A stretch of DNA of 64,000 bases from Streptomyces sp. NBC_01217 (lineage in GTDB: Bacteria > Actinomycetota > Actinomycetes > Streptomycetales > Streptomycetaceae), in contig NZ_CP108538.1 of NCBI RefSeq assembly GCF_035994185.1, forward strand, positions 5,805,501 through 5,869,500. Reading direction: 5' to 3'. Each line of letters begins with the position of its first letter. Positions within the stretch are counted from its first letter, which is position 1. Below, one piece after another: positions 1 through 64,000 of this stretch. Made by a program: the position numbers and the translations under genes. The notes under the pieces were generated by a model. That model was given only the letters and a program-made list of their open reading frames with translations, searched no databases and had not been told where the DNA came from.

Positions 1-221
1 GTGCCGTTCGCCAGGACCGGCTTCACGCACTCGGTGCCGGGAGCCACCCATACGGCGAGCAGCTCGTCGGTGTCCTGGACGACCGTGACGGGGCGGCAGA
101 TGTGGACCGGGCCCGGGGCCCGGTCCGGCGCGGCGTCCCGCCGCAGCGGGCCGTTGCCGCGGTAGCGCCACAGGATCTGATCGCCCGGCGCCCAGTGCTC
201 GATGTATCCGGTACCTGCCAT
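1..221 (-). CDS. DUF402 domain protein (3' end cut by window edge)
   Basis: The reading frame starts at ATG 221 and stays open to the left edge, so only the N-terminal 73 residues are visible. They read MAGTGYIEHWAPGDQI, then HICRPVTVVQDTDELLAVWVAPGTE in two stretches, which matches the start of DUF402 proteins: a WxPGDxIxWRY opening, a conserved R-P-V-x-V strand and a W-x-x-P-G-T-E turn. DUF402 enzymes include nucleoside-phosphate phosphatases, but the catalytic residues lie beyond the edge, so no reaction is assigned. A TAAGAT hexamer ends 6 nt before the start and there is no Shine-Dalgarno sequence, which suggests a leaderless mRNA. The neighbour fumC is on the same strand 71 bp upstream. 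Confidence 0.75.
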   Translation of the reverse strand, partial: MAGTGYIEHWAPGDQILWRYRGNGPLRRDAAPDRAPGPVHICRPVTVVQDTDELLAVWVAPGTECVKPVLANG

Positions 222-227
222 GGAAAG

Positions 228-233
228 ATCTTA
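228..233 (-). promoter_or_regulatory. -10 hexamer of leaderless promoter (DUF402 gene)
   Basis: TAAGAT on the minus strand, followed by 6 nt and then the ATG at 221. There is no room for a ribosome binding site. Confidence 0.5.
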
Positions 234-292
234 GAGATGCCGCAGCCCGCCTGCTGCGACGCATCTCATGGGCGGGTCATGCGCGGCACGTG

Positions 293-1717
293 TCATGGAT
301 GGGTCATGCGCAGTACGTCCAGCGCCTCGTCGAGCTGCTCCACCGTGAGGTCGCCGCGCTCGACATATCCCGAGTCCAGGACCACCTCGCGGATCGTCCT
401 GCGCTCGGCCAGGGACTTCTTGGCGACCTTCGCAGCCTCCTCGTAACCGATGTACTTGTTCAGCGGGGTGACGACGGACGGCGAGGACTCCGCGTACTCC
501 CTGGCCCGCTCGACGTTCGCGGTGATCCCGTCGACCGTGCGGTCCGCGAGCAGCCGGGAGGCATTGGCCAGCAGCCGCACCGACTCCAGCAGATTCTTCG
601 CGATGACCGGAAGCATCACATTCAGCTCGAAGTTGCCCGCGGCGCCCGCGACGGCGACCGTCGCGTCGTTCCCCATCACCTGGGCCGCGACCATCAGGAC
701 GGCCTCCGGAATGACCGGATTCACCTTCCCCGGCATGATCGACGAGCCCGGCTGGAGGTCGGGAAGACTGATCTCGGCCAAACCCGTGCGCGGCCCGGAC
801 GCCATCCAGCGCAGATCGTTGGAGATCTTGGTGAGCGAGACGGCGACGGTACGGAGCTGGCCCGATGTCTCCACGAGCCCGTCCCGCGCGCCCTGCGCCT
901 CGAAGTGGTCCCTGGCCTCGGTGAGCGGCAGCCCGGTGGCGCGGGCGACCTCGGCGATGACGGCGGCGGAGAAGCCGGGCGGGGTGTTGATGCCGGTGCC
1001 GACGGCCGTGCCGCCCAGCGGCAGCTCGGCGAGGCGGGGCAGGGAGGCGCGCAGCCGCTCGACTCCGTACCGGATCTGCGCCGCGTAGCCGCCGAACTCC
1101 TGGCCCAGGGTGACGGGCGTGGCGTCCATCAGATGCGTACGCCCCGACTTCACGACCGTCGCGAACTCGGCGGACTTGCGCTCCAGGGCGGCCGCCAGAT
1201 GGTCCAGCGCCGGGATCAGCTCGCCGGTGACGGCCGCGGTCGCGGCGATGTGGATGGAGGACGGGAAGACGTCGTTGGACGACTGCGAGGCGTTGACGTG
1301 GTCGTTGGGGTGGACCTCGCGGCCCAGGCGCTCGGTGGCGAGGGTGGCCACGACCTCGTTGGTGTTCATGTTGGACGAGGTGCCGGACCCGGTCTGGAAG
1401 ACGTCGATGGGGAAGTGGTCGTCCCAGCTGCCCTCGGCGACCTCGTCGGCGGCCGCCCGGATGGCCAGCGCGATGTCCGGTTCGAGGACCTTCAGCTCGG
1501 CGTTCACCTTGGCCGCGGCCGCCTTGATCCTGGCCAGGGCCTCGATGTGGGCCCGCTCCAGGCGCTGCCCGGAGACCGGGAAGTTCTCCACCGCGCGCTG
1601 CGTCTGGGCCCGCCACTTCGCGTCCGCGGGCACCCTCACCTCACCCATCGAATCGTGCTCGATGCGGAAATCCGTACCGTCCGCGTGTGTGTGTGCGGCG
1701 GCCTGTGACTCGTCCAT
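293..1717 (-). CDS. fumC: Class II fumarate hydratase
   Basis: The 474-residue product interconverts fumarate and malate in the TCA cycle; it is a cytosolic homotetramer without an iron-sulfur cluster. The class II signature [11 protein letters not shown] is present, as are the conserved segments [24 protein letters not shown] and [12 protein letters not shown]. Length fits the family (about 460-470). ATG 1717 is chosen because AGGAGG lies about 8 nt upstream; longer in-frame extensions run back through the divergent gene and look non-coding. An unrelated class I fumarase is encoded 6 kb away at 7698-9365. The start region is divergent from the SGNH hydrolase, separated by 142 bp. Confidence 0.95.
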
Positions 1718-1859
1718 GAAGTTCAACCTCCTGAAAAAGCTGAGCACTTGTCTTGTTCTGTGTATTCCCAAGTTGCCTACCGGCCAGTAAATACCGGGAG
1801 TGCTGCATTCTTCCGGGGGACGACCCCCGTACCCCCGTGCAGCAACCCGGGGAGGCGCA

Positions 1860-3389
1860 ATGAGGCGCACCAGGCACAGACTCCGCTGTACGGTCGCGGC
1901 CGCCGCGGCCATGGCGGCGGCATTGGGCGGGATGGCCGCAGCCACGGGACCGGCGGGCGCGGCGGACCGGTCCGGTACCACCACTACCGCATCCACCCCC
2001 CTGCCGCCCGAACTGGAGGCCGTCCGCGCCGCCGAAGCCACCCGGCTGTACGGCGACCCGGCCGAGCGCCCGCTCGCCGACCGCAGGACCGCGCTGATCT
2101 CGCTCGGCGACAGCGAGATCTCCGGCGAGGGCGTCGGCACGTACGAGGCGGGCACGAACGGCCCCGACAACTGGTGCCACCGCTCGCCCGACTCCGCCAT
2201 CCACCGCACGGGCATCCCGGCCGACGTCACGTACAACGTCTCCTGCTCCGGCGCGTACACCGGCAACATCGTGATCGGCGGATCGAAGCAGTACGCCGAC
2301 GAACTCGTGCAGAGCGACAGCCTCGCCATCAAGGCCCGCAACACCCGGATCAAGATGATCGTGCTGGTGGCGGGGGCCAACGACGACCTCCAGTTCGGCC
2401 CGGTCATGACGGACTGCGTCGAGCGCTGGATCCTCCTCCAGGGCGCGTGCCGGCCGAAGTACGAGGGCGGCTGGCAGGCGCGCATCGACGGACTCGTCCC
2501 CAAGGTCGAGAGGACGGTGCGCGACCTGCGGACCGTCATGTCCGACGCCGGATACGCCAACGGCGACTACAAGCTCGTGGTCATGGGCTACCCGAGCCCC
2601 ATCGGCCCGGACATCTACGACAACCCCGATTTCCCCGGCAAGCTTCCCGGCGGCTGCGCCGGATACGACTCCGACGCGGCCTGGGGCCGCAACGTCGCGG
2701 TCCCCGCCTTCGAGCGCGGGATGCGCAAGGCCGCGGCCGAGACCGGAGCCGTCTACCTCGACAACTCCCGGCTCTTCCACGGCCACGAGGTCTGCAGCGA
2801 GTCCACCTGGGCCCGCGGCCTCTACATCGACCTGTCGCACTTCCCGCCGGACTCCAACTCCGTACGGCAGTCCTTCCACCCGAACGCGCGCGGCCACGCC
2901 GCCTTCGCCTCCTGCCTGACCCAGATCTACGACTCCGCTCTGCGCGAGGCGAGCTGCGCCGACCCGGCGAGCACGGGACAGCCGGTGCTCCAGCCCGCCG
3001 CGTGGGACGACGTCTTCAAGCCCCTGAAGAACGAGGCCACGGGCACCTGCGTGGACGTCCCCGCGTCCGTGACCCGCAACGACACCGGGATCACCGGCTG
3101 GGACTGCCACGGCGGCCGCAACCAGGGCTGGTGGTACGACTCCGGCACGAAGACGATCCGTACGGAACTGAGCCACGACCGGTGCCTGGACGTGCCGGGC
3201 GCCGACTACCGGGCGGGCGCCGCGCTCATCGTGTGGAACTGCTCGGGCGCGGTCAACCAGCAGTTCGTCAGGCAGTCGGGCACCCTGCGCCCGGCGGCCT
3301 CCACCGGGCTGTGCCTTACGCTCGCGGCGGCCAAGGACCCGCTGAGGCTGCAGAGCTGCGACGGCAGCGCGAAGCAGCGGTTCGCTTGA
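1860..3389 (+). CDS. Secreted SGNH/GDSL hydrolase with C-terminal ricin-type lectin domain
   Basis: The 509-residue protein begins with MRRTRHRLR, a hydrophobic alanine-rich stretch and an AGAAD-type cleavage region, so it is probably exported by Sec. Residues about 75-375 form an SGNH/GDSL esterase fold: [11 protein letters not shown] carries the nucleophilic Ser, VAGANDD is the block III Asn, and [12 protein letters not shown] holds the catalytic Asp/His region. Residues about 385-509 are a ricin B-type beta-trefoil ([34 protein letters not shown]), presumably binding polysaccharide. ATG 1860 has GGAGG 4 nt upstream. The likely role is deacetylation or ester cleavage on an extracellular polymer; the substrate is not readable from sequence. 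Confidence 0.85.
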
Positions 3390-3480
3390 GCCCGTACGGG
3401 TGAGTGGAGGGAGGGGCGGGGCGGCCTCGGCCGTCCAGCCCCTCGCCGATGAGCCGGCCGTGCCGGCTGTGCCGACCGTG

Positions 3481-4782
3481 TCAGCCGGACGTCATGAACG
3501 CGCCCAGGACGGCGGCCAGATGACCGGGGTCGTCGGCCCCGCACAGCTCGCGCGCCGAGTGCATGGACAGCCCCGGCACCCCCACGTCGACCGTCGGGAT
3601 ACCCAGCCGGGCCGCGGTGAGCGGGCCGATGGACGTACCGCACGGCATCGCGTTGTTGGAGACGAACGGCTGCCACGGCGCGCCCGCCCGCTCGCACGCC
3701 GCCGCGAAGACCGCCATGCCGGTGCTGTCGGTGGCGTACCGCTGATTGACGTTGACCTTGACGGTGGGGCCCCCGCCCGGCAGCGGACGGTGACCCGGAT
3801 CGTGCCGTTCCGCGTAGTTGGGATGTACCGCGTGCGCCATGTCGGCGGAGACGCAGAAGGCGCCGGCCAGGGCGCGCGAGAAGTCCTCGGAGCTGCCGCC
3901 GCGCGCGGTGACCGAACGGCCGAGTATCCGCTCCAGCAGAGGGCTCTGCGCACCCGTCTCCGAACCGCTGCCGACCTCCTCGTGGTCGAAGGCCGCGAGT
4001 ACGGGGATGTACGAGGGCTCGTCGGCCGCGGTCGCCGCAGCCGCCAGGGCCGTCACGCCCGCATGCACCGACACCAGGTTGTCCAGTCGCGCCGACACCA
4101 CGAACTCCCGGTCAGCGCCGAGGTATCCGGGCGGCTGTACGTCATGGAGCATCAGGTCCCAGCCGAGGACCTCGTCCTGGCCGACGTCCGCGGCCGCCGC
4201 GACCCTGCGCAGCAGCGCACCCTCCTCGGGCTCCCCGAGCGCCCACAGCGGGGCGAGATGGCGCTGCCGGTCGAGGGCGAGCCCCTCGTTGACCGTGCGG
4301 TCCAGATGGATGGCCAACTGGGGCACCCGCAACAGCGGTTCGTCGATCTGGACGAGCCGGGACTCGACCCCGCCGCCGGGGCCGCGCAGCGCGAGCCGTC
4401 CCGAGATGCCCAGGTCGCGGTCGAGCCAGGTGTTCAGCGGAACGCCGCCGTAGATCTCCACGGCGATCTGCCGCCAGCCGGCGGACCCGGTGTCGGGGCT
4501 GGGTTTGACCCGCAGGTTCGGGGAGTCCGTGTGGGTGCCGACGATCCGGAAGGGGGTGTGCGCGGGTGCGCCCTCGGGGACGTACCAGGCGATCAGGGCA
4601 CCGGCGCGGACGACGAAGCTGCCGCCGGTCGTGCCCGTCCAGTCGTCCGTGCCGCGCAGTTCACGGAAGCCGGCCTTCTCCAGGCGCTGGGCGGCGCTCG
4701 CCACGGCGTGGTACGGGGAGGGGCTGGCCCTGATGAAGGACAGCAGGTCGTCGGCGTGGCTGCGGTGGGGAAGCGGCGTCAT
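3481..4782 (-). CDS. M18 family aminopeptidase
   Basis: This 433-residue zinc metallopeptidase matches the M18 (aspartyl aminopeptidase/ApeB) family in length and motifs. GTHTDSPNLRVKP supplies the first metal histidine, FDHEEVGSGSETGA the acidic metal and catalytic residues, and DMAHAVHPNY the late metal ligand region. M18 enzymes are cytosolic dodecamers that remove N-terminal residues, often acidic ones. The start at ATG 4782 follows GGAAAGG about 9 nt upstream; the frame extends further back but becomes Arg/Pro/Gly-rich and implausible. It converges with the SGNH hydrolase gene 92 bp away, with no clear hairpin between them. Confidence 0.9.
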   Translation of the reverse strand: MTPLPHRSHADDLLSFIRASPSPYHAVASAAQRLEKAGFRELRGTDDWTGTTGGSFVVRAGALIAWYVPEGAPAHTPFRIVGTHTDSPNLRVKPSPDTGSAGWRQIAVEIYGGVPLNTWLDRDLGISGRLALRGPGGGVESRLVQIDEPLLRVPQLAIHLDRTVNEGLALDRQRHLAPLWALGEPEEGALLRRVAAAADVGQDEVLGWDLMLHDVQPPGYLGADREFVVSARLDNLVSVHAGVTALAAAATAADEPSYIPVLAAFDHEEVGSGSETGAQSPLLERILGRSVTARGGSSEDFSRALAGAFCVSADMAHAVHPNYAERHDPGHRPLPGGGPTVKVNVNQRYATDSTGMAVFAAACERAGAPWQPFVSNNAMPCGTSIGPLTAARLGIPTVDVGVPGLSMHSARELCGADDPGHLAAVLGAFMTSG

Positions 4783-5162
4783 ACGGCGTCCGCCTTTCCG
4801 GTGTTCGACGGTGACAGTGAGGGTGGGGGTGTGGGGCGCGGCTGTTTTCCGTCTCCCCGGGACTGCTTCCCGATGCCCCGGATCGGCGGAGCACTGCAGG
4901 TACGTTCGACAACCCACCGCAGCGGCCCGGCACGGCGCAAGCCCGTTGCGTGGCCCGCTGCGAGAAAGCGGCGGTGCCGGACCACTCGCCCCGGCGCCCG
5001 GCCGCGAGGTGGCCGGGGGTGTTCGGGGCCCGTGCCGGGGGCTTCCGGGGAAGCACTCGGAGGGACGGGACATGCGGCGCCTCGTGTCCGGACACGGACC
5101 GGGCCCGTCGGCCCCGCATGCCCGCGCCGAAGAATTGGCTGAATTCCGTCGCACGCGGCTGC
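4783..5162. other. 380-bp intergenic stretch, no gene recognised
   Basis: It lies between the aminopeptidase start and the end of the MFS gene. Several frames are open through high GC, but none has an ATG with a ribosome binding site or a plausible protein composition. It should contain the aminopeptidase promoter; no clear hexamers stood out. Confidence 0.5.
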
Positions 5163-6530
5163 TCACCGCACCTGCTCACTGGCGTCGGCGGCGGCTTCGG
5201 ATTCGGGGGCGGCTTCGGTTTCCGTCTTCCGTGACCCCGCCACCCTGATCAGGAACACCACGGCGACCACGATGGCCACCCCGTGCGACCAGGCGACGAC
5301 GGTCAGCGGGCTGTAGCTGTCGAGCGCCGCCGCGACCAGGATCATGCCGACGCCGAACCCGAGGTTCTCCACGGTCGCGGAGAGCCCGAACGCATGGCCG
5401 CGCAGATCGGCGGGGAGCGTCTGCATGTGCGAGGTGTACGAGACCTCCGTGAGCCCGTCGGCCGCCCCCGCGACCAGTGCGATCACGGCGGTTGCCGCCC
5501 AGGGGAACCCGGCGAACGCCAGAATGAACGCCCCGGACATCAGACACGTGCCGTACCCGAATCCGACCGCGCCCACCGACCGGCCGGTGCGCTTGATGCA
5601 GCGCTGGATCACCTGTTGCGCGACGACGTTGCCCAGCGCCCACAGACACCAGAACGCGCTGACGAACACGGCGGGGTGCGAGGCGTCGAGCCCGGCGGAG
5701 TAGACCGGCAGCGCGGCGTTGTGGGAGGACGAGCCGAAGGCGTCCACGCCCCGCAGCACCACCATCAGACCGAGAGCGGGCACGGCGGCCGACCTGAGGA
5801 ACGCCCCCGGCACCCGCCGCCGTTCCTTCGGTTCCTTCGGTTCCTTCGGCTGGGCGTCCTCCCCGTTCTTCCTGCCTCCGCCCGCGATCGGCAGCAGGGC
5901 CACCGTTACCGCACAGACCACAAAGGTGGCCATGTCCACCACGAACGCGGCGGTGTAGCCGACCAGGGAGACCACCACGCCCGCCGAGGCGAATCCGGCC
6001 ACCATTGCCAGTGAACGCCCCGTAATGGAAAGGGAGTTGGCCCAGGAGCGCCGTTCGTCACCGACCATCTCGGGAATGGAACTGCGCAGCGACACCATGA
6101 AAAGCGTTCCGCAGGCGCCGACCACCACGGAAACGGCCATCAGCGCGGCCGTCCGCATCCCCTGCGGCGCGAAGACCAGCAACAGCATCACCGCCGCCTG
6201 CGCCACATTCGTCCACAGCATGAGGCTCTTGGCCGTGAATCGGGCGAGCAGACCACCGGCGGCCAGTCCGGCGAGAAATCCGGACCCCAGGCGCACGGCC
6301 ATGAACAGGCCCATCGCAAGCGCTCTGCCCGTCGTCTCGTAGACGAACAGATTGAGCGCCACCATATTCAGGAAGGTGCCGTACGAAGAGAGGGAGTATC
6401 CGGCGACGAGGAATCGATAACGGCGCTCGCCGCGTGCGGCGCCGGCCGGATCGGCGCTCGGCTCGACGTCCGGATCGGCCCCCGGTGCGCGGTCCGGCCC
6501 GTCGTCGGCCTGTTCGATGTCGTGCGTCAC
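5163..6530 (-). CDS. MFS transporter
   Basis: A 455-residue major facilitator protein with about 12 hydrophobic segments; the cytosolic N-terminus of about 35 residues is acidic and the C-terminus ends in a Glu/Ala-rich tail. The layout resembles MFS drug-exporter-like carriers (RYRFLVAGYSLSSYGTFLN at TM1; loop RSSIPEMVGDERRSWANSLS). The central loop carries a three-fold Lys-Glu-Pro repeat encoded by a 9-nt tandem repeat. GTG 6530 is preferred because GAGTAT ends 6 nt upstream (leaderless pattern); an upstream ATG at 6596 would add 22 Arg-rich residues and overlap the divergent gene. The divergent LuxR-like regulator is the obvious candidate controller. The substrate is unknown. Confidence 0.85.
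   Translation of the reverse strand: MTHDIEQADDGPDRAPGADPDVEPSADPAGAARGERRYRFLVAGYSLSSYGTFLNMVALNLFVYETTGRALAMGLFMAVRLGSGFLAGLAAGGLLARFTAKSLMLWTNVAQAAVMLLLVFAPQGMRTAALMAVSVVVGACGTLFMVSLRSSIPEMVGDERRSWANSLSITGRSLAMVAGFASAGVVVSLVGYTAAFVVDMATFVVCAVTVALLPIAGGGRKNGEDAQPKEPKEPKERRRVPGAFLRSAAVPALGLMVVLRGVDAFGSSSHNAALPVYSAGLDASHPAVFVSAFWCLWALGNVVAQQVIQRCIKRTGRSVGAVGFGYGTCLMSGAFILAFAGFPWAATAVIALVAGAADGLTEVSYTSHMQTLPADLRGHAFGLSATVENLGFGVGMILVAAALDSYSPLTVVAWSHGVAIVVAVVFLIRVAGSRKTETEAAPESEAAADASEQVR
5822..5848. repeat. 9-nt tandem repeat inside the MFS gene
   Basis: Three perfect copies of GTTCCTTCG, encoding Lys-Glu-Pro repeats in the central cytoplasmic loop of the MFS protein. Copy number could vary between strains without breaking the frame. 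Confidence 0.8.
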
Positions 6531-6594
6531 CGGCCCATACTCGGCCCGCGGCCGTGCTCGGCCACGGCCCGCGGATTGCACGAATGTAATCTGC

Positions 6595-7587
6595 ATGGTT
6601 GTGAAGGACGATCATTTTGGTCCACGGGTGTGTGATTGCCGCGAATCATCACCGGACCGTGCCTGCGACACGGCCCTCGCGGTCTACCGGCGCGCGCTCA
6701 CGGTCGGATCCCTTCCGGCGGGCGAGGTGCCCCGCTGCCTGAGCACCCTGCGTCTGATGGTGGAGGACCGCGGCTCACCGGGCCGACTCATACCCGTACC
6801 GCCGGAGACCGCCTCGTTCGACGCGCTCGGGCCCATCGAGGAGGCGATCGCCCGCCAGCGCCGCACACTGCGCTCGACCCGTGCCGCGCTCGCCGTGTTC
6901 GAGGGTCTGTACGCCGATGTGCACCGGCTCGAACAGCCCGCCCTCACCCGGCTCACCGGCGCGGCCGTCATCGGCAAGGCGCTCGACGCGGGCGTCGCGG
7001 GCTGCCACGAGGAGGTCCGCACCGCCCACCCGGGCGGCGGCCGCCCCGCGCACGTACTGGAGGAGTCGCTGCCCCGGGACCTGCGCAATCTGAGGCGGGG
7101 CATCCGGCAGCGGACGATCTACCAGCACACCGTCCGCTCGGACCGTACGACGCTCGCGTACATCGAGCGGGTGACCACCGAGGGTGCCGAGGTCAGAACG
7201 CTCTCCGAGGTCGTCGACCGGATCATCGTCTTCGACCGGAACCTCGCGTTCGTCCCGTACTCCGACGAGCCGTACAACGCCCTGCGCATCCAGCATCCGG
7301 CGCTGGTCCGCTTCCTGGTCCGGCACTTCGACGAGGCCTGGGCCCGCTCGGTCCCGGTCCGCCCGGAACGCGTACCGCTGCGTACCCCGGTCGTCACCTC
7401 CGACCTGCAGCGGACCATCCTGCAGGCGGTCGTGGGCGGCGAGACCGACGAGTCGATCGCCCGCCGGCTCGGGATGAGCCGCCGCAGCGTCGCCGAGCAC
7501 GTGCGGCGGGTGTCGGAGCAGCTGGGCAGCAACAGCCGCGCCCAACTCGGCTACCTGGTCGCGACGTCGGGCCTGCTGGAGGCATGA
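6595..7587 (+). CDS. LuxR-type transcriptional regulator
   Basis: The product is about 330 residues. The C-terminal 65 residues form a LuxR/NarL helix-turn-helix: LQRTILQAVVGGETDESIARRL then GMSRRSVAEHVRRVSEQLG. The large N-terminal part contains CDTALAVYRRAL, IEEAIARQRRTLRSTRAALAVFE (coiled helix) and a section resembling the TrmB/phospholipase-D-like sensory fold of the Streptomyces family of this architecture (HPGGGRP, LRRGIRQRTIYQHTVRSD). No receiver domain with a phospho-acceptor Asp is evident. The start is uncertain: ATG 6595 has a weak GAATGT hexamer 7 nt upstream, but GTG 6601 and GTG 6628 are also possible. It is divergent from the MFS gene and likely regulates it. Confidence 0.8.
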   Translation: MVVKDDHFGPRVCDCRESSPDRACDTALAVYRRALTVGSLPAGEVPRCLSTLRLMVEDRGSPGRLIPVPPETASFDALGPIEEAIARQRRTLRSTRAALAVFEGLYADVHRLEQPALTRLTGAAVIGKALDAGVAGCHEEVRTAHPGGGRPAHVLEESLPRDLRNLRRGIRQRTIYQHTVRSDRTTLAYIERVTTEGAEVRTLSEVVDRIIVFDRNLAFVPYSDEPYNALRIQHPALVRFLVRHFDEAWARSVPVRPERVPLRTPVVTSDLQRTILQAVVGGETDESIARRLGMSRRSVAEHVRRVSEQLGSNSRAQLGYLVATSGLLEA

Positions 7588-7697
7588 GAACGGGGAGCGG
7601 GAACGGCCCGCGGGGGCGCCCCGGACGCCGGAATGCGGCCGGAACACCCCCACGGGAAGGCGTCCTTGGTACGTCTGTACGCTCCCTCAGCCACCCA

Positions 7698-9365
<1,668 letters not shown>

Positions 9366-9571
9366 TACGGCCATTCCTCACTCGGCAGACAGCGGCTGGC
9401 CTCCCTTGGACAGCGCACCCACCAGGGTAGAACGCCGCGCGGACACCGAACCTGTGAGGTAAGGCTCAGTTCGGCATCCGTACGGAGGGGGCATGGCGGG
9501 ACGGGGGCCGCTCGGCGGCGGCGACACGGCGGGGGCGGGGCGGGGGCTAGTCGCGATCTATCGCGTTTGGG

Positions 9572-9577
9572 TACGCT
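9572..9577 (+). promoter_or_regulatory. -10 hexamer of leaderless promoter (DUF1707 gene)
   Basis: TACGCT followed by 6 nt and then GTG 9584; no ribosome binding site is present. Confidence 0.6.
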
Positions 9578-9583
9578 GAGCCG

Positions 9584-10246
9584 GTGGACCTCGAAAAGCA
9601 CCCCCAGCAGCCCGTAGCCCCGGCGGAGCCGGGCGGCATCCGCGCCTCGGACGCGGACCGCGACCGGATCGCGGACATCCTGCGCGAGGCCATGGCCGAG
9701 GGCCGGCTCACCGCCGAGGAGCACGCCGAGCGGGTCGACGCGGTCTACCGCGCCAAGACCGTCGGCGAACTCGAACCGCTGGTACGGGATCTGCCCGCCC
9801 CCGCAGGTGGCTCCCGCCCGGCCGCCGAGCCCGGCGTCCACGGCTACGAGAGTCCGACGGGGCCCGCCGAGAACCTGGTGGCGATCTTCAGCAGCTCCAC
9901 CCGCAAGGGCCGTTGGCGGGTCGGCGGCCGTACGAACGCCTTCGCGCTCTTCGGGAGCGTGGAGATCGATCTGACCGAGGCGCTTTTCGGTCAGAGGCTC
10001 ACGGTGGTCAATGCGACGTCCATCTTCGGAAGTGTCGAGATCAGGGTTCCCGAGAACATCTCGCTGCGCGGCAGCGGCACGGGCGTCTTCGGTAATTTCG
10101 AAGTCGCCACACTGGAATCCGCGGACCCCGAAGCGCCGGTCGTCGTCGTCAACGGCTATTCGGTGTTCGGCACCGTCGAGGCGAAGCCCAAGCGGGGCAA
10201 GTTCATTGCGGATCTCCAGGACCGACTGCGCAAATACCTCGGCTAG
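9584..10246 (+). CDS. DUF1707 domain protein with LiaF-like C-terminal domain
   Basis: This 220-residue protein has a DUF1707 domain at about residues 18-68 (IRASDADRDRIADILREA, then GRLTAEEHAERVDAVYRAKT and LEPLVRDLP). Its C-terminal half (about 95-205) is beta-rich with repeated I/LFGSVEI and VFGTVEA strands, as in the LiaF-type cell-wall-active antibiotic response fold. There are no transmembrane segments. DUF1707 proteins are widespread in actinobacteria and lack an established biochemical role. The GTG start is set by the TACGCT hexamer 6 nt upstream. The wblI-like gene follows on the same strand 175 bp downstream with its own ribosome binding site. Confidence 0.85.
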   Translation: MDLEKHPQQPVAPAEPGGIRASDADRDRIADILREAMAEGRLTAEEHAERVDAVYRAKTVGELEPLVRDLPAPAGGSRPAAEPGVHGYESPTGPAENLVAIFSSSTRKGRWRVGGRTNAFALFGSVEIDLTEALFGQRLTVVNATSIFGSVEIRVPENISLRGSGTGVFGNFEVATLESADPEAPVVVVNGYSVFGTVEAKPKRGKFIADLQDRLRKYLG

Positions 10247-10421
10247 GGCGGCTCCGGGCTCCTACGAGCTGCTTCGGGCTCCTTCGAAAACAAGCCATAT
10301 TCCTGGCGGGACGCAATTTCGCGGCCCGGGGCAAAGTGCCACGCAGTGCATAGGAGCGCGCACAGCGGGTAGGGAGTGCTGCATCGTCTCTCGCTCGCGA
10401 AGCCGTCGTCAGGAGTAGACC

Positions 10422-10805
10422 GTGCTGCAACTGCCGCATCAGCCCCTGCAGGTCGCCGCCGTGCCTGCCCAGCGCACCCCCGCGCGGGAGGACCAGGCAG
10501 GCCCCTGGCACTCGGAGGCGGTGTGCCGCCGGGACGAGGCCGGGCTGTTCTTCGCCCCGTCGAAGGAGCCGACTGCTGCCAGACTGGCGCGAGAGGAGTC
10601 CGCGAAGCGGGTCTGCGCGCGCTGCCCGGTGATGGTCGAATGCCAGGAACACGCCCTCATACAACCGGAGCCGTACGGCGTGTGGGGCGGCCTCACCGCC
10701 GCCGAACGCCGCGTGGTGCTCGCCCGCCGCAGACGGCGCGAGATGGAACTCAAGGCATCGTCCGCGTCCTCCACCGCATCGACCCGCATAGCCGCAGCGG
10801 GCTGA
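10422..10805 (+). CDS. wblI: WhiB-family iron-sulfur transcription factor
   Basis: The 127-residue product has the four WhiB cysteines at 35, 65, 68 and 74 (AVCRRDE, VCARCPVMVEC), the turn motif GVWGG at 86-90, and a basic tail (RRVVLARRRRREMELK) that contacts DNA. WhiB-like proteins bind a [4Fe-4S] cluster and usually act with the principal sigma factor. GTG 10422 has AGGAG 6 nt upstream. The symbol wblI rests on remembered synteny in S. coelicolor, where the whiB-like gene beside glpX carries that name; the family assignment is firm, the symbol less so. It converges with glpX across a strong hairpin. Confidence 0.88.
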   Translation: MLQLPHQPLQVAAVPAQRTPAREDQAGPWHSEAVCRRDEAGLFFAPSKEPTAARLAREESAKRVCARCPVMVECQEHALIQPEPYGVWGGLTAAERRVVLARRRRREMELKASSASSTASTRIAAAG

Positions 10806-10948
10806 CCCGCGGCCGGGGCAAGGGGACGCCGGGCCCGCCCTGCCGCGAGCGCACCGCGGGGCCTTCACGTCCGTACTGCGCGGCTTCGGTGTCCGGCGGG
10901 CCCGGCGCACGCGTCTGCGTCGTGCGACCCCCCGTCCGCACGCGCGAA

Positions 10949-10980
10949 GAGGCGCCCCCACCGCACATGGGGGGCGCCTC
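10949..10980. terminator. Bidirectional hairpin between wblI and glpX
   Basis: A perfect 11-bp inverted repeat (GAGGCGCCCCC at 10949-10959 and its complement at 10970-10980) with a 10-nt loop, between two convergent genes. No U-tract is present, as is common in Streptomyces. Confidence 0.8.
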
Positions 10981-11018
10981 TCGCGTTCGTCGTCCCGGAA
11001 CGATCTCGGGGACGGGAC

Positions 11019-12053
11019 CTACTTCGCCCGGTCGAAGTCGATCGCGCTGTAGGCGCGCAGCTTCGACAGCCGGTGCGTCGAGTCGATCTTCCGGATCGTG
11101 CCGGACTTGGACCGCATGACGATCGACTCGGTGGTCGCCGTCTCGCTGCGGTACCGCACGCCGCGCATCAGCTCACCGTCCGTGATGCCGGTCGCGACGA
11201 AGAACACGTTGTCGCCGCTGACCAGGTCGTCGGTGGACAGCACCCGGTCCAGGTCGTGCCCGGCGTCCAGCGCGCGCTGCCGCTCGGCCTCGTCCTTCGG
11301 CCAGAGCTTGCCCTGGATGACACCGCCGAGGCACTTTATGGCGCAGGCCGAGATGATGCCCTCGGGGGTGCCGCCGATGCCCATCAGCAGGTCGACGCCG
11401 GTGCCCTCCCGGGCAGCCATGATCGAGCCGGCCACATCGCCGTCGGTGATGAACTTGATCCGGGCGCCGGTCTCCCGGATCTCCTTGACGATGCCGTCGT
11501 GGCGCGGGCGATCGAGCACGACGACGGTGACGTCCTCGGGGGAGGAGTTCTTCGCCTTCGCGACCCGGCGGATGTTCACCGAGACGGGCGCGTTGATGTC
11601 GACGAAGTCGGCGGCCTCGGGGCCGGTGACCAGCTTGTCCATGTAGAAGACCGCGGACGGGTCGAACATGGTGCCGCGGTCGGCGGCGGCCAGCACGGCG
11701 ATCGCGTTCGGCATGCCCTTGGCGTTCAGGGTCGTACCGTCGATCGGGTCCACGGCGATGTCGACCTCGGCGCCGGTACCGTCACCGACGCGCTCGCCGT
11801 TGAACAGCATGGGGGCTTCGTCCTTCTCGCCCTCGCCGATGACGACGACGCCGTTCATCGAGACGGTGGAGACGAGGGTCCGCATGGCCTTCACGGCGGC
11901 GCCGTCGGCGCCGATCTTGTCGCCGCGGCCGACCCAGCGCCCCGCCGCCATGGCGGCGGCCTCCGTGACGCGGACCAACTCCAGGGCGAGGTTACGGTCG
12001 GGGGCCTCCGGAGAGACCTCGAGCTGAGACGGCAGATGATGATGCTCGGACAT
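11019..12053 (-). CDS. glpX: Class II fructose-1,6-bisphosphatase
   Basis: The 344-residue GlpX-type enzyme hydrolyses fructose 1,6-bisphosphate in gluconeogenesis. Seen motifs are [13 protein letters not shown] (metal site), [31 protein letters not shown] (phosphatase Asp cluster) and [22 protein letters not shown]. Length agrees with actinobacterial GlpX, which is the only FBPase in many of these organisms. ATG 12053 follows AAAGG about 9 nt upstream; the frame extends further but enters the divergent gene region. It is divergent from the DUF4245 gene with 142 bp between start codons. Confidence 0.95.
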
Positions 12054-12183
12054 CGGAGCGCACCTTTCTGTACGGCGACGACCGGAAGAGGGTGCTGTGA
12101 CTCTATCGCCAGGTCGACAAAATGAGCAGACCGGGTCACGTATGAGCGGGCTGCCCCGGATTCGGGCCGACCGGGCCCAATGC

Positions 12184-12189
12184 GACGAT
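12184..12189 (+). promoter_or_regulatory. -10 hexamer of leaderless promoter (DUF4245 gene)
   Basis: GACGAT followed by 6 nt and GTG 12196. It is less consensus-like than the other examples here (first base G). Confidence 0.4.
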
Positions 12190-12195
12190 GGACCC

Positions 12196-12714
12196 GTGGC
12201 TAGCAAGCGAGGCAAGCAGACGGTGCGGGACATGTTCCTGTCGATGGCGGTGATCTCCGCTGCGGCAGGGGTCGTTTACATCTTCGTTCCGCACGACGAG
12301 AACGCCAACCCGGTCAAGGCCGTCGACTACCGGGTGGAGCTCCTGACGGCGCGGCGCGCGGCGCCGTATCCGGTGGCCGCCCCGGACGGGCTGGCCAAGG
12401 AGTGGAAGCCGACCTCGGTCAGTTACGACCGCAAGGCGGGCGACAGCTGGCACCTGGGGTTCCTGGACCCGGAGGGAAAGTACGTCGCGGTGGAGCAGTC
12501 CACGTCCCCGTCGAAGAAGTACGTGACCGAGGTCAGCCAGGACGCCAGGGACACCGGGCGTACGCGGCAGGTCGCGGGCGAGGCCTGGCAGCACTGGAAG
12601 GGCGACAAGTACGACGCCCTCGTGCGCCAGGACAAGGGTGCGACCACGGTGGTCACGGGTTCCGCCTCGCCGGACCGGCTGGCGGAGATGGCGGCCGCGC
12701 TCAAGTCGTCCTGA
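12196..12714 (+). CDS. DUF4245 membrane-anchored protein
   Basis: A 172-residue protein with a basic N-terminus ([12 protein letters not shown]), one transmembrane helix ([19 protein letters not shown]) and an exposed domain matching DUF4245, marked by [48 protein letters not shown] and [15 protein letters not shown]. Function is unknown. GTG 12196 is chosen from the hexamer at 12184 and from the usual start of the family directly before the membrane helix; the upstream ATG at 12142 would add an atypical leader. In Streptomyces this gene commonly sits beside glpX, as here. Confidence 0.85.
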
Positions 12715-12737
12715 GCCGTCGGGCGCGATGTGCACGC

Positions 12738-12773
12738 AAGGCCCTGGAGCGGCGTTTGCTGCTCCAGGGCCTT
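12738..12773. terminator. Bidirectional hairpin after DUF4245 gene
   Basis: A perfect 13-bp inverted repeat (AAGGCCCTGGAGC at 12738-12750 with its complement at 12761-12773) and a 10-nt loop, between the convergent DUF4245 and nitroreductase genes. Confidence 0.8.
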
Positions 12774-12793
12774 CTGCGTGCGTGCGGCGACGA

Positions 12794-13384
12794 TCAGACG
12801 GTCGTGATGACCTCGTCGTAGGCGAGGCGCGGCAGGCGGGGGAACCAGGCGTCCTCGCCCGGCTTGCCGATGTTGACGACCATCAGCACCTTGTGGTCGC
12901 CGTCCAGGAACTCCTTCTCGATGCCCGCGGCGTCGTAGCCGGTCATCGGGCCCGCGGCGAGGCCGGCGGCGCGGACGCCGATGATGAAGTACGCGGCCTG
13001 CAGTGCACCGTTGAGCGTGGCGGACGACTCGCGGGCCGGGCGCTCGGAGAAGACCACGTCCTTGGCCTGCGGGAAGACCGGGAACAGGGCCGGGAGCTCC
13101 TCGTGGAACTCGTTGTCGGCGACCAGGATGGCGACCAGCGGGGCGGTCGAGGTCTTGGGCTGGTTGCCCTCGGACATGTGCTTGACGAGGCGCGCCCGGG
13201 CGTCGTCGGAGCGGACGAGGACGACACGCAGCGGCGACTGGTTGAACGCGGTGGGGCCGTACTTGACCAGGTCGTAGATCGCCTGGACCTGCTCATCGGT
13301 CACCGGCTCGTCGGTGAAGGTGTTGGCGGTGCGGGCCTCACGGAAGAGGAGATCCTGGGCGGCGGGGTCAAGAGCGAGGGACAT
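12794..13384 (-). CDS. Nitroreductase family protein (malonic semialdehyde reductase-like)
   Basis: This 196-residue flavoprotein belongs to the nitroreductase superfamily, in the RutE/HadB-like group annotated as malonic semialdehyde reductase. Supporting segments are FREARTANTFTDEPVTDEQ, YDLVKYGPTAFNQSPLR (FMN-binding), APLVAILVADNEFHEEL, and AAYFIIGVRAAGLAAGPMTGYD with the late VMVVNIGKPG. The group uses NAD(P)H and FMN. No rut pyrimidine-degradation genes lie beside it, so the physiological substrate is open. ATG 13384 follows AAAGG about 11 nt upstream. Confidence 0.85.
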   Translation of the reverse strand: MSLALDPAAQDLLFREARTANTFTDEPVTDEQVQAIYDLVKYGPTAFNQSPLRVVLVRSDDARARLVKHMSEGNQPKTSTAPLVAILVADNEFHEELPALFPVFPQAKDVVFSERPARESSATLNGALQAAYFIIGVRAAGLAAGPMTGYDAAGIEKEFLDGDHKVLMVVNIGKPGEDAWFPRLPRLAYDEVITTV

Positions 13385-13506
13385 CGTGCGTTCTGCCTTT
13401 CGGACGTGCATGGGGGGATCGAGCAACGCCGCCACGCTACGAGAGAGGTAGGTTAACTTTCAACTAAAACTGCAGCGGAGTGATCCGTTTCACAGCGTGG
13501 GCCGTC

Positions 13507-13788
13507 TCAGCCGTTGTCGGCCGTCGTGGCGCCGCCGCTCTCCTGAGGGGCGGACGACTGGGGAGCGGCAGGCCCCGCCAGAGCCGCGTCCAGGCGGGCG
13601 CGTGCGCCCTCCAGCCAGTGCCGGCAGACCTTCGCCAGCTCCTCGCCCCGCTCCCACAGCGCGAGGGACTCCTCCAGCGTCGTACCGCCCGCCTCCAGGC
13701 GGCGCACCACCTCGATCAGCTCGTCACGGGCCTGCTCGTATCCGAGCGTGCCCGCGGCGCCAGCCGTCGTGGTCCCGTCGTCCGTCAT
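13507..13788 (-). CDS. xseB: Exodeoxyribonuclease VII small subunit
   Basis: The 93-residue helical protein matches XseB: LGYEQARDELIEVVRRLEAGGTTLEESLALWERGEELAKVCR in consecutive conserved pieces, followed by a disordered Ala/Ser/Pro tail. Several XseB copies decorate one XseA in the ssDNA-degrading exonuclease VII complex. ATG 13788 has a G-rich AGGGTGGGG stretch just upstream; GTG 13797 is an alternative start. It lies 85 bp downstream of xseA on the same strand, presumably one operon. Confidence 0.92.
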   Translation of the reverse strand: MTDDGTTTAGAAGTLGYEQARDELIEVVRRLEAGGTTLEESLALWERGEELAKVCRHWLEGARARLDAALAGPAAPQSSAPQESGGATTADNG

Positions 13789-13873
13789 GCGCCCCACCCT
13801 ACGTTCCGGCCCACCAGGAGCCTTTCTGCCTCGTACCGAACCTTCGCCCGCCTGCTCGCTCGCCCGCGCATGC

Positions 13874-15085
13874 TCATTCGCTCACCCGCACCGCGAACTC
13901 GCCCCCCGAGACCCGCGCCCGCAGTACATCGCCAGGCGCCCCCGCGTCCGCGGGAGCCCGCACCACATGGCCGTCCGCCCGTTGCAGCACCGCATATCCG
14001 CGCTCCAGCGTCGCCGCGGGCGACAGGGCGACCACCCGTGCCCGGGTATGGGCGAGCTCCGAATCCGCCCGGTCCAGCAGATGCCCCAGCACCCGGCGGC
14101 CCCGCCCGGCCAGCGCATCGATCTCCGCAGCCCGCTCGTCCACCATCCGCCCGGGATGCTCCATCGAAGGGCGGCCCAGCGCATGCGCCAGCCCCCGCTC
14201 CTCCCGGTCCAGCAGCCCCCGTACCGTCCGCAGCGCACGGTCCCGCAGCTGCTGCACCCGGTCCAGCTCCTCGCCCACATCGGGCACGATCTTCTTCGCC
14301 GCGTCCGTCGGCGTGGAGGCCCGCAGATCCGCGACCAGGTCGAGCAGCGGGGAGTCCGGCTCATGGCCGATCGCCGACACCACCGGCGTACGGCACGCGG
14401 CGACCGTACGGATCAGCTGCTCGTCCGAGAACGGCAGCAGGTCCTCCACGCTGCCGCCGCCCCGCGCCACGACGATCACGTCGACGTCCGGCAGGTCGTC
14501 CAGCTCCTTCACCGCCTGGACGACCTGATTCACCGCGTGCACCCCCTGCACCGCCGTGTTGCGCACCTCGAACCGCACTGCCGGCCACCGCCGCCGCGCG
14601 TTCTCCAGGACGTCGCGCTCGGCGGCCGATGCCCGGCCGCAGACCAGCCCGATCAGCTGCGGCAGGAAAGGCAGCGGCTTCTTGCGGTCGAGCGCGAAGA
14701 GCCCCTCCGAGGCCAGCGACTTCTTGAGCTGCTCAAGGCGGACCAGCAGCTCACCGATGCCGACCGGCCGTATCTCCGTGGCCCGCAGGGACAGCTGTCC
14801 CCGGGGCGTGTACCACTCGGGCTTGGCGAGGACGACGACCCGCGCCCCCTCGGTCACCACATCCGCGATCCGGTCGAAGACCTGCCGGAAGCACGTCACG
14901 CTCACCGAGATGTCCTGCGAGGGGTCGCGCAGGGTCAGAAACACCACGCCGGCGCCCGGCCGCCGCGACAGCTGGGTGATCTGCCCCTCGACCCAGACGG
15001 CACCGAGCCGGTCGATCCACCCGCCGATGAGCCGCGACACATCACCGACGGGCAGCGGAGCTTCGGGCGACGTCTGGAGAGCCAT
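13874..15085 (-). CDS. xseA: Exodeoxyribonuclease VII large subunit
   Basis: The 403-residue XseA has an N-terminal OB-fold ([24 protein letters not shown] and VFLTLRDPS), the central catalytic domain with [17 protein letters not shown] and [27 protein letters not shown], and a C-terminal coiled-coil where XseB binds. The enzyme degrades single-stranded DNA from both ends and is metal-independent. ATG 15085 is supported by a TACGCT hexamer 7 nt upstream with no ribosome binding site. It is transcribed ahead of xseB. Confidence 0.95.
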
Positions 15086-15092
15086 GCTAGCG

Positions 15093-15098
15093 AGCGTA
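15093..15098 (-). promoter_or_regulatory. -10 hexamer of leaderless promoter (xseA)
   Basis: TACGCT on the minus strand, 7 nt before ATG 15085. Confidence 0.6.
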
Positions 15099-15169
15099 TC
15101 CGCCCCCACCGACAATCAGCCGACGGCTACAGCGGCCACTCCCACTCGCCCCGGGGACCGCCCCTCTCC

Positions 15170-16570
15170 TCAGACCACGCGCTGCCCCCACTGCAACGCG
15201 AACACCACCAGCCCCACCCCCAGCCAGCACACCCCCACCACCTGGGCGCTCGCGGTCGCCTCCACGATCACCGCGATCAGCACCCCCGCACCCACCACCG
15301 GCACCAGCACATGACGCCACCAGCTCGGCGGCCCCGCCATCCGGCGTACGGCGAACCACCCGACCACCGACGCGTGCAGCAGCACGAACGCCGTCAGCGC
15401 ACCGACGTCGACAACCGACACCAGATGGTCGAGACCGTCGGCGCGCCGGGCCGCCCACACCGCCGCCACCAGCGTCACCGCCGCGGCCAGCAGGATCGCC
15501 GCCCGCGGCACCCCGGACCCCGGGTCCACCCGGGCCAGCAGCGGCGGCAGCCGCCGCTCCCTGGCCATCGCGAACAGCAGCCGCCCCGCGGCCGCCTGCC
15601 CGGCCAGCGCCGCGAACGCGGCCCCGATCGCCTTGCTGACCGCCACCAGATCGTGCAGCCAGGTCCCGACCGCGGAGTCCACCGTGTCGTAGAACGCCGA
15701 CCCCTGCGCGGCCGGATCGGCCGCCAGCTCGGCGGACGTCATCGGCTCCAGCAGCGCTGCCAGATACCCCTGCGCCACGAAGAGCACACCCGCGAGCACC
15801 AGACAGAACAGCAACGCCCGCGCCACCTTCGACGAACCCCCCGTCACCTCCTCCGCGAACGAGGCGATCGCGTCGAAGCCCAGATACGACAGCACGGCCA
15901 CCGACACCGCCCCCAGCACCGCCGGCACGGAGAAGCCGGAGTCGCCGGTGAGCGGCGTCAGCCAGCCGCGCTGCGCCCCGCCCCGTACGAGAACCACCAC
16001 TGCCGACACCAGGAACACCACCAACACCACGGTCTCCATCGCGAGCACCGCGAAGCCGACCCGGGCGGCGGCCCGTACGCCCCGGAGATTGAGCAGCGTG
16101 GTGACGACGACCGCGAGCGCCGTCCACACCCACCGCGAAACCGACGGCACGAGTGCGTTGAGCGCGATACCGGAGAAGAGATAGGCGACGGCGGGGATCA
16201 GCAGATAGTCGAGCATCGCCATCCACCCGGCGATGAACCCCGGCCCTTCCCCGAGCCCCTTGCGGGCGTACGCGAAGACCGAGCCGGCCAGCGGGGCGAC
16301 CCGCACCATCTGGGCGTAGCTGAAGGCCGTGAACGCCATCACGACGGTCGCCGCGACATAGACCAGCGCGACCGCACCGTCCGATTTCGCATCGAGAGTG
16401 CCGAACACACCGACGGGCGCCATCGGGGCGATGAAGAGGAGCCCGTAGACCACCAGATCCCGAAAGCCGAGCGTCCGCCTCAGCCGCCCGCCCTCCGGAT
16501 GCGCCTCCTCGGCCTCCTCCGCCCCTGTGGCTCCACCTCCTCCGCCGATGCTGCCGCCGGTCCCCGCCAT
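15170..16570 (-). CDS. APC family amino acid permease
   Basis: A 466-residue membrane protein with about 12 hydrophobic helices. [19 protein letters not shown] at TM1 and [25 protein letters not shown] at TM2-3 are typical of the amino acid-polyamine-organocation superfamily; [15 protein letters not shown] is the conserved TM6 region. The N-terminus is Gly/Glu-rich and cytosolic. ATG 16570 has GGAGG 6 nt upstream. The transported amine or amino acid cannot be told from the sequence. It is divergent from ispH, with 100 bp between start codons. Confidence 0.88.
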
Positions 16571-16657
16571 GCGCCCTCCGCCGATCCGATCGCTTACGCA
16601 ATCGCGTACGCATCAGTCTCGTGACCCCGCGGATCTTCCGCGCGTTCGGCTCGGCCT

Positions 16658-16663
16658 TACGAT
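16658..16663 (+). promoter_or_regulatory. -10 hexamer of leaderless promoter (ispH)
   Basis: TACGAT followed by 7 nt and ATG 16671. Confidence 0.6.
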
Positions 16664-16670
16664 GGGGCGC

Positions 16671-17651
16671 ATGACTGCTACGACACCCCGCCGCGTCCTG
16701 CTCGCCGCTCCCCGTGGCTACTGCGCGGGCGTGGACCGTGCCGTGATCGCTGTGGAGAAAGCCCTGGAGCAGTACGGCTCCCCGGTGTACGTGCGCCACG
16801 AGATCGTCCACAACAAGTACGTCGTACAGACCCTGGAGAAGAAGGGCGCGATCTTCGTCGAGGGCACGGCGGAGGTCCCCGAGGGCTCGATCGTGATGTT
16901 CTCCGCGCACGGCGTCGCACCGACCGTGCACGAGGAGGCGGCCGGGCGGAAACTCGCCACGATCGATGCGACCTGCCCCCTGGTCACCAAGGTCCACAAG
17001 GAAGCCGTCCGCTTCGCGCAGGACGACTTCGACATCCTCCTGATCGGCCACGAGGGCCACGAGGAGGTCATCGGCACCTCCGGCGAGGCCCCCGAGCACA
17101 TCACGCTGGTCGACGGCCCCGAGGACGTCGCCGGTGTCGAGGTGCGCGACCCGTCGAAGGTCGTCTGGCTCTCCCAGACCACGCTCTCCGTCGACGAGAC
17201 GATGGAGACGGTCGGCGCGCTCAAGGAGAAGTTCCCGCTCCTGATCTCGCCGCCCAGCGACGACATCTGCTACGCCACGCAGAACCGCCAGATCGCCGTG
17301 AAGCAGATGGGCGCGGACGCCGACCTCGTGATCGTCGTCGGCTCCAAGAACTCCTCCAACTCGGTCCGCCTGGTCGAGGTCGCCCTCGGCGCCGGGGCGA
17401 ACGACGCCCATCTGGTCGATTTCGCCGACGAGATCGACGAGGCCTGGCTGGAGGGCGTCAGCACGGTCGGCGTCACCTCGGGCGCGTCCGTTCCCGAGGT
17501 GCTGGTCGACGGCGTTCTGGCCTGGCTCTCGGAGCGGGGATTCGAGGACGTGGAGATCGTGAAGGCGGCCGAGGAGTCCATCACGTTCTCGCTGCCCAAG
17601 GAACTCCGCCGTGACCTGCGCGCCGAGGCCGCCGCACTCCTGGAGAAGTGA
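16671..17651 (+). CDS. ispH: 4-hydroxy-3-methylbut-2-enyl diphosphate reductase
   Basis: The 326-residue IspH (LytB) performs the last step of the MEP isoprenoid pathway, reducing HMBPP to IPP and DMAPP with an iron-sulfur cluster. The three cluster cysteines are at about 18 ([12 protein letters not shown]), 102 ([11 protein letters not shown]) and 200 ([12 protein letters not shown]). The conserved [17 protein letters not shown] and [13 protein letters not shown] segments are intact. ATG 16671 is favoured over ATG 16662, as the TACGAT hexamer lies 7 nt upstream of the former and overlaps the latter. Polyphosphate glucokinase follows 68 bp later with its own promoter. Confidence 0.96.
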
Positions 17652-17705
17652 CGGCCCGGCGCCGCGTGCTTCCCGCCCCGGGAAGTGAGCCGGGCCGCCT
17701 GCCCG

Positions 17706-17711
17706 TACCGT
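17706..17711 (+). promoter_or_regulatory. -10 hexamer of leaderless promoter (ppgK)
   Basis: TACCGT followed by 7 nt and ATG 17719. Confidence 0.6.
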
Positions 17712-17718
17712 GGATTGC

Positions 17719-18477
17719 ATGCAGATCTTCGGCGTGGACATCGGCGGATCAGGGATCAAGGGCGCTCCCGTGGACCTGGATCGCGGAGACCTGGCGCAGG
17801 AGCGCCACAAAGTACTGACACCGCACCCGGCCACGCCCAAGGACGTGGCCGACTGCGTGGCCGAGGTGGTCGGTCATTTCGACTGGTCGGGCCCGGTGGG
17901 CATCACCTTCCCGGGCGTCGTCACCAGCGGTTGCACACGTACGGCGGCCAATGTCGACAAGGCCTGGATCGACATGGACGCCCGCGGGCTGCTCGGCGAC
18001 AGACTCGGCCTGCCGGTCACCCTCCTCAATGACGCCGACGCGGCCGGCATCGCGGAGATGTCGTTCGGTGCGGGCCGCGGCCGCAACGGGACGGTGATCG
18101 TCCTGACGTTCGGTACGGGGATCGGCAGCGCGCTGTTCATCGACGGCAAGCTCGTCCCCAACACCGAACTGGGTCATCTGGAGCTGAACGGCAACGACGC
18201 GGAGAAGCACGCCTCCACCAAGGCCAAGGAGGACGAGGAACTCAGCTGGCACCACTGGGCGCACCGGGTGCAGAAGTACCTGACCCATGTGGAGATGCTG
18301 TTCTCGCCGGAGCTCTTCATCATCGGCGGCGGGGTCAGCCGCAAGGCCGACAAGTTCCTGCCGCTGATCGAGCACGTACGGGCCGAGATGGTGCCTGCGG
18401 AGCTGCAGAACAACGCGGGCATCGTGGGAGCGGCCATGGCGGCGACGACGGCAATGTCGTCGGCGAACAAGGCGTAG
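17719..18477 (+). CDS. ppgK: Polyphosphate glucokinase
   Basis: The 252-residue ROK-family kinase phosphorylates glucose using polyphosphate and often ATP. It shows the phosphate-binding loop [24 protein letters not shown] with the catalytic Asp, [21 protein letters not shown] (the PPGK-specific replacement of the ROK zinc motif) and [14 protein letters not shown]. Length fits PPGK. ATG 17719 is set by the TACCGT hexamer 7 nt upstream; no Shine-Dalgarno sequence exists. It converges with the DUF6542 gene 61 bp away. Confidence 0.95.
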
Positions 18478-18538
18478 CCCCGCCGACGACCTGCCCACCA
18501 CCCCCTCAGCGCCCCGCCCCTCGCGCCCCCTTTCCGGG

Positions 18539-19159
18539 TCAGCGCTGGGGGCGGCGGGGTGTCTGTGCGGGCCGCGCCGTCTGCGCGGCGGGCGGCAGCA
18601 TCCGACGCTGGCGTTGCCGCTGCCGCATCAGCCGTACCTTCCGTACGCTCGCGATGAGCCCGGCGATGAGCGTGCCGCCGTACAGCCACCCGGCGTGTAC
18701 GGCGAGTGCGGTGACGACGGCCATGGTCTGGCCGCCGAAGCCGCCCGTGCCGCCGGAGATCGGGATGACCCCGACGGCGAACGCGATCGGCACGATGATC
18801 GGCGCGGTGACCAGGTCCGCGGGCCGCACCCACAGCGCGGTCAGCGCGCTGACCGGCAGGAACAGCACCCCGAAGACGGTCGACGAACCGTCGAGGATCA
18901 GCTCGTCGAGGCACGCCAGTACGAACATGGAGGCGGCGGCGAAGAGCCCCGCACCGATGCCGGTCAGCCGGGGATTGGGCAGCCTGCGCAGCGCGAGAAC
19001 AGCGGGCGGCACCGGCCGGGACCGGCCCTCCGGCTTCGCGTCCATCACCCGATAGACGGTGGCGGCTTCGTCGATGGTGCCCTGCGGGGTGCCCTGAGGG
19101 GACAGCGGGGCCTGCCGAGACTGCCTGCGCTGCGGGGGACGTGTCCTGTGCTGCTCCAC
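18539..19159 (-). CDS. DUF6542 membrane protein
   Basis: A 206-residue protein with a disordered, basic N-terminal region, four to five hydrophobic helices (RLTGIGAGLFAAASMFVLA, VFGVLFLPVSALTALWV, LVTAPIIVPIAFAVGVI, MAVVTALAVHAGWLYGGTLIAGLI) and a very basic Gln/Arg/Pro C-terminal tail. The helix block and the RPADLVTAPIIVPIAF segment match the actinobacterial family DUF6542, which has no known function. GTG 19159 is supported by TACGTT 6 nt upstream. It is divergent from ychF. Confidence 0.75.
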   Translation of the reverse strand: MEQHRTRPPQRRQSRQAPLSPQGTPQGTIDEAATVYRVMDAKPEGRSRPVPPAVLALRRLPNPRLTGIGAGLFAAASMFVLACLDELILDGSSTVFGVLFLPVSALTALWVRPADLVTAPIIVPIAFAVGVIPISGGTGGFGGQTMAVVTALAVHAGWLYGGTLIAGLIASVRKVRLMRQRQRQRRMLPPAAQTARPAQTPRRPQR

Positions 19160-19165
19160 CGGGAC

Positions 19166-19171
19166 AACGTA
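19166..19171 (-). promoter_or_regulatory. -10 hexamer of leaderless promoter (DUF6542 gene)
   Basis: TACGTT on the minus strand, 6 nt before GTG 19159. Confidence 0.55.
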
Positions 19172-19385
19172 GGTTGCCGGGTGGGAGGAAACAGGTGCGG
19201 GACACGCGCTTTGGGTGACCTTGGCGATGAGTTCGATGCCACACGGGCGAACGGGAACCGAATCGACGCCCGGCCGGACTCGTGGCTACCCGCTTGCCCC
19301 CGCCCGTAAACTGGAGAATCGGCCCACCCGGCCCAAGGCATTTTCTCCACACTCCTCACTCCTCACTCCTCAGGAAGTCGCCAAC

Positions 19386-20474
<1,089 letters not shown>

Positions 20475-20490
20475 GCGCGTCGTCAGAGGT

Positions 20491-20520
20491 GGCCTGACCT
20501 GCAGTGATGCAGGTCGGGCC
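20491..20520. terminator. Hairpin downstream of ychF (island side)
   Basis: GGCC-T-GACCTGC, a 6-nt loop, GCAGGTC-G-GGCC: 7 plus 4 bp of stem with opposed single bases. It can end ychF transcription, and also that of the broken regulator from the other side. Confidence 0.55.
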
Positions 20521-20559
20521 ACACGGCTGTCCGTAACAGTCCGCACAACCTCGGTACCG

Positions 20560-21022
20560 CACTCGCGGGCCCGGAGCGCGTCCGTGGTCCTCTTCGACAA
20601 GCGCCAGCGCCAAGTCGATGCCGGCCGTCATACCCGCCGAGGTGTATGTGGCGCCGTCACGGACGGGGTTCGCGTCGGGATCGACGTGACTCGAGCCCGT
20701 GCGCGGCCTTCCAGCGCGTGGTCGCACGTTTACCGTTCAGGAGCCCGGCGGCTGCGAGGACGAACGCCCCGTTGATGGACACCATCCTGCCCACACCGAG
20801 TGCCAGAGTGGATACGGCCTCGATGACGCCACGTGCGCGACGGGATCACGGGGCTAGAGGTCCGTGCCGGACACCATGAGCGTGTGGGCGGCGGCCGAGG
20901 TTGCGGCGTTGTCGACCCCGATCCTGATTTCGAGGGAAGAGATGACGTACGCTCCGGTCGGCGAAAGCAGCACCATGCGGTAGTCGGCGCCGAACCTGTT
21001 CGCCTCCGCGAACAGCAAGCGA
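20560..21022 (-). pseudogene. Broken GlxA-type (DJ-1/PfpI) AraC regulator
   Basis: Two reading frames must be joined to see the protein. The N-terminal piece (near 21020-20860) reads LFAEANRFGADYRMVLL and IRIGVDNAATS, then TLMVSGTDL; the second piece (20830-20590) gives VSINGAFVLAAAGLLNGKRAT, TRWKAAHGLES and, after another shift, TSAGMTAGIDLALALVEEDHG. This order matches the DJ-1/PfpI sensory half of GlxA-type AraC regulators. The AraC DNA-binding half is missing, at least two frame changes are needed, and the 5' end joins a transposase remnant. It is a relic, not a gene. Confidence 0.65.
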
Positions 21023-21131
21023 TCCCGCCATGTCCGAGTTGCCGCGCTTCCGCCGCATAGAGCAGACGGCACTGCCGCTCGTTGAGATGCGGAGTCACCG
21101 CCTCGAACTTCGCACGCATCGGACTGATCAA
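21019..21131 (-). pseudogene. ISAzo13-like transposase N-terminal remnant
   Basis: The frame starting at 21131 reads MRAKFEAVTPHLNERQCRLL and AAEARQLGHGGIA, which is the typical opening of ISAzo13-family transposases. After this the frame runs into regulator sequence and the rest of the transposase is absent. Only about 37 residues remain; no terminal inverted repeats were found. Confidence 0.55.
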
Positions 21132-21204
21132 CTCATCGAAACGGCCCCTATGACATCAACGAACCCAAGTACCGTAAGTAACCCATAAATTCGCGACGCC
21201 TCCG

Positions 21205-21866
21205 TGGTGGGCGGCCGAACACGGGCACCTGTTGCCGCCCGCGACAGCGGTCCGGAACGGATACCCCGTTGGGGTCTGGGCCCAAAACCAGCGGACGGCC
21301 GGTCGCCTGGCGGCCGAGATCAACGAGTGCCGGGAGGCGGGGCTGCCGGTCGGCTCCATCGCAGGCGTGCTGTCCGAACAGCGCCGCGACGCCCTCGATG
21401 ACATCGACCCCTCGTGGTGGCCGCCGTGGGACGTCGGCTGGCAGCGCTGCTACCGGCTCTGCCACGACCTGTTCGAAGCCGGCGCCCCGCTGCTCAGCCG
21501 GCCCGGCGAGATGACGGTCCAGGGCGAGGACCTGGGCAAGTGGGTCCGGGCGCAGCGCCTGAACTGGGACACCCTGCTCCCCGCGCAGGCCTGGGTGCTG
21601 GGGAACAGGCTCGACCTCAGCCCCGCAGCGCCCGAGGAAAAGCCGCAGGCGTCCCGTACACGGGCCGACAAGTGGGCGGCGAACATTCGGGGGGCCGCCC
21701 GGCAGTTCCACGCCCGTGAGGAAGCCTCCAGGTGCCCAGGAAGCACGTCGAGGAAGTGGACGGCGTGCCATGCAAGTTGGGCATGTTCGTGGACAACGCT
21801 CGCCGCAGAGTCGACAAGCTGTCGCCGGAGCGGCACTCCACTGGCGTCAGACGGGGTTGGAGGAAG
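21205..21866 (+). pseudogene. Fragment of DEAD/DEAH helicase with helicase-associated repeats
   Basis: From 21205 the plus strand encodes WWAAEHGHLLPPATAVRNGY, GVWAQNQRTAGRLAAEINEC, WQRCYRLCHDLFEAG and LGKWVRAQRLNWDTLLPAQ: tandem tryptophan-rich helicase-associated repeats like those at the C-terminus of large Streptomyces helicases. Around 21740 the frame must shift to continue with VPRKHVEEVDGVPCKLGMFV and DNARRRVDKLSPERH. There is no start codon with a ribosome binding site and no helicase core, so this is a truncated, frameshifted tail. Its end overlaps the 3' end of the opposite-strand carboxymuconolactone decarboxylase-like gene. Confidence 0.6.
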
Positions 21867-22239
21867 TGTCCTCGGCGAAGACGGACAAGGCGACCTGGTA
21901 CGTCTCGAAGGCGCGGGCCGCTCCTGCGTAGACGGCGAGGTGGATGAAGAGGTCAACGATCTCGTCTTGAGTGACGCCGCTGTTGAGCGCGATGCGCAGC
22001 TGCCCGCGCAGCGGTTCGAACGCGCCCAGTGTCGCGGCGATGGCGACGGAGACCAGGGATCGGTCGTGCGTCGACAGTGCGGTACGGGTCCATGAGTCCC
22101 CGAACGCATGCACCGTCGCGACCTTGCGGAAGTCGGCTCCGGAGGCCGGTTCGCCGGGGCTCATCGGGAGTTCCAGGCGCTGACCCAAGAGTTCACTTGC
22201 GGTGTTTAGCGCCTGCTCGTAGACGTTGTCCGTGCCCAT
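21847..22239 (-). CDS. Carboxymuconolactone decarboxylase-like (AhpD-fold) protein
   Basis: The 130-residue all-helical protein matches the carboxymuconolactone decarboxylase family: THDRSLVSVAIAATLGAFEPL, LRGQLRIALNSGVTQDEIVDLFIHLAVYAG and AARAFETYQVALSVF. The AhpD CxxC pair is absent, so it is the decarboxylase-like rather than the peroxidase-partner type. ATG 22239 follows AAGGAG, a strong ribosome binding site. It is the last of four same-strand genes (SDR, SDR, aldehyde dehydrogenase, this one) and probably acts in the same oxidation pathway, but the substrate is unknown. Confidence 0.82.
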   Translation of the reverse strand: MGTDNVYEQALNTASELLGQRLELPMSPGEPASGADFRKVATVHAFGDSWTRTALSTHDRSLVSVAIAATLGAFEPLRGQLRIALNSGVTQDEIVDLFIHLAVYAGAARAFETYQVALSVFAEDTSSNPV

Positions 22240-22601
22240 CTCTACTCCTTGTTGGTTGGTCGTACGGGGTTGTGAGCCGGCGGTCCGGACCACCACGCAC
22301 CGTTCAGAGCTCAGTTGCGGGTCAGGGTGGTTCCCCACTCGTTGCGGGTTGCTGCTTCGTGGGGGTGGCGGGAAGGCTGTTCGTCGCACCAGGCTGTTTT
22401 CCACGCTCGCACCGTGTGCAATCGATCTGCTCGGTCGGGGGAACCGTCCGGGCTACAGGGCGTGGATCGAATGTCCCGTCCGGACTGCGACGGCGGGGCT
22501 CCCTCATGGTCTTCGAGCGGGGCCCCTGGGTGGTGGGCGGATCGGGGAGCAATGCGGGACGGGCCCTTCGTTCTCCGGCAGCCCGTCCCGCTGGGGTGTG
22601 A
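22240..22601. other. 362-bp gap, nothing recognised
   Basis: It lies between the aldehyde dehydrogenase and the carboxymuconolactone decarboxylase-like gene on the same strand. No protein motif or strong hairpin was seen. The gap is wide for a tight operon, so the last gene may have its own promoter. Confidence 0.5.
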
Positions 22602-24053
22602 CTACCGGGTGCGGGTGATCGACTTGTGCTCGACGTAGCCGGTCAGACCGACCTTGCCGTACTCGCGGCCGAGGCCGCTGGCCTTGTAGCCGCCGAAGGG
22701 GCCGTCGAAGCTGATCGGTGATCCGTTCAGCGTGACTGTGCCGGTGCGCAGCCGTCGGGCGGTGGCCAGGGCGCGGTCGGGATCCGAGGTCCAGATACCG
22801 CCGGACAGGCCGTACTCGGAGTCGTTGGCGATGCGGACGGCATCGTCATCGTCGTCGTAGGCGATGACGACCAGAACCGGGCCGAAAATCTCCTCCTGCG
22901 CGATGCGCATGCTGTTGTCGACGTCGGCGAACACGGTGGGGGTGACGTAGTTGCCCTTCTCCAGGCCTTCGGGGACGTGCGGGCCGCCGGTCACCAGACG
23001 CGCGCCGTCCTCGATACCGATGTTGATGTAGTCGATGACGCGCTGCTGCTGGTCACGGCGGATCATCGGGCCGATGAAGGTGTCGGGGGCGGAGGGGTCG
23101 CCGACCTTCAGTGACTCGACCATCTCCTTCACCGCGGTCACGACCTCCTCGTAACGGCTGCGGGGGGCCAGGATGCGGGTCTGCAGGATGCACGCCTCAC
23201 CGTTGTTGCCCAGGGAGCCGAACCGCAGACCTTGCATTGCGGCCGTAAGGTCCGCGTCGTCCAGGATCAGCGAGGCGGACTTGCCGCCCAGCTCCAGGCC
23301 CACCCGCTTCAGCTGCTCGCCGGCGATGGAGGCGATACGGCGGCCGACCCGCGTCGAACCGGTGAAGGAGATCTTGTCCACCCCGGCATGCGAGACGAGG
23401 TACTCGCTGGTCTGACGGTCTGCCGGAAGGACGCTGAGCACGCCCTCGGGCAGGCCGGCCTCATGCCAGAGGTCCGCCAGCAGGGCCATGCTCAGCGAGT
23501 TCTCCGGGGAGACCTTCAGCACGACGGTGTTACCGGCCAACAGGGCCGGGACCAGCTTGGCGGTGGCGGCGGAAAACGGCGAGTTCCACGGTATGACCGC
23601 CGCGACCACACCGATTGCCTCACGGCGCACGATGGTGTCGAAGGTCACCGACGGGTCGGACGGCGCGACGACCTCTTCCCAGCCGAACTCTTCGGCCGCT
23701 TTGAGGTAGGCGTTGACCTGGCGGGTCAGAAAGGGCTGGCCGACCTTGGTGAACCAGCCGGCGGAACCGTTCTCCGCTGAGATCGCCGCGGCAATCTCGT
23801 CGGCGCGGGCGGTACGCAGCGCGTCGTAACGACGCACGACTTCCTGACGTTCTGTCGGCGTGGTGTGTGGCCACGGACCGTGGTCGAAGGCGGCGCGGGC
23901 CGCGGTGACGGCCTTGTCCACGTCGGCCGGCGCGGCCTGCGCCACGCGGCCGAGCACTGACTGGTCGTGCGGGGAGAGGATGTCGAGCGTCAGCTCCGGA
24001 GCGCTGGGAGAAACCCAGGAACCACCGATGTACAGATTGTCGCGCACAGTCAT
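22602..24053 (-). CDS. NAD(P)-dependent aldehyde dehydrogenase
   Basis: The 483-residue protein oxidises an aldehyde to a carboxylate. Catalytic residues are present: Glu254 in GLELGGKSASL and Cys288 in NNGEACILQTRI. The Rossmann signature ISFTGSTRVGRRIA, the oxyanion Asn in VIPWNSPF and the late EEIFGPVLVVIAY are also intact. ATG 24053 is preferred over ATG 24062, because AAGGA abuts the latter and is correctly spaced for the former. Two short-chain dehydrogenases are upstream on the same strand, suggesting alcohol to aldehyde to acid steps. Confidence 0.93.
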   Translation of the reverse strand: MTVRDNLYIGGSWVSPSAPELTLDILSPHDQSVLGRVAQAAPADVDKAVTAARAAFDHGPWPHTTPTERQEVVRRYDALRTARADEIAAAISAENGSAGWFTKVGQPFLTRQVNAYLKAAEEFGWEEVVAPSDPSVTFDTIVRREAIGVVAAVIPWNSPFSAATAKLVPALLAGNTVVLKVSPENSLSMALLADLWHEAGLPEGVLSVLPADRQTSEYLVSHAGVDKISFTGSTRVGRRIASIAGEQLKRVGLELGGKSASLILDDADLTAAMQGLRFGSLGNNGEACILQTRILAPRSRYEEVVTAVKEMVESLKVGDPSAPDTFIGPMIRRDQQQRVIDYINIGIEDGARLVTGGPHVPEGLEKGNYVTPTVFADVDNSMRIAQEEIFGPVLVVIAYDDDDDAVRIANDSEYGLSGGIWTSDPDRALATARRLRTGTVTLNGSPISFDGPFGGYKASGLGREYGKVGLTGYVEHKSITRTR

Positions 24054-24311
24054 GTCTGTCATTCCTTCAAGTGCATTGGCGGATAAGGAAGAAGGAGGGA
24101 GATGTGGGGCGCGCATCGCCGGTGCGCACCCCGATCGGTGCTGCGCCGGCGGACGAGCTGCGGGTGCGGTCGGGGCTACGTTGCCGTCGGTCGTGGTCGC
24201 ACGCTCTGGGGCGTGCGCCCGGCAGCGCGCAGAAGTTCGTTGTGGTGATGTCGCCGGCAGTCGGGCAGGGGCGGACGCGGCCCGGGCGGCCGGCCCGCAG
24301 AGCGCTCCCGG

Positions 24312-25196
24312 TCAGCCCTTTTCGGGTGGGCGGACCATCTGGGCGACCGCGGAGTCGGCGAAATCGCCGAGTCCGTCGCGGTCGGTGGACATGCTGAGCT
24401 CACGCCACTGCGCGTCCTCCACAGCGCGTGCCCGGGCGATCTGCGGGGCGAGCCAGGCCGCGTCGGAGCCCAGAAGAAGCCGCGTCGGCGGGGCCGGCTC
24501 CTCGGTGAGGCGCAGGATCACGGCGGCCATCTTGGCCGGGTCACCACGCTGCACGTCGGGGTTGTTGTCGTAGGTTCGGGCGAAGGCGCCGACTGTTTCT
24601 TCGTACTCGTCGTGGATGTCCGGTACCGGTATCGGGGCGGCCGCCCAGGGGGTGCGGATGCCGCCCGGCTCCACCAGCGTGACGCGGATCCCGATGGGGC
24701 CGACCTCACGCGCGAGGATCTCGGTGAACCCGCCCAGCGCCCACTTCGACGACTGGTAGGCGCCCAGACCGGGCTGGTTGCGCCGGCCTCCGATGGTGGA
24801 GAGGTTGATGATGCTGCCCGAACGACGCGGGCGCATCACCGGAAGCACGGCACGCACCGTGTTGACCGCGCCGAAAAAATTGACGTTCACATCGCGGTGG
24901 AACTCGTCCTCGGACGTGTCCTCGATCGAGCCGATGCTTCGGACGCCGGCGCTGTTCACGAGCACGTCGACGGCTCCGAACTCGGCGACCGCGTGGGCGA
25001 CCGCGTCACGCGCGGAGGCCGGGTCGGTCACGTCCAGGGCGCGTACGCGCAGCCGGTCACGGTGCTCGTGGGGGACGGGCACCGTGTCGGGTGCCAGGTC
25101 GGTCGCCACGACGTTGTGGCCGGCGGCGAGCGCCGCCGCGACGACACGGCCGCCCAAGCCCCCGGCGGCACCGGCTATCAGAAAGGTCTTGGTCAT
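24312..25196 (-). CDS. Short-chain dehydrogenase/reductase (first copy)
   Basis: A 294-residue classical SDR with the nucleotide-binding motif LIAGAAGGLGGRVV, the acidic/NSAG strand VDVLVNSAGVRS, the catalytic Ser in INLSTIGGR and the Tyr-Lys pair in AYQSSKWALGGF. The C-terminal extension (EEPAPPTRLLLGSDAAWLA) is the same type as in the neighbouring SDR, so the two are probably duplicates that diverged. Start ATG 25196 is preceded by AGGGACGAG. It lies 135 bp downstream of the other SDR and 258 bp upstream of the aldehyde dehydrogenase. Confidence 0.9.
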   Translation of the reverse strand: MTKTFLIAGAAGGLGGRVVAAALAAGHNVVATDLAPDTVPVPHEHRDRLRVRALDVTDPASARDAVAHAVAEFGAVDVLVNSAGVRSIGSIEDTSEDEFHRDVNVNFFGAVNTVRAVLPVMRPRRSGSIINLSTIGGRRNQPGLGAYQSSKWALGGFTEILAREVGPIGIRVTLVEPGGIRTPWAAAPIPVPDIHDEYEETVGAFARTYDNNPDVQRGDPAKMAAVILRLTEEPAPPTRLLLGSDAAWLAPQIARARAVEDAQWRELSMSTDRDGLGDFADSAVAQMVRPPEKG

Positions 25197-25331
25197 TGTT
25201 TCTCGTCCCTACTGGGAATCGGTGGCCTACCCGGCGGAGCGGGGCAGTCGGTTGGCGCGGGAGGTCCGGGCTACGGTCGGCCCGGGGATCCGGTGCTTCG
25301 ATCACCCCGCCGCCGCGCCCGCACGGTGCCG

Positions 25332-26171
25332 TCAGGTGGTGGGGTAGTCCGTGGAACGGCTGACCTCGGCCCACTTTTTGGCCTCGTCCAGACGGCCTTC
25401 CTCCGAGCTGATCGCGATCCCCAGGGCATCGCTGCCGAGCAGCAGCCGGCGCGGGGGCTCCTCGGCATTCACGGCGCCGATGATCGCGCGGGCCATGCGG
25501 TCCGGGTCGCCGGGCTCGTTGCCGGCGTAGTCCGCGAACCGGGCCAGCCACAGGCCCACGGTCTCCTCGTAGTCGGGGGTTATGGGACCGGAAGGCTCCG
25601 CCGCACCCGCGGCCCAGCCGGTGCGGATGCCGCCCGGCTCGACGATGGTGACCTTGACACCGAACGGTGCCACCTCGTTCGCCAATGCCTCGGAGAACCC
25701 CTCGACGGCGAACTTCGCGGTCTGGTAGGCGCTCAGGCCCGGCGTACCACCCACACGTCCGCCGATTGAGGAGATCTGCACGATGTGCCCGGACCGCTGG
25801 CGGCGCATGACAGGAAGGACCGCCCGGGTCATGTTGACCACGCCGTACAGATTGGTATCGATCTGCGCGCGGAACTCATCCTCGGGGAAGTCCTCGATCG
25901 AGCCGCTGGTGGCGTAACCGGCGTTGTTGACGACTACGTCAACCGATCCGAACCGCTCCACCGCCGCGGCCACGACGTCCCGGGACTGGGAAGAGGATGT
26001 GACGTCCAGCGCCACCGCCTCCAGTTGGTCCGGGTGCTCGGTCCTCAGGGAAGCCAGCGCCTCTGGCCTGCGGGAAGTCACCACAACGTTGTCGCCGGCC
26101 TCCAGGGCCGCGAGCACCAGAGCCTTACCCAGGCCCTGCGAGCCCCCCGTGATCAGCCAAGTCCGTGCCAT
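25332..26171 (-). CDS. Short-chain dehydrogenase/reductase (second copy)
   Basis: A 279-residue classical SDR: LITGGSQGLGKALV cofactor loop, VDVVVNNAGYAT, QISSIGGRVGG, and catalytic AYQTAKFAVEGFSEAL. The end, EEPPRRLLLGSDALGIA, aligns with the other SDR. It is the promoter-proximal gene of the four-gene set and starts at 26171, opposite the TetR gene at 26341. The AT-rich intergenic region with GATGC repeats is the likely control site. The specific alcohol or ketone substrate is unknown. Confidence 0.9.
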   Translation of the reverse strand: MARTWLITGGSQGLGKALVLAALEAGDNVVVTSRRPEALASLRTEHPDQLEAVALDVTSSSQSRDVVAAAVERFGSVDVVVNNAGYATSGSIEDFPEDEFRAQIDTNLYGVVNMTRAVLPVMRRQRSGHIVQISSIGGRVGGTPGLSAYQTAKFAVEGFSEALANEVAPFGVKVTIVEPGGIRTGWAAGAAEPSGPITPDYEETVGLWLARFADYAGNEPGDPDRMARAIIGAVNAEEPPRRLLLGSDALGIAISSEEGRLDEAKKWAEVSRSTDYPTT

Positions 26172-26260
26172 GACGCGTGCCTCGTTTCGTCACTTGTTCA
26201 CCACCCCGAACGGGACAGCAACTCCACTGTAGACGAAATCGCCTTAATTACAACAAGAAT

Positions 26261-26300
26261 GATGCAGTAATTAGTAGTATTGCATCTCACAATGGGATGC
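26261..26300. promoter_or_regulatory. Putative TetR operator with repeated GATGC half-sites
   Basis: GATGCA at 26261 and TGCATC at 26281 form a 26-bp imperfect palindrome with additional inner matches. A third half-site, GATGC at 26296-26300, pairs again with GCATC at 26282-26286. The block lies in an unusually AT-rich stretch between the divergent SDR and TetR genes. Confidence 0.55.
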
Positions 26301-26340
26301 TCGACATCTAAGTGGAGCTCCTGAGTAGAATGGCGGAATC

Positions 26341-26886
26341 ATGAGAGCTGACGCCGCGCGTAATCTGACTGCCGTCCTCCATGCCGGAGCTCAGCTCCTG
26401 GCCGAGGACCCTGGTACTTCCATGGCGGCCATCGCCAGTGCCGCGGGGGTGGACCGGACCACCGTCCACCGCCGTTTCGCAAACCGTGAAGTCCTGCTCA
26501 GCGCCGTTTTCCAGGCCAAGCTCGACTCCGCCGAACGCGTTCTGGACGAAGCCCGTCTGGTGGAGGCCCCCCTGCCGGTCGCCCTCCACCGCTACCTGGA
26601 GGGGATCATCCCCGTCAGCCGCGAATGGCCGGTCGACACGCGCCTCATGATGCAGAAAGACCCCGCCGCCCGGGTCCGCCGACAGGAGCAGAGTGCGCGC
26701 CTCGACGCCTTCATCCGCCGCGCGTTGGACGAGGGCTACCTGCGCGCCGACGTTGACGCGGCGTGGGCGCGGACGATCCTGGACGAACTCGTCGACACTG
26801 TCGCCCACCGGTTCCCCGACCTGGAACCTCCTCAGGCCGCCGATCTTGTCGCCGCCACCCTCCTGAACGGCCTCGGCACGACCTGA
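26341..26886 (+). CDS. TetR/AcrR family transcriptional regulator
   Basis: The 181-residue regulator has an N-terminal helix-turn-helix, AAIASAAGVDRTTVHRRFANREVLLSAVF, at about residues 30-58, followed by a helical ligand-binding domain with no recognised ligand signature. ATG 26341 lies 9 nt after TAGAAT and has little leader. It is divergent from the SDR-SDR-aldehyde dehydrogenase set over a 169-bp intergenic region carrying palindromic half-sites, so it probably represses that set and itself. The inducer could be an aldehyde or alcohol substrate; this is inference. Confidence 0.88.
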   Translation: MRADAARNLTAVLHAGAQLLAEDPGTSMAAIASAAGVDRTTVHRRFANREVLLSAVFQAKLDSAERVLDEARLVEAPLPVALHRYLEGIIPVSREWPVDTRLMMQKDPAARVRRQEQSARLDAFIRRALDEGYLRADVDAAWARTILDELVDTVAHRFPDLEPPQAADLVAATLLNGLGTT

Positions 26887-26949
26887 CACCTCACCCACCG
26901 CGGAACAGGGCGAGCGCCGAACACGCGACACCGCTACCCGGCCGACCTG

Positions 26950-27015
26950 ATGCGATCCTGGCCTGCGATCACGCCGTGTCCTCTGCGTCGGTCTTGCCCT
27001 CGCCGCGGTAGCCCT
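26950..27015 (-). pseudogene. IS110-family transposase remnant
   Basis: The minus strand reads GYRGEGKTDAEDTA and then, after a one-base shift, VIAGQDRIR. This matches the conserved RuvC-like N-terminal stretch of actinobacterial IS110 transposases (GYRGEGKTDAKDA-VIADQARMR). About 65 bp survive, directly abutting the truncated thioredoxin reductase. Confidence 0.6.
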
Positions 27016-27017
27016 TG

Positions 27018-27720
27018 GGGCCTCAAGGAGCTGACCGACTCCGAAGGCACCGTCCACCGCGCCAAGACGGTGATCGTCGCCACCGGCTCCGGCTACCGCA
27101 AGCTCGGACTGCCGGGTGAGGAGGATCTGTCGGGGCGCGGGGTGTCTTGGTGCGCGACGTGCGACGGCTTCTTCTTCCGTGACCGGGACATCGTCGTGGT
27201 CGGCGGCGGGGACACCGCCATGGAAGAAGCGACCTTCCTGACCCGCTTCGCCCGCTCGGTGACGATCGTGCACCGCCGCAGCCGCCTGCGAGCCTCGCAG
27301 GTGATGCAGAGCCGCGCATTCGCCGACGACAAGATCTCCTTCGCCTTCGACCGTGAGATCGCCGAACTCCACGAGAGCAGCGGCATGCTCGCCGGAGTGA
27401 CGCTGCGCGATGTCTTCACCGAGGAGATCCGCCGCCTGGACGTGACCGGGCTGTTCATCGCGATCGGGCACGACCCCCGCACTGAGCTCTTCGCCGACCA
27501 GCTCGACCTCGACTCAGAGGGTTACATCACCGTCCAAGCCCCCACCACCCGCACCGGCATCCCCGGGGTGTTCGCCGTCGGTGACGTCGTCGACCACTCC
27601 TACCGCCAAGCCATCACCGCGGCCGGCACCGGCTGCGCCGCCGCCATGGACGCCGAGCGCTACCTCGCCGGCATCGGCGACGCGTCTGCGGCCAGCGAGC
27701 CGGCCCAGGCAATGGCCTGA
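27018..27720 (+). pseudogene. trxB: 5'-truncated thioredoxin reductase
   Basis: The frame encodes the last two thirds of a TrxB: AKTVIVATGSGYRKLGLPGE, the redox-active SWCATCDGFFFRDRD, the NADPH-binding VVVGGGDTAMEEATFL, IVHRRSRLRASQVM, and the FAD-binding end GVFAVGDVVDHSYRQAITAAGTGC. The first 100 or so residues, including the N-terminal FAD GxGxxG motif, are replaced by IS110-remnant sequence, so a functional enzyme is unlikely. The frame is open back to an ATG at 26950, but that leader (PCPLRRSCPRRGSPWG) is not protein-like. Confidence 0.8.
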
Positions 27721-27820
27721 CCCGAGGACTCACGGAACCGCCGGTATGGCTCCTTCGCGTACCGCCGGCGCGGCCGTCCGGACCTGAGGCTGGAACGGTG
27801 AGAACCGATGATGGTAGGCC

Positions 27821-27860
27821 CGGACTGCCTGCGGAGGGCAGGCGGTCCGCAGGCAGTCCG
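27821..27860. repeat. Perfect 15-bp stem-loop near right island end
   Basis: CGGACTGCCTGCGGA at 27821-27835 and its exact complement at 27846-27860, with a 10-nt loop. It lies about 107 bp inside the right 17-bp repeat, downstream of the trxB remnant. It could be the trxB terminator or a recombination-associated structure. Confidence 0.6.
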
Positions 27861-27966
27861 CAGAACGCTCGTAGACCCCGGTCGAAAGCCAACGCAAGGC
27901 AACGCCAGAGTGCCTGGTCAGAGCCGTGATCGGCGCTCCACCGCAGGTCAGATTCGACCTGGATAC

Positions 27967-27983
27967 GTTCCGCTTCAACGTGT
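27967..27983 (+). repeat. Right 17-bp direct repeat (ychF 3' end copy)
   Basis: An exact copy of 20456-20472. It is followed by an in-register stop (TAG instead of TGA), so it would still encode FRFNV-stop. Confidence 0.7.
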
Positions 27984-28032
27984 AGCGGGCGCGATGCGGT
28001 ACGTCACTGATCTGGTAAAGAGGCAGGCCAGA

Positions 28033-28063
28033 AGGGGCCCGGCTCTTCCGAGTCGGGGCCCCT
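28033..28063 (+). terminator. Strong hairpin beyond right repeat, possible original ychF terminator
   Basis: AGGGGCCC at 28033-28040 pairs with GGGCCCCT at 28056-28063; an inner GGCTC/GAGTC stem continues to a TTCC loop with one bulged G. A TTTT run follows at 28067-28070. It lies 50 nt after the second copy of the ychF end. Confidence 0.75.
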
Positions 28064-28104
28064 GGGTTTTCCCCCGTCGCTCCATCAGGGCACCTGGTGA
28101 AGTA

Positions 28105-28136
28105 AGATTCAATCTACGTAAGAATCTATCTACGTT
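28105..28136 (+). promoter_or_regulatory. Repeat-bearing promoter region of the ATPase gene
   Basis: ATCTACGT occurs twice (28112-28119 and 28128-28135), 16 nt apart. AGATTC (28105-28110) and GAATCT (28122-28127) form an inverted repeat. The stretch is AT-rich; TACGTT at 28131-28136 could be a -10 hexamer. The layout suggests an operator. Confidence 0.5.
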
Positions 28137-28157
28137 AATTGTGTCCAGGGGTACGTC

Positions 28158-29597
28158 GTGGAGTTTCAAGGTCGGGCCGGAGATCTTGAGCTGCTGGCTG
28201 AGCAGTACCGGACAGTGGCAGAGGCGGTTGGAGGCACTCGGGGGCGGGCTGTGATCATGACGGGCCGGCGCCGAGTAGGGAAGTCGCGACTGGTCCAGGA
28301 GTTCTGCGACCGCTCGGGAGCGCCGTACGTGGTGTTTCAGGCCACCCGTGGGCGCAACCCTGTGACGGAGCGCGCCGACTTTGCCGCGACGCTCGCGCAG
28401 TCGCTACTGCCTGGGGCGGAGCTGGTCGCCGGCCTCCAGGCGCAGGACTGGAACCAGGCCCTGCGCTCTCTGGCGCTCGCGGTACCCGATGACTCGCCCA
28501 GCATCGCGGTGATCGACGAGGTGCCCTGGCTCGTCGAGCAGGATCAGGAATTCGAGGGCGCACTCCAAACTGTCTGGGACCGTCATTTGTCTTCCAAGCC
28601 CGTGCTTCTGCTGCTGGTTGGCAGCGATACATCGGTGATGGAGGCACTGCAGTCGTACGGACGCCCGTTCTTCGGCCGGGCAGCGAAAATGACCGTCCAC
28701 CCCCTGAACCTGGCCGACGTACAGGCCATGACCGGGCTCGACGCCGCCGAAGCTGTCGACGCCCAGTTGATCACTGGCGGATTCCCCGAGATCGTGCAGT
28801 CATGGCGGCCGGGAATGGGGCGTACAGCCTTCTTGCAGGCGTCGGTCGCCAATCCTCTCTCGCCCCTGCTGGTGGCCGGCGAGCTGTCCCTGCTGGGCGA
28901 ATTCCCCGAGGCTTCGCACTCACGGGCCGTGCTGGAAGCGGTTGGCAGTGGTGAGCGCACGTTCAGCGCAATCGCAGCCCAGGCCGGCGGCGCCAGCGCT
29001 CTGCCGTCCGGCACGCTCTCCCCGTTGCTGGCCATGCTGCAGGCCAAGCGAGTCCTGGCCGCTGATCTCCCCCTGTCGGTCAAGCCGGACAGCAAGAACA
29101 AGCGCTACCGGATCGCCGACCCGTATCTGCGGTTCTGGCTGGCGTTCCTGGCACGCGCGATCCCACTCATCGAGCGAGGCCGCGGTGACTTGGCGCTGGA
29201 ACGCATCGAGCGGTCATGGACCAGTTGGCGCGGGCGAGCGGTCGAGCCACTGATCCGCGAGTCCTTGCTGCGTCTGATGCCCAATGATGAGTGGCCCGAG
29301 ACCGAGGCGATCGGCGGTTGGTGGAACCGTCAGAACAACCCCGAGATCGACCTCATCGGTGCAGACCGCGAGCCGGTGGCCCGGCAGGTGTCCTTCGTCG
29401 GGTCGGTCAAGTGGCTGGAGACCCAGCCCTTCGGCCGTCATGAGTACGACGCCTTGGTGCGCGACGTGCTCGCCGTCCCCGGTACCACCTCGGATACTCC
29501 ACTGGTCGCGGTCTCCCGCTGTGGGGTGACCGATGATCTGCCGCTCACCGCGCACTGGGGGCCGGAGGACCTCGTACGGGCGTGGCAGCCCCGATAG
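28158..29597 (+). CDS. Archaeal-type P-loop ATPase (DUF234-like C-terminus)
   Basis: The 479-residue protein has an N-terminal AAA-like ATPase: Walker A TGRRRVGKSRLVQEFCDRSG, Walker B SIAVIDEVPWLVE, and sensor-like LLLLVGSDTSVMEAL. A helical or winged region follows (SRAVLEAVGSGERTFSAIAAQ), then the C-terminal DUF234-type nuclease-like module with IADPYLRFWLAFL and EIDLIGADREPVARQVSFVGSVKW; the E-x-D-L-x-G and Gln/Lys residues resemble a PD-(D/E)xK core. GTG 28158 has AGGGG about 6 nt upstream. The family is widespread in mobile DNA and its role is unproven. It is not linked to neighbours by operon. Confidence 0.82.
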   Translation: MEFQGRAGDLELLAEQYRTVAEAVGGTRGRAVIMTGRRRVGKSRLVQEFCDRSGAPYVVFQATRGRNPVTERADFAATLAQSLLPGAELVAGLQAQDWNQALRSLALAVPDDSPSIAVIDEVPWLVEQDQEFEGALQTVWDRHLSSKPVLLLLVGSDTSVMEALQSYGRPFFGRAAKMTVHPLNLADVQAMTGLDAAEAVDAQLITGGFPEIVQSWRPGMGRTAFLQASVANPLSPLLVAGELSLLGEFPEASHSRAVLEAVGSGERTFSAIAAQAGGASALPSGTLSPLLAMLQAKRVLAADLPLSVKPDSKNKRYRIADPYLRFWLAFLARAIPLIERGRGDLALERIERSWTSWRGRAVEPLIRESLLRLMPNDEWPETEAIGGWWNRQNNPEIDLIGADREPVARQVSFVGSVKWLETQPFGRHEYDALVRDVLAVPGTTSDTPLVAVSRCGVTDDLPLTAHWGPEDLVRAWQPR

Positions 29598-30214
29598 CCG
29601 CGAAGTCCGGGATCTCTCACGTCGTGAACGATCCGGCGGAGCCCCGCACGGGAGCATCGTCAGCAATGCGCTCCGACTCGCACCTTGCGAGATGAGCGCA
29701 GCGACGAGGTCTACCTCGGCCGGATCGGCTCCACTGCCTCAACACCCGTATCTTGAGGACCGTCGGCACCAGAACGCGCCCTCCATGCGCTCTGGTCACG
29801 GCCAGGATCTGAGGTACGGACCCAGGTCTGCCTCCCGCACACCCGGTCCCGTGGAAGCGGAGACAGGACGCCCGCAACTCGCGCGCAATCGGTTCCTCGT
29901 CGCCATGACCCGTGCCCGCGGCCCCCTTCCTGGGGAGTGTGGGCCTGCCCGGGAGGGGGCACACCGGGTGTCGATCCGTCGGCAGGCCGTGGCGTGGCGG
30001 GGCGATGCCCGCGGCAGTCCCGGCCGTGATGATGGCCACGGCGTGGGGATGATGCCTCCGTCCAGCGCGCCGTGGCGGATGCGCCGTGTCAGGGCGAGCT
30101 GTTCGCGCAGCAGGCGCTCGTGTTCGTCCAGTTGCCGCACCGTCCGCCGGCGCCCCTGGTGGGGAATTCCGCTGGTCCGGATCGAGGAACAGCCGAGGCG
30201 GGCGGGACCGCACG
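29598..30214. other. 617-bp stretch without a supported gene
   Basis: Open frames exist on both strands but are Arg/Pro/Ser-rich. One minus-strand patch (about 30050-30150) reads RQLDEHERLLREQLALTRRI, which is helix-like, but the frame degrades on both sides and has no ribosome binding site. It may be a relic of a small gene. Nothing else was recognised. Confidence 0.45.
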
Positions 30215-30263
30215 GAGGGGCCGGTGCCCGGTGCGCGGATGCGCACGGGGGCACCGGCCCCTC
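30215..30263 (-). terminator. Very strong nested hairpin after the subtilase gene
   Basis: A perfect 15-bp outer stem (GAGGGGCCGGTGCCC at 30215-30229, complement at 30249-30263) encloses a second 6-bp stem GTGCGC/GCGCAC (30231-30236, 30241-30246) with a GGAT loop. It lies 6 bp beyond the subtilase stop codon. Confidence 0.8.
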
Positions 30264-30269
30264 GCGGTG

Positions 30270-33200
30270 TCACTTCAGGCCGAAGGCCCGGGTGACGGTC
30301 TGGGTGATGCCGCCGCCGTTGCGCTGCTTGGCGGTGACTCGGATGGATACGTAGTCGGCCCGGTGCGGCGCGTTCAGGGACGCCTGCCAGGTGCCCTTCT
30401 TCTTCCTCAGGTCCTGCCGCTGCCAGGTGGCCCCGTCATCGTAGGAGACCTCGAGCCTGACCGAGGAGACCGCGTCCTGGGCCGAGTTGCTGCGGGGAAC
30501 CTCGGGTGTGATGGAGAAGTCCGAGTTGCGCTTCGCCCGCCCCGCGGGGTCCAGGTCGGTTTCGTAATCCAGCTGGACCAGCGGGACGGACGTGGCCTGT
30601 ACCTCCTCAGGGGCACCGGAGGCAAAGCTCCACTCGGTGCGGGTGGTGGTGGAGTAGGGGCCGAACCCGGCGTCACTCTTGGTATCGACGGCCAGCCGGT
30701 ACGGCAGTTTCTGCGGTTCCAGGTCCCAGACGTCGAGTGAGGGCGCGTCTTGGCTTCTGCGTTGCGCCAGTAGCTTGTCACCCTGATAGAGCGAGAACGT
30801 CCCCGACATCGAGCCGGCATAGCCGTTGTGCGCGGATCCTCCGTCGCCGGCGGGTCCCGTGATGAAGAGGCTCATGCCGTACTCGCCACGGGACGGGATC
30901 TCGGCGCTGGTCAGGCGTGGCCGTGTGATGGGGCCGAACCATCGGTCCTTCTGCACGCTGCCCGGCTTGTAGGTCCGCACGTCGGTGTTGGACGACCAGT
31001 TGTCGATTCTTGCGTACTGCTGCCACTTGACGCCGGCTCCGGCGGAGACCCAGTCGGTCCGCCGCCCCGGGGTGACCAGCTCCGTCGGGAACCGTGCGAC
31101 CCGGACCATCCCGTACACAGCGTGCGGGTTGGCGGCCGGCCCGTATTCGTACGCCGGACTGTCCTCCCGGCTCTCGGTGATCTGCTCACCAGTGGGCGGG
31201 GCGAAGTCGAGGTCGATCCGGGCGAGGCTGCCGGGGTCCGTTGCGGCCGAGGGGTCCTTGGGCACCCCTCCGTGGTGGTAGTCGACCAGGTCGTACAGGT
31301 ACTTCGGCGCGGGGTGGGCCTCAACTGCCAGCCGTACCGCCTTCTTTCCTGCGGCGTTGATCTTCTTGATCAACGCCTCTCCCTCGTCCAGGGTGAGCGA
31401 GGCGACCGGGATCTGTCCGGTTGTCCCGCCGTCGGGGTTGCCGTACCAGTCGCTCCTCCGGCCGTCGCCGTCGTTGACCACCAGGAGCATCGCCGCACCG
31501 GCGGCGTGAGCCGCGGCCGCCTGATCCGTGGGAATCGCGGTGGCGTCGGCGCGTACGACCACGGCCTTGCCTCGGGCCGACAGGCCGGTGTAGTCGGCCT
31601 GGGAGCCGGTACCGGCGAAGACGGCGTCCAGGCGTGAGGTGCCGTCCGGCAGCAGCGGGGAGCCGGGCTGCACAACCAGGGTGTCATCGAGGCTGTGTCC
31701 GCCGTAGGTGATCTTCAGTGGAGTCTGCTTGGCACGGATCCGGGTGGTGAAGACGAAGCTGCCCTTCTTGACCTTGCCCTTGGTCGGGAGGGCCCACAGG
31801 CTGTCGTAGGTGGCGGAGGGCCAGAAGATCTCGTGCAGAGCCTGCTGGTCGTTGGGCGTGGGCTCGCTGGAGGTGAAAGAGCGGTAGACGTCGATCCTGC
31901 TGTTGACAACGGTGGTCGGCTTGGGAGTCGCCACCTTCACCTGGCGTATTCCCGAGGCGTCGAGTTCGAGGTCCCGGTCGGTCGTCAGATCGAACTCGGG
32001 AACGGTCAGCACCGCGAATCCGAGGGAGTGGGGTCCGTGCAGACCTTCCACATCCACCGTGGCGACGGCCGTGTAGGAACCAGGGGCCCAGCGGCTGGTG
32101 AGCGTCCCGTCCTGGACCCATTTGTCGGTTGTTTTTCCGTCGGCGCCCGTTATCTCGACGTCGCCGCTGATGGGGCGGCCGGTTTGGTCCTTCAGGTGGA
32201 TGGTGAGGTCGTACTTCTCGGATTCGACGGAGACCCCTACGGCTGTGTGCACCTCACCGGTCGCATAGTCTGCGGTGACCTGGGCGGCGTACTGGCCCGG
32301 AGCCAGCCCGTTCGGGTCCACCACGATGTCGACCGTCGAGGATCCGTGCGCCGGCACGGTGACGCTGTCGGCGGCGGGCGTGAACACCCCCGCGGGCGAG
32401 TCGCCGTGGTCGGCCGAGAGATCCAGCGTGACGGCCCTGTCCGTTGCGTTGGTGTAGGTGATCTTCCGCGTGATCTGCTTCCGCTGCTGGTCGGTCGACC
32501 AGGCAACGAGCCCCGCGTCCACCGATCCGGTCGCGATGACCTGGTCCTGGTGGTAAGCGGCGGCCACGTTCACCCGACCGGTGCCGGCCTGGTAGGGGCT
32601 GTAGTCGGGAGTCGGCACGCTGGTGCTCATCAGAGCGTCCTTGATCCGCTGCCCGGTCCACTCGGGGTGCTTCTGGGCCAGCAGGACCGCTGCCCCGGCG
32701 ACGTGGGGCGCCGCCATGGAGGTACCGCTGTCCGAACGGTAGTAGCCTTCGCCGCCGTCGTTCATGTACTGCGAGCGTGCGGCCAGCACGTCCACGCCGG
32801 GAGCGGTCAGATCCGGCTTGAGGCCGTCGTCGTTCGTACGTGGTCCGGCAGCGGAGAAATCGGCGAGGTGGTCGGACGAGTCCACTGCCCCGACGGTGAG
32901 CGCGGCGTCCGCGGTGCCCGGCGCGGTCACGCTGTAGGGGCCGTTTCCGGTGTTGCCCGCGGCGATGACGAAGAGCGCACCGGTCTCGGCGCTCAGCTGG
33001 TTGACCGCCTGGCTCAGCGGGTCGTCCTGGGTGCGCCAGACCGGTGTGCCCAGACTCATGTTGATCACCTTGGCGTGCTCGGTCCGTGCCGCCCACTCCA
33101 TGCCCGCGATGATCCCCGATATCGGCCCGGATCCGTCGTTGCCCAGAACCTTGCCCACCAGCAGATCGGCGTCAGGGGCGACTCCCCGCTCCTTGCCGTC

Positions 33201-34133
33201 GGAGGCGGCGCCGGTACCGGCGACGGTGGAGGCGGTGTGGGTTCCATGGCCGGCCCGGTCGATGGCGTCTTCGCCGCGGACGAAGTTCCGGGACCCCACA
33301 ATGCGGTTCACCAGGTCCGGATGGGTGGGGTCCACCCCGGTGTCCAGTACCGCGACCCGGACCCCGGTCCCCGTGCCTCCCGCGGCCCAGGCCGCGGGAG
33401 CGCCGATCTGGGAGGTGCTGTCGGCGAGGGCCTCCTGCGCCTTGCTGTCGAGCCACACCTTGTCGACACCGTCGATGAAGGACGGCGCGGCATCCGCGGC
33501 TCCACTGCTCCGTGCCGTCGGCGGCGGGGATTTCTGCTGTTCGGTGCCGGTGAGGGCGGACCAGAAGGCGGCGGATTTCGACCGCTGGGCCCGGACCGCC
33601 TCTCCGTGGACGGACGGAAGGCTCAGGGTGGTCTTCGCTCCCGGCAGGTCCACGCCGGGCGGCTGGGCGGGCGAACCCTTGGCGGCGCCGGACCTGAGGG
33701 CGGTTGAGTCCTTCGTGTGGGTGACGATCAGCGGTAGTTCGCTGCTGTGCGCGTCGTCGTAGCCCTGGGCCATCAACTCGGTGACGTCGAAGAGTTGCTT
33801 GTCGAGCCGGTCGGTCGCGATGTAGGCCATGGCCTCGTCGGGGTACACATAGGTGTCCCCGTCCTCGATGGCGGTGCGTACCGAACCGGTTGCGCCCGGC
33901 GGGCGCTTGATGGCATCCACCGAGCGGACTGATCCGTCAGGTCCCGGAGTCACCGTCACCTTGTCGCCGGTGATCAGCGTCACGGTGACAGGTGCACCGC
34001 GTGGGCCGTCCGTCGCAGTCGTCGCAGGCGGTAGCGGCGGGGCGGCGCCGTGGGCCTGCACAGGGGGGATCAGCGTGGCGACGAAGGCGGCACCGATCAA
34101 CACGGCGGATCTTCGGGTGAGCGAGAGCTTCAC
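30270..34133 (-). CDS. Large secreted S8 subtilisin-like protease
   Basis: A 1287-residue preproprotein. A Sec signal peptide (MKLSLTRRSAVLIGAAFVAT, then PPVQAHGAA) is followed by a long propeptide. The S8 domain spans about residues 240-530, with the triad at about Asp263 (AVLDTGVDPTHPD), His296 (GHGTHTASTVAG) and Ser472 (DSGTSMAAPHVAGAA), and the oxyanion Asn in FVIAAGNTGNG. Downstream are beta-rich modules and a PA-like insert near 840-900 (GKAVVVRADATAIP, GAAMLLVVNDGDGRR). GTG 34133 has GGAGG 4 nt upstream. Extracellular protein degradation is the likely role; specificity is not readable. Confidence 0.92.
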   Translation of the reverse strand: MKLSLTRRSAVLIGAAFVATLIPPVQAHGAAPPLPPATTATDGPRGAPVTVTLITGDKVTVTPGPDGSVRSVDAIKRPPGATGSVRTAIEDGDTYVYPDEAMAYIATDRLDKQLFDVTELMAQGYDDAHSSELPLIVTHTKDSTALRSGAAKGSPAQPPGVDLPGAKTTLSLPSVHGEAVRAQRSKSAAFWSALTGTEQQKSPPPTARSSGAADAAPSFIDGVDKVWLDSKAQEALADSTSQIGAPAAWAAGGTGTGVRVAVLDTGVDPTHPDLVNRIVGSRNFVRGEDAIDRAGHGTHTASTVAGTGAASDGKERGVAPDADLLVGKVLGNDGSGPISGIIAGMEWAARTEHAKVINMSLGTPVWRTQDDPLSQAVNQLSAETGALFVIAAGNTGNGPYSVTAPGTADAALTVGAVDSSDHLADFSAAGPRTNDDGLKPDLTAPGVDVLAARSQYMNDGGEGYYRSDSGTSMAAPHVAGAAVLLAQKHPEWTGQRIKDALMSTSVPTPDYSPYQAGTGRVNVAAAYHQDQVIATGSVDAGLVAWSTDQQRKQITRKITYTNATDRAVTLDLSADHGDSPAGVFTPAADSVTVPAHGSSTVDIVVDPNGLAPGQYAAQVTADYATGEVHTAVGVSVESEKYDLTIHLKDQTGRPISGDVEITGADGKTTDKWVQDGTLTSRWAPGSYTAVATVDVEGLHGPHSLGFAVLTVPEFDLTTDRDLELDASGIRQVKVATPKPTTVVNSRIDVYRSFTSSEPTPNDQQALHEIFWPSATYDSLWALPTKGKVKKGSFVFTTRIRAKQTPLKITYGGHSLDDTLVVQPGSPLLPDGTSRLDAVFAGTGSQADYTGLSARGKAVVVRADATAIPTDQAAAAHAAGAAMLLVVNDGDGRRSDWYGNPDGGTTGQIPVASLTLDEGEALIKKINAAGKKAVRLAVEAHPAPKYLYDLVDYHHGGVPKDPSAATDPGSLARIDLDFAPPTGEQITESREDSPAYEYGPAANPHAVYGMVRVARFPTELVTPGRRTDWVSAGAGVKWQQYARIDNWSSNTDVRTYKPGSVQKDRWFGPITRPRLTSAEIPSRGEYGMSLFITGPAGDGGSAHNGYAGSMSGTFSLYQGDKLLAQRRSQDAPSLDVWDLEPQKLPYRLAVDTKSDAGFGPYSTTTRTEWSFASGAPEEVQATSVPLVQLDYETDLDPAGRAKRNSDFSITPEVPRSNSAQDAVSSVRLEVSYDDGATWQRQDLRKKKGTWQASLNAPHRADYVSIRVTAKQRNGGGITQTVTRAFGLK

Positions 34134-34432
34134 ATTGCCTCCAGGGTCGGCGAACGGCGAATCTGATGACTAACATATGGATGGAACATGTCAAGATCGT
34201 CAACTGCCTGTAACGCGCCGCCATGTCCGGCCCGGCTGCCTGCCCTGTCGGCGGATCGGGCACAGATACCTGTCCATGGGGGGTTCTCGTCCGCGAAATG
34301 CTCAGGCTGACGGCTGACCTGGACGTGCCGTGGAACGACATTGTGTTGGAGCTCGGGGGATCACCCCTGCTCAGCCGTTGTGGTGACTCATGTGACTACG
34401 GGTCAGGCGGAGACAGTCCCTGCGCCTGCCGG
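34134..34432. other. Intergenic region upstream of the subtilase
   Basis: About 300 bp. Its left part holds the subtilase promoter and ribosome binding site; in the rest (34195-34432) no gene or repeat was recognised. Confidence 0.5.
34167..34194 (-). promoter_or_regulatory. Housekeeping-type promoter of the subtilase
   Basis: On the minus strand a consensus -35 TTGACA (34194-34189) is followed after 16 nt by TAGTCA (34172-34167). This leaves a short leader with GGAGG before GTG 34133. The surroundings are AT-rich for this genome. Confidence 0.5.
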
Positions 34433-35047
34433 TCAGTCGCCGAACATTCCGGCGTACGGGTCCGGCTCGCCCGTCCACGGGTCCAGACCGGCCTTCAACA
34501 GGCGCTGGTACTCACGCTGGTTCAGGAAGGCGGCTTGGTGCTTGCCCCAAAGAGACAGGTCACTCAAGGGGCAGTCGGCGAAGTCCGCCCGCAGCACGTG
34601 CACGAGGAACTCCACCATCCCGCAGTCGTAACGACTCCACAGATTGTCGCCCCTGCTGCGAACAAGGACCGGCCACGACTCCGGATTGTCACCTGAGGCG
34701 TCCCAGCACAGGAGGTCCGAGCTGGAGTCCAGCCCCCATGCGATCAGCTCGGGGGCCGTATCGACCAGATCGGCCGACTTCGGTTCTCCGGTCCAGGCAC
34801 TCTCGGCATTCGCCGTCTCCATGAGCATGCCGCCGGGACCAGGCTCGGCCCCTCTCGGTTCGGGCTTGAGGACGCTCAAGCAGTCCTCGATCGTCCCGGC
34901 TCCGTACGCCTCGATGAAGTGCCGGAAATCCGACGGGAACTCCCTGCCCCACGACTCGCTCATCCGTGCCCAGTCGACCGACGTGTCGCTTTGGGTCGTG
35001 GGCGGCATCAGCTGCCGAAGTGTCTCCAGTACTGCTATGTCAGTCAC
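34433..35047 (-). CDS. SMI1/KNR4 (SUKH) family protein
   Basis: The 204-residue protein resembles SUKH-fold proteins: WARMSESWGREFPSDFRHF, IEAYGAGTIEDCLSVLKP, ELIAWGLDSSSDLLCWD, SGDNPESWPVLVRSRGD and YDCGMVEFLVHVLRAD. SUKH members are often immunity proteins against polymorphic toxins, but no toxin gene is visible here. GTG 35047 overlaps the stop codon of the upstream gene by GTGA, the arrangement for translational coupling. Upstream in-frame sequence is Ser/Arg-rich and looks non-coding. Function beyond the fold is unknown. Confidence 0.75.
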   Translation of the reverse strand: MTDIAVLETLRQLMPPTTQSDTSVDWARMSESWGREFPSDFRHFIEAYGAGTIEDCLSVLKPEPRGAEPGPGGMLMETANAESAWTGEPKSADLVDTAPELIAWGLDSSSDLLCWDASGDNPESWPVLVRSRGDNLWSRYDCGMVEFLVHVLRADFADCPLSDLSLWGKHQAAFLNQREYQRLLKAGLDPWTGEPDPYAGMFGD

Positions 35048-36399
35048 CGCTTTCCGTGAGCTGGACAGATCGTGTGATCGCCAGTCTGTCCTGGTGGTCG
35101 AACCCGTCCGCCCCGACGGGCGCCCGGCCGCCGAGCCGGCTTTGCTGCGCGGCGAGTTGGCGGCTGCTCCGGTCCACGAGGTGGCGAGGGGCGCCACCGT
35201 GAAGTCCGACGCCGGCGCCCCTGGTCGGCAAGCGGTTTGAGCATCGGCTGGAAGACGGAGTCCTCCTCATCGGGAACGTGCGGGAGGACGCCGTCGGGGA
35301 CGGTGCGGGCGGCGGTGGTGAGGAGGCGGTCCAGGACTTCCCGCTCGGTGGCCGGGGGGAGCCGGAGGGCGGCGAGGAGGCGGTCGCGGACGGTGGCGTG
35401 GTCCGGGTGGTCGTCGATGTAGTCGGAGTTGAGAGCCGGGGGACGGAAGCCGGCCAGGGCGTCGTGCCAGGACGGGAGGGCGATGACGAGGGTCAGGGCC
35501 TCGGCGAGGGACTCGGCGATCAGGGAGGCCTGGCCCTCGGAGTCGGTGTAGAGGACGGGGCGGGGGCCGCCGGGGGCGGCCGGGCCGCAGAGGTAGTGGG
35601 TGCCGCCCGCGTTGCAGCCTGCGACGGGCTCCACCGGGAGGCCGTTGGGCAGGGCGATCGGGTCGGTGCGGGCGAGGTCGAACTCGCCGTCGCAGGCCAG
35701 GTAGGAGGCCACCTCGGGATGCGCGGCGATCCTGCGGAGCAGGGCGTTGTCCGAGAGGGCGGCCGGATTGAGGGCTGCGGTGATCGCAGGGGCGAGGGGG
35801 TGCCCGGCGAGGACGTGGCGAATGGCGTCGAGGGGGACGGGGCGCTCGTAGTAGTCCTCGAAGTGGGCCTGGACGGCCTCGGGGGAGCGGTCGGTGAGGA
35901 GAGGGAAGAGGAAGCCTGAGCCGTCCGGGTCCTCGCTGCCGGAGGGGAAGGTGATGGACGAGCCGGTGCGCCAGGCGATGTCGCCGGTCTCCCGCCACAG
36001 ACAGGCGGTGACACGTGGGGCGTCGATCCCCTCGTCACGGAAGGCGGGTTCGTCCAGGAGCGGGCGCAGCGCGGTGGGCACTTCGTCGATGACACCGGGC
36101 CAGACCTGCTCGTCGTCCGTCGCGTACGGACTCATCTCCGACTCGTGGTCGAAGCCGCGTATGAGCACGCCGGACGGGGTGAAGAGGACGGAGAAGTCGT
36201 CCCCCGAGCCGTTCTCCATCAATGCTGCCTCTTCGCCCAATGCTGCCTCTTCGCCGGAGCCCCAGGCGGCGTCGAAGGTGTAACAGCAGAACCGCGGATC
36301 GTCGCCGATCGTGACGTCCAGGACAGCCAATGCGCGCAGATGGACGCGGAGTTCGGCAGGGTCGGGGAGGAGGGCGGCGGCCTCGTGCACAGTGCTCAT
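35044..36399 (-). CDS. Unrecognised Streptomyces-type protein coupled to SUKH gene
   Basis: 451 residues. The N-terminal 230 or so resemble a hypothetical protein family that recurs in Streptomyces, as I remember it (MSTVHEAAALLPDPAELR, IRGFDHESEMSPYA, WPGVIDEVPTALRPLL, RVTACLWRETGDIAW, HFEDYYERPVPLDAI). The middle part (DNALLRRIAAHPEVASYLA, YLCGPAAPGGPRPVLYTDSEGQAS) resembles SUKH-like immunity proteins. The last 60 residues turn Arg/Pro-rich and end exactly at the SUKH start, which hints at a frameshift or an eroded junction. ATG 36399 has GGGG close upstream. No enzymatic motif was found. Confidence 0.6.
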   Translation of the reverse strand: MSTVHEAAALLPDPAELRVHLRALAVLDVTIGDDPRFCCYTFDAAWGSGEEAALGEEAALMENGSGDDFSVLFTPSGVLIRGFDHESEMSPYATDDEQVWPGVIDEVPTALRPLLDEPAFRDEGIDAPRVTACLWRETGDIAWRTGSSITFPSGSEDPDGSGFLFPLLTDRSPEAVQAHFEDYYERPVPLDAIRHVLAGHPLAPAITAALNPAALSDNALLRRIAAHPEVASYLACDGEFDLARTDPIALPNGLPVEPVAGCNAGGTHYLCGPAAPGGPRPVLYTDSEGQASLIAESLAEALTLVIALPSWHDALAGFRPPALNSDYIDDHPDHATVRDRLLAALRLPPATEREVLDRLLTTAARTVPDGVLPHVPDEEDSVFQPMLKPLADQGRRRRTSRWRPSPPRGPEQPPTRRAAKPARRPGARRGGRVRPPGQTGDHTICPAHGKR

Positions 36400-36674
36400 G
36401 ACCCCATGGAAGCGGCCGCCACTGACAATCCGGCCTGCCGGTCCGGACAGCGGCGTCGCTGCCTCCGGCGGATTCCGGCCGACTGCACCGTGACTCACAG
36501 GCGGCGGCGTTCGGGCGCTGCTCCAGAGGTACGCGGCAAGAGGCGCGAGGGCCTTGCCCGGCACGCCCGACAACCCGGCCGATCCGGGGGACAGCGAGTC
36601 CTGCAACGGCTCGGGCCCGACCACTCGGAGTGGGGCGATGCGTAAGCGCCCCCCGGAGGCCGGTGCGCCAGTGG

Positions 36675-37409
36675 TCAGGAAGGGGCGCCGGCCAGGATTT
36701 CCACCTTTCCGGTGTCGAGGGAGTAGTAGGCGCCGACCACGGCGAGGGTGCCCTTCTTCACGAGCGGGGCCAGATCCTGGTTGGAGCGGAGGTCGGCCGC
36801 GGTCAGCTCGACCTGGGCGCGGGCCATGGCCTCGACCGGGTCGGCGCCGCCTTCGCGGGCCGCTTGCTCGTACGCCGGACGCAGGGCCTTGGCGATCGCC
36901 TCCAGGTTGCCCGGGAGCGGTTTGTCGTCACGGACGGACTTGTACGCCGCCTCGACGGCGCCGCAGCGCTGATGCCCGAGGACCACGACGAGCGGAGTGT
37001 CACTCGTCATGGGCCCGTACTCCACGGACCCCGTGACCACCGGACCGACCGCCTCACCGCCCGTGCGCATCACGTAGAGGTCACCCAGCCCGGTGTCGAA
37101 GAGGAGTTCCGGCGGCACCCGGGAGTCGATGCACGAGAGGATCGCCCCGAAAGGCTCCTGCTTCTGGGCTACGAACTCGCGCCGGTCCGGATCCCGGTCG
37201 GGGTGCCGAAGGTCTCCGCTCACCCAGCGCTTGTTGCCGTCCATCAGCCTCGCGAATGCCTCGGTGGGCGTGGCCGGCCGTGGTTCCGGTGAAGTGCCGC
37301 TCGTCACCGGGGTCGCGCTCGTCGATGAGCACCCCGCCAGTGCGACCGAGGCGACCACGAGTCCGCCGGCGAGCAGAGTTCTACGATCCGGATGTCCCGC
37401 TCTGTCCAT
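36675..37409 (-). CDS. Beta-class carbonic anhydrase, lipoprotein
   Basis: The 244-residue protein begins MDRAGHPDRRTLLAGGLVVA and continues to a LAGC lipobox, so it is a lipoprotein; the Arg-Arg pair before the hydrophobic stretch suggests Tat export. The mature part is a beta-carbonic anhydrase: zinc ligands in ILSCIDSRVPPE (Cys, with the Asp-Arg dyad) and VLGHQRCGAVEA (His, Cys), plus VMRTGGEAVGPVV. It interconverts CO2 and bicarbonate on the outer face of the membrane. ATG 37409 has GAGGGG about 8 nt upstream. Confidence 0.9.
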   Translation of the reverse strand: MDRAGHPDRRTLLAGGLVVASVALAGCSSTSATPVTSGTSPEPRPATPTEAFARLMDGNKRWVSGDLRHPDRDPDRREFVAQKQEPFGAILSCIDSRVPPELLFDTGLGDLYVMRTGGEAVGPVVTGSVEYGPMTSDTPLVVVLGHQRCGAVEAAYKSVRDDKPLPGNLEAIAKALRPAYEQAAREGGADPVEAMARAQVELTAADLRSNQDLAPLVKKGTLAVVGAYYSLDTGKVEILAGAPS

Positions 37410-38262
37410 GGGTGGTTCCCCTCAGTTCAGTCCGCAATTCAGTCCGCTGAGATGCGGCCGTACGTCTTGGCCAGGGCGATTGTTCAGCGTGGTGCGGGAG
37501 CCCGACGGCAGGCGCAAGCGGGCGCGGACCGCTTCGCCACCGACGGCCCACAGAACCGTTGGGCGCGTGCTGGTTTCTGGGGGGCGCGTGGCGGGAGAGG
37601 CGGCGGATTCGGCTGCCCCGGCGTGCTGATCGGGCCGCCCCCGTGCGCTCGCCCTTTCAGGTGACTGACTGTCAGGATGCTTGTGTCATATTCCATTCGT
37701 ATGGGTGACTTGAGTAACCGAACCGGTGGGCCGCCCATCCCTCTCCGGGGGAGCGCGGCACCGTTCTGTTCGCCGGCCGTCCACGCATGACGGACCTCGG
37801 CATCGATTGCTCCGAACGACCGCGATGGGCGCCCCCGAAGAGGACTTGGATCCGACCAGTCGCCCTGCCGAGCAACGGCAGGGCTGATGCGGCAGCCCTC
37901 GGCCTCTGTATGGGAGCGGTGCGCGAGCCATTCGCGCACACCGAGTACCTCGTCATCCAGGTCATGAGCGCAGCCGCCACGGCGTCCGGGGCCGGCGGCC
38001 CGCTCCATGGCCCATCACAGTTCCGAGCACCCTGCGCGGTGTCGGCCGCTGACGGTGCCTTCCCCCAGAAGGCACCCCTCGGACGCTTCCGTGAGTGCGT
38101 CCAGCGGCGTACCCACGGAAGCGGTCGAGCAGGAGGTGGGCGAGGACAGTCGGGCCGGGCAGCGGCCCGGCGGTCCACGTCATGCCATGGGTCATGGTAC
38201 GGACCCGGCTCGGAGTCAACTCCCGTATTCGAGAGTTCAGTTCAAACACACGGAGGACGATC
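37410..38262. other. 853-bp stretch without a supported gene
   Basis: Frames are open on both strands but composition is atypical and none has a convincing start. Around 37672-37723 the DNA is AT-richer and carries an imperfect palindrome GGTGACT-TG-AGTAACC (37704-37719). The right end must hold the promoter of the first IPT/TIG gene. This may be an eroded gene or a long regulatory region. Confidence 0.4.
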
Positions 38263-39009
38263 ATGCCAATCAGTCCGAACCAGGGCTCCACCGGTGGCGG
38301 TACCGCCGTCACCATCACGGGCACCAACCTCACGGGCACCACTGCTGTGCTGTTCGGCACCAAGCCGGCCACCGCCGTCACCAACGTGTCGCCCACCCAG
38401 GTCACCGCTGTCTCGCCGTCCGGCTCCGGCACGGCCGGCGTCACGGTGGTCACCCCGGGTGGAACCAGCAACCCGCTGCCGTTCTTCTACGTCGGCGCCC
38501 CGTTCAAGTCCGGTCTGAGCGTGGACTCGGGCGCCACCGCGGGCGGCAACACCGTCGTCATCAGCGGCACCGGCCTGTCCACCGCGACGGGAGTGTCCTT
38601 CGGGGCCAACAGCGTCGTGCCGACGATCCTGTCGGACAGCCAGGTCAGTGTCGTCGTGCCCGCGGGGGCGGCAGCCGGGCCGGTGAGCGTCAGTGTGACG
38701 ACTGCCGGAGGCACCAACAACGGTCTGTCGTACACGTACATCGACGCCCCGACCATCACCGGGCTCACTCCGGCCTCCGGACCGACGACCGGTGGAACGG
38801 CGGTGACCATCACGGGTACCAACCTGACCTCGACGAGCCAGGTCACGTTCGACGACGTGCCGGCACCGTTCGCGGTCATCAACGCGACGACGGTGTCCGC
38901 CGTCACCCCGCCCGGCGCCGTCGGTGCGGTCGACGTCGGCCTCACCAACCCCGCGGGCACGGCCACGGACGTCGGCGCCTTCACCTACGCGACAGGCCCC
39001 GGCATCTGA
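38263..39009 (+). CDS. IPT/TIG-repeat protein (three repeats)
   Basis: The 248-residue protein is built almost entirely of three immunoglobulin-like IPT/TIG repeats of about 80 residues. Each has the pattern SPNQGSTGGGTAVTITGTNL, AVLFGTKPAT, PTQVTAVSPSGSG and GVTVVTPGGTSNPLPFFYV. The repeats start directly at the initiator Met, so no signal peptide or membrane anchor is visible. ATG 38263 has GGAGG 6 nt upstream. A second gene of the same type follows 264 bp downstream; both proteins end in GPGI or GPPGI. How, or whether, they leave the cell is unclear; carbohydrate or protein binding is only a guess. Confidence 0.85.
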   Translation: MPISPNQGSTGGGTAVTITGTNLTGTTAVLFGTKPATAVTNVSPTQVTAVSPSGSGTAGVTVVTPGGTSNPLPFFYVGAPFKSGLSVDSGATAGGNTVVISGTGLSTATGVSFGANSVVPTILSDSQVSVVVPAGAAAGPVSVSVTTAGGTNNGLSYTYIDAPTITGLTPASGPTTGGTAVTITGTNLTSTSQVTFDDVPAPFAVINATTVSAVTPPGAVGAVDVGLTNPAGTATDVGAFTYATGPGI

Positions 39010-39273
39010 TCCCGATCCGCCACGGCTGCGGTACCGGCCGCCGACGCGCCACAACGCCCGGCGCCGGTACCGCCTCCGGACGGACGGTGTCCGCCCCGGT
39101 CCGGGACATTTCGCGCCCGACCGGGCGCGGAACCCGCTCGGCATCACTCGCTCGTCGCCGCCCGGCCAGGAGGTCCGGGCGGCGTCCCGATGCCCCCATT
39201 CCGATTCTCGCATTTTGACCTTCGCATCCCGTCCACAACGTCCCGATCACAACGCCCCGACAGGAGAACGGCT

Positions 39274-40581
39274 GTGGAGAGCTCCGACAGCTCGATGCCC
39301 CACGCTACGCAATCGTCGACGGCTGCGGCGGCCCCCGTAATCACCACGAGCACCTCTCTCTCGGGGGCCGCCGGAACGGCTGTCACACTGACCGGCACCG
39401 GATTCCCCGACGCGACCGCGGTCACCTTCGGTGGTACTCCCTCCGCTTCGTTCACCGTGGTGTCCGACACCGAGATCACCGCGGTCGCCCCGGCCGGTGC
39501 GGGCACCGGCCAGATCGTGGTGACCACGCCCGACGGAACGAGCAACGGCATCGGTTTCACCTACCTTCTCGCCGCGCCCGCGATCATTTCCATCGCTCCC
39601 AACCAGGGGTCGGTCGAAGGCGGGAACACGGTCGCGCTGACCGGAACCGACTTCACCGGCGCCACCTCGGTTCACTTCGGTACCGTGGCCGCCGCGTTCA
39701 TCGCCCTCTCCAACACGCAGGCCGTGGCGATCGCCCCCGCCGCGCCCGCCGGCACCGTGAATGTCACGATCGCCACCTCGGGCGGCACCAGTGCCGGGGT
39801 CCCCTATACGTACGTCGCCGCTCCGGTTCTGGGCAGTGTGACTCCGGCCCAGGGGCCGGTCGCGGGCGGGAACAGCGTCACCCTGTCCGGGACCGGCTTC
39901 ACCGGAACGACTTCCGTTCGCTTCGGCGTGAACGAGGCGACTTCGTTCACCTTCGTCTCGGCCACTCAACTCACCGCGGATGTTCCCACCGCCGGCCCGG
40001 GTCCGGTTGCCGTCACGGTCACCGCGCCCGGGGGTACCAGCGGCCAGGCCGTCCCCTACTACTACATCGGCGCGCCGCTTCTGACCGGTGTCGTCGCCGG
40101 ATCCGGGCCGGTGGGCGGTAACAACGCCGTGACGCTGACCGGTGTGAATCTCCTCCAAGTCACGGCGGTCCGCTTCGGCGTGACGGCGGCGTCCACCTAC
40201 AACATTCTCTCGGCCACGGAGATCAGAGTGGTGGTGCCGGCCGGTGTCGCCGGCACCGTCCCGGTCACCGTCATCACACCCGGTGGCACGAGCACCAGTG
40301 TGGCCTACCTCTATCTGGGTGCCCCGACCGTCGCCAGTCTGGTGCCCAACCAGGGGCCGTCGGCGGGCGGGAACACGTTGACGGTCAACGGCGTCGGACT
40401 GACGTACACCACCACAGTGCTGTTCGGGAGCGTGCCGGCCGCCTTCACCGTGGTCTCCGACACCCAGCTGACAGTCACGGCACCGACCGGTGCGCCGGGC
40501 GTGGTCACCGTCAGGGTGGCCACCCCCGGTGGCACCACTATCGGCATTCCTTACACCCGAATCGGCCCGCCCGGCATCTGA
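39274..40581 (+). CDS. IPT/TIG-repeat protein (five repeats)
   Basis: The 435-residue protein has a short Ser/Ala-rich N-terminus and then five IPT/TIG repeats of about 83 residues, each with a GG/EGGNTVALTGTDFTGAT-like opening, a TSVRFG strand and a TAPGGTSG-like turn before an aromatic Y-Y. The repeats are similar enough to suggest internal duplication, and resemble those of the upstream neighbour. No signal peptide, LPXTG or transmembrane segment is seen. GTG 39274 has AGGAG 7 nt upstream. The gene pair probably arose by tandem duplication followed by repeat gain. Confidence 0.85.
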   Translation: MESSDSSMPHATQSSTAAAAPVITTSTSLSGAAGTAVTLTGTGFPDATAVTFGGTPSASFTVVSDTEITAVAPAGAGTGQIVVTTPDGTSNGIGFTYLLAAPAIISIAPNQGSVEGGNTVALTGTDFTGATSVHFGTVAAAFIALSNTQAVAIAPAAPAGTVNVTIATSGGTSAGVPYTYVAAPVLGSVTPAQGPVAGGNSVTLSGTGFTGTTSVRFGVNEATSFTFVSATQLTADVPTAGPGPVAVTVTAPGGTSGQAVPYYYIGAPLLTGVVAGSGPVGGNNAVTLTGVNLLQVTAVRFGVTAASTYNILSATEIRVVVPAGVAGTVPVTVITPGGTSTSVAYLYLGAPTVASLVPNQGPSAGGNTLTVNGVGLTYTTTVLFGSVPAAFTVVSDTQLTVTAPTGAPGVVTVRVATPGGTTIGIPYTRIGPPGI

Positions 40582-40596
40582 GCAGTCCGGCTCATG

Positions 40597-40602
40597 GACA
40601 AT
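40597..40602 (+). promoter_or_regulatory. Possible -10 hexamer of leaderless promoter
   Basis: GACAAT followed by 7 nt and ATG 40610. It is weaker than other examples in the window. Confidence 0.35.
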
Positions 40603-40609
40603 CGCGGCC

Positions 40610-41110
40610 ATGAGCGATGAGTCGGTACGTGACTACCTGGCGGCCGTCGAGAGCCGGCTGACGGCCGACGGCTGTGCACCGCGTTGGGAGGACTGGAGCG
40701 GGGTTCCCGTGCTCGTCGGGCGGCGGGCCGATTTCCGGATGCGGTGGGCGGCCACCAATCTGCATCTGTTCACCGTGGCCGCCGCCGTGCCCGAGGTCAC
40801 CGTGCCGGTCATCGACACGTTTACGACGCAGGTGCTCGCGTACGCCAAGAAGAACAAGGGCGGGCTGCCTGTGGGGATGCAGACCGGCGTCGCGGCCTTT
40901 CCCGTTCTGGTCGGTGGCTGGGTCCATCCGGACGCGATGGCGTGGGCGCAGGAGAAGCAACGCAATCAGTCCGCCTGCTTCGCGCGGCCGGTCGTCGTCG
41001 ACAGTGCGCAGGCCCATGTGGGCATGTACCGGGGGAAGCCCGCGCTGGGGCGGGCGTATGCCTCGCATCTGATCGAGAAGGGGGACAGGTACTTTCAGCC
41101 GTTGGGCTGA
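40610..41110 (+). CDS. Conserved hypothetical protein, 166 aa
   Basis: A soluble protein with no recognised domain. Notable segments are RDYLAAVESRLTADGC, WEDWSGVPVLVGRRADFR, TNLHLFTVAAAVPEVT, AYAKKNKGGLPVGMQTGVAAFPVLVGGWV and ACFARPVVVDSAQAHV. The mixed alpha/beta composition is normal for a folded protein, and the ending YASHLIEKGDRYFQPLG is regular. No catalytic motif is evident. Its last 16 bp overlap the end of the convergent MarR gene. A role cannot be inferred. Confidence 0.7.
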   Translation: MSDESVRDYLAAVESRLTADGCAPRWEDWSGVPVLVGRRADFRMRWAATNLHLFTVAAAVPEVTVPVIDTFTTQVLAYAKKNKGGLPVGMQTGVAAFPVLVGGWVHPDAMAWAQEKQRNQSACFARPVVVDSAQAHVGMYRGKPALGRAYASHLIEKGDRYFQPLG

Positions 41111-41676
41111 GCGGCCGGGTTCCGGGGTTTCCCGGGTGCTTCTTGCGGGGGCTCCATGCGGCCCAGCCAGGCGGTCAGGAGTATCTCGAGCTGTGCCGCC
41201 TCCTCCCGCGACAGGGTGTTCAGGAGGCGGCGTTCATTGCGCATGTGTTCGGTGAAAGCCTGGTCGATCAGGTCCCGTCCCGCGTGGGTGAGTGCGACCA
41301 CCCGGCCCCGGCCGTCGCCCGCCGAGCGGCGGCGGGTGACGAGCCCGTCCCGTTCCAGACGGTCGATCCGCTTGGTCATCGCCCCCGTGGTGACCATGGT
41401 GTGCACCGCCAGCTCCCCCGGGGCCCGTTCGTACGGCTCTCCCGCGCGGCGCAGCGCCGCCAGCACATCGAACTCGCCCTCGCCCAGGCCGAACCGCCGG
41501 TAGACCACGCAGAGTTCCTCCGTGAGCAGGCCGGCCAGGCGGTGGAGTCTGCCGATCACTCCCTGGGGGCTCACATCGAGGTCCGGTCGTTCCCCGGCCC
41601 ACTCGGACTGGATGCGGGCGATGTGGTCAGGGGGCGAGGAGGTGTGCGGGGTGCGCGGGGCGGATTTCGGCTCCAT
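41095..41676 (-). CDS. MarR family transcriptional regulator
   Basis: The 193-residue protein has a MarR winged helix: LGEGEFDVLAALRRAGEP, LAVHTMVTTGAMTKRIDRLE (recognition helix) and RDGLVTRRRSAGDGRGRVVALT (wing), flanked by dimerisation helices. The C-terminus is Pro-rich. ATG 41676 is 6 nt after a TACAGT hexamer with no ribosome binding site. It is divergent from the EamA transporter, and a 39-bp palindrome between them is the likely operator, so it probably controls transporter expression and its own in response to a small molecule. Confidence 0.88.
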   Translation of the reverse strand: MEPKSAPRTPHTSSPPDHIARIQSEWAGERPDLDVSPQGVIGRLHRLAGLLTEELCVVYRRFGLGEGEFDVLAALRRAGEPYERAPGELAVHTMVTTGAMTKRIDRLERDGLVTRRRSAGDGRGRVVALTHAGRDLIDQAFTEHMRNERRLLNTLSREEAAQLEILLTAWLGRMEPPQEAPGKPRNPAAQPNG

Positions 41677-41682
41677 GGATTC

Positions 41683-41688
41683 ACTGTA
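41683..41688 (-). promoter_or_regulatory. -10 hexamer of leaderless marR-type gene
   Basis: TACAGT on the minus strand, 6 nt before ATG 41676. Confidence 0.55.
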
Positions 41689-41695
41689 GCCGCTT

Positions 41696-41734
41696 TAGCT
41701 TCCTCGGAAGGTATATTGACTTCCATGGAAGCTA
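41696..41734. promoter_or_regulatory. MarR operator overlapping the EamA promoter and start codon
   Basis: Two 12-bp palindromes, CTTCCTCGGAAG (41699-41710) and CTTCCATGGAAG (41720-41731), lie within a longer symmetry TAGCTTCC...GGAAGCTA. They flank the -10 TATATT (41712-41717); the second contains the EamA ATG at 41725. Binding would block the promoter and the leaderless start together. Confidence 0.75.
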
Positions 41735-42660
41735 CTTTGCGATGGGTCCTGATCACGGCGATCGCACCCGTCGCCTGGGGCACGAACTACTTCGTCACCC
41801 ACGCCTACCTGCCCGCCGGTCACCCCCTGTACGGGGCCGCGATCAGGGCCCTGCCGGCCGGGCTGCTGCTCCTGGCCGTGCGACGGGAACGGCCGCGCGG
41901 CTCCTGGTGGTGGAAGTCCCCGGTCCTCGGGGCCCTCAACATGGGCGGGTTCTTCGCCCTGGTCTACGTAGCCGCCCAACTGCTCCCGACCAGCACCGCG
42001 TCGACGGTCATGGCGACCTCGCCACTGGTGATGATGCTGATCGCCTGGGCGCTGCTCGCCGAGCGCCCGCGCCTGCTGCCGCTGGCCGGTGCCGCCGTCG
42101 GGCTCGGCGGGGTGTCGCTCATGCTGCTCAGCGGTACGGCATCGGCCGACACGCGCGGAGTGCTCGCCTCCGTCGCCGCGATGCTCATGTCGTCCCTCGG
42201 CTATGTCCTGGCCAAGCGGTGGGGCAAGGACGTCGATGTGCTCGCCTCGACCGCCTGGCAACTGATCGCGGGAGGATTGCTGTTGCTGCCCTTCGCCGTT
42301 TTCGTGGAGGGCGCGCCGCCCGCGCTCGACGGGCCGGCCGCTCTCGGATTCGGTTACGTCACCGTCGTGGCGACCGCGCTCGCCTTCGGCGCCTGGTTCG
42401 CGGGCCTGCGCCATCTGCCCGCCGCCACGGTCGGCCTGGTCGGACTGCTCAACCCGGTGGCGGGCGTACTGCTCGGCACGGTGATCGCCGGTGAGTCGCT
42501 CACCCTCAGGCAGCTCTGCGGGCTGGCCCTGGTGCTGGGCGGAATTCTCCTCGGACGGCCGGCGGGCGGGAGGCGGGCGGTCGGGCCGGTGAGTGGGCTC
42601 AGGGCTGCGTCACCCTCAACTCCCGTACGCCCACCGGCTTCTCCGCGTTCTCCGAAGTGA
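41725..42660 (+). CDS. EamA/DMT family transporter
   Basis: The 311-residue protein has ten hydrophobic helices in two EamA repeats: LITAIAPVAWGTNYFVTH, IRALPAGLLLLAVRRERPRG, VAAQLLPTSTASTVMATSPL in the first half, and SSLGYVLAKRWG, LPAATVGLVGLLNPVAGVLLG in the second. DMT carriers often export metabolites or amino acids. The start is leaderless (TATATT, 7 nt, ATG). The C-terminal 30 residues are Ser/Pro/Arg-rich, and the gene overlaps the end of the convergent GH65-like gene by 62 bp, so its true end might have been extended by stop-codon loss. Confidence 0.88.
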   Translation: MEATLRWVLITAIAPVAWGTNYFVTHAYLPAGHPLYGAAIRALPAGLLLLAVRRERPRGSWWWKSPVLGALNMGGFFALVYVAAQLLPTSTASTVMATSPLVMMLIAWALLAERPRLLPLAGAAVGLGGVSLMLLSGTASADTRGVLASVAAMLMSSLGYVLAKRWGKDVDVLASTAWQLIAGGLLLLPFAVFVEGAPPALDGPAALGFGYVTVVATALAFGAWFAGLRHLPAATVGLVGLLNPVAGVLLGTVIAGESLTLRQLCGLALVLGGILLGRPAGGRRAVGPVSGLRAASPSTPVRPPASPRSPK

Positions 42661-45223
42661 CCGTCAGCCGCATCTGACGGGCCGTCACCCCTGATCCGTA
42701 CGGACGCCAGTCCGTGCCGTTCACCGATGTCTCCAGGCTGTACGAGGCAGGGGGCACGTCCTCCCACTCCGGGGCGATCGATGTCACCGGGGCCGCGCGC
42801 CCCAGGTCCACCGTCAGTGCGCCCGTCGCGCCGTCCGGAGACCAGGACGTGGCCCGGCTGCCGTCCACCGCCGCGGCCGCGTACAGGCCGGGGGTCTCGG
42901 AGTTCGCCCCCGCCGGGCGGCAGCGGGCCGCGTTCGTCGTCCGGGCGAGGTCGGGACGGCGGGTGGGCAGGGCGAGCGTGCCCGCGAGGAGGCGGGGGCC
43001 GGTGGGGGTGTGGATGGTGAAGGGGGCGCCGGAGGCCAGCCGGACCGTCGTCGTCAGCGGGCCGATCGCGACGTCGTACGTGCGGCCCCGGTAGTGCAGG
43101 CCCGTCAGCGTGACGCCCCTGCCCAGCTGCGGCGGCAGCAACGGATCCAGCCGCACCCCGTCCTCCCGCAGCCGAAGGCCCGTCAGACCGTGCGTGAAGA
43201 CCTGGAGGAAGCCGCCCTTCCCGGTGAGGAAGTCCTGGGCGGGGGAGCCCGACAACGGGTCCTGTGCGCCCGCCTTCGCGCCCCGGGCCTCGCTGAAGAG
43301 GGCGTACGGGCCGCGCATGAACGGGCGCACGGAGCGCTGGAGATAGGTGTACGTCGCGCAGCCGGGCTCACCGATCGCGGCCGCGGCGATCGCATGGACC
43401 GAGTCCGTCATCGCCGGGCCGTCCGGATCGGTGCGCGCGGCGTAGTAGTCGAGCGTGGCCGCCCGGGCGCCGGGCTCCATCGGCCATTCGAGCGGATAGA
43501 TCAGCAGGACCGCATCGGCCTGTTTGATCGTCGAGCCGTTGTAGCCCGCGTACTGGAGGAAGAGCTTCCGCTTCGGGTCGTACGGGATGCGCAGACCGTT
43601 CGCGACCCGCGTCCACGCGTCCGGTGCCCGGTGGCCGAGCAACTGTGCCGCGCGGGTGGCGTTGCGCAGGGCCGTGGCGGCCACCGCGTTGGTGAAGACC
43701 CCGTCGGTGACACCGTTGCTGTACTCGTCGGGGCCCGCGACGTCCTTCACCGAATAGCTGCCGTCGGCGTTCGCGGTGGCCCGCGAGACCCAGAAGTCGG
43801 CGATCCCCCGGAGCAGCGGCCACCCGCGCCCGGCCAGCCAGGCGCGGTCCCCGGTCGCCAGGTAGTACTGCCAGACGGCGAGCGCGACATCGCCCTGGAG
43901 GTGGTTCTGGGTGAGGCAGTGCGGGGGGTTCCAGCTCTGGCACTCGGACCAGAGGTCGCCCTTGCTGGCGCTCGTCCACGGGTAGAACAGGCCCCGGAAT
44001 CCCAGCTTCTGGGCATTGGTACGGGCGGCTGCGCGCGTGCGGTAGCGGTACTCGACGACCGAGCGGGCCGGCTCGGGGCGGGTGGCGAGCAGCGCCGGGT
44101 ACATCCAGGTCTCGGCGTCCCAGAACACCAGGCCCGCGTAGTTGTCGCTGGTCAGGCCGGTCGGGGCGATGCTGTCGCGGGAGCCGGTCCGGGTGGGGGC
44201 GAGCAGTCCGTACTGCGCCGACCGCAGCCACTTCTGCAGCTCGGGACTGTCCGGTACGGAGATGTCCGCCGCCCAGACCCGTCGCCAGGCGGCGGCGTTG
44301 GCGGCGAGCACACCGGACCAGCCGCGCCGGGCCGCACGCCGGGACGCGTCGCGGGCGGTGGTGCGCGGGGCGGACGAGGTGAGCGCGGTGTCCACCCCGA
44401 CGTACTTCTCGAAGGTGTACGTGCGGCCGTTGTGCACCCGGGCCGTGCTGTGCGTCGAAGCCGATCCGCCGTTGCCGGTGCGCATCGTCTGGACGATCGC
44501 GCCCGCCGTGTCGGTGCCCTGCGTGCGGAACGTTCCGTCGCCCTTCAGCGTGATCCGGCGTGCGCCCCGCGCGTCCAGGCGGCCGGTGACGGTCGCCGTA
44601 CCGCTCCAGTGCGGTGTCATGCGCAGCCGCACGGCGCCGGTGTGCACGTCGGCGCGGTCGGCGAGCACCTCGTACGTCAGGTCCGTCGCGCGCCCGTCGG
44701 CCGTCGTCCAGCGCAGTGACGTACGCACCAGGCCGCAGCGCAGGAACAGCGTCCGGCGGTAGTGCGAGATCCGGCCCGGGGGCGTGTCGGAGCCGTAGGT
44801 CTCCTTGCCGACGCGTACGTCGAGTGTGGTCCAGCTCGGCAGCGCGGCGATCACCTCGCGGCCGGCGGCGAGGCCCTTCTCGCGCCCGAACAGGCCGGAG
44901 ACGAACGCGCCGTCGTAGCGCGGGGTGTACAGCGGCCAGCCGGTCTTCTCACCCGACGCGGCATATCCGGCGCCCGCGGCGGGCACTCGGTGGGCCAGAT
45001 ACCCGTTGCCGACATAGGGGTCGTAACCGTCGGCCGCACCGAAGCGGGTGGAGACCGGCGCCCAGGAGGGGTCGGTGTCCCGGCCGCAGGCCGTGGGCGA
45101 GGGCGGGAGGGGAGCGGCGGCGTACGAGAGGGGCGGCAGCGGCGCGATGAGCGCGCCCGAGACCGCGAGCAGGGATGTGAGGGACGTGAGAGACGTGAGG
45201 AGACAGACGCGCGAGAGGCTCAC
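42599..45223 (-). CDS. Secreted glycoside hydrolase, GH65-like, with C-terminal discoidin-like domain
   Basis: The 874-residue protein starts with a signal peptide (repeated Leu-Thr-Ser stretch, cleavage near SYAAA). The N-terminal super-beta-sandwich begins around DGYDPYVGNGYLAHRVP. The (alpha/alpha)6 catalytic part contains GLVFWDAETWMYPALL, WNPPHCLTQNHLQGDVAL and VAGPDEYSNGVTDGVFTNA, where the Glu of GPDEY is the likely general acid of GH65 enzymes of the acid trehalase or kojibiose phosphorylase type. The last 130 residues form an F5/8-type (discoidin) domain, probably binding sugar. GTG 45223 follows TACCGT at 6 nt. The substrate is likely an alpha-glucoside such as trehalose; this is inference. 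Confidence 0.85.
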   Translation of the reverse strand: MSLSRVCLLTSLTSLTSLLAVSGALIAPLPPLSYAAAPLPPSPTACGRDTDPSWAPVSTRFGAADGYDPYVGNGYLAHRVPAAGAGYAASGEKTGWPLYTPRYDGAFVSGLFGREKGLAAGREVIAALPSWTTLDVRVGKETYGSDTPPGRISHYRRTLFLRCGLVRTSLRWTTADGRATDLTYEVLADRADVHTGAVRLRMTPHWSGTATVTGRLDARGARRITLKGDGTFRTQGTDTAGAIVQTMRTGNGGSASTHSTARVHNGRTYTFEKYVGVDTALTSSAPRTTARDASRRAARRGWSGVLAANAAAWRRVWAADISVPDSPELQKWLRSAQYGLLAPTRTGSRDSIAPTGLTSDNYAGLVFWDAETWMYPALLATRPEPARSVVEYRYRTRAAARTNAQKLGFRGLFYPWTSASKGDLWSECQSWNPPHCLTQNHLQGDVALAVWQYYLATGDRAWLAGRGWPLLRGIADFWVSRATANADGSYSVKDVAGPDEYSNGVTDGVFTNAVAATALRNATRAAQLLGHRAPDAWTRVANGLRIPYDPKRKLFLQYAGYNGSTIKQADAVLLIYPLEWPMEPGARAATLDYYAARTDPDGPAMTDSVHAIAAAAIGEPGCATYTYLQRSVRPFMRGPYALFSEARGAKAGAQDPLSGSPAQDFLTGKGGFLQVFTHGLTGLRLREDGVRLDPLLPPQLGRGVTLTGLHYRGRTYDVAIGPLTTTVRLASGAPFTIHTPTGPRLLAGTLALPTRRPDLARTTNAARCRPAGANSETPGLYAAAAVDGSRATSWSPDGATGALTVDLGRAAPVTSIAPEWEDVPPASYSLETSVNGTDWRPYGSGVTARQMRLTVTSENAEKPVGVRELRVTQP

Positions 45224-45229
45224 CGTACG

Positions 45230-45235
45230 ACGGTA
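45230..45235 (-). promoter_or_regulatory. -10 hexamer of leaderless promoter (GH65-like gene)
   Basis: TACCGT on the minus strand, 6 nt before GTG 45223. Confidence 0.55.
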
Positions 45236-45337
45236 GGGACGCGCGAGCCGGGCGGCGCCGCGCGCCGCGCGGCGTGCGGGTGAACCGCGGGGCCGAGGAG
45301 GAAGGTCCGTGGTGCGCGTGGTCGAAGACCCGCCCCG

Positions 45338-46438
45338 TCAGGCCGCGAGGCCCGTTTTGAGGCCTGCGCCGCACAGGGGGACGACGATGTCACGGTCCGT
45401 CCGGTCGCCGACCGCCGCCCAGCAGGCGACGCCCGTCGTCTCCACGTAGAACCCGCGGGCGGCCAGGTCCAGCTGGGCCGCGCGGATCTGATCCTCGGTC
45501 ACCGTCAGGAACGTGCCGCCCGATTCCCGTACCGCCGCCAGGATGGCCCGGGCGCGCGGCGGGCGGGGGATGGCGATGCCCTCGGCGAGGGTGGGGGCGG
45601 TACGGGAACCGGGCGCGGCGTCGAGCAGCCCGTCCGCCTCCGCGCGAAATGCGGCGGCCAGCGGGGACACGGCCTCGGCCTGTACGGCGATCAGCGCCGG
45701 GCGCTCGTCGATCAGCCCCTGGGCGTGGAGTTCGGCGGTGGCCAGGGCCGCGCCGAGGAGGAGGGTGCCGTTGCCGACCGGTACGGCGATGGCGTCCGGG
45801 AGACGGCCGCCGAGGTCCTCCCACATCTCGTACACGTACGTCTTCGTGCCGTGCAGGAAGTACGGGTTGAAGATGTGCGAGGCGTAGAAGGTGCCGGGGG
45901 TGTCGGCGGCGGTGCGGGCGGCCAGCGCGGTGGCCTCGCGGTCGCCGGGGACGATCTCCAGGCGGGCGCCGTGGGCCCGGATCTGCTCGGTCTTCTTCGG
46001 GGACGTGCCCTCGGGGACGTACACAGTGCAGGGCAGCCCGGCCCGCGCGCAGTACGCGGCGACGGCCGTGCCCGCGTTGCCGCTGCTGTCCGCGACGACG
46101 CGCTCGGGCGAGAGCCGGCGGGCCAGTTCGGCGAGCATCACGGCGCCGCGGTCCTTGAAGGAGAGCGTCGGCATCAGGAAGTCGAGCTTGGCCGAGACCG
46201 TGCCGGTGAGCGGGACGAGCGGGGTGCGGCCCTCGCCGAGGGTGGTCATGGGCCCGGCGAGGGGCAGCGCCTCCTCGTAACGCCACAGTGAATTGACGCG
46301 TCCGGTCAGGGAATCGAGCGCGAGCGGCCCGGCGATCTCGAAATCGAGGTCCCAGGGGCCGCGGCAGACCGGGCAGCACCAGGTGAGGGAGCTGGTCTCG
46401 GCGCGGGTGCCGTCCTGCGGGCAGAGATACATGGCCAT
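45338..46438 (-). CDS. Threonine synthase-like PLP-dependent enzyme
   Basis: The 366-residue fold-type II PLP enzyme opens with a small zinc-ribbon-like segment (YLCPQDGTRAE...WCCPVCRGPW), as in some threonine synthases. The PLP lysine is in PTLSFKDRGAVM, the phosphate-holding loops in ADSSGNAGTAVAAYCARAG and VPVGNGTLLLG, and ETTGVACWAAVG closes the site. Threonine synthase normally makes threonine from phosphohomoserine, but this short single-domain form could act on another substrate. The start is unsure: ATG 46450, 46438 and 46432 are all in frame and none has a strong ribosome binding site. It is divergent from the protease gene. Confidence 0.82.
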   Translation of the reverse strand: MAMYLCPQDGTRAETSSLTWCCPVCRGPWDLDFEIAGPLALDSLTGRVNSLWRYEEALPLAGPMTTLGEGRTPLVPLTGTVSAKLDFLMPTLSFKDRGAVMLAELARRLSPERVVADSSGNAGTAVAAYCARAGLPCTVYVPEGTSPKKTEQIRAHGARLEIVPGDREATALAARTAADTPGTFYASHIFNPYFLHGTKTYVYEMWEDLGGRLPDAIAVPVGNGTLLLGAALATAELHAQGLIDERPALIAVQAEAVSPLAAAFRAEADGLLDAAPGSRTAPTLAEGIAIPRPPRARAILAAVRESGGTFLTVTEDQIRAAQLDLAARGFYVETTGVACWAAVGDRTDRDIVVPLCGAGLKTGLAA

Positions 46439-46691
46439 GCCCGTCAGCATGTCAGGCGCGTGGCGGCCGGATGGCAGAGGTATGGCATGCCTCAACGCAC
46501 CCTTGTGCGATCCCCAAGGATCGGTCAATCTTTCGCTGTCGGCCGGGCCGTGGGCAGCGCGGAATCCGAAGCGATCGATTGACATGCCCATGATCTACGA
46601 GTCCACTCGGCTCCGCCCGGTTCGGCCTGCCCCACCTGCACTTCCCGTGGAACCCCCCACCAGCGCACCGCAATCGAGGAGGACCCCTCAC

Positions 46692-48275
46692 ATGTCAGTG
46701 ATGCGTCATACCCCCCACGCGCGTCGAAGATTTGCCGCGGCCGGTGTCATAGCCGGTGCCGCCCTCGTGCTCTCCACCGCGGCGGCGTTCCCCGCCACCG
46801 CGGCCGGCACGGCGACGGAAGGCCGGATCGAGAACGCGGGTGCCCCGGGCGCCATCAGCAACAGCTACATCGTCACGCTCGACGAAGCGGCGGCCGACGC
46901 CGGCTCCGCGCAGGGCAGGGCCCTCGCCAAGGAGTACGGCGCCAAGATCAAGAGGACGTACCGCGCCGCACTCAACGGCTACGCGGTCCAGCTCTCCGAG
47001 GCGCAGGCGAAGAAGTTCGCCGCCGACCCCGCCGTCGAGTCCGTCGTGCAGAACCGGACCTTCACGATCTCCAGTACCCAGCCCTCGCCGCCCTCGTGGG
47101 GACTGGACCGGATCGATCAGAAGAGCCTTCCGCTGAACCAGAGTTACACCTACCCGGACACGGCGGGCCAGGGTGTCACCGCGTACATCATCGACACCGG
47201 TGTGCGGATCACCCACAGCGACTTCGGCGGCCGGGCCTCGTACGGCTACGACGCGGTCGACAACGACAACACCGCGCAGGACGGCAACGGCCACGGCACC
47301 CATGTGGCGGGCACGGTCGCGGGTACGGCTCACGGCGTCGCCAAGAAAGCGAAGATCGTCGCCGTCCGCGTCCTCGACAACGGCGGTTCCGGCACCACCG
47401 ACGGGGTCGTCGCGGGCATCGACTGGGTGACGGCGAACGCCGTGAAGCCGGCCGTCGCCAACATGAGCCTGGGCGGTGGGGCGGACTCCGTGCTCGACGC
47501 CGCCGTACGGAGGTCGATCGCCTCCGGAGTCACCTACGCGGTGGCCGCGGGCAACGAGTCGACCAACGCCTCCACGAAGTCCCCGGCACGCGTCACCGAG
47601 GCCATCACCGTCGGCTCCACGACCAACACCGACGCCCGCTCCAGCTTCTCCAACTACGGCACCGTGCTGGACATCTTCGCCCCGGGCTCCTCGATCACCT
47701 CGACCTGGAACACCAGCGACAGCGCCACCAACACCATCTCCGGTACGTCGATGGCGTCCCCGCACGTCGCCGGTGCCGCGGCCCTCTACCTGGCCGACCA
47801 CCCGAACGAGACCCCGGCGCAGGTCTCCGCCGGACTCGTCGCCGCGGCCAGCACCGGAGTGGTGACGAACCCGGGCACGGGCTCCCCGAACCGGCTGCTG
47901 AACGTCGGCTCCGGCACCGTCACACCGCCGGGCCCGCGGTTCGAGAACACGACGAGCTACACCATCAGCGACAACTCCACGGTCGAGTCGCCCGTCACCG
48001 TCACCGGTGTCAGCGGCAACGCGCCGGCCGCGCTGAGCGTGCCCGTCGACATCACGCACACCTACATCGGTGACCTGAAGATCGACCTCGTCGCGCCCGA
48101 CGGTTCCGTCTACAACCTGAAGGCGTACGGGTCAGGCGGCAGCAGCGACAACGTGGTCACCACCTACTCGGTGAACGCCTCGTCGGAGGTGGCCAACGGC
48201 ACCTGGAAGCTGCGGGTCAGTGACAACGCCGCGGCGGACACCGGGAGGATCAACTCCTGGGCGCTGCAGTTCTGA
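46692..48275 (+). CDS. Secreted proteinase K-like S8 protease with P domain
   Basis: The 527-residue preproprotein has a Sec signal peptide ([20 protein letters not shown]), an inhibitor I9 propeptide ([16 protein letters not shown] to SVVQNRTF) and a proteinase K/aqualysin-type S8 domain. The triad is at about Asp168 ([14 protein letters not shown]), His201 ([14 protein letters not shown]) and Ser353 ([15 protein letters not shown]). Residues about 415-527 form a proprotein convertase P domain ([54 protein letters not shown]). ATG 46692 has GAGGAGG about 10 nt upstream. A secreted nutritional or developmental protease is the likely role. Confidence 0.94.
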
Positions 48276-48295
48276 GTTCCGATGACGGATTGAGT

Positions 48296-48333
48296 GTGTG
48301 TGGGGCGACCGCATCCGCGGCCGCCCCACACAC
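48296..48333. terminator. Bidirectional hairpin between protease and chitinase
   Basis: A 12-bp stem, GTGTGTGGGGCG at 48296-48307 with its complement at 48322-48333. It lies 20 bp after the protease stop and 18 bp before the convergent chitinase end. Confidence 0.8.
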
Positions 48334-48351
48334 CTTGTGCCGTGCTCCGTG

Positions 48352-49731
48352 CTAGCGCCGGCCGAGGCCCCGGTCGACCGTGGTCATCAGCTCGCCGTCG
48401 TCCGTGTCCCCGTCCAGCGACCAGAACATCGCGCCGCCGAGACCGTTCCTCCGGATGTACGAGGTCTTGGTGCGCAGTACCTGCGGGTCGTCGTACGTCC
48501 ACAGGGTGGTGCCGTCGAACAGCCAGGCGCTGCCGTCCCCGACGTTCCGGTGGACCTTGTACGTGCCCGAGTCGGCCAGCTTCTTCAGGGCCTTGTAGTC
48601 CTCGTAGCCCGCCGCCCAGGTGGCGGGCGCGGGCGCCGCGGCCGGCTGGCCGAGGCCGTCGCCGCCGCCCGTGACGCCGGTCCAGCCCTGACCGTAGAAC
48701 GGCATGCCCATCACCAGTTTGCGGGCGGGCGCGCCGCGCTCGATCCAGTCGTGGACGGTCTGGTCGACGCTGAAGTCGCCCTTCGCGTACAGCGCGGACT
48801 GCTGGGCCGTGGTCGCCTCGCCGGAGACATGGAAGTCGTAGCCCTGGAGGTTCACGAAGTCGAAGTCCCGCATGATGCGGCGCACATCGAAGCCCGCGTC
48901 GATCTTGGCGGGGGCGGTGGGGACGAACGCGGAGAGCTCGTAGTGCTTGGGCTTCGCGCCGTGGCCCTTCCGGGCCTTCGCGTTGCTCTTCGCGTAGGCG
49001 TCGAGCTGGGTACGGAACTCGTGGACCAGCGCGGTGAAGTTCCGCTTGTCCTCGGGGCGGAAGACCGTGTCCGTGTCACCGGCGGAGCCGGGCCACTCCC
49101 AGTCGATGTCCACGCCGTCGAAGAGACCGGCCGCGGCGCCCTGGCCGCCGCGCGTGCCGTCCACCGGCAGGTTGCCCTTGATGTACAGGTCGATGCAGGA
49201 GGAGACGAACGCCTTGCGGGAGGCGGCGGTGCGGGCCGCGTCCGAGAAGTGGGTGGACCAGCTCCAGCCGCCCAGGGAGATCAGGACCTTGAGGCCGGGG
49301 TGCTTGGCCTTGAGCTCGCGCAGCTGGTTGAAGTTGCCCGCCAGGGCCTGGTCGTCGGTGTCGGCGACGCCGTCCACCGATCCCGCCGCGTCCAGCGGGC
49401 GGACGTAGTCGGCCCAGGCGTCGGCCTCGCCGGGCACATTGCCCGTGAAGCACTTGCCGTCGGCGCTGACGTTGCCGAACGCGTAGTTGATGTGGGAGAG
49501 CTTGGCCGCGGTGCCGCTCGTGTCCAGGTCCTTGACCTGGAAGTCGCGTCCGTACACGCCCCATTGGGTGAAGTAGCCGACGCGCTTGTACGCGGGGGAG
49601 GAGCCGTGGTGACCGGTGTCGCCGTGGCCCTTGCCGTGATCGGACGAGGCGGAGGCGGCGGGGGTGAGGCCGGCCGCCAGTGTGACTGCGCAGGCGGCAA
49701 CGGCCAGGGAGGACAGGGTTCTTCGACGCAT
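48352..49731 (-). CDS. Secreted GH18 chitinase
   Basis: The 459-residue protein has a signal peptide (RRRTLSSLAVAACAVTLAAG, cleavage near ASASS), a short His/Gly linker and a single GH18 TIM barrel. The catalytic motif DGVDIDWEWPG has its acid Glu at about residue 212; other conserved parts are VGYFTQWGVYGRDF, VLISLGGWSWSTHFS, DFVNLQGYDFHV and AMFWSLDGDTDDGEL. It hydrolyses chitin by a substrate-assisted mechanism. No carbohydrate-binding module is attached. ATG 49731 has AGGAA 8 nt upstream. The dre-like site 63 nt upstream suggests repression by DasR and induction by N-acetylglucosamine metabolism. Confidence 0.93.
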   Translation of the reverse strand: MRRRTLSSLAVAACAVTLAAGLTPAASASSDHGKGHGDTGHHGSSPAYKRVGYFTQWGVYGRDFQVKDLDTSGTAAKLSHINYAFGNVSADGKCFTGNVPGEADAWADYVRPLDAAGSVDGVADTDDQALAGNFNQLRELKAKHPGLKVLISLGGWSWSTHFSDAARTAASRKAFVSSCIDLYIKGNLPVDGTRGGQGAAAGLFDGVDIDWEWPGSAGDTDTVFRPEDKRNFTALVHEFRTQLDAYAKSNAKARKGHGAKPKHYELSAFVPTAPAKIDAGFDVRRIMRDFDFVNLQGYDFHVSGEATTAQQSALYAKGDFSVDQTVHDWIERGAPARKLVMGMPFYGQGWTGVTGGGDGLGQPAAAPAPATWAAGYEDYKALKKLADSGTYKVHRNVGDGSAWLFDGTTLWTYDDPQVLRTKTSYIRRNGLGGAMFWSLDGDTDDGELMTTVDRGLGRR

Positions 49732-49793
49732 GAGGCCCGTTCCTGTGCGTGTGCTGAGAGGTACATGAGTCGTGCTCTGCGGAGAGGAAACTA

Positions 49794-49807
49794 TTGGTCT
49801 GGACCAA
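49794..49807. promoter_or_regulatory. DasR-responsive element (dre-like site) of the chitinase
   Basis: TTGGTCTGGACCAA closely matches the known DasR consensus built on TGGTCTAGACCA; only one central base differs in the core. It lies 63 nt upstream of the chitinase start. Confidence 0.75.
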
Positions 49808-49946
49808 AAGGGGTCAAGAGGTTGGGGGGAACCCGGGCGAGAAGGGGCGGAGCTCTCCGGTGACCGGCGGCGGGATATGCGTGTGGCCCTGACGAATCAT
49901 CACTTCGGGTGAAACTCTGGCCTGTGCTTGCGATCCACAACCGACG

Positions 49947-49973
49947 GTTGCCAGTCTGTTGCAGACCGTCAAC
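49947..49973. promoter_or_regulatory. 27-bp palindrome upstream of GntR gene
   Basis: GTTG-3-GTCTG-TTG-CAGAC-3-CAAC is perfectly symmetric in both arm pairs about position 49960. It ends 17 nt before GTG 49990 and is a likely autoregulatory operator for the GntR protein. Confidence 0.6.
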
Positions 49974-49989
49974 CTGTTGGGAGTGGCCT

Positions 49990-50742
49990 GTGGCTTTCGG
50001 TGAGCAGCCCGCCTATCTGCGTGTTGCGAGCGATCTGAGAGAGAAGATCGTCAACGGTTCGCTGCCGCCGCATACGCGCCTGCCCTCGCAGGCCCGTATC
50101 CGCGAGGAGTACGGAGTCTCGGACACCGTCGCACTGGAGGCGCGCAAGGTGCTGATGGCCGAGGGCCTGGTCGAGGGGCGCTCCGGTTCCGGTACGTATG
50201 TGCGCGAGCGCCCGGTCCCGCGCCGGATCGCCCGCTCCGGCTACCGGGCGGGTGCCGGGGCCAGTCCGTTCCGCCAGGAGCAGACGGCTGAGGGAGTGCG
50301 CGGGACCTGGGAGTCCCGCAGTGAGCAGGAGGGTGCGAGCGTCGAGATCGCCGAGCGTCTGGGCGTCGAGCCGGGTGACCGGGTGATGCGTACGAGATAC
50401 GTCTTCCGGGAGGCCGGGGAGCCGATGATGCTCTCCACCTCGTGGGAGCCCCTCTCCGTGACGGGGCGTACGCCGGTGATGCTGCCGGAGGAGGGCCCGT
50501 TGGGCGGCTGTGGGGTGGTCGAGCGGATGGCCGCGATCGATGTCGTCGTGGACAACGTGGCCGAGCAGGTCGGCGCGCGGCCGGGGCTGGCGGAGGAGCT
50601 CCTGGCGCTCGGCGGGGTGCCGGGGCATGTGGTGATGGTGATCGAGCGTACGTATTACGCCTCGGGGCGCCCGGTCGAGACGGCGGACGTGGTGGTGCCG
50701 GCCGATCGGTTCCGGGTCGCCTACCACCTTCCCGTGAGGTGA
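49990..50742 (+). CDS. GntR family regulator with UTRA domain
   Basis: The 250-residue protein has an N-terminal GntR winged helix (YLRVASDLREKIVNGSLPPH, RLPSQARIREEYGVSDTVAL, GLVEGRSGSGTYVRE) and a C-terminal UTRA ligand domain of about 150 residues (ERLGVEPGDRVMRTRYVF, EPMMLSTSWEPLSV, ETADVVVPADRFRVAYHL). GTG 49990 follows GGGAG at 7 nt. The 27-bp palindrome just upstream suggests self-regulation. The next gene, 172 bp downstream on the same strand, is an NCS1 permease, so a purine- or pyrimidine-related ligand is plausible. The chitinase lies divergently but has its own dre site. Confidence 0.88.
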   Translation: MAFGEQPAYLRVASDLREKIVNGSLPPHTRLPSQARIREEYGVSDTVALEARKVLMAEGLVEGRSGSGTYVRERPVPRRIARSGYRAGAGASPFRQEQTAEGVRGTWESRSEQEGASVEIAERLGVEPGDRVMRTRYVFREAGEPMMLSTSWEPLSVTGRTPVMLPEEGPLGGCGVVERMAAIDVVVDNVAEQVGARPGLAEELLALGGVPGHVVMVIERTYYASGRPVETADVVVPADRFRVAYHLPVR

Positions 50743-50914
50743 TTCTGTCGGATGACCGATACTCGGAGGGCGCTGTCCGGCGCCGGTGACGACAAGTTAA
50801 CGCCCCGTCTGGTCCCTTAACCGAGGGGCAATCACCGACTGTAACGACTTGTCATGTCCAGCTCCTAACTTCCCGTTCGTACCCGCACACCGGACGACGA
50901 ACGGGGAGTCACCT

Positions 50915-52669
50915 ATGACGGACACCGGCACCGCCACACATGAGGGGGCCGGGGCTCCACAGGCCCCGGCCCCCGCTTCCTTGCCCGGCGCTCCCGCGCC
51001 CGCCGCGCCCCGGCGCAGTTACGCGAAGCTCGCCGCCGACGAGAGTCGTGAGGACTACTCCCTCCGCTACGCGCCGCACTCCTTCCGGCGCTGGTCGCCG
51101 TCCATGGTCGCGGGCACCGCGCTCGGCGGGATCGCCTATCTCGCCGACTTCGCGATCGGCGCCTCGATCGTCTTCACCTACGGATTCACCAGTGGACTCG
51201 CCTCGATCCTCGCCGCCGCGGCGATCATCTTCCTCACCGGCATACCGATCGCCCGGGCCTGTGCGAAGTACGGCCTGGACATGGACCTGGTCACCCGCGG
51301 CGCCGGGTTCGGATACTTCGGCTCGACGCTGACCTCGCTGATCTACGCGTCCTTCACCTTCATCTTCTTCGCCCTCGAAGGCTCGATCATGGCGCAGGCC
51401 ATGCACCAGGCCGTCGGGCTGCCGGTCGAGGCCGGCTATCTGCTGACCACGCTCATCGTCATCCCGATCGTCTTCCGGGGCATGGGGGCCCTCGCCAAGG
51501 TGCAGGCGTGGACCCAGCCGGTCTGGATCATCGGCCTGGTGCTGCCGTTCGTCGTGCTCGCCTTCGAGGCGCCGGACGCCTGGGGCGCGTTCGGCTCCTT
51601 CGGCGGTACGGAGGGCGCGGGTTCCGGGTTCTCCTGGATCGGCTTCGGGCTGGGTACGGGTGTCGCGCTCTCGCTCATCGCCCAGATCGGCGAGCAGGCC
51701 GACTATCTGCGCTTCATGCCCGCGAAGACCGAGGCCAACAAGCGGCGCTGGAACCTCGCGGTGCTCGCCGCCGGGCCCGGCTGGGTCATCATCGGCGCGG
51801 CGAAGCAGCTCGGCGGCGCACTCCTCGCCTTCGTAGCGCTGGAGGCGGTCGGCAAGACGCACGCGCTGGAGCCGATCGCACCGCAGATCGAGGCGCTGAA
51901 GCCATGGCTCGGCTCGTTCGCCCTGCCCGCGGCGGCGGTCTTCGTGATCGTGTCGCAGATCAAGATCAATGTGACCAATGCCTACAGCGGTTCGCTGTCC
52001 TGGTCGAATTTCTTCTCGCGGATCACCCACAAACACCCTGGCCGCGTCTGGTACATCTTCCTCAACCTCGCCATCGCTCTCACGCTGATGGAGATGAACA
52101 TGTTCGCGGCCCTCAACAAGCTGCTGGGCTTCTACTCGAACGTGGGCATCGCCTGGATCGCCGCCGTCGCCGCCGATCTGGTCATCAACAAGCGGATCGG
52201 GCTGAGCCCCCGGTACATCGAGTTCAAACGGGCCTACTTGTATGCGGTGAACCCGGCCGGATTCGGCGCGATGGTGATCGCGTCGACCGTCTCGATCCTG
52301 GCCTTCTTCGGGCTCTTCGGACGCTATGCGGAAGCCTTCTCGACCTTCATCGCGGCCGGACTGGCCCTGACCCTCTGCCCGTTGATCGCCTGGGCGACGA
52401 AGGGGAAGTACTACCTGGCCCGCCCCAATCCGGTGAACGGGCCCGGCGCCGAGATCGCGGACATCACCGCCACCCACACCTGCGCGGTCTGCGAAACCGC
52501 CTACGAACTGCCGGACATCGCCGACTGCCCCGTACAGGCAGGGCCGATCTGTTCGCTGTGCTGCTCGCTGGACGCGGAGTGCGGGGACGTCTGCCGCAAG
52601 GAGCCGGCGGCCGGACCCGTCCTCATGCCGATACCGACGGTGCGTACGGCGATGGCAGAGGCGCAATAG
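50915..52669 (+). CDS. NCS1-type purine/cytosine permease with cysteine-rich C-terminal tail
   Basis: The 584-residue membrane protein shows 12 hydrophobic helices of the NCS1/CodB family: DYSLRYAPHSFRRWSPSMVAG, AIGASIVFTYGFTSG, MDLVTRGAGFGYFGST, GVALSLIAQIGEQADYLRFM and INVTNAYSGSLSWSNFFSR. After the last helix comes a cytosolic domain of about 60 residues with eight cysteines at 523, 526, 538, 546, 549, 550, 556 and 560 (TCAVCETAYELPDIADC, GPICSLCCSLDAECGDVC), which looks like a metal-binding ribbon. A similar cysteine block occurs in NCS1-fused sensor kinases as I remember them. ATG 50915 has GGGGAG upstream. Uptake with built-in sensing is possible. Confidence 0.88.
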   Translation: MTDTGTATHEGAGAPQAPAPASLPGAPAPAAPRRSYAKLAADESREDYSLRYAPHSFRRWSPSMVAGTALGGIAYLADFAIGASIVFTYGFTSGLASILAAAAIIFLTGIPIARACAKYGLDMDLVTRGAGFGYFGSTLTSLIYASFTFIFFALEGSIMAQAMHQAVGLPVEAGYLLTTLIVIPIVFRGMGALAKVQAWTQPVWIIGLVLPFVVLAFEAPDAWGAFGSFGGTEGAGSGFSWIGFGLGTGVALSLIAQIGEQADYLRFMPAKTEANKRRWNLAVLAAGPGWVIIGAAKQLGGALLAFVALEAVGKTHALEPIAPQIEALKPWLGSFALPAAAVFVIVSQIKINVTNAYSGSLSWSNFFSRITHKHPGRVWYIFLNLAIALTLMEMNMFAALNKLLGFYSNVGIAWIAAVAADLVINKRIGLSPRYIEFKRAYLYAVNPAGFGAMVIASTVSILAFFGLFGRYAEAFSTFIAAGLALTLCPLIAWATKGKYYLARPNPVNGPGAEIADITATHTCAVCETAYELPDIADCPVQAGPICSLCCSLDAECGDVCRKEPAAGPVLMPIPTVRTAMAEAQ

Positions 52670-52701
52670 CCGCAGGTAAACCGGCGGCATAACTGCTGCA
52701 G

Positions 52702-52736
52702 GGGGGCGCATCCAACTGGGTGCGCCCCCTTTTTTT
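52702..52736 (+). terminator. Canonical intrinsic terminator of the permease
   Basis: A 9-bp GC stem, GGGGGCGCA with TGCGCCCCC, and a 10-nt loop are followed by seven T residues (52730-52736). Such a U-tract is rare in this GC-rich sequence. Confidence 0.9.
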
Positions 52737-52856
52737 ATGGCCGGATCGGTATCTCTTTGTGTAATTACGTATCCGTTGAGTGAAGGTCAGGCGTAGGCTC
52801 CGGCATATGCGTACTGCGGTTTCCTGGGGATCCTTAGAGACGTACATGCCGTTCGA

Positions 52857-52889
52857 GGGAGGGGCGCAATGCTCGGGAGGGGCGCAATG
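52857..52889 (+). repeat. Tandem duplication of ribosome binding site and start codon
   Basis: GGGAGGGGCGCAATG occurs at 52857-52871 and again at 52875-52889, 18 nt apart and in frame. Each copy provides a Shine-Dalgarno-like G-rich tract and an ATG for the SPOR-type gene. Confidence 0.8.
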
Positions 52890-53069
52890 AATGACAGCGG
52901 TGCCGAGCTCCCTTGGCTGGTGATACGGCAGGACGACAACGGCAATCGCTACCGCGTCGGCAGGTTTGCCACGCAGGGCGAGGCCCAGAAGATCGCCGAC
53001 AAGCTCGACGCCCGTGGTCACAAGCAGCTCTACTGGGTGGAGCGCATCGGGCAGAGCGCCCGGCCGTAG
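52887..53069 (+). CDS. Small SPOR-like protein
   Basis: 60 residues: ELPWLVIRQDDNGNRYRVGR, FATQGEAQKIADKLDARGHK and LYWVERIG. This matches the small SPOR-domain-like proteins common in Streptomyces, in which a ferredoxin-like fold resembles the peptidoglycan-binding SPOR module; there is no membrane anchor. Two in-frame ATGs (52869 and 52887) each have a copy of the same ribosome binding site because of an 18-nt duplication; the second start gives the usual length. The Nudix gene begins 24 bp after the stop but carries its own leaderless promoter. Confidence 0.75.
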   Translation: MNDSGAELPWLVIRQDDNGNRYRVGRFATQGEAQKIADKLDARGHKQLYWVERIGQSARP

Positions 53070-53080
53070 GACGGGGGCGT

Positions 53081-53086
53081 TACGCT
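53081..53086 (+). promoter_or_regulatory. -10 hexamer of leaderless promoter (Nudix gene)
   Basis: TACGCT followed by 7 nt and ATG 53094. Confidence 0.6.
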
Positions 53087-53093
53087 CCGGCTC

Positions 53094-53498
53094 ATGAACG
53101 ATCGCGTGGTGGTGGCCGGAGCCGTCTACGACCGGGGCCGTCTGCTGGCCGCGCGCCGCAGCGCCCCGCCCGAGCTGGCCGGCCGGTGGGAGCTGCCGGG
53201 CGGAAAGCTGGAGCCGGGGGAGAGCGGCGAGCAGGCGCTCGTACGGGAACTCCGTGAGGAGCTCGGCGTGGAGACGGAACCCCTGGAGCGCATCCCCGGC
53301 GAATGGCCGCTGAAGCCCGGGTACGTGCTCCGGGTGTGGACGGCCCGTCTGGTGTCCGGGGTGCCCGCACCGCTCCAGGACCACGACGAGCTGCGCTGGC
53401 TCGGGCCCGGTGAGAGCGATGCGGTCGACTGGCTGGACCAGGACCTGCCCGCGGTCGCGGAGGCGATGCGCCGTCTGCCGGACGGCGCACCCCGCTGA
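53094..53498 (+). CDS. Nudix hydrolase (MutT-like)
   Basis: The 134-residue protein has a complete Nudix box, [20 protein letters not shown] followed by ELGVE, at residues about 38-61, with the metal-binding Glu cluster. The start [19 protein letters not shown] and the strand WELPGGK resemble 8-oxo-dGTP diphosphatases of the MutT group. It may sanitise the nucleotide pool; the exact substrate is unproven. ATG 53094 is supported by the TACGCT hexamer 7 nt upstream. It stands alone downstream of the SPOR gene. Confidence 0.92.
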
Positions 53499-53693
53499 CC
53501 TGGAACACCACGGCGTGCGCCGCCCGTGAGGGCTTCGGTGGCGCGTGGTGATGGGGCTGTGCGCCCTTCTCCCCGGGTGCATCTGTTCGTGCGCGCGGAC
53601 ATACACCCGTACGCCCCACGTGCCGGGCCCGGCGATAGGGCACCCCAAATATCGGGTATGTGCTGATTAACCCCCGTAAACAGGACGTTCCCG

Positions 53694-54137
53694 TTGCTGG
53701 TCTTGGAAGTGGTCGGCGTGATCGACACCGAAGGCGACTGCGCCGAGTGGACCTTTCCGGCTGTGCCGGGCGCCGTGCGCTCCGCGCGGCATGCCGTCCA
53801 TGAGGCGTTGCGCGGCTGGGGGCTCGACACCGCCGTCGCGGACATGACGGTTCTGCTGGTCAGTGAGTTGGTGACCAACTCCATGCAATACACAGCGGGC
53901 CCCATCGGCGTACGGCTTCTGCGTCCTCATCTCAACGGTGACGCCCCCGTGACCCGCTCCGGGCTGCTCGTGGAAGTCTCCGATCCGCTTCCGGACCCGC
54001 CCACCGAACGTATGGCCGGACCCGACGACGAGGGCGGCCGAGGGCTGCAGTTGGTGGCCTGTTCTGCTCGCCGCTGGGGGACCAGGCGCGGAAAGACCGG
54101 CAAGACCGTGTGGTTCGAGCTGGCCCTGCCTGGTTAG
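53694..54137 (+). CDS. HATPase domain protein (anti-sigma-factor-kinase-like)
   Basis: A 147-residue stand-alone GHKL ATPase domain of the RsbW/SpoIIAB type found in large numbers in Streptomyces. The N box is LLVSELVTNSMQYTAG, the G1 box VEVSDPLPD, and the G2 region DDEGGRGLQLVACSARRWG ends KTVWFELAL. Such proteins usually bind and phosphorylate anti-anti-sigma factors. The start is uncertain: TTG 53694 has AGGA 8 nt upstream, and GTG 53718 has GGAAG 8 nt upstream. Its C-terminal half is strikingly like the HATPase end of the next gene, 171 bp downstream. Confidence 0.85.
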   Translation: MLVLEVVGVIDTEGDCAEWTFPAVPGAVRSARHAVHEALRGWGLDTAVADMTVLLVSELVTNSMQYTAGPIGVRLLRPHLNGDAPVTRSGLLVEVSDPLPDPPTERMAGPDDEGGRGLQLVACSARRWGTRRGKTGKTVWFELALPG

Positions 54138-54308
54138 GAGTGGGGTGGGACGCACAGCGATCATCCGAGGTCGGCCGGAGGCCGGGCGGAACCTGGCCGA
54201 AAGGGACTGAGACCTTGCTGTGATCGTGAACGCCGTGCCGGTAGGGGCCGTAGTGCTGAATACTGCGGGCAGGACCGGTCCGGTGTGTGAGCTGGAGGGG
54301 ACGGTCGC

Positions 54309-56900
54309 GTGAGCGAAATACCTGGGACAGCGGGCGACGTTGTGTGGCAGAGCAGCCCGCCTGGCTCGATCTATGACTACATCAGGGTCGCCTCCTTCTC
54401 GATCGGCCCCGACGGCCTGATCGAGCAGTGGAGCCGGAGGGCCGCCGGTCTCTTCGGCATTCCCGCGGACAGGGCGGTGGGTACCGATCCGGTCGAGGCC
54501 TTCATGCCCGCCGAACTGCGCAGGGACGGCCACAGCCGGGTCGGCGAGATCCTCGACGGCAAGGAGTGGACGGGCCTCGTCCCCTTCCGGATCCCGGGCG
54601 AGAACCCCGTGCACGGGCTCGCGGAGATCTATGTGATGCCGAGCGAGACGGGCTCCGGGGAACGGGCCGCGCTCTGCATCGTCGTGGACGTCCGCGCGCT
54701 GCGCCGCATCGAGACGGACCTCGCCGCGTCACAGGCCATATTCGGCCAATCTCCCTTCGGCTTCGTGCTGTTCGGCACGGACCTCACGGTGATACGGGCC
54801 AACCAGCGCTTCGCCACCGTCTTCGGCGGCCAGGCCGCCGACCACCGCGGCCGCACGGTCGACGACTACCTCGCGCGCCCCGAGGCGGACCGGCTCACCG
54901 CCACCCTGAAGCGCGTACTGGAGACCGGCGTGTCCGTCACCGACCTCCAGCTCGTCGGCACCACGCCCGGCGGCACCGGCAGCCGCCACTGGTCCATGAA
55001 CCTCTACCGCGTGCACAGCGGATCGGGCCGCCCCATCGGCATCGCCGGACTGGCCACCGATGTGACCCGGCGGCACATCGCCGCCCGCGAGGCCGCCAGC
55101 GCCCGCCGCAACCTCGCCCTGCTCAACGAGGCCAGTGCCCGCATCGGCAACTCCCTCGACCTGGAGACCACCGCCCGGGAACTCCTCGACGTCGCCGTGC
55201 CCGGCTTCTGCGACCTCGCCTCCGTCGACCTCTACCAGGGGCTGCTCACCGGCGAGGACGCACCGCCCGGCCGCTGGGACTCGCTGCGCCAGGAGTCCGT
55301 CGGCGGCTCGGCCGAGCTGCGCCGCGTCGCCCTCGCCAGCGCCGTGTCCGACGCCCTGCCCGCCACCGCCGCGGACACCGCCGCACACGCCACGGGCACC
55401 GGCCCGCCCGCGCTCGGCGCCGTACACCGCTTCTCGTACAACTCGCCCTGCGCCATCGCCCTGCGCACCGGCCATGTCGAGGTCGTGCCCGGCGACGACC
55501 GGAGCTTCGTCCACTCCACGCTCGCCGTGCCGATGGTCGCGCACGACACGGTGGTCGGCCTCGTCCAGTTCTCCCGTACGAAGGGCAGCGAATCCTTCGG
55601 CGAGCGGGACCGGGCACTGGCCACCGAACTCGCCGCCCGCGCCGCGGTCTGTATCGACAACGCCCGTCTCTACCGGCGCGAGCACGAGCGCGCCCTGATC
55701 CTCCAGCGCAGCCTCCTGCCCCCGGGCGACCCCGTGGCCGCCGGCCTCGACATCGCCTGCCGCTACCTCCCCGGCAACACCGCCACCGAGGTGGGCGGCG
55801 ACTGGTTCGACGTGATCGAACTCCCCGGCCACCGCACCGCCCTCGTCGTCGGCGACGTCATGGGCCGCGGCCTGCGCGCCGCCGTGGCCATGGGCGAACT
55901 GCGCACCGCCGTAAGGACCCTGGCCCTCCTGGACCTGGAACCCGCCGAGGTGCTCTCCGCGCTCGACGAGGTCGCCCGCGGGCTCGGCACCCCCGGCGGC
56001 AGCGCCTCCTCGTCCTCCGGCGGCGGCGCTCAGTGGCCCTCACGGGCCTCCCACAAGTCCCGCGAGGCCGATCTCTCCGAGGTCTACCTGGCTACCTGCG
56101 TCTACGCGGTCTACGACCCGGTCACCCGGCGGTGCACCTTCGCCAACGCCGGCCATCTCCCCCCTGCCGTGGTCGAGCCCGGCGAACCGGCCATGCTGCT
56201 CGACGTCCCGCCCGGGATGCCGCTCGGCGTCGGCGGCGAACCCTTCGAGGAGGTCGAGGTCGAACTGAAGGAGGGCGCGCTGCTCGCCCTCTACACCGAC
56301 GGCCTCGTCGAGTCCCGCGACCATCCGCTCGACGAAGGGCTCGACGCCCTGCGCGGTGCGCTCGTCGCACCGGAGCGGCCGCTCGAAGACGTCTGCGACC
56401 ACGTGCTGGCCACCCTCGACACCCGGCACGGCGAGGACGACATCGCCCTGCTCATGGCCCGCATCCAGGGTCTGCCTGCCGACGCCGTCGGCGACTGGCG
56501 GCTGCCCCCCGAACCCCGCTCCGTCGGCCGCGCCCGTGAACTGGCCCGTGGCCAGCTGCTCGCCTGGGACCTCGAAGAGCTGGTCGACACCACCGAACTG
56601 CTGGTCAGCGAACTGGTCACCAACGCCCTGCGGTACGGGGAGGGCGAGATCCGGCTCAGGCTGCTGCGCGACCGTACGCTCGTGTGCGAGGTGTGGGACG
56701 CGGGTCTCGTCCAGCCACGGCGGCGGCGGGCGCGCGACACCGATGAGGGCGGGCGCGGGCTGCAGCTGGTCGGGCTGCTCAGCGTGGGCTGGGGGTCCAG
56801 ACGGACACCGCGCGGCAAGACCGTCTGGTTCGAGCTGGCCCTGCCCGACGGGGAGCCCGCCGCCGAGCGCACGGTCGAGCAGTTGCTCAGCATGTTCTGA
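54309..56900 (+). CDS. PAS-PAS-GAF-SpoIIE phosphatase with C-terminal HATPase
   Basis: The 863-residue signalling protein has two PAS domains (about 20-125 with SFSIGPDGLIEQWSRRAAGLF, and 140-255 with FGFVLFGTDLTVIRANQRFA), a GAF domain (about 270-450), a PP2C-type SpoIIE phosphatase (about 465-700: GNTATEVGGDWFDVIELPGH, VVGDVMGRGLRAAV, FANAGHLPPAVV, LYTDGLVESRD) and a GHKL ATPase (about 735-850: LLVSELVTNALRYG, DEGGRGLQLVGLLS). It combines an anti-anti-sigma phosphatase with a kinase-like domain in one chain. GTG 54309 has GGAGGGG upstream. It probably works on a partner-switching pathway responding to a small signal. Confidence 0.93.
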   Translation: MSEIPGTAGDVVWQSSPPGSIYDYIRVASFSIGPDGLIEQWSRRAAGLFGIPADRAVGTDPVEAFMPAELRRDGHSRVGEILDGKEWTGLVPFRIPGENPVHGLAEIYVMPSETGSGERAALCIVVDVRALRRIETDLAASQAIFGQSPFGFVLFGTDLTVIRANQRFATVFGGQAADHRGRTVDDYLARPEADRLTATLKRVLETGVSVTDLQLVGTTPGGTGSRHWSMNLYRVHSGSGRPIGIAGLATDVTRRHIAAREAASARRNLALLNEASARIGNSLDLETTARELLDVAVPGFCDLASVDLYQGLLTGEDAPPGRWDSLRQESVGGSAELRRVALASAVSDALPATAADTAAHATGTGPPALGAVHRFSYNSPCAIALRTGHVEVVPGDDRSFVHSTLAVPMVAHDTVVGLVQFSRTKGSESFGERDRALATELAARAAVCIDNARLYRREHERALILQRSLLPPGDPVAAGLDIACRYLPGNTATEVGGDWFDVIELPGHRTALVVGDVMGRGLRAAVAMGELRTAVRTLALLDLEPAEVLSALDEVARGLGTPGGSASSSSGGGAQWPSRASHKSREADLSEVYLATCVYAVYDPVTRRCTFANAGHLPPAVVEPGEPAMLLDVPPGMPLGVGGEPFEEVEVELKEGALLALYTDGLVESRDHPLDEGLDALRGALVAPERPLEDVCDHVLATLDTRHGEDDIALLMARIQGLPADAVGDWRLPPEPRSVGRARELARGQLLAWDLEELVDTTELLVSELVTNALRYGEGEIRLRLLRDRTLVCEVWDAGLVQPRRRRARDTDEGGRGLQLVGLLSVGWGSRRTPRGKTVWFELALPDGEPAAERTVEQLLSMF

Positions 56901-56943
56901 GCGGGGCGGGGCGGGTCGGGGCGGGATGCCGGGCTGCGCCCCG

Positions 56944-57657
56944 TCAGGACGCCGTTTTCAGGGCGGCGAGGCGGGCCTCCACCTCGGCGCTGTCTCCCAG
57001 GCTGTCCAGCTGCTCGAACTGGGCGTCCAGGGACGACGCGGCGAGCTCCTGCTTGCCCAGCGCCCTCGCCTCCTCGCGCCGCACCTTGTCCTCGAAGCGG
57101 CTGAGCTCACTGGTCGGGTCGAGCACATTGATGTTCTTGACGGAGTCCATCATCCGGTTCTGCGCCTGGGCGGACTTGGCGCGGGCCACGAGCTCGTCAC
57201 GCTTGGACTTCAGCTCCGTCAGCTTGGTCTTCATCTGGTCCAGACCCGACTTGAGCTTGTCCACCACCTCGGTCTGCGAGGCGATCGTCGGCTCCGCGGT
57301 CCTCGCCTCCTTCTCGGACTGGAGCTGACGGCCGAGCGCGACCTTGGCCAGGTTGTCGAACTTGTCCGCCTCCACGCCCGCCCCGGCCGCCCGCAGCTCA
57401 TCGGCCTTGCGGCTGGCGGCGAGCGCCTTGCCGCCCCACTCCTTGGCCGCGTCGACATCCTCGCGGTGGTCCTGCTCCATCAGCCGCAGATTGCCGATGG
57501 TCGCGGCGACCGCCTGCTCGGCCTCCGAGATGTTGGCCGTGTAGTCGCGGATCAGCTGGTCCAGCATCTTCTGCGGGTCCTCCGCCTGGTCCAGCAGCGC
57601 GTTGATGTTGGCCTTCGCGAGCTGGGTGACGCGGCCGAGGATGGTCTGCTTGGTCAT
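56944..57657 (-). CDS. PspA/IM30 family protein
   Basis: The 237-residue coiled-coil protein is typical of PspA/Vipp1/IM30: MTKQTILGRVTQLAKANINAL (amphipathic membrane-binding helix), LDQAEDPQKMLDQLIRDYTAN, then long heptad-rich helices through LKSKRDELVARAKSAQAQNR. ESCRT-III-like PspA rods stabilise damaged membranes. ATG 57657 has AGGAG about 8 nt upstream. It lies 52 bp downstream of the TPM-domain gene on the same strand and is likely co-transcribed with it. Confidence 0.92.
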   Translation of the reverse strand: MTKQTILGRVTQLAKANINALLDQAEDPQKMLDQLIRDYTANISEAEQAVAATIGNLRLMEQDHREDVDAAKEWGGKALAASRKADELRAAGAGVEADKFDNLAKVALGRQLQSEKEARTAEPTIASQTEVVDKLKSGLDQMKTKLTELKSKRDELVARAKSAQAQNRMMDSVKNINVLDPTSELSRFEDKVRREEARALGKQELAASSLDAQFEQLDSLGDSAEVEARLAALKTAS

Positions 57658-57709
57658 GGCGCTTCTCCTGTACGGGAATGGGTGGGAATAGGTGCGTTCT
57701 CTCGTCGGC

Positions 57710-59875
57710 TCAGAAGCGGCCGCCGCCGCCCCGCCGACCGCGCGTGCCCCCTCCGCCGAAGCTGCCCGGCCCGCCGCCCCCTCCGTAACCCCCTCCGAAG
57801 CCACCGCCGAACCCTCCTCCGTAACCTCCGCCGCCGCGGCCGCCCCCGCCGCCCAGGAGTCCGCCGAGGATGATCCCGCCGAGCACCGCGCCGCCGACCC
57901 CGCCGCCTCCGCCCCGCATTCCGCCCGGGCCGCTCTGGCCCCCGTACGCGCGCACGTCCTGTTCGGCCAGGCCGCGGGCCTGCCCTGCCAGCGAGTCCGC
58001 CTGCTGCGCCTCGGCCAGCGCGCCCTGGGGATCGTCGGCCCCGGCCAGTTCGCGGGACCGGTCGAGCCGCCGCTGGGCCTCCGCGAGGCGGGTGCGGGCC
58101 TGGCTGCCCACGGCTCCGCGGTTCGTGGTGATGAAGTCGGCCGCGGCGGCGATCGTCGAACGCGCGGTGAGCGTCGCCCGGTCGAGCAGGGAGCGGGCCC
58201 GCTGGTTGCCCTGCTCCTGTTCGCGCGCGCCGGCCAGCGCCTCGTCGAGCGCCGCGTCCGCCTCCTCCACCCTGCGCAGTGCGTCGATGGGGTCGTACGG
58301 ACCGGCCCGCATCTCCCCCCGCACATCGCCCAGCACCGATTGCGCGCGGGCGATCCGGCCCCGCAGATCGGCCGTCGACACACCCTCGCTGGTGCCTTCG
58401 AGCAGCCCGCCCGCATCCGCGAGGTCGGTCTCCGTCTCGGTGAGGGCGGCAGGCAGTCTGCCCGCCGCCTCCGCGAGTTCCCGGCCTCGCCGGTCCACGG
58501 CATCGACGAGGGTGGTCGCCTGGTCGACGGCGCCCTCGGTGGCCCGTACGTACACCGCCGCCGCGGCGTTGTTCCCGCTGTCCACCGACTGCCGGGCCTG
58601 ATTGAGACCGGAAGTGGCGAAGACGAGACGGTCCTTGGCTTGTTCGACGGCACCGGCGACCGGCGCGGAGGCCGACTCCGCGTACCGGCCGCGCATCGCG
58701 CTCAGGGCGGCGTCGGCGGTGGAGACGCGGCCGGCGAGAGCGCGGAAGGCGGCCTCGGCCGAGGCCAGGGCCTGCGGAGCGTTACGTTCCAGGGCGCGCA
58801 GCCGGTCGAAGTCCTCGGACACGGCGTCGAGGCGGCTGTTGGCGTCTGTGCAGCGGCTGATGATCTCGTCCAGCATCCGGCGCCGCGTCGCGTCGTCCTC
58901 GGGGAAGGCGTCGTCCAGCTGCTGGCGCAGCCGGAACGCGGCCGTCAGCTCGCCCTTCGCGTGGCCGACCGCCTCGGTGAAGGGTGCGGCGGCCTCTTCG
59001 CCGAACTGGGCGGTGGCGAAACCCAGTTCCTCCTCGCTGGTGCGGACCGCGTCGTCGGTGTCAACCAGCGTCTCCTTCGCCCGGGCGTCGAGCTCCGGCA
59101 GCGGGGTCGGCGGCGGTTGCTGCCCGCCCGCCCCGGCGGAGCCCGGACCCCAGCCGGTCGCACCGGGCGTGGTACGGGTGGTGGCCCGCCTCCTGCGCCG
59201 GGTGTACGCATAACCGGCCGCCGCCGCCGCCCCGCCGACGACGACCACCGGAAGAATCAGGTCCCCGGCGCTCGACCCGCCGGAACCGCCCGCTGCGGGG
59301 TCGGCGACGCCAGGCGTGATCGTCGGTGTGGGCACGGCCTTGTCGGCCAGCACCGCGGAGTACCCGTTCGCGGCGCCGATCGCCGCTCCCGCCCAGTCGT
59401 ATTCCTTGAGCGCGGGCTCGATCGCCGTGCTCGCCACGTCCTGGAGCTGGGCGTCGGTGAGGCGCGAGTCCTGGTCGACGGTGTACGCGTACTGCCGGTC
59501 GTGGGTGGCGACCGCTAGCAGGACGTCGTCGCGGCCGAGACCGTTCCTGTCGGCGGTCAGATCGGCCCAGCTCTGCGCGGACCGGCCGGAGAAGTCCTGT
59601 ACGTACACCACGAAGAGCTGGATGCGGCGGTCGGCGTACAGCCGGTCGAGTGCGGCCGTGACCTGGTCCCTGCGGTTACCGAGCGCCCCCACCTTGTCGG
59701 TGATCTGCCCGTCCTTGGACAGGGTCACGGGATCGTCGGCGTGAGCGGCCGGCGCGGCGGGAAGGGCCAGCCAGCACACCGTCATCAGCGCGGCGAGAAG
59801 GGCCCGGCCCGGTATGGGTATCCGGGATATCCCGGATGTCCGGGATTCCCGGGCACGGCTTACGAGCGGCATCAC
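57710..59875 (-). CDS. TPM-domain membrane protein with coiled-coil and glycine-rich tail
   Basis: The 721-residue protein has a signal-like N-terminus (PGRALLAALMTVCWLALPAA, APAAHADD), an extracytoplasmic TPM (TLP18.3/Psb32/MOLO-1) domain at about 50-180 (ITDKVGALGNRRDQVTAALD, DDVLLAVATHDRQYAYTVD), one transmembrane helix near 210 (LILPVVVVGGAAAAAGYAY), a long helical cytosolic region and a Gly-rich tail ending RGRRGGGGRF. GTG 59875 follows TAGCCT at 7 nt; ATG 59872 is alternative. The pairing with PspA is recurrent in actinobacteria and suggests a membrane stress role. Confidence 0.88.
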   Translation of the reverse strand: MMPLVSRARESRTSGISRIPIPGRALLAALMTVCWLALPAAPAAHADDPVTLSKDGQITDKVGALGNRRDQVTAALDRLYADRRIQLFVVYVQDFSGRSAQSWADLTADRNGLGRDDVLLAVATHDRQYAYTVDQDSRLTDAQLQDVASTAIEPALKEYDWAGAAIGAANGYSAVLADKAVPTPTITPGVADPAAGGSGGSSAGDLILPVVVVGGAAAAAGYAYTRRRRRATTRTTPGATGWGPGSAGAGGQQPPPTPLPELDARAKETLVDTDDAVRTSEEELGFATAQFGEEAAAPFTEAVGHAKGELTAAFRLRQQLDDAFPEDDATRRRMLDEIISRCTDANSRLDAVSEDFDRLRALERNAPQALASAEAAFRALAGRVSTADAALSAMRGRYAESASAPVAGAVEQAKDRLVFATSGLNQARQSVDSGNNAAAAVYVRATEGAVDQATTLVDAVDRRGRELAEAAGRLPAALTETETDLADAGGLLEGTSEGVSTADLRGRIARAQSVLGDVRGEMRAGPYDPIDALRRVEEADAALDEALAGAREQEQGNQRARSLLDRATLTARSTIAAAADFITTNRGAVGSQARTRLAEAQRRLDRSRELAGADDPQGALAEAQQADSLAGQARGLAEQDVRAYGGQSGPGGMRGGGGGVGGAVLGGIILGGLLGGGGGRGGGGYGGGFGGGFGGGYGGGGGPGSFGGGGTRGRRGGGGRF

Positions 59876-59882
59876 ATTTGTG

Positions 59883-59888
59883 AGGCTA
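59883..59888 (-). promoter_or_regulatory. -10 hexamer of leaderless promoter (TPM gene)
   Basis: TAGCCT on the minus strand, 7 nt before GTG 59875. Confidence 0.5.
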
Positions 59889-59990
59889 TGTCCACCCTCT
59901 GTCACCCGCGACCGGGCGACCGTGCCCCGGTCACCTGGGTGGATGACCTTCATACTGCGACAGCACACCGAAAGACAGGGGGGTACGGAC

Positions 59991-61061
59991 GTGCGTACGC
60001 GGATGAAGCACATGGCCGGGGCGGTACGGAACCGGGCGGCCCGCTTCCGCTGGAGCGGGCTGTGGCGGACCTGGCCGAGACGGATCGCGCTGGCCCTGGT
60101 CCTCGTGATCGTGGTGCCGGTCCTCACCGCCGGTACCGCCCTGCGGCTCAACTATTCAGGTGACCCCGGCGACGGCACCCGCACCCGGGGCCGCGACGCG
60201 ATCTGGCTCGGCCACGCCTGGGTCGACGGACGCAAGGACGACGCCGACCTCGCCGCGTTCGCCGCCCGGATCAAGGGGACCGGCATCAAGGACCTGTACG
60301 TCCACGCCGGGCCCCTGGAACACGACGGCACCCTGCCCGCCACCCGCCATCCCCGGGCGCGGTGGCTGCTCGACTCCGTACACCGCACCCTGCCCGGCAT
60401 CCGGGTCCAGGCCTGGCTCGGCGACAAGCTCGCCACCGAGGGGCCGGACGGGCTGCGCCTGGAGCGGGCGGCATCCCGCGACGCGGTCGTCGCATCGGCG
60501 CGGCAGATACTCGACGCCGGGTTCGACGGCGTCCACTTCGACCTGGAGCCGCTGCACTCCGGCGATGCCCACTACCTCTCGCTCCTCGACGACCTGCGCG
60601 GACTCACCCGGGCCCGCCAGGCCTCCCTGTCGGTCGCCGCCCACCAGATCGACCCGCTGCCGGCGGCGCACCGCGTGGTGGGGGCGCTCAGCGGCCGCCA
60701 GAAGTGGTGGTCGCAGGAGTTCTTCGGGCAGGTCGCACGCCGGGTCGATCAGATCGCCGTCATGTCGTACGACACCTGGATGCCGCTGGAGGGCATGTTC
60801 GGCGGTTATGTCGCCCAGCAGACGGCGCTCGCACTCGAAGTGACGCCCCGGGACACCGATCTGCTGATGGGGCTGCCGTTCTTCCACGAGAACGACCTCG
60901 GACACCACGCGTCCGCGGAGACGGTCGCGGCCGCGGTCCGGGGCACCAGACTGGGGCTGGGGCGCACGGACCGCGGCCGGGAGCGGTTCGGGGTCGCGCT
61001 CTACGTCGACTTCGCGGCGCTGGACGGCGACTGGGCGGCGTACCGGGAGGGCTGGAACTGA
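59991..61061 (+). CDS. Membrane-anchored GH18-like glycosidase
   Basis: The 356-residue protein has a basic cytosolic start, one N-terminal transmembrane helix (RIALALVLVIVVPVLTAGTA) and an external TIM-barrel-like domain. AGFDGVHFDLEPLHSGD resembles the GH18 DxxDxE motif (here D-G-V-H-F-D-L-E, so Asp and Glu are kept but the first Asp is replaced by His), and DQIAVMSYDTWMP and WLGHAWVDGR support the fold. It may cleave a chitin- or peptidoglycan-like polymer, or only bind it. GTG 59991 has a G-run about 7 nt upstream; ATG 60003 is possible. It is divergent from the TPM gene. Confidence 0.78.
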   Translation: MRTRMKHMAGAVRNRAARFRWSGLWRTWPRRIALALVLVIVVPVLTAGTALRLNYSGDPGDGTRTRGRDAIWLGHAWVDGRKDDADLAAFAARIKGTGIKDLYVHAGPLEHDGTLPATRHPRARWLLDSVHRTLPGIRVQAWLGDKLATEGPDGLRLERAASRDAVVASARQILDAGFDGVHFDLEPLHSGDAHYLSLLDDLRGLTRARQASLSVAAHQIDPLPAAHRVVGALSGRQKWWSQEFFGQVARRVDQIAVMSYDTWMPLEGMFGGYVAQQTALALEVTPRDTDLLMGLPFFHENDLGHHASAETVAAAVRGTRLGLGRTDRGRERFGVALYVDFAALDGDWAAYREGWN

Positions 61062-61071
61062 CTCCCGCGTA

Positions 61072-61093
61072 CGCCTCCACGCATGTGGAGGCG
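61072..61093. terminator. Bidirectional hairpin between convergent genes
   Basis: A 9-bp stem, CGCCTCCAC at 61072-61080 with its complement at 61085-61093, and a GCAT tetraloop, 10 bp after the GH18-like stop. Confidence 0.75.
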
Positions 61094-61105
61094 CGTCGCC
61101 GGGCG

Positions 61106-62578
61106 TCAGATGGAGAAGCGCTCCTTGACGAGCAGCGGTCGCACCTTCGACTGGAACCCACCGGTCCGGAACGGCCGCTGCAGCAGACCCGGGCGGAGCG
61201 CCTGGGCCAGCGCCGCGGCGATCATGCCCTGGTCGAGCGCGAGCATGAAGTCGCTGACCCGCCCGGTGCCGACGTTGACGGAGTCCCGGAATCCGTAACC
61301 GTCGTGGTAGGCGCCGAAGTCGCGGTCGAGCGCGCGCAGGTTGGCGATCGCCTCGTCGGGCGCGTACGGCAGGGCGAGGAAGGAGGCGTGCGGGGTGACC
61401 ACACCGTTGGTGAACGCCGAGGCGGGCGGCAGCGGTTCACCGTCCGTGGTGTACGTACGGTCGGTGTTGGAGGCGTATCCGTCGATCTGCATGCCGATCG
61501 CGTCGACGCCGTACTCCTGGTACCCGCCCTCGGGAATGTTGGCGGGCGAGAAGCCCCAGTACCCGTACTCCGCCTCCTCCATGCCGTGCTCGATCTGGCT
61601 GCGGACGTAGCGCCGGTGCGTGAGGCCCCAGGAGCGCGGGGACCACTCCGGCTCCGGCACGAACAGCGGCACCATCAGGGCCTCGAACATCGAACCGCCC
61701 CAGGTGGGGACGATCTTCCGGCCCCGGTGGGTGTAGTGCCCCTGCCAGACGCGTACGCCGTCCATGGCGACGTAACTGCCCTGAGGGTACTGCTCCTGCC
61801 CGTTCTCGGGGACCATCGTGCGCAGCAGGTGCCAGTAGTGGTCGGTGGGCAGCGAGCCGTCCGCTATGCCCAGGTAACTGGCCATGCGCGGCTCGGTGTT
61901 GAGCGCGCCGTAGTGGTGGCCGGTGGGCTCCTCGGTGTCGGTCCAGAAGCCGCCGCGCAGCTGGCCGGGACCGGCGATCGGATCGGCCGGGTCGTACGGC
62001 GTGTAGTAGTACGACCAGTCGGCGGTGGCCAGGATGCGGGCGACACGGGGGCGCAGGGCGGGCGAGGCGTCGGCGGCGATGCGCAGACCGGTGATCAGCC
62101 AGGCGTTGTCGACGGAGGAGAGGAACGGACGCACCGGGTCGCCGGTGCCGGGCCACTCGGTCAGCACCGAACCGTCGTGCGCGTCGTACCAGTTGAGCCA
62201 GAAGCCGTGGTGGCGCTCCAGCTTCTCGACGGCCCGGACGGTGCGCTCCAGCCTGCGTTCCATCGTGGCGTCGCTGATCACGCCGAGCCCGGCGGCGGCG
62301 ACGGTGGACCACAGGCCGCAGCCGATGTTGGTGGGGGACGTCTGGCGCGACTGCACGGGGGTTCCGGAGCCGCTGACGTCGATCTTGTCGACGGCGAGAC
62401 CGAGGTCGGTCGTCATCGCCTCGATCGAGCGGTACGTATCGCGGAACCAGCGCAGGAGAAGCGATGAGTCCGTGCCGTGCACGGGCTGTGCGGCGCCCGC
62501 AGAGGGCGCGGATACGGCTCCGAGGGACAGGGCGGCAGCCCCTGTTCCCACGGCGGTGAGGAATGTGCGACGGTCCAT
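61106..62578 (-). CDS. Exported glucoamylase-like (PF10091-type) glycosidase
   Basis: The 490-residue protein starts MDRRTFLTAVGTGAAALSLG, a Tat signal peptide with the RRTFLT motif, cleaved near AGAAQ. The mature (alpha/alpha)6 part has LLLRWFRDTYRSIEAM, SPTNIGCGLWSTVAAAGLG, HGFWLNWYDAHDG, PTWGGSMFEALMVPLFVPE, YGYWGFSPANIPEGGYQEYG and VVTPHASFLALPYAPDE, matching the glucoamylase-like family that includes GH144 beta-1,2-glucanases. ATG 62578 has GAGGTG about 5 nt upstream. A GH1 beta-glucosidase is upstream on the same strand, so the two may act together on a beta-glucan; the linkage is not determined. Confidence 0.85.
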   Translation of the reverse strand: MDRRTFLTAVGTGAAALSLGAVSAPSAGAAQPVHGTDSSLLLRWFRDTYRSIEAMTTDLGLAVDKIDVSGSGTPVQSRQTSPTNIGCGLWSTVAAAGLGVISDATMERRLERTVRAVEKLERHHGFWLNWYDAHDGSVLTEWPGTGDPVRPFLSSVDNAWLITGLRIAADASPALRPRVARILATADWSYYYTPYDPADPIAGPGQLRGGFWTDTEEPTGHHYGALNTEPRMASYLGIADGSLPTDHYWHLLRTMVPENGQEQYPQGSYVAMDGVRVWQGHYTHRGRKIVPTWGGSMFEALMVPLFVPEPEWSPRSWGLTHRRYVRSQIEHGMEEAEYGYWGFSPANIPEGGYQEYGVDAIGMQIDGYASNTDRTYTTDGEPLPPASAFTNGVVTPHASFLALPYAPDEAIANLRALDRDFGAYHDGYGFRDSVNVGTGRVSDFMLALDQGMIAAALAQALRPGLLQRPFRTGGFQSKVRPLLVKERFSI

Positions 62579-62679
62579 CAGTACACCTCGAAGAAGAGCC
62601 ACCGGCTGTGGGCGGTGGGCGGATTTCGTTCGTCGGTCGTGATTGAGGGCGCGGGGCGCCGTGACGCGTACGGCAACCG

Positions 62680-62725
62680 CGCGGGCGCCGCCCGTGGGCG
62701 GGGCTGGACACGGGCGGCGCCCGCG
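62680..62725 (-). terminator. Hairpin 3 of 3 downstream of GH1 gene
   Basis: A perfect 17-bp stem (62680-62696 with 62709-62725) and a 12-nt loop. It is the strongest of three consecutive hairpins. Confidence 0.75.
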
Positions 62726-62736
62726 CGGGCGGAGCT

Positions 62737-62778
62737 GTACGGGAACCGGCGTCCGTCAGGTGCCACCGGTTCCCGTAC
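62737..62778 (-). terminator. Hairpin 2 of 3 downstream of GH1 gene
   Basis: GTACGGGAACCGG at 62737-62749 and its complement at 62766-62778: 13 bp with a 16-nt loop. Confidence 0.7.
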
Positions 62779-62780
62779 GG

Positions 62781-62803
62781 CGGGAGCTGTCAGGTAGCTC
62801 CCG
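62781..62803 (-). terminator. Hairpin 1 of 3 downstream of GH1 gene
   Basis: CGGGAGCT at 62781-62788 pairs with AGCTCCCG at 62796-62803: 8 bp with a 7-nt loop, 17 bp after the GH1 stop. Confidence 0.6.
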
Positions 62804-62819
62804 GTCGGGGGAGCCGAGG

Positions 62820-64000
62820 TCAGTCGGCGTTGCGCGGCAGCGCGCGTGTGCGGCCCATCTCGCCCAGCCAGACGGCGGACGGCTTGGGCAGGCGCTCGAA
62901 GGTCTCCGGGTCCCAGCCGATCAGGCCGAAGGTGGGCTTGTAGGAGCCCCACTCGTAGTTGTCGAGCGCGCTCCAGGCCAGGTAGCCCTGGATGTTCAGG
63001 CCGTCCTCCAGCGCGGAGGCGACCTCGTTCAGCGCGCCGGTGTAGTAGTCGATCCGGCGGCTGTCGTCGTCGGTCGCGATGCCGTTCTCGGTGACGATGA
63101 GCGGCACGTCGTTGCCGAGGACCTCGGCGGTGTGGCGCAGCGCGTGGCCGACGGCGGTGGGGTAGTACTCCCACTGTGTGAGGGTGCGCTCGGCGCCGTC
63201 GGCCGTCGGGATCGGACCCTCGCTGCCGATCCTGGTCCGGGTGTAGGACTGCACACCGATCCAGTCGTCGCCGCGGGCGGCCTCGATGAAGACGTCCTCG
63301 CGGGGGTGGCGGTACGCGGCGGTGACGTCCTCGGCGCCGGGCAGGGCCTGGTAGACCTGGTTGGCGATGGTCCAGCCGACCTGGATGCCCGCGTCGATCG
63401 CCCTGACCTCCTTGACGGCCGCGTGGTGCGCGGCGATGACGGCCTGGGTGGTCTCGTCGTCGGGGGTCGGCAGGCCGGCGGGCGGGAAGCTGTTGTCGCC
63501 GCGCTTGGCCTGGCCGGCCATCACGGCGATCATGTTGGGCTCGTTGATGGTGCAGACGTGGCTGACGCCCTCGCCGATCACCGGTGCACAGGCCGCGACG
63601 TAGCGGGCGAAGAGCTCGACCGCGCCGTCGGCGGTCCAGCCGCCGCGGGCCTCGAACCACTGCGGCACGGTGAAGTGGTGAAGGGTGATCATGGGGCGCA
63701 GGCCGCGCTCGATCGCGCCCTCGACCATGCGGCGGTAGTGGGCCAGTTCGGCCCGGGAGAACCGGCCCTCGGCCGGCTCGATGCGCGCCCACTCGATGGA
63801 GAACCGGTAGTCGGTGAAGCCCAGACCGGCCAGCGTGTCCATGTCCTCGTGCCAGCGGTGGTAGCTGTCGCAGGCGTCCAGGCTGGGCTCCTGGATGTGG
63901 GTGCCCTCGGCGTGCTCCTTGACCCACCAGTCGCTGTTGGTGTTGTTGCCCTCGATCTGGTGGGCGGCAGTGGAGGCGCCCCACAGGAAGCCTTCGGGGA
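62820..64000 (-). CDS. GH1 beta-glucosidase (5' end cut by window edge)
   Basis: The frame is open to the right edge; 393 residues up to the stop are visible, lacking only a short N-terminus. GH1 hallmarks are FLWGASTAAHQIEG near the start, FTDYRFSIEWARIEP, LHHFTVPQWFEARGGW, the acid/base Glu in VCTINEPNM, the nucleophile Glu in LIVTENGIATDD and NYEWGSYKPTFGLI near the end. No signal peptide region is visible, so it is probably cytosolic and cleaves imported beta-linked oligosaccharides. The neighbouring exported glucoamylase-like enzyme could supply them. Three hairpins separate the two genes. Confidence 0.94.
   Translation of the reverse strand, partial: PEGFLWGASTAAHQIEGNNTNSDWWVKEHAEGTHIQEPSLDACDSYHRWHEDMDTLAGLGFTDYRFSIEWARIEPAEGRFSRAELAHYRRMVEGAIERGLRPMITLHHFTVPQWFEARGGWTADGAVELFARYVAACAPVIGEGVSHVCTINEPNMIAVMAGQAKRGDNSFPPAGLPTPDDETTQAVIAAHHAAVKEVRAIDAGIQVGWTIANQVYQALPGAEDVTAAYRHPREDVFIEAARGDDWIGVQSYTRTRIGSEGPIPTADGAERTLTQWEYYPTAVGHALRHTAEVLGNDVPLIVTENGIATDDDSRRIDYYTGALNEVASALEDGLNIQGYLAWSALDNYEWGSYKPTFGLIGWDPETFERLPKPSAVWLGEMGRTRALPRNAD

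Follow-up and report, generated by a model that had tools for sequence, protein, structure and literature searches.

The ychF locus and the island behind it

The DNA analysed is a window of 64,000 nucleotides, and all coordinates given without a locus or contig name are positions in it; the genome-wide scans used the whole genome of the same strain (9,034,013 bases). An island lies between two copies of the last 17 bases of ychF, and the locus carries the following features.

19386..20474, plus strand: ychF, the target gene, an open reading frame whose last bases and stop codon were probably supplied by the island
20456..20472, plus strand: left copy of the 17-mer (attL), GTTCCGCTTCAACGTGT, followed by GA, which completes the ychF stop codon TGA
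20475..20550, plus strand: left attachment arm, a hairpin-like stretch with the direct-repeat motif GTCCGTAACAGTCCGC (20529-20544), assigned by similarity and motif
21232..22092, plus strand: open reading frame with a partial helicase-associated (HA) domain (PF03457, 33.4 bits, profile positions 29-63 of 64)
21850..22404, minus strand: carboxymuconolactone decarboxylase (CMD) family protein (PF02627)
22605..24116, minus strand: aldehyde dehydrogenase (PF00171, 499.5 bits)
24315..25196, minus strand: short-chain dehydrogenase (SDR; PF00106)
25335..26171, minus strand: second SDR (PF00106)
26341..26886, plus strand: TetR-type regulator (PF00440)
26950..27720, plus strand: pyridine-nucleotide reductase without the start of the domain (PF07992, profile positions 89-291 of 291)
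27845..27966, plus strand: right attachment arm, beginning at motif GTCCGCAGGCAGTCCGC (27845-27861), assigned by similarity to right ends of the Int-A type (Int-A and Int-B being the integrase families described below)
27967..27983, plus strand: right copy of the 17-mer (attR), GTTCCGCTTCAACGTGT, the original ychF end, followed by AG, giving a TAG stop
27984..28074, plus strand: native ychF 3′ flank, now separated from ychF by the island and containing a terminator-like hairpin; assigned by similarity
28158..29597, plus strand: DUF234/ATPase_2 gene of the right flank (Pfam), found behind ychF in the related genome G228

The original prediction that the end of ychF recurs exactly 7.5 kb downstream, again followed by a stop codon, was confirmed by the window positions and by the genome scan. 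The copies lie 7,511 bp apart on the same strand, and a common 14-bp core, TTCCGCTTCAACGT, occupies 20457-20470 inside the attL 17-mer. With up to two mismatches allowed, five sites were found in the genome (two exact, one with one mismatch and two with two mismatches) and none with the reversed-pattern control; a scatter of the 17-mer over many unrelated places, named beforehand as grounds for abandoning the prediction, was not seen, the exact copies being only two. The ychF frame is open through FRFNV and the stop, so the target gene is kept intact by the island end. The stops differ, being TGA at the left copy and TAG both at the right copy and in G228. A ychF homolog was present in all 61 genomes searched. 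A tRNA gene as the integration target was rejected, as ARAGORN found no tRNA in the window.

The open reading frames considered in the window were those of 80 aa or more; nine of them, eight lying in the island, were scanned against Pfam. The island had been described as mosaic and partly broken. This holds for the HA domain and the pyridine-nucleotide reductase, which are incomplete, but not for the CMD protein, the aldehyde dehydrogenase, the two SDRs and the TetR regulator, whose frames are open. The reductase region (27023-27690) has about 80% identity to copies in many genomes. By eye, 20560-21130 looks like a broken AraC/GlxA-like gene; the one frame scanned there gave no Pfam match. The island content includes no mobility genes, and its Pfam results include none of the transfer or replication genes by which ICEs and AICEs are recognized. 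As had been stated, no integrase remains among the nine scanned frames. The Int-A protein searched against the window returned noise only (best E 0.22), Int-B had no match in the genome at E 1e-80, and the nearest of the 21 Phage_integrase (PF00589) matches in the genome on the same contig is about 0.76 Mb away.

Relatives, attachment arms and integrases

When joined without the island, the window flanks match G228 in a single alignment of 2,907 bp (95.3%, 3 gaps). G228 is an empty site: ychF is directly joined there to the sequence found at 28.0 kb in the window, as had been sought in relatives, and the attR 17-mer sits at the same position. The native 3′ flank is 96% identical to the DNA behind ychF in G228, and 27967-28064 is 80% identical over 99 nt to genome G001. 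In G011 a homolog of 28033-29528 (ATPase; 62%) comes immediately after ychF, and in G024 the same flanks enclose a 17.8-kb element that encodes a tyrosine integrase. The island content in the same order, which would have counted against the prediction, was not seen behind ychF in the relatives compared. Another att copy is present in G228 beyond the DUF234/ATPase_2 gene, and this right flank may represent an earlier layer at this site.

The left arm is common to other ychF islands: 20484-20550 is 82% identical to locus L188 and 20485-20545 is 80% identical to L220, in both cases just inside another att copy. Twelve right ends were chosen from Int-A elements and short units; aligned with them over 166-168 columns, the right arm is 64-70% identical, and further matches were found besides. 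Its alignment with the right arms of the Int-A elements begins at the same point.

Two families of tyrosine integrases are found at the ychF 3′ end, Int-A on the ychF side and Int-B mostly on the far side. In 50 of 61 named loci, the Int-A set, the encoded integrase, complete or in part, has a best segment with at least 55% identity to the G024 integrase. ychF adjoins the Int-A gene in 36 of these 50 loci (at 115-123 bp in 35 and at 23 bp in one), so that integrases whose elements end in ychF, which the prediction had proposed to look for, do occur. In seven loci the gene adjoins an att core other than that of ychF, and in another seven neither is adjacent. The 11 loci below 55% had no ychF within their flanks; for Int-B, no core was found within 1.5 kb after the gene in 15 of 30 loci. 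A switch of target was considered for L088, L110, L146 and L148, where another gene precedes Int-A. In G293 and G379 the integrase has ychF and an att copy at a distance of about 7.5 kb; at L088 and L110 a switch may have taken place. A phage or plasmid origin was also rejected: viral contigs gave one Int-A relative (46%) and no Int-B relative, all 2505 matches in phage records were below 60%, and so were all those counted among at least 5000 matches in plasmid records.

Probable integration at the ychF 3′ end and its spread in Streptomyces

The comparison shows an empty site, a different element at this site in a relative, a displaced native gene end, conserved arms and, next to ychF in relatives, an integrase family that matches. 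Like site-specific genomic islands, the island has direct repeats of its target end and an empty site in a relative; it does not carry the integrase of such islands and can therefore be no more than a remnant or a non-autonomous island. The proposal of an integrative element recombining at the ychF 3′ end is supported by the empty site in G228, the element in G024 and the integrases adjacent to ychF. Judging from these sequences, it is very probable that the island was inserted at the ychF 3′ end by an Int-A-class tyrosine integrase via the 14-bp core. The enzyme would have exchanged strands inside this core. The island would have supplied its own last base or bases and a stop to ychF, so that the protein end FRFNV was retained, and the native stop and terminator would have been pushed to the right end of the island. 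The Int-A enzyme may have been the island's own, since lost, or one acting in trans. Because no integrase is left and the best Int-A relative in the genome is only 40% identical, the similarity of the arms is the sole basis on which the enzyme is assigned. The order of events described here, and any remaining ability of the island to move, are inferred.

Against this explanation stand the moderate identity of the arms, the lack of mobility genes and a left-arm subtype seen without an intact integrase. Further points against it are the seven Int-A loci adjoining neither ychF nor an att core, the 11 loci below 55% without ychF in their flanks and the 15 Int-B loci with no core. The island might instead be of a separate kind, mobilized by an integrase that is specific for that left-arm subtype and is neither Int-A nor Int-B. 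The subtype was found in 13 of 392 genomes (at most two mismatches), and no intact integrase belonging to it was seen beside the left arm in the loci checked with Int-A and Int-B queries; over 20 loci these queries returned only one Int-A piece, which is not of this subtype. However, the starting point that the right arm shares with Int-A elements speaks for the Int-A class, and a separate enzyme appears unlikely.

Far less probably, the second copy arose when a ychF 3′ fragment was duplicated or was captured by homology, and ordinary recombination, with no site-specific integrase, gathered the DNA between. Such an origin would agree with an island that has no integrase and with the one-mismatch 17-mer site at C1:7746625, 1.9 Mb off, which has more ychF-like and 3′-flank-like sequence. 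However, the similarity does not go beyond a short core, left of which the sequence is unrelated, the islands of other species have arms and not ychF pieces in common, the empty site in G228 is clean, and the integrases stand at a fixed distance from ychF. A chance match of the 17-mers, for which no supporting point was found, can practically be dismissed given two exact sites genome-wide against none in the control, the same arrangement in other species and the G228 empty site.

At least two copies of the ychF 3′-end motif were found in 118 of 392 sampled Streptomyces genomes, with none for the reversed motif, and two copies were co-oriented within 60 kb in 101 of the 118. These counts suggest that the end of this protein gene is an integration hotspot, with repeated ends in roughly a quarter of the sampled genomes (101/392). 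A toxin-antitoxin-like protein was present in 30 of 41 short att-to-att units, with Pfam-supported families in 19; the 41 are not a random set, and the counts leave out the right end of L217 (12137) and L170 at 129, a repeat of L169 at 13579. Some short units have the same arms as integrase elements, which suggests integron-like capture in trans. In 10 of 24 pairs identity was higher between the units than between the ychF genes, which is a weak, identity-based test of transfer, and the Int-A query found no integrase in the units classed C. Islands and tiny toxin-antitoxin units have apparently been placed at the ychF end in many Streptomyces by dedicated integrases. As a tentative but serious possibility, the ychF 3′ end may be an integron-like platform without an integron, served by at least two integrase families, where arm-bearing mini-units of about 1 kb, many with one toxin-antitoxin pair, would be captured, stacked and moved in trans; the window island would be a large member of this set.

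Such a hotspot would explain a large part of the variable DNA that follows ychF in these genomes. The two candidate integrases, with their defined core and arms, might be developed into tools for chromosomal integration at a conserved locus. If the mini-units do move in trans, they would form a cassette system independent of the integron and would illustrate the spread of minimal addiction modules.

Comparison with known systems

Small units in arrays, many of them carrying toxin-antitoxin genes, are known from integrons and occur at the ychF end too. At the latter, however, the sites resemble phage-type att cores with arms. Int-B reached 50.3 of 265 bits and 35.5 of 435 bits against integron-integrase models, below the curated cut-off, and is thus not classed as an integron integrase (IntI).

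No report of integration at the ychF 3′ end was found in the literature searched. Pneumococcal prophages, as passages of PMC6375853 and PMC8637289 describe them, are also integrase-bearing elements adjoining ychF, but their attB lies upstream, between ychF and the preceding gene, and touches the ychF promoter, whereas the Streptomyces site is the 3′ end. According to passages of PMC9513070 and PMC3218068, in which ychF is not named as a target, Streptomyces AICEs and ICEs are inserted mostly at tRNA genes and in some cases at protein genes such as rlmN. Integrases, direct repeats, accretion and different integrases at one site are common to them and to the ychF end; unlike them, the window island lacks genes for an integrase, for replication and for transfer. 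PAISt of Streptomyces turgidiscabies, in the account given in a passage of PMC4057263, is likewise a Streptomyces island at a protein-gene 3′ end and is excised in modules, but its target is bacA and not ychF, and its site is an 8-bp palindrome. CIMEs, as outlined for ICE/IME accretion in a passage of PMC5704250, are att-flanked islands without integration and transfer genes, stacked in tandem at a gene end. Tandem stacking at a gene end is shared, and the window island, which retains attL and attR and is missing the integration and transfer genes, is probably a CIME-type remnant; it bears an aldehyde dehydrogenase/SDR/TetR block. It differs from the CIMEs of that passage in that the gene here is ychF, where many units are about 1 kb long and carry a toxin-antitoxin pair.

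The repeat at the end of ychF

The last 17 bases of ychF had been said to recur exactly downstream, again followed by a stop codon, and the repeat is confirmed:
20456..20472, end of ychF, GTTCCGCTTCAACGTGT, followed by the stop TGA
27967..27983, same strand, second exact copy, followed by the stop TAG
Genome-wide, five sites are found with up to two mismatches, these two being the exact ones; the reversed-pattern control gives 0 sites in the whole genome at the same mismatch limit. The two window copies differ on the left side of the core. On its right side, the third position of the Val codon and the stop codon vary from copy to copy; the core common to them is TTCCG(C/G)TTCAA(C/T)GT. The window ychF protein still ends in FRFNV. 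The GTC TAA next to ychF is often supplied by elements with Int-A, the tyrosine integrase family of the element beside ychF in genome G024, and in Int-A loci GTG TGA and GTG TAG are examples of the displaced native end. A third copy with one mismatch lies 1.9 Mb away (L075:8560-8800; G000:C1 ~7746560-7746800); it is preceded by additional ychF-like sequence and followed by a 3' flank of the ychF type.

Among 392 Streptomyces genomes, TTCCGSTTCAAYGTNTRR has at least one site in 359 and two or more in 118, the reversed control giving 0 in all rows. Of the 118, 101 have two co-oriented copies no more than 60 kb apart on a single contig. In the 17 other genomes the copies lie on different contigs (G074, G109, G174, G225, G266, G300, G310, G336, G337, G343, G396) or far apart or on opposite strands (G099, G120, G128, G129, G309, G368).

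Empty and occupied sites

ychF is present in all 61 genomes searched. The DNA downstream of it was taken from 36 genomes of the same genus and three of the same order, some stretches being cut by contig ends; 60 more stretches came from other Streptomyces genomes, selected for paired motif copies. The original prediction called for a relative with ychF directly before the 28.0-kb sequence, and G228 is such a genome: its ychF is followed directly by sequence corresponding to the window from 27984 on, and the joined flanks form one alignment of 2,907 bp (95.3%, 3 gaps). Immediately behind ychF, G011 has a 62% homolog of window 28033-29528. In G024, the left part (to 20545) and the right part (27845-28999, 83%) enclose a 17.8-kb element. 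Since G228 has another copy of the motif (att copy) beyond the ATPase gene, that of the window may represent an earlier layer at this site. The nearest relatives (G005, G019, G029) become syntenic with the window again only near 42.6 kb, and therefore the variable DNA here exceeds the 7.5-kb island. The ORFs of window 34433-36624 have no NCBIfam match; they are possibly an older layer of the ychF hotspot, because 35211-36441 is 88% identical to the DNA immediately following the right att copy in G018.

Pfam matches in the island comprise a partial helicase-associated domain, a carboxymuconolactone decarboxylase, an aldehyde dehydrogenase, two short-chain dehydrogenases, TetR and an incomplete pyridine-nucleotide reductase. 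Window 22603-26915 has two colinear counterparts in G256 (87% and 85%), with partial copies elsewhere. All 246 genomes searched give some match to the island content, mostly to a single gene among the matches listed. By blastn, this content was not found in 67 other stretches save for the arms (conserved stretches just inside the island ends), two hits at 60-62% identity in dehydrogenase genes and a 93-bp hit at 73% (21021-21113, in L214).

Thirteen chosen right ends (the window, five Int-A elements, six toxin-antitoxin units and one further unit) can be aligned starting at GTCCGC-N4-AGTCCGC, a motif located about 123 bp ahead of the core; upstream of it no sequence is common to all 13. The window shares 64-70% identity with each of the other twelve. 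Its left arm is nearest to those of L188 (82%, 67 nt) and L220 (80%, 61 nt), and this subtype occurs in 13 of the 392 genomes (up to two mismatches).

Integrases at the site

The G024 integrase (372 aa, PF00589 and PF22022) is convergent with ychF, with 115 bp between both last codons. Scanning the named genomes with it gave 61 loci, and in 50 of these the best segment of the integrase or piece is at least 55% identical to it. Integrases of elements ending in ychF, as the prediction had proposed to look for, were indeed found: ychF is adjacent in 36 of the 50 loci (115-123 bp away in 35, 23 bp away in one). The others have an att core that is not ychF (7), ychF elsewhere on the locus (2), a contig end (1) or another arrangement (4). 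No ychF lies within the flanks of the 11 loci below 55%. Hosts include S. rhizosphaerihabitans, S. gelaticus, S. dysideae, S. lydicus, S. narbonensis and two Kitasatospora. In the sample of 392 Streptomyces genomes, copies reaching 91% identity or more across at least 340 residues occur in 14 (that of G196 has an internal stop), and partial copies in 4 more. In L088, L110, L146 and L148 the Int-A genes are 91-95% identical to the rest, and the preceding gene ends in IREYY and is not ychF. The G024 element encodes a MobA/VirD2-like relaxase and an AlbA_2/NB-ARC STAND-like protein (L069:5806-7503 and L069:14456-16780) and is therefore possibly mobilizable, with a candidate defence gene.

The second family, Int-B, shares about 28% identity with Int-A. 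It mostly lies at the far end of its element, the C terminus towards the right att copy, as in G067. Matches occur in 30 of 392 genomes (E up to 1e-80); an exact core follows the gene in 15 of the 30 loci (at 104-176 bp in 13 of them, at 741 and 825 bp in the remaining two), and none is found within 1.5 kb after it in the other 15.

Mini-units and the mode of insertion

All units running from one att copy to another and no longer than 3.6 kb were collected from the available stretches, remnants included (n = 41), a non-random set in that 16 stretches had been selected for close copies. A protein matching one of twelve toxin-antitoxin representatives (blastp, 1e-5) is encoded in 30 units; for 19 of the 41 units, the matched representative has a Pfam hit of its own (ParE, Phd/YefM, YoeB, PIN, VapB, Gp49). 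Two more units have Uma2 only, and nine neither. The commonest toxin-like protein, family 1, has no Pfam hit and is probably PIN-like, as it is 49% identical to a PIN-matching protein. Its units are found across species (G203 and G029, 96.8% over 981 bp), being the first behind ychF in G019, G029, G077, G094 and G203 and occupying later array positions in G081, G269 and G290. Arrays of att-to-att units, each about 0.8-2 kb, stand at ychF in L225, L223, L224, L182, L188 and other loci and recur between species; their genes are toxin-antitoxin-like, Uma2 and other small genes.

ParE (PF05016), taken as a yardstick, has 18 matches in 14 genomes, nine of which had been selected for holding such a unit; by coordinates, 12 matches are inside a ychF array or no more than about 250 bp from one, and 6 are elsewhere. 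For the five genomes not so selected (G000, G075, G081, G197, G228), three of six are at an array. In a rough motif sort of right arms (A, B1, B2), class A takes 15 of the 16 units that encode an Int-A integrase or a piece of one and 6 of 8 family 1 units, and B2 all three YefM-YoeB units and 8 of 11 ParE/Phd units; the 13 Int-B units fall into B2 (5), B1 (5) and A (2), one being unclassified.

At the level of sequence, comparison establishes the site, the empty site, the displaced native end, the shared arms and the presence of integrases at the site in relatives. The window insertion would have been made by Int-A, and the mini-units would move in trans. No report of integration at the ychF 3' end was recognised in the literature searched, whose scope excluded subscription journals and supplements; one paper reports 14 insertions in protein-coding genes (PMC9513070).
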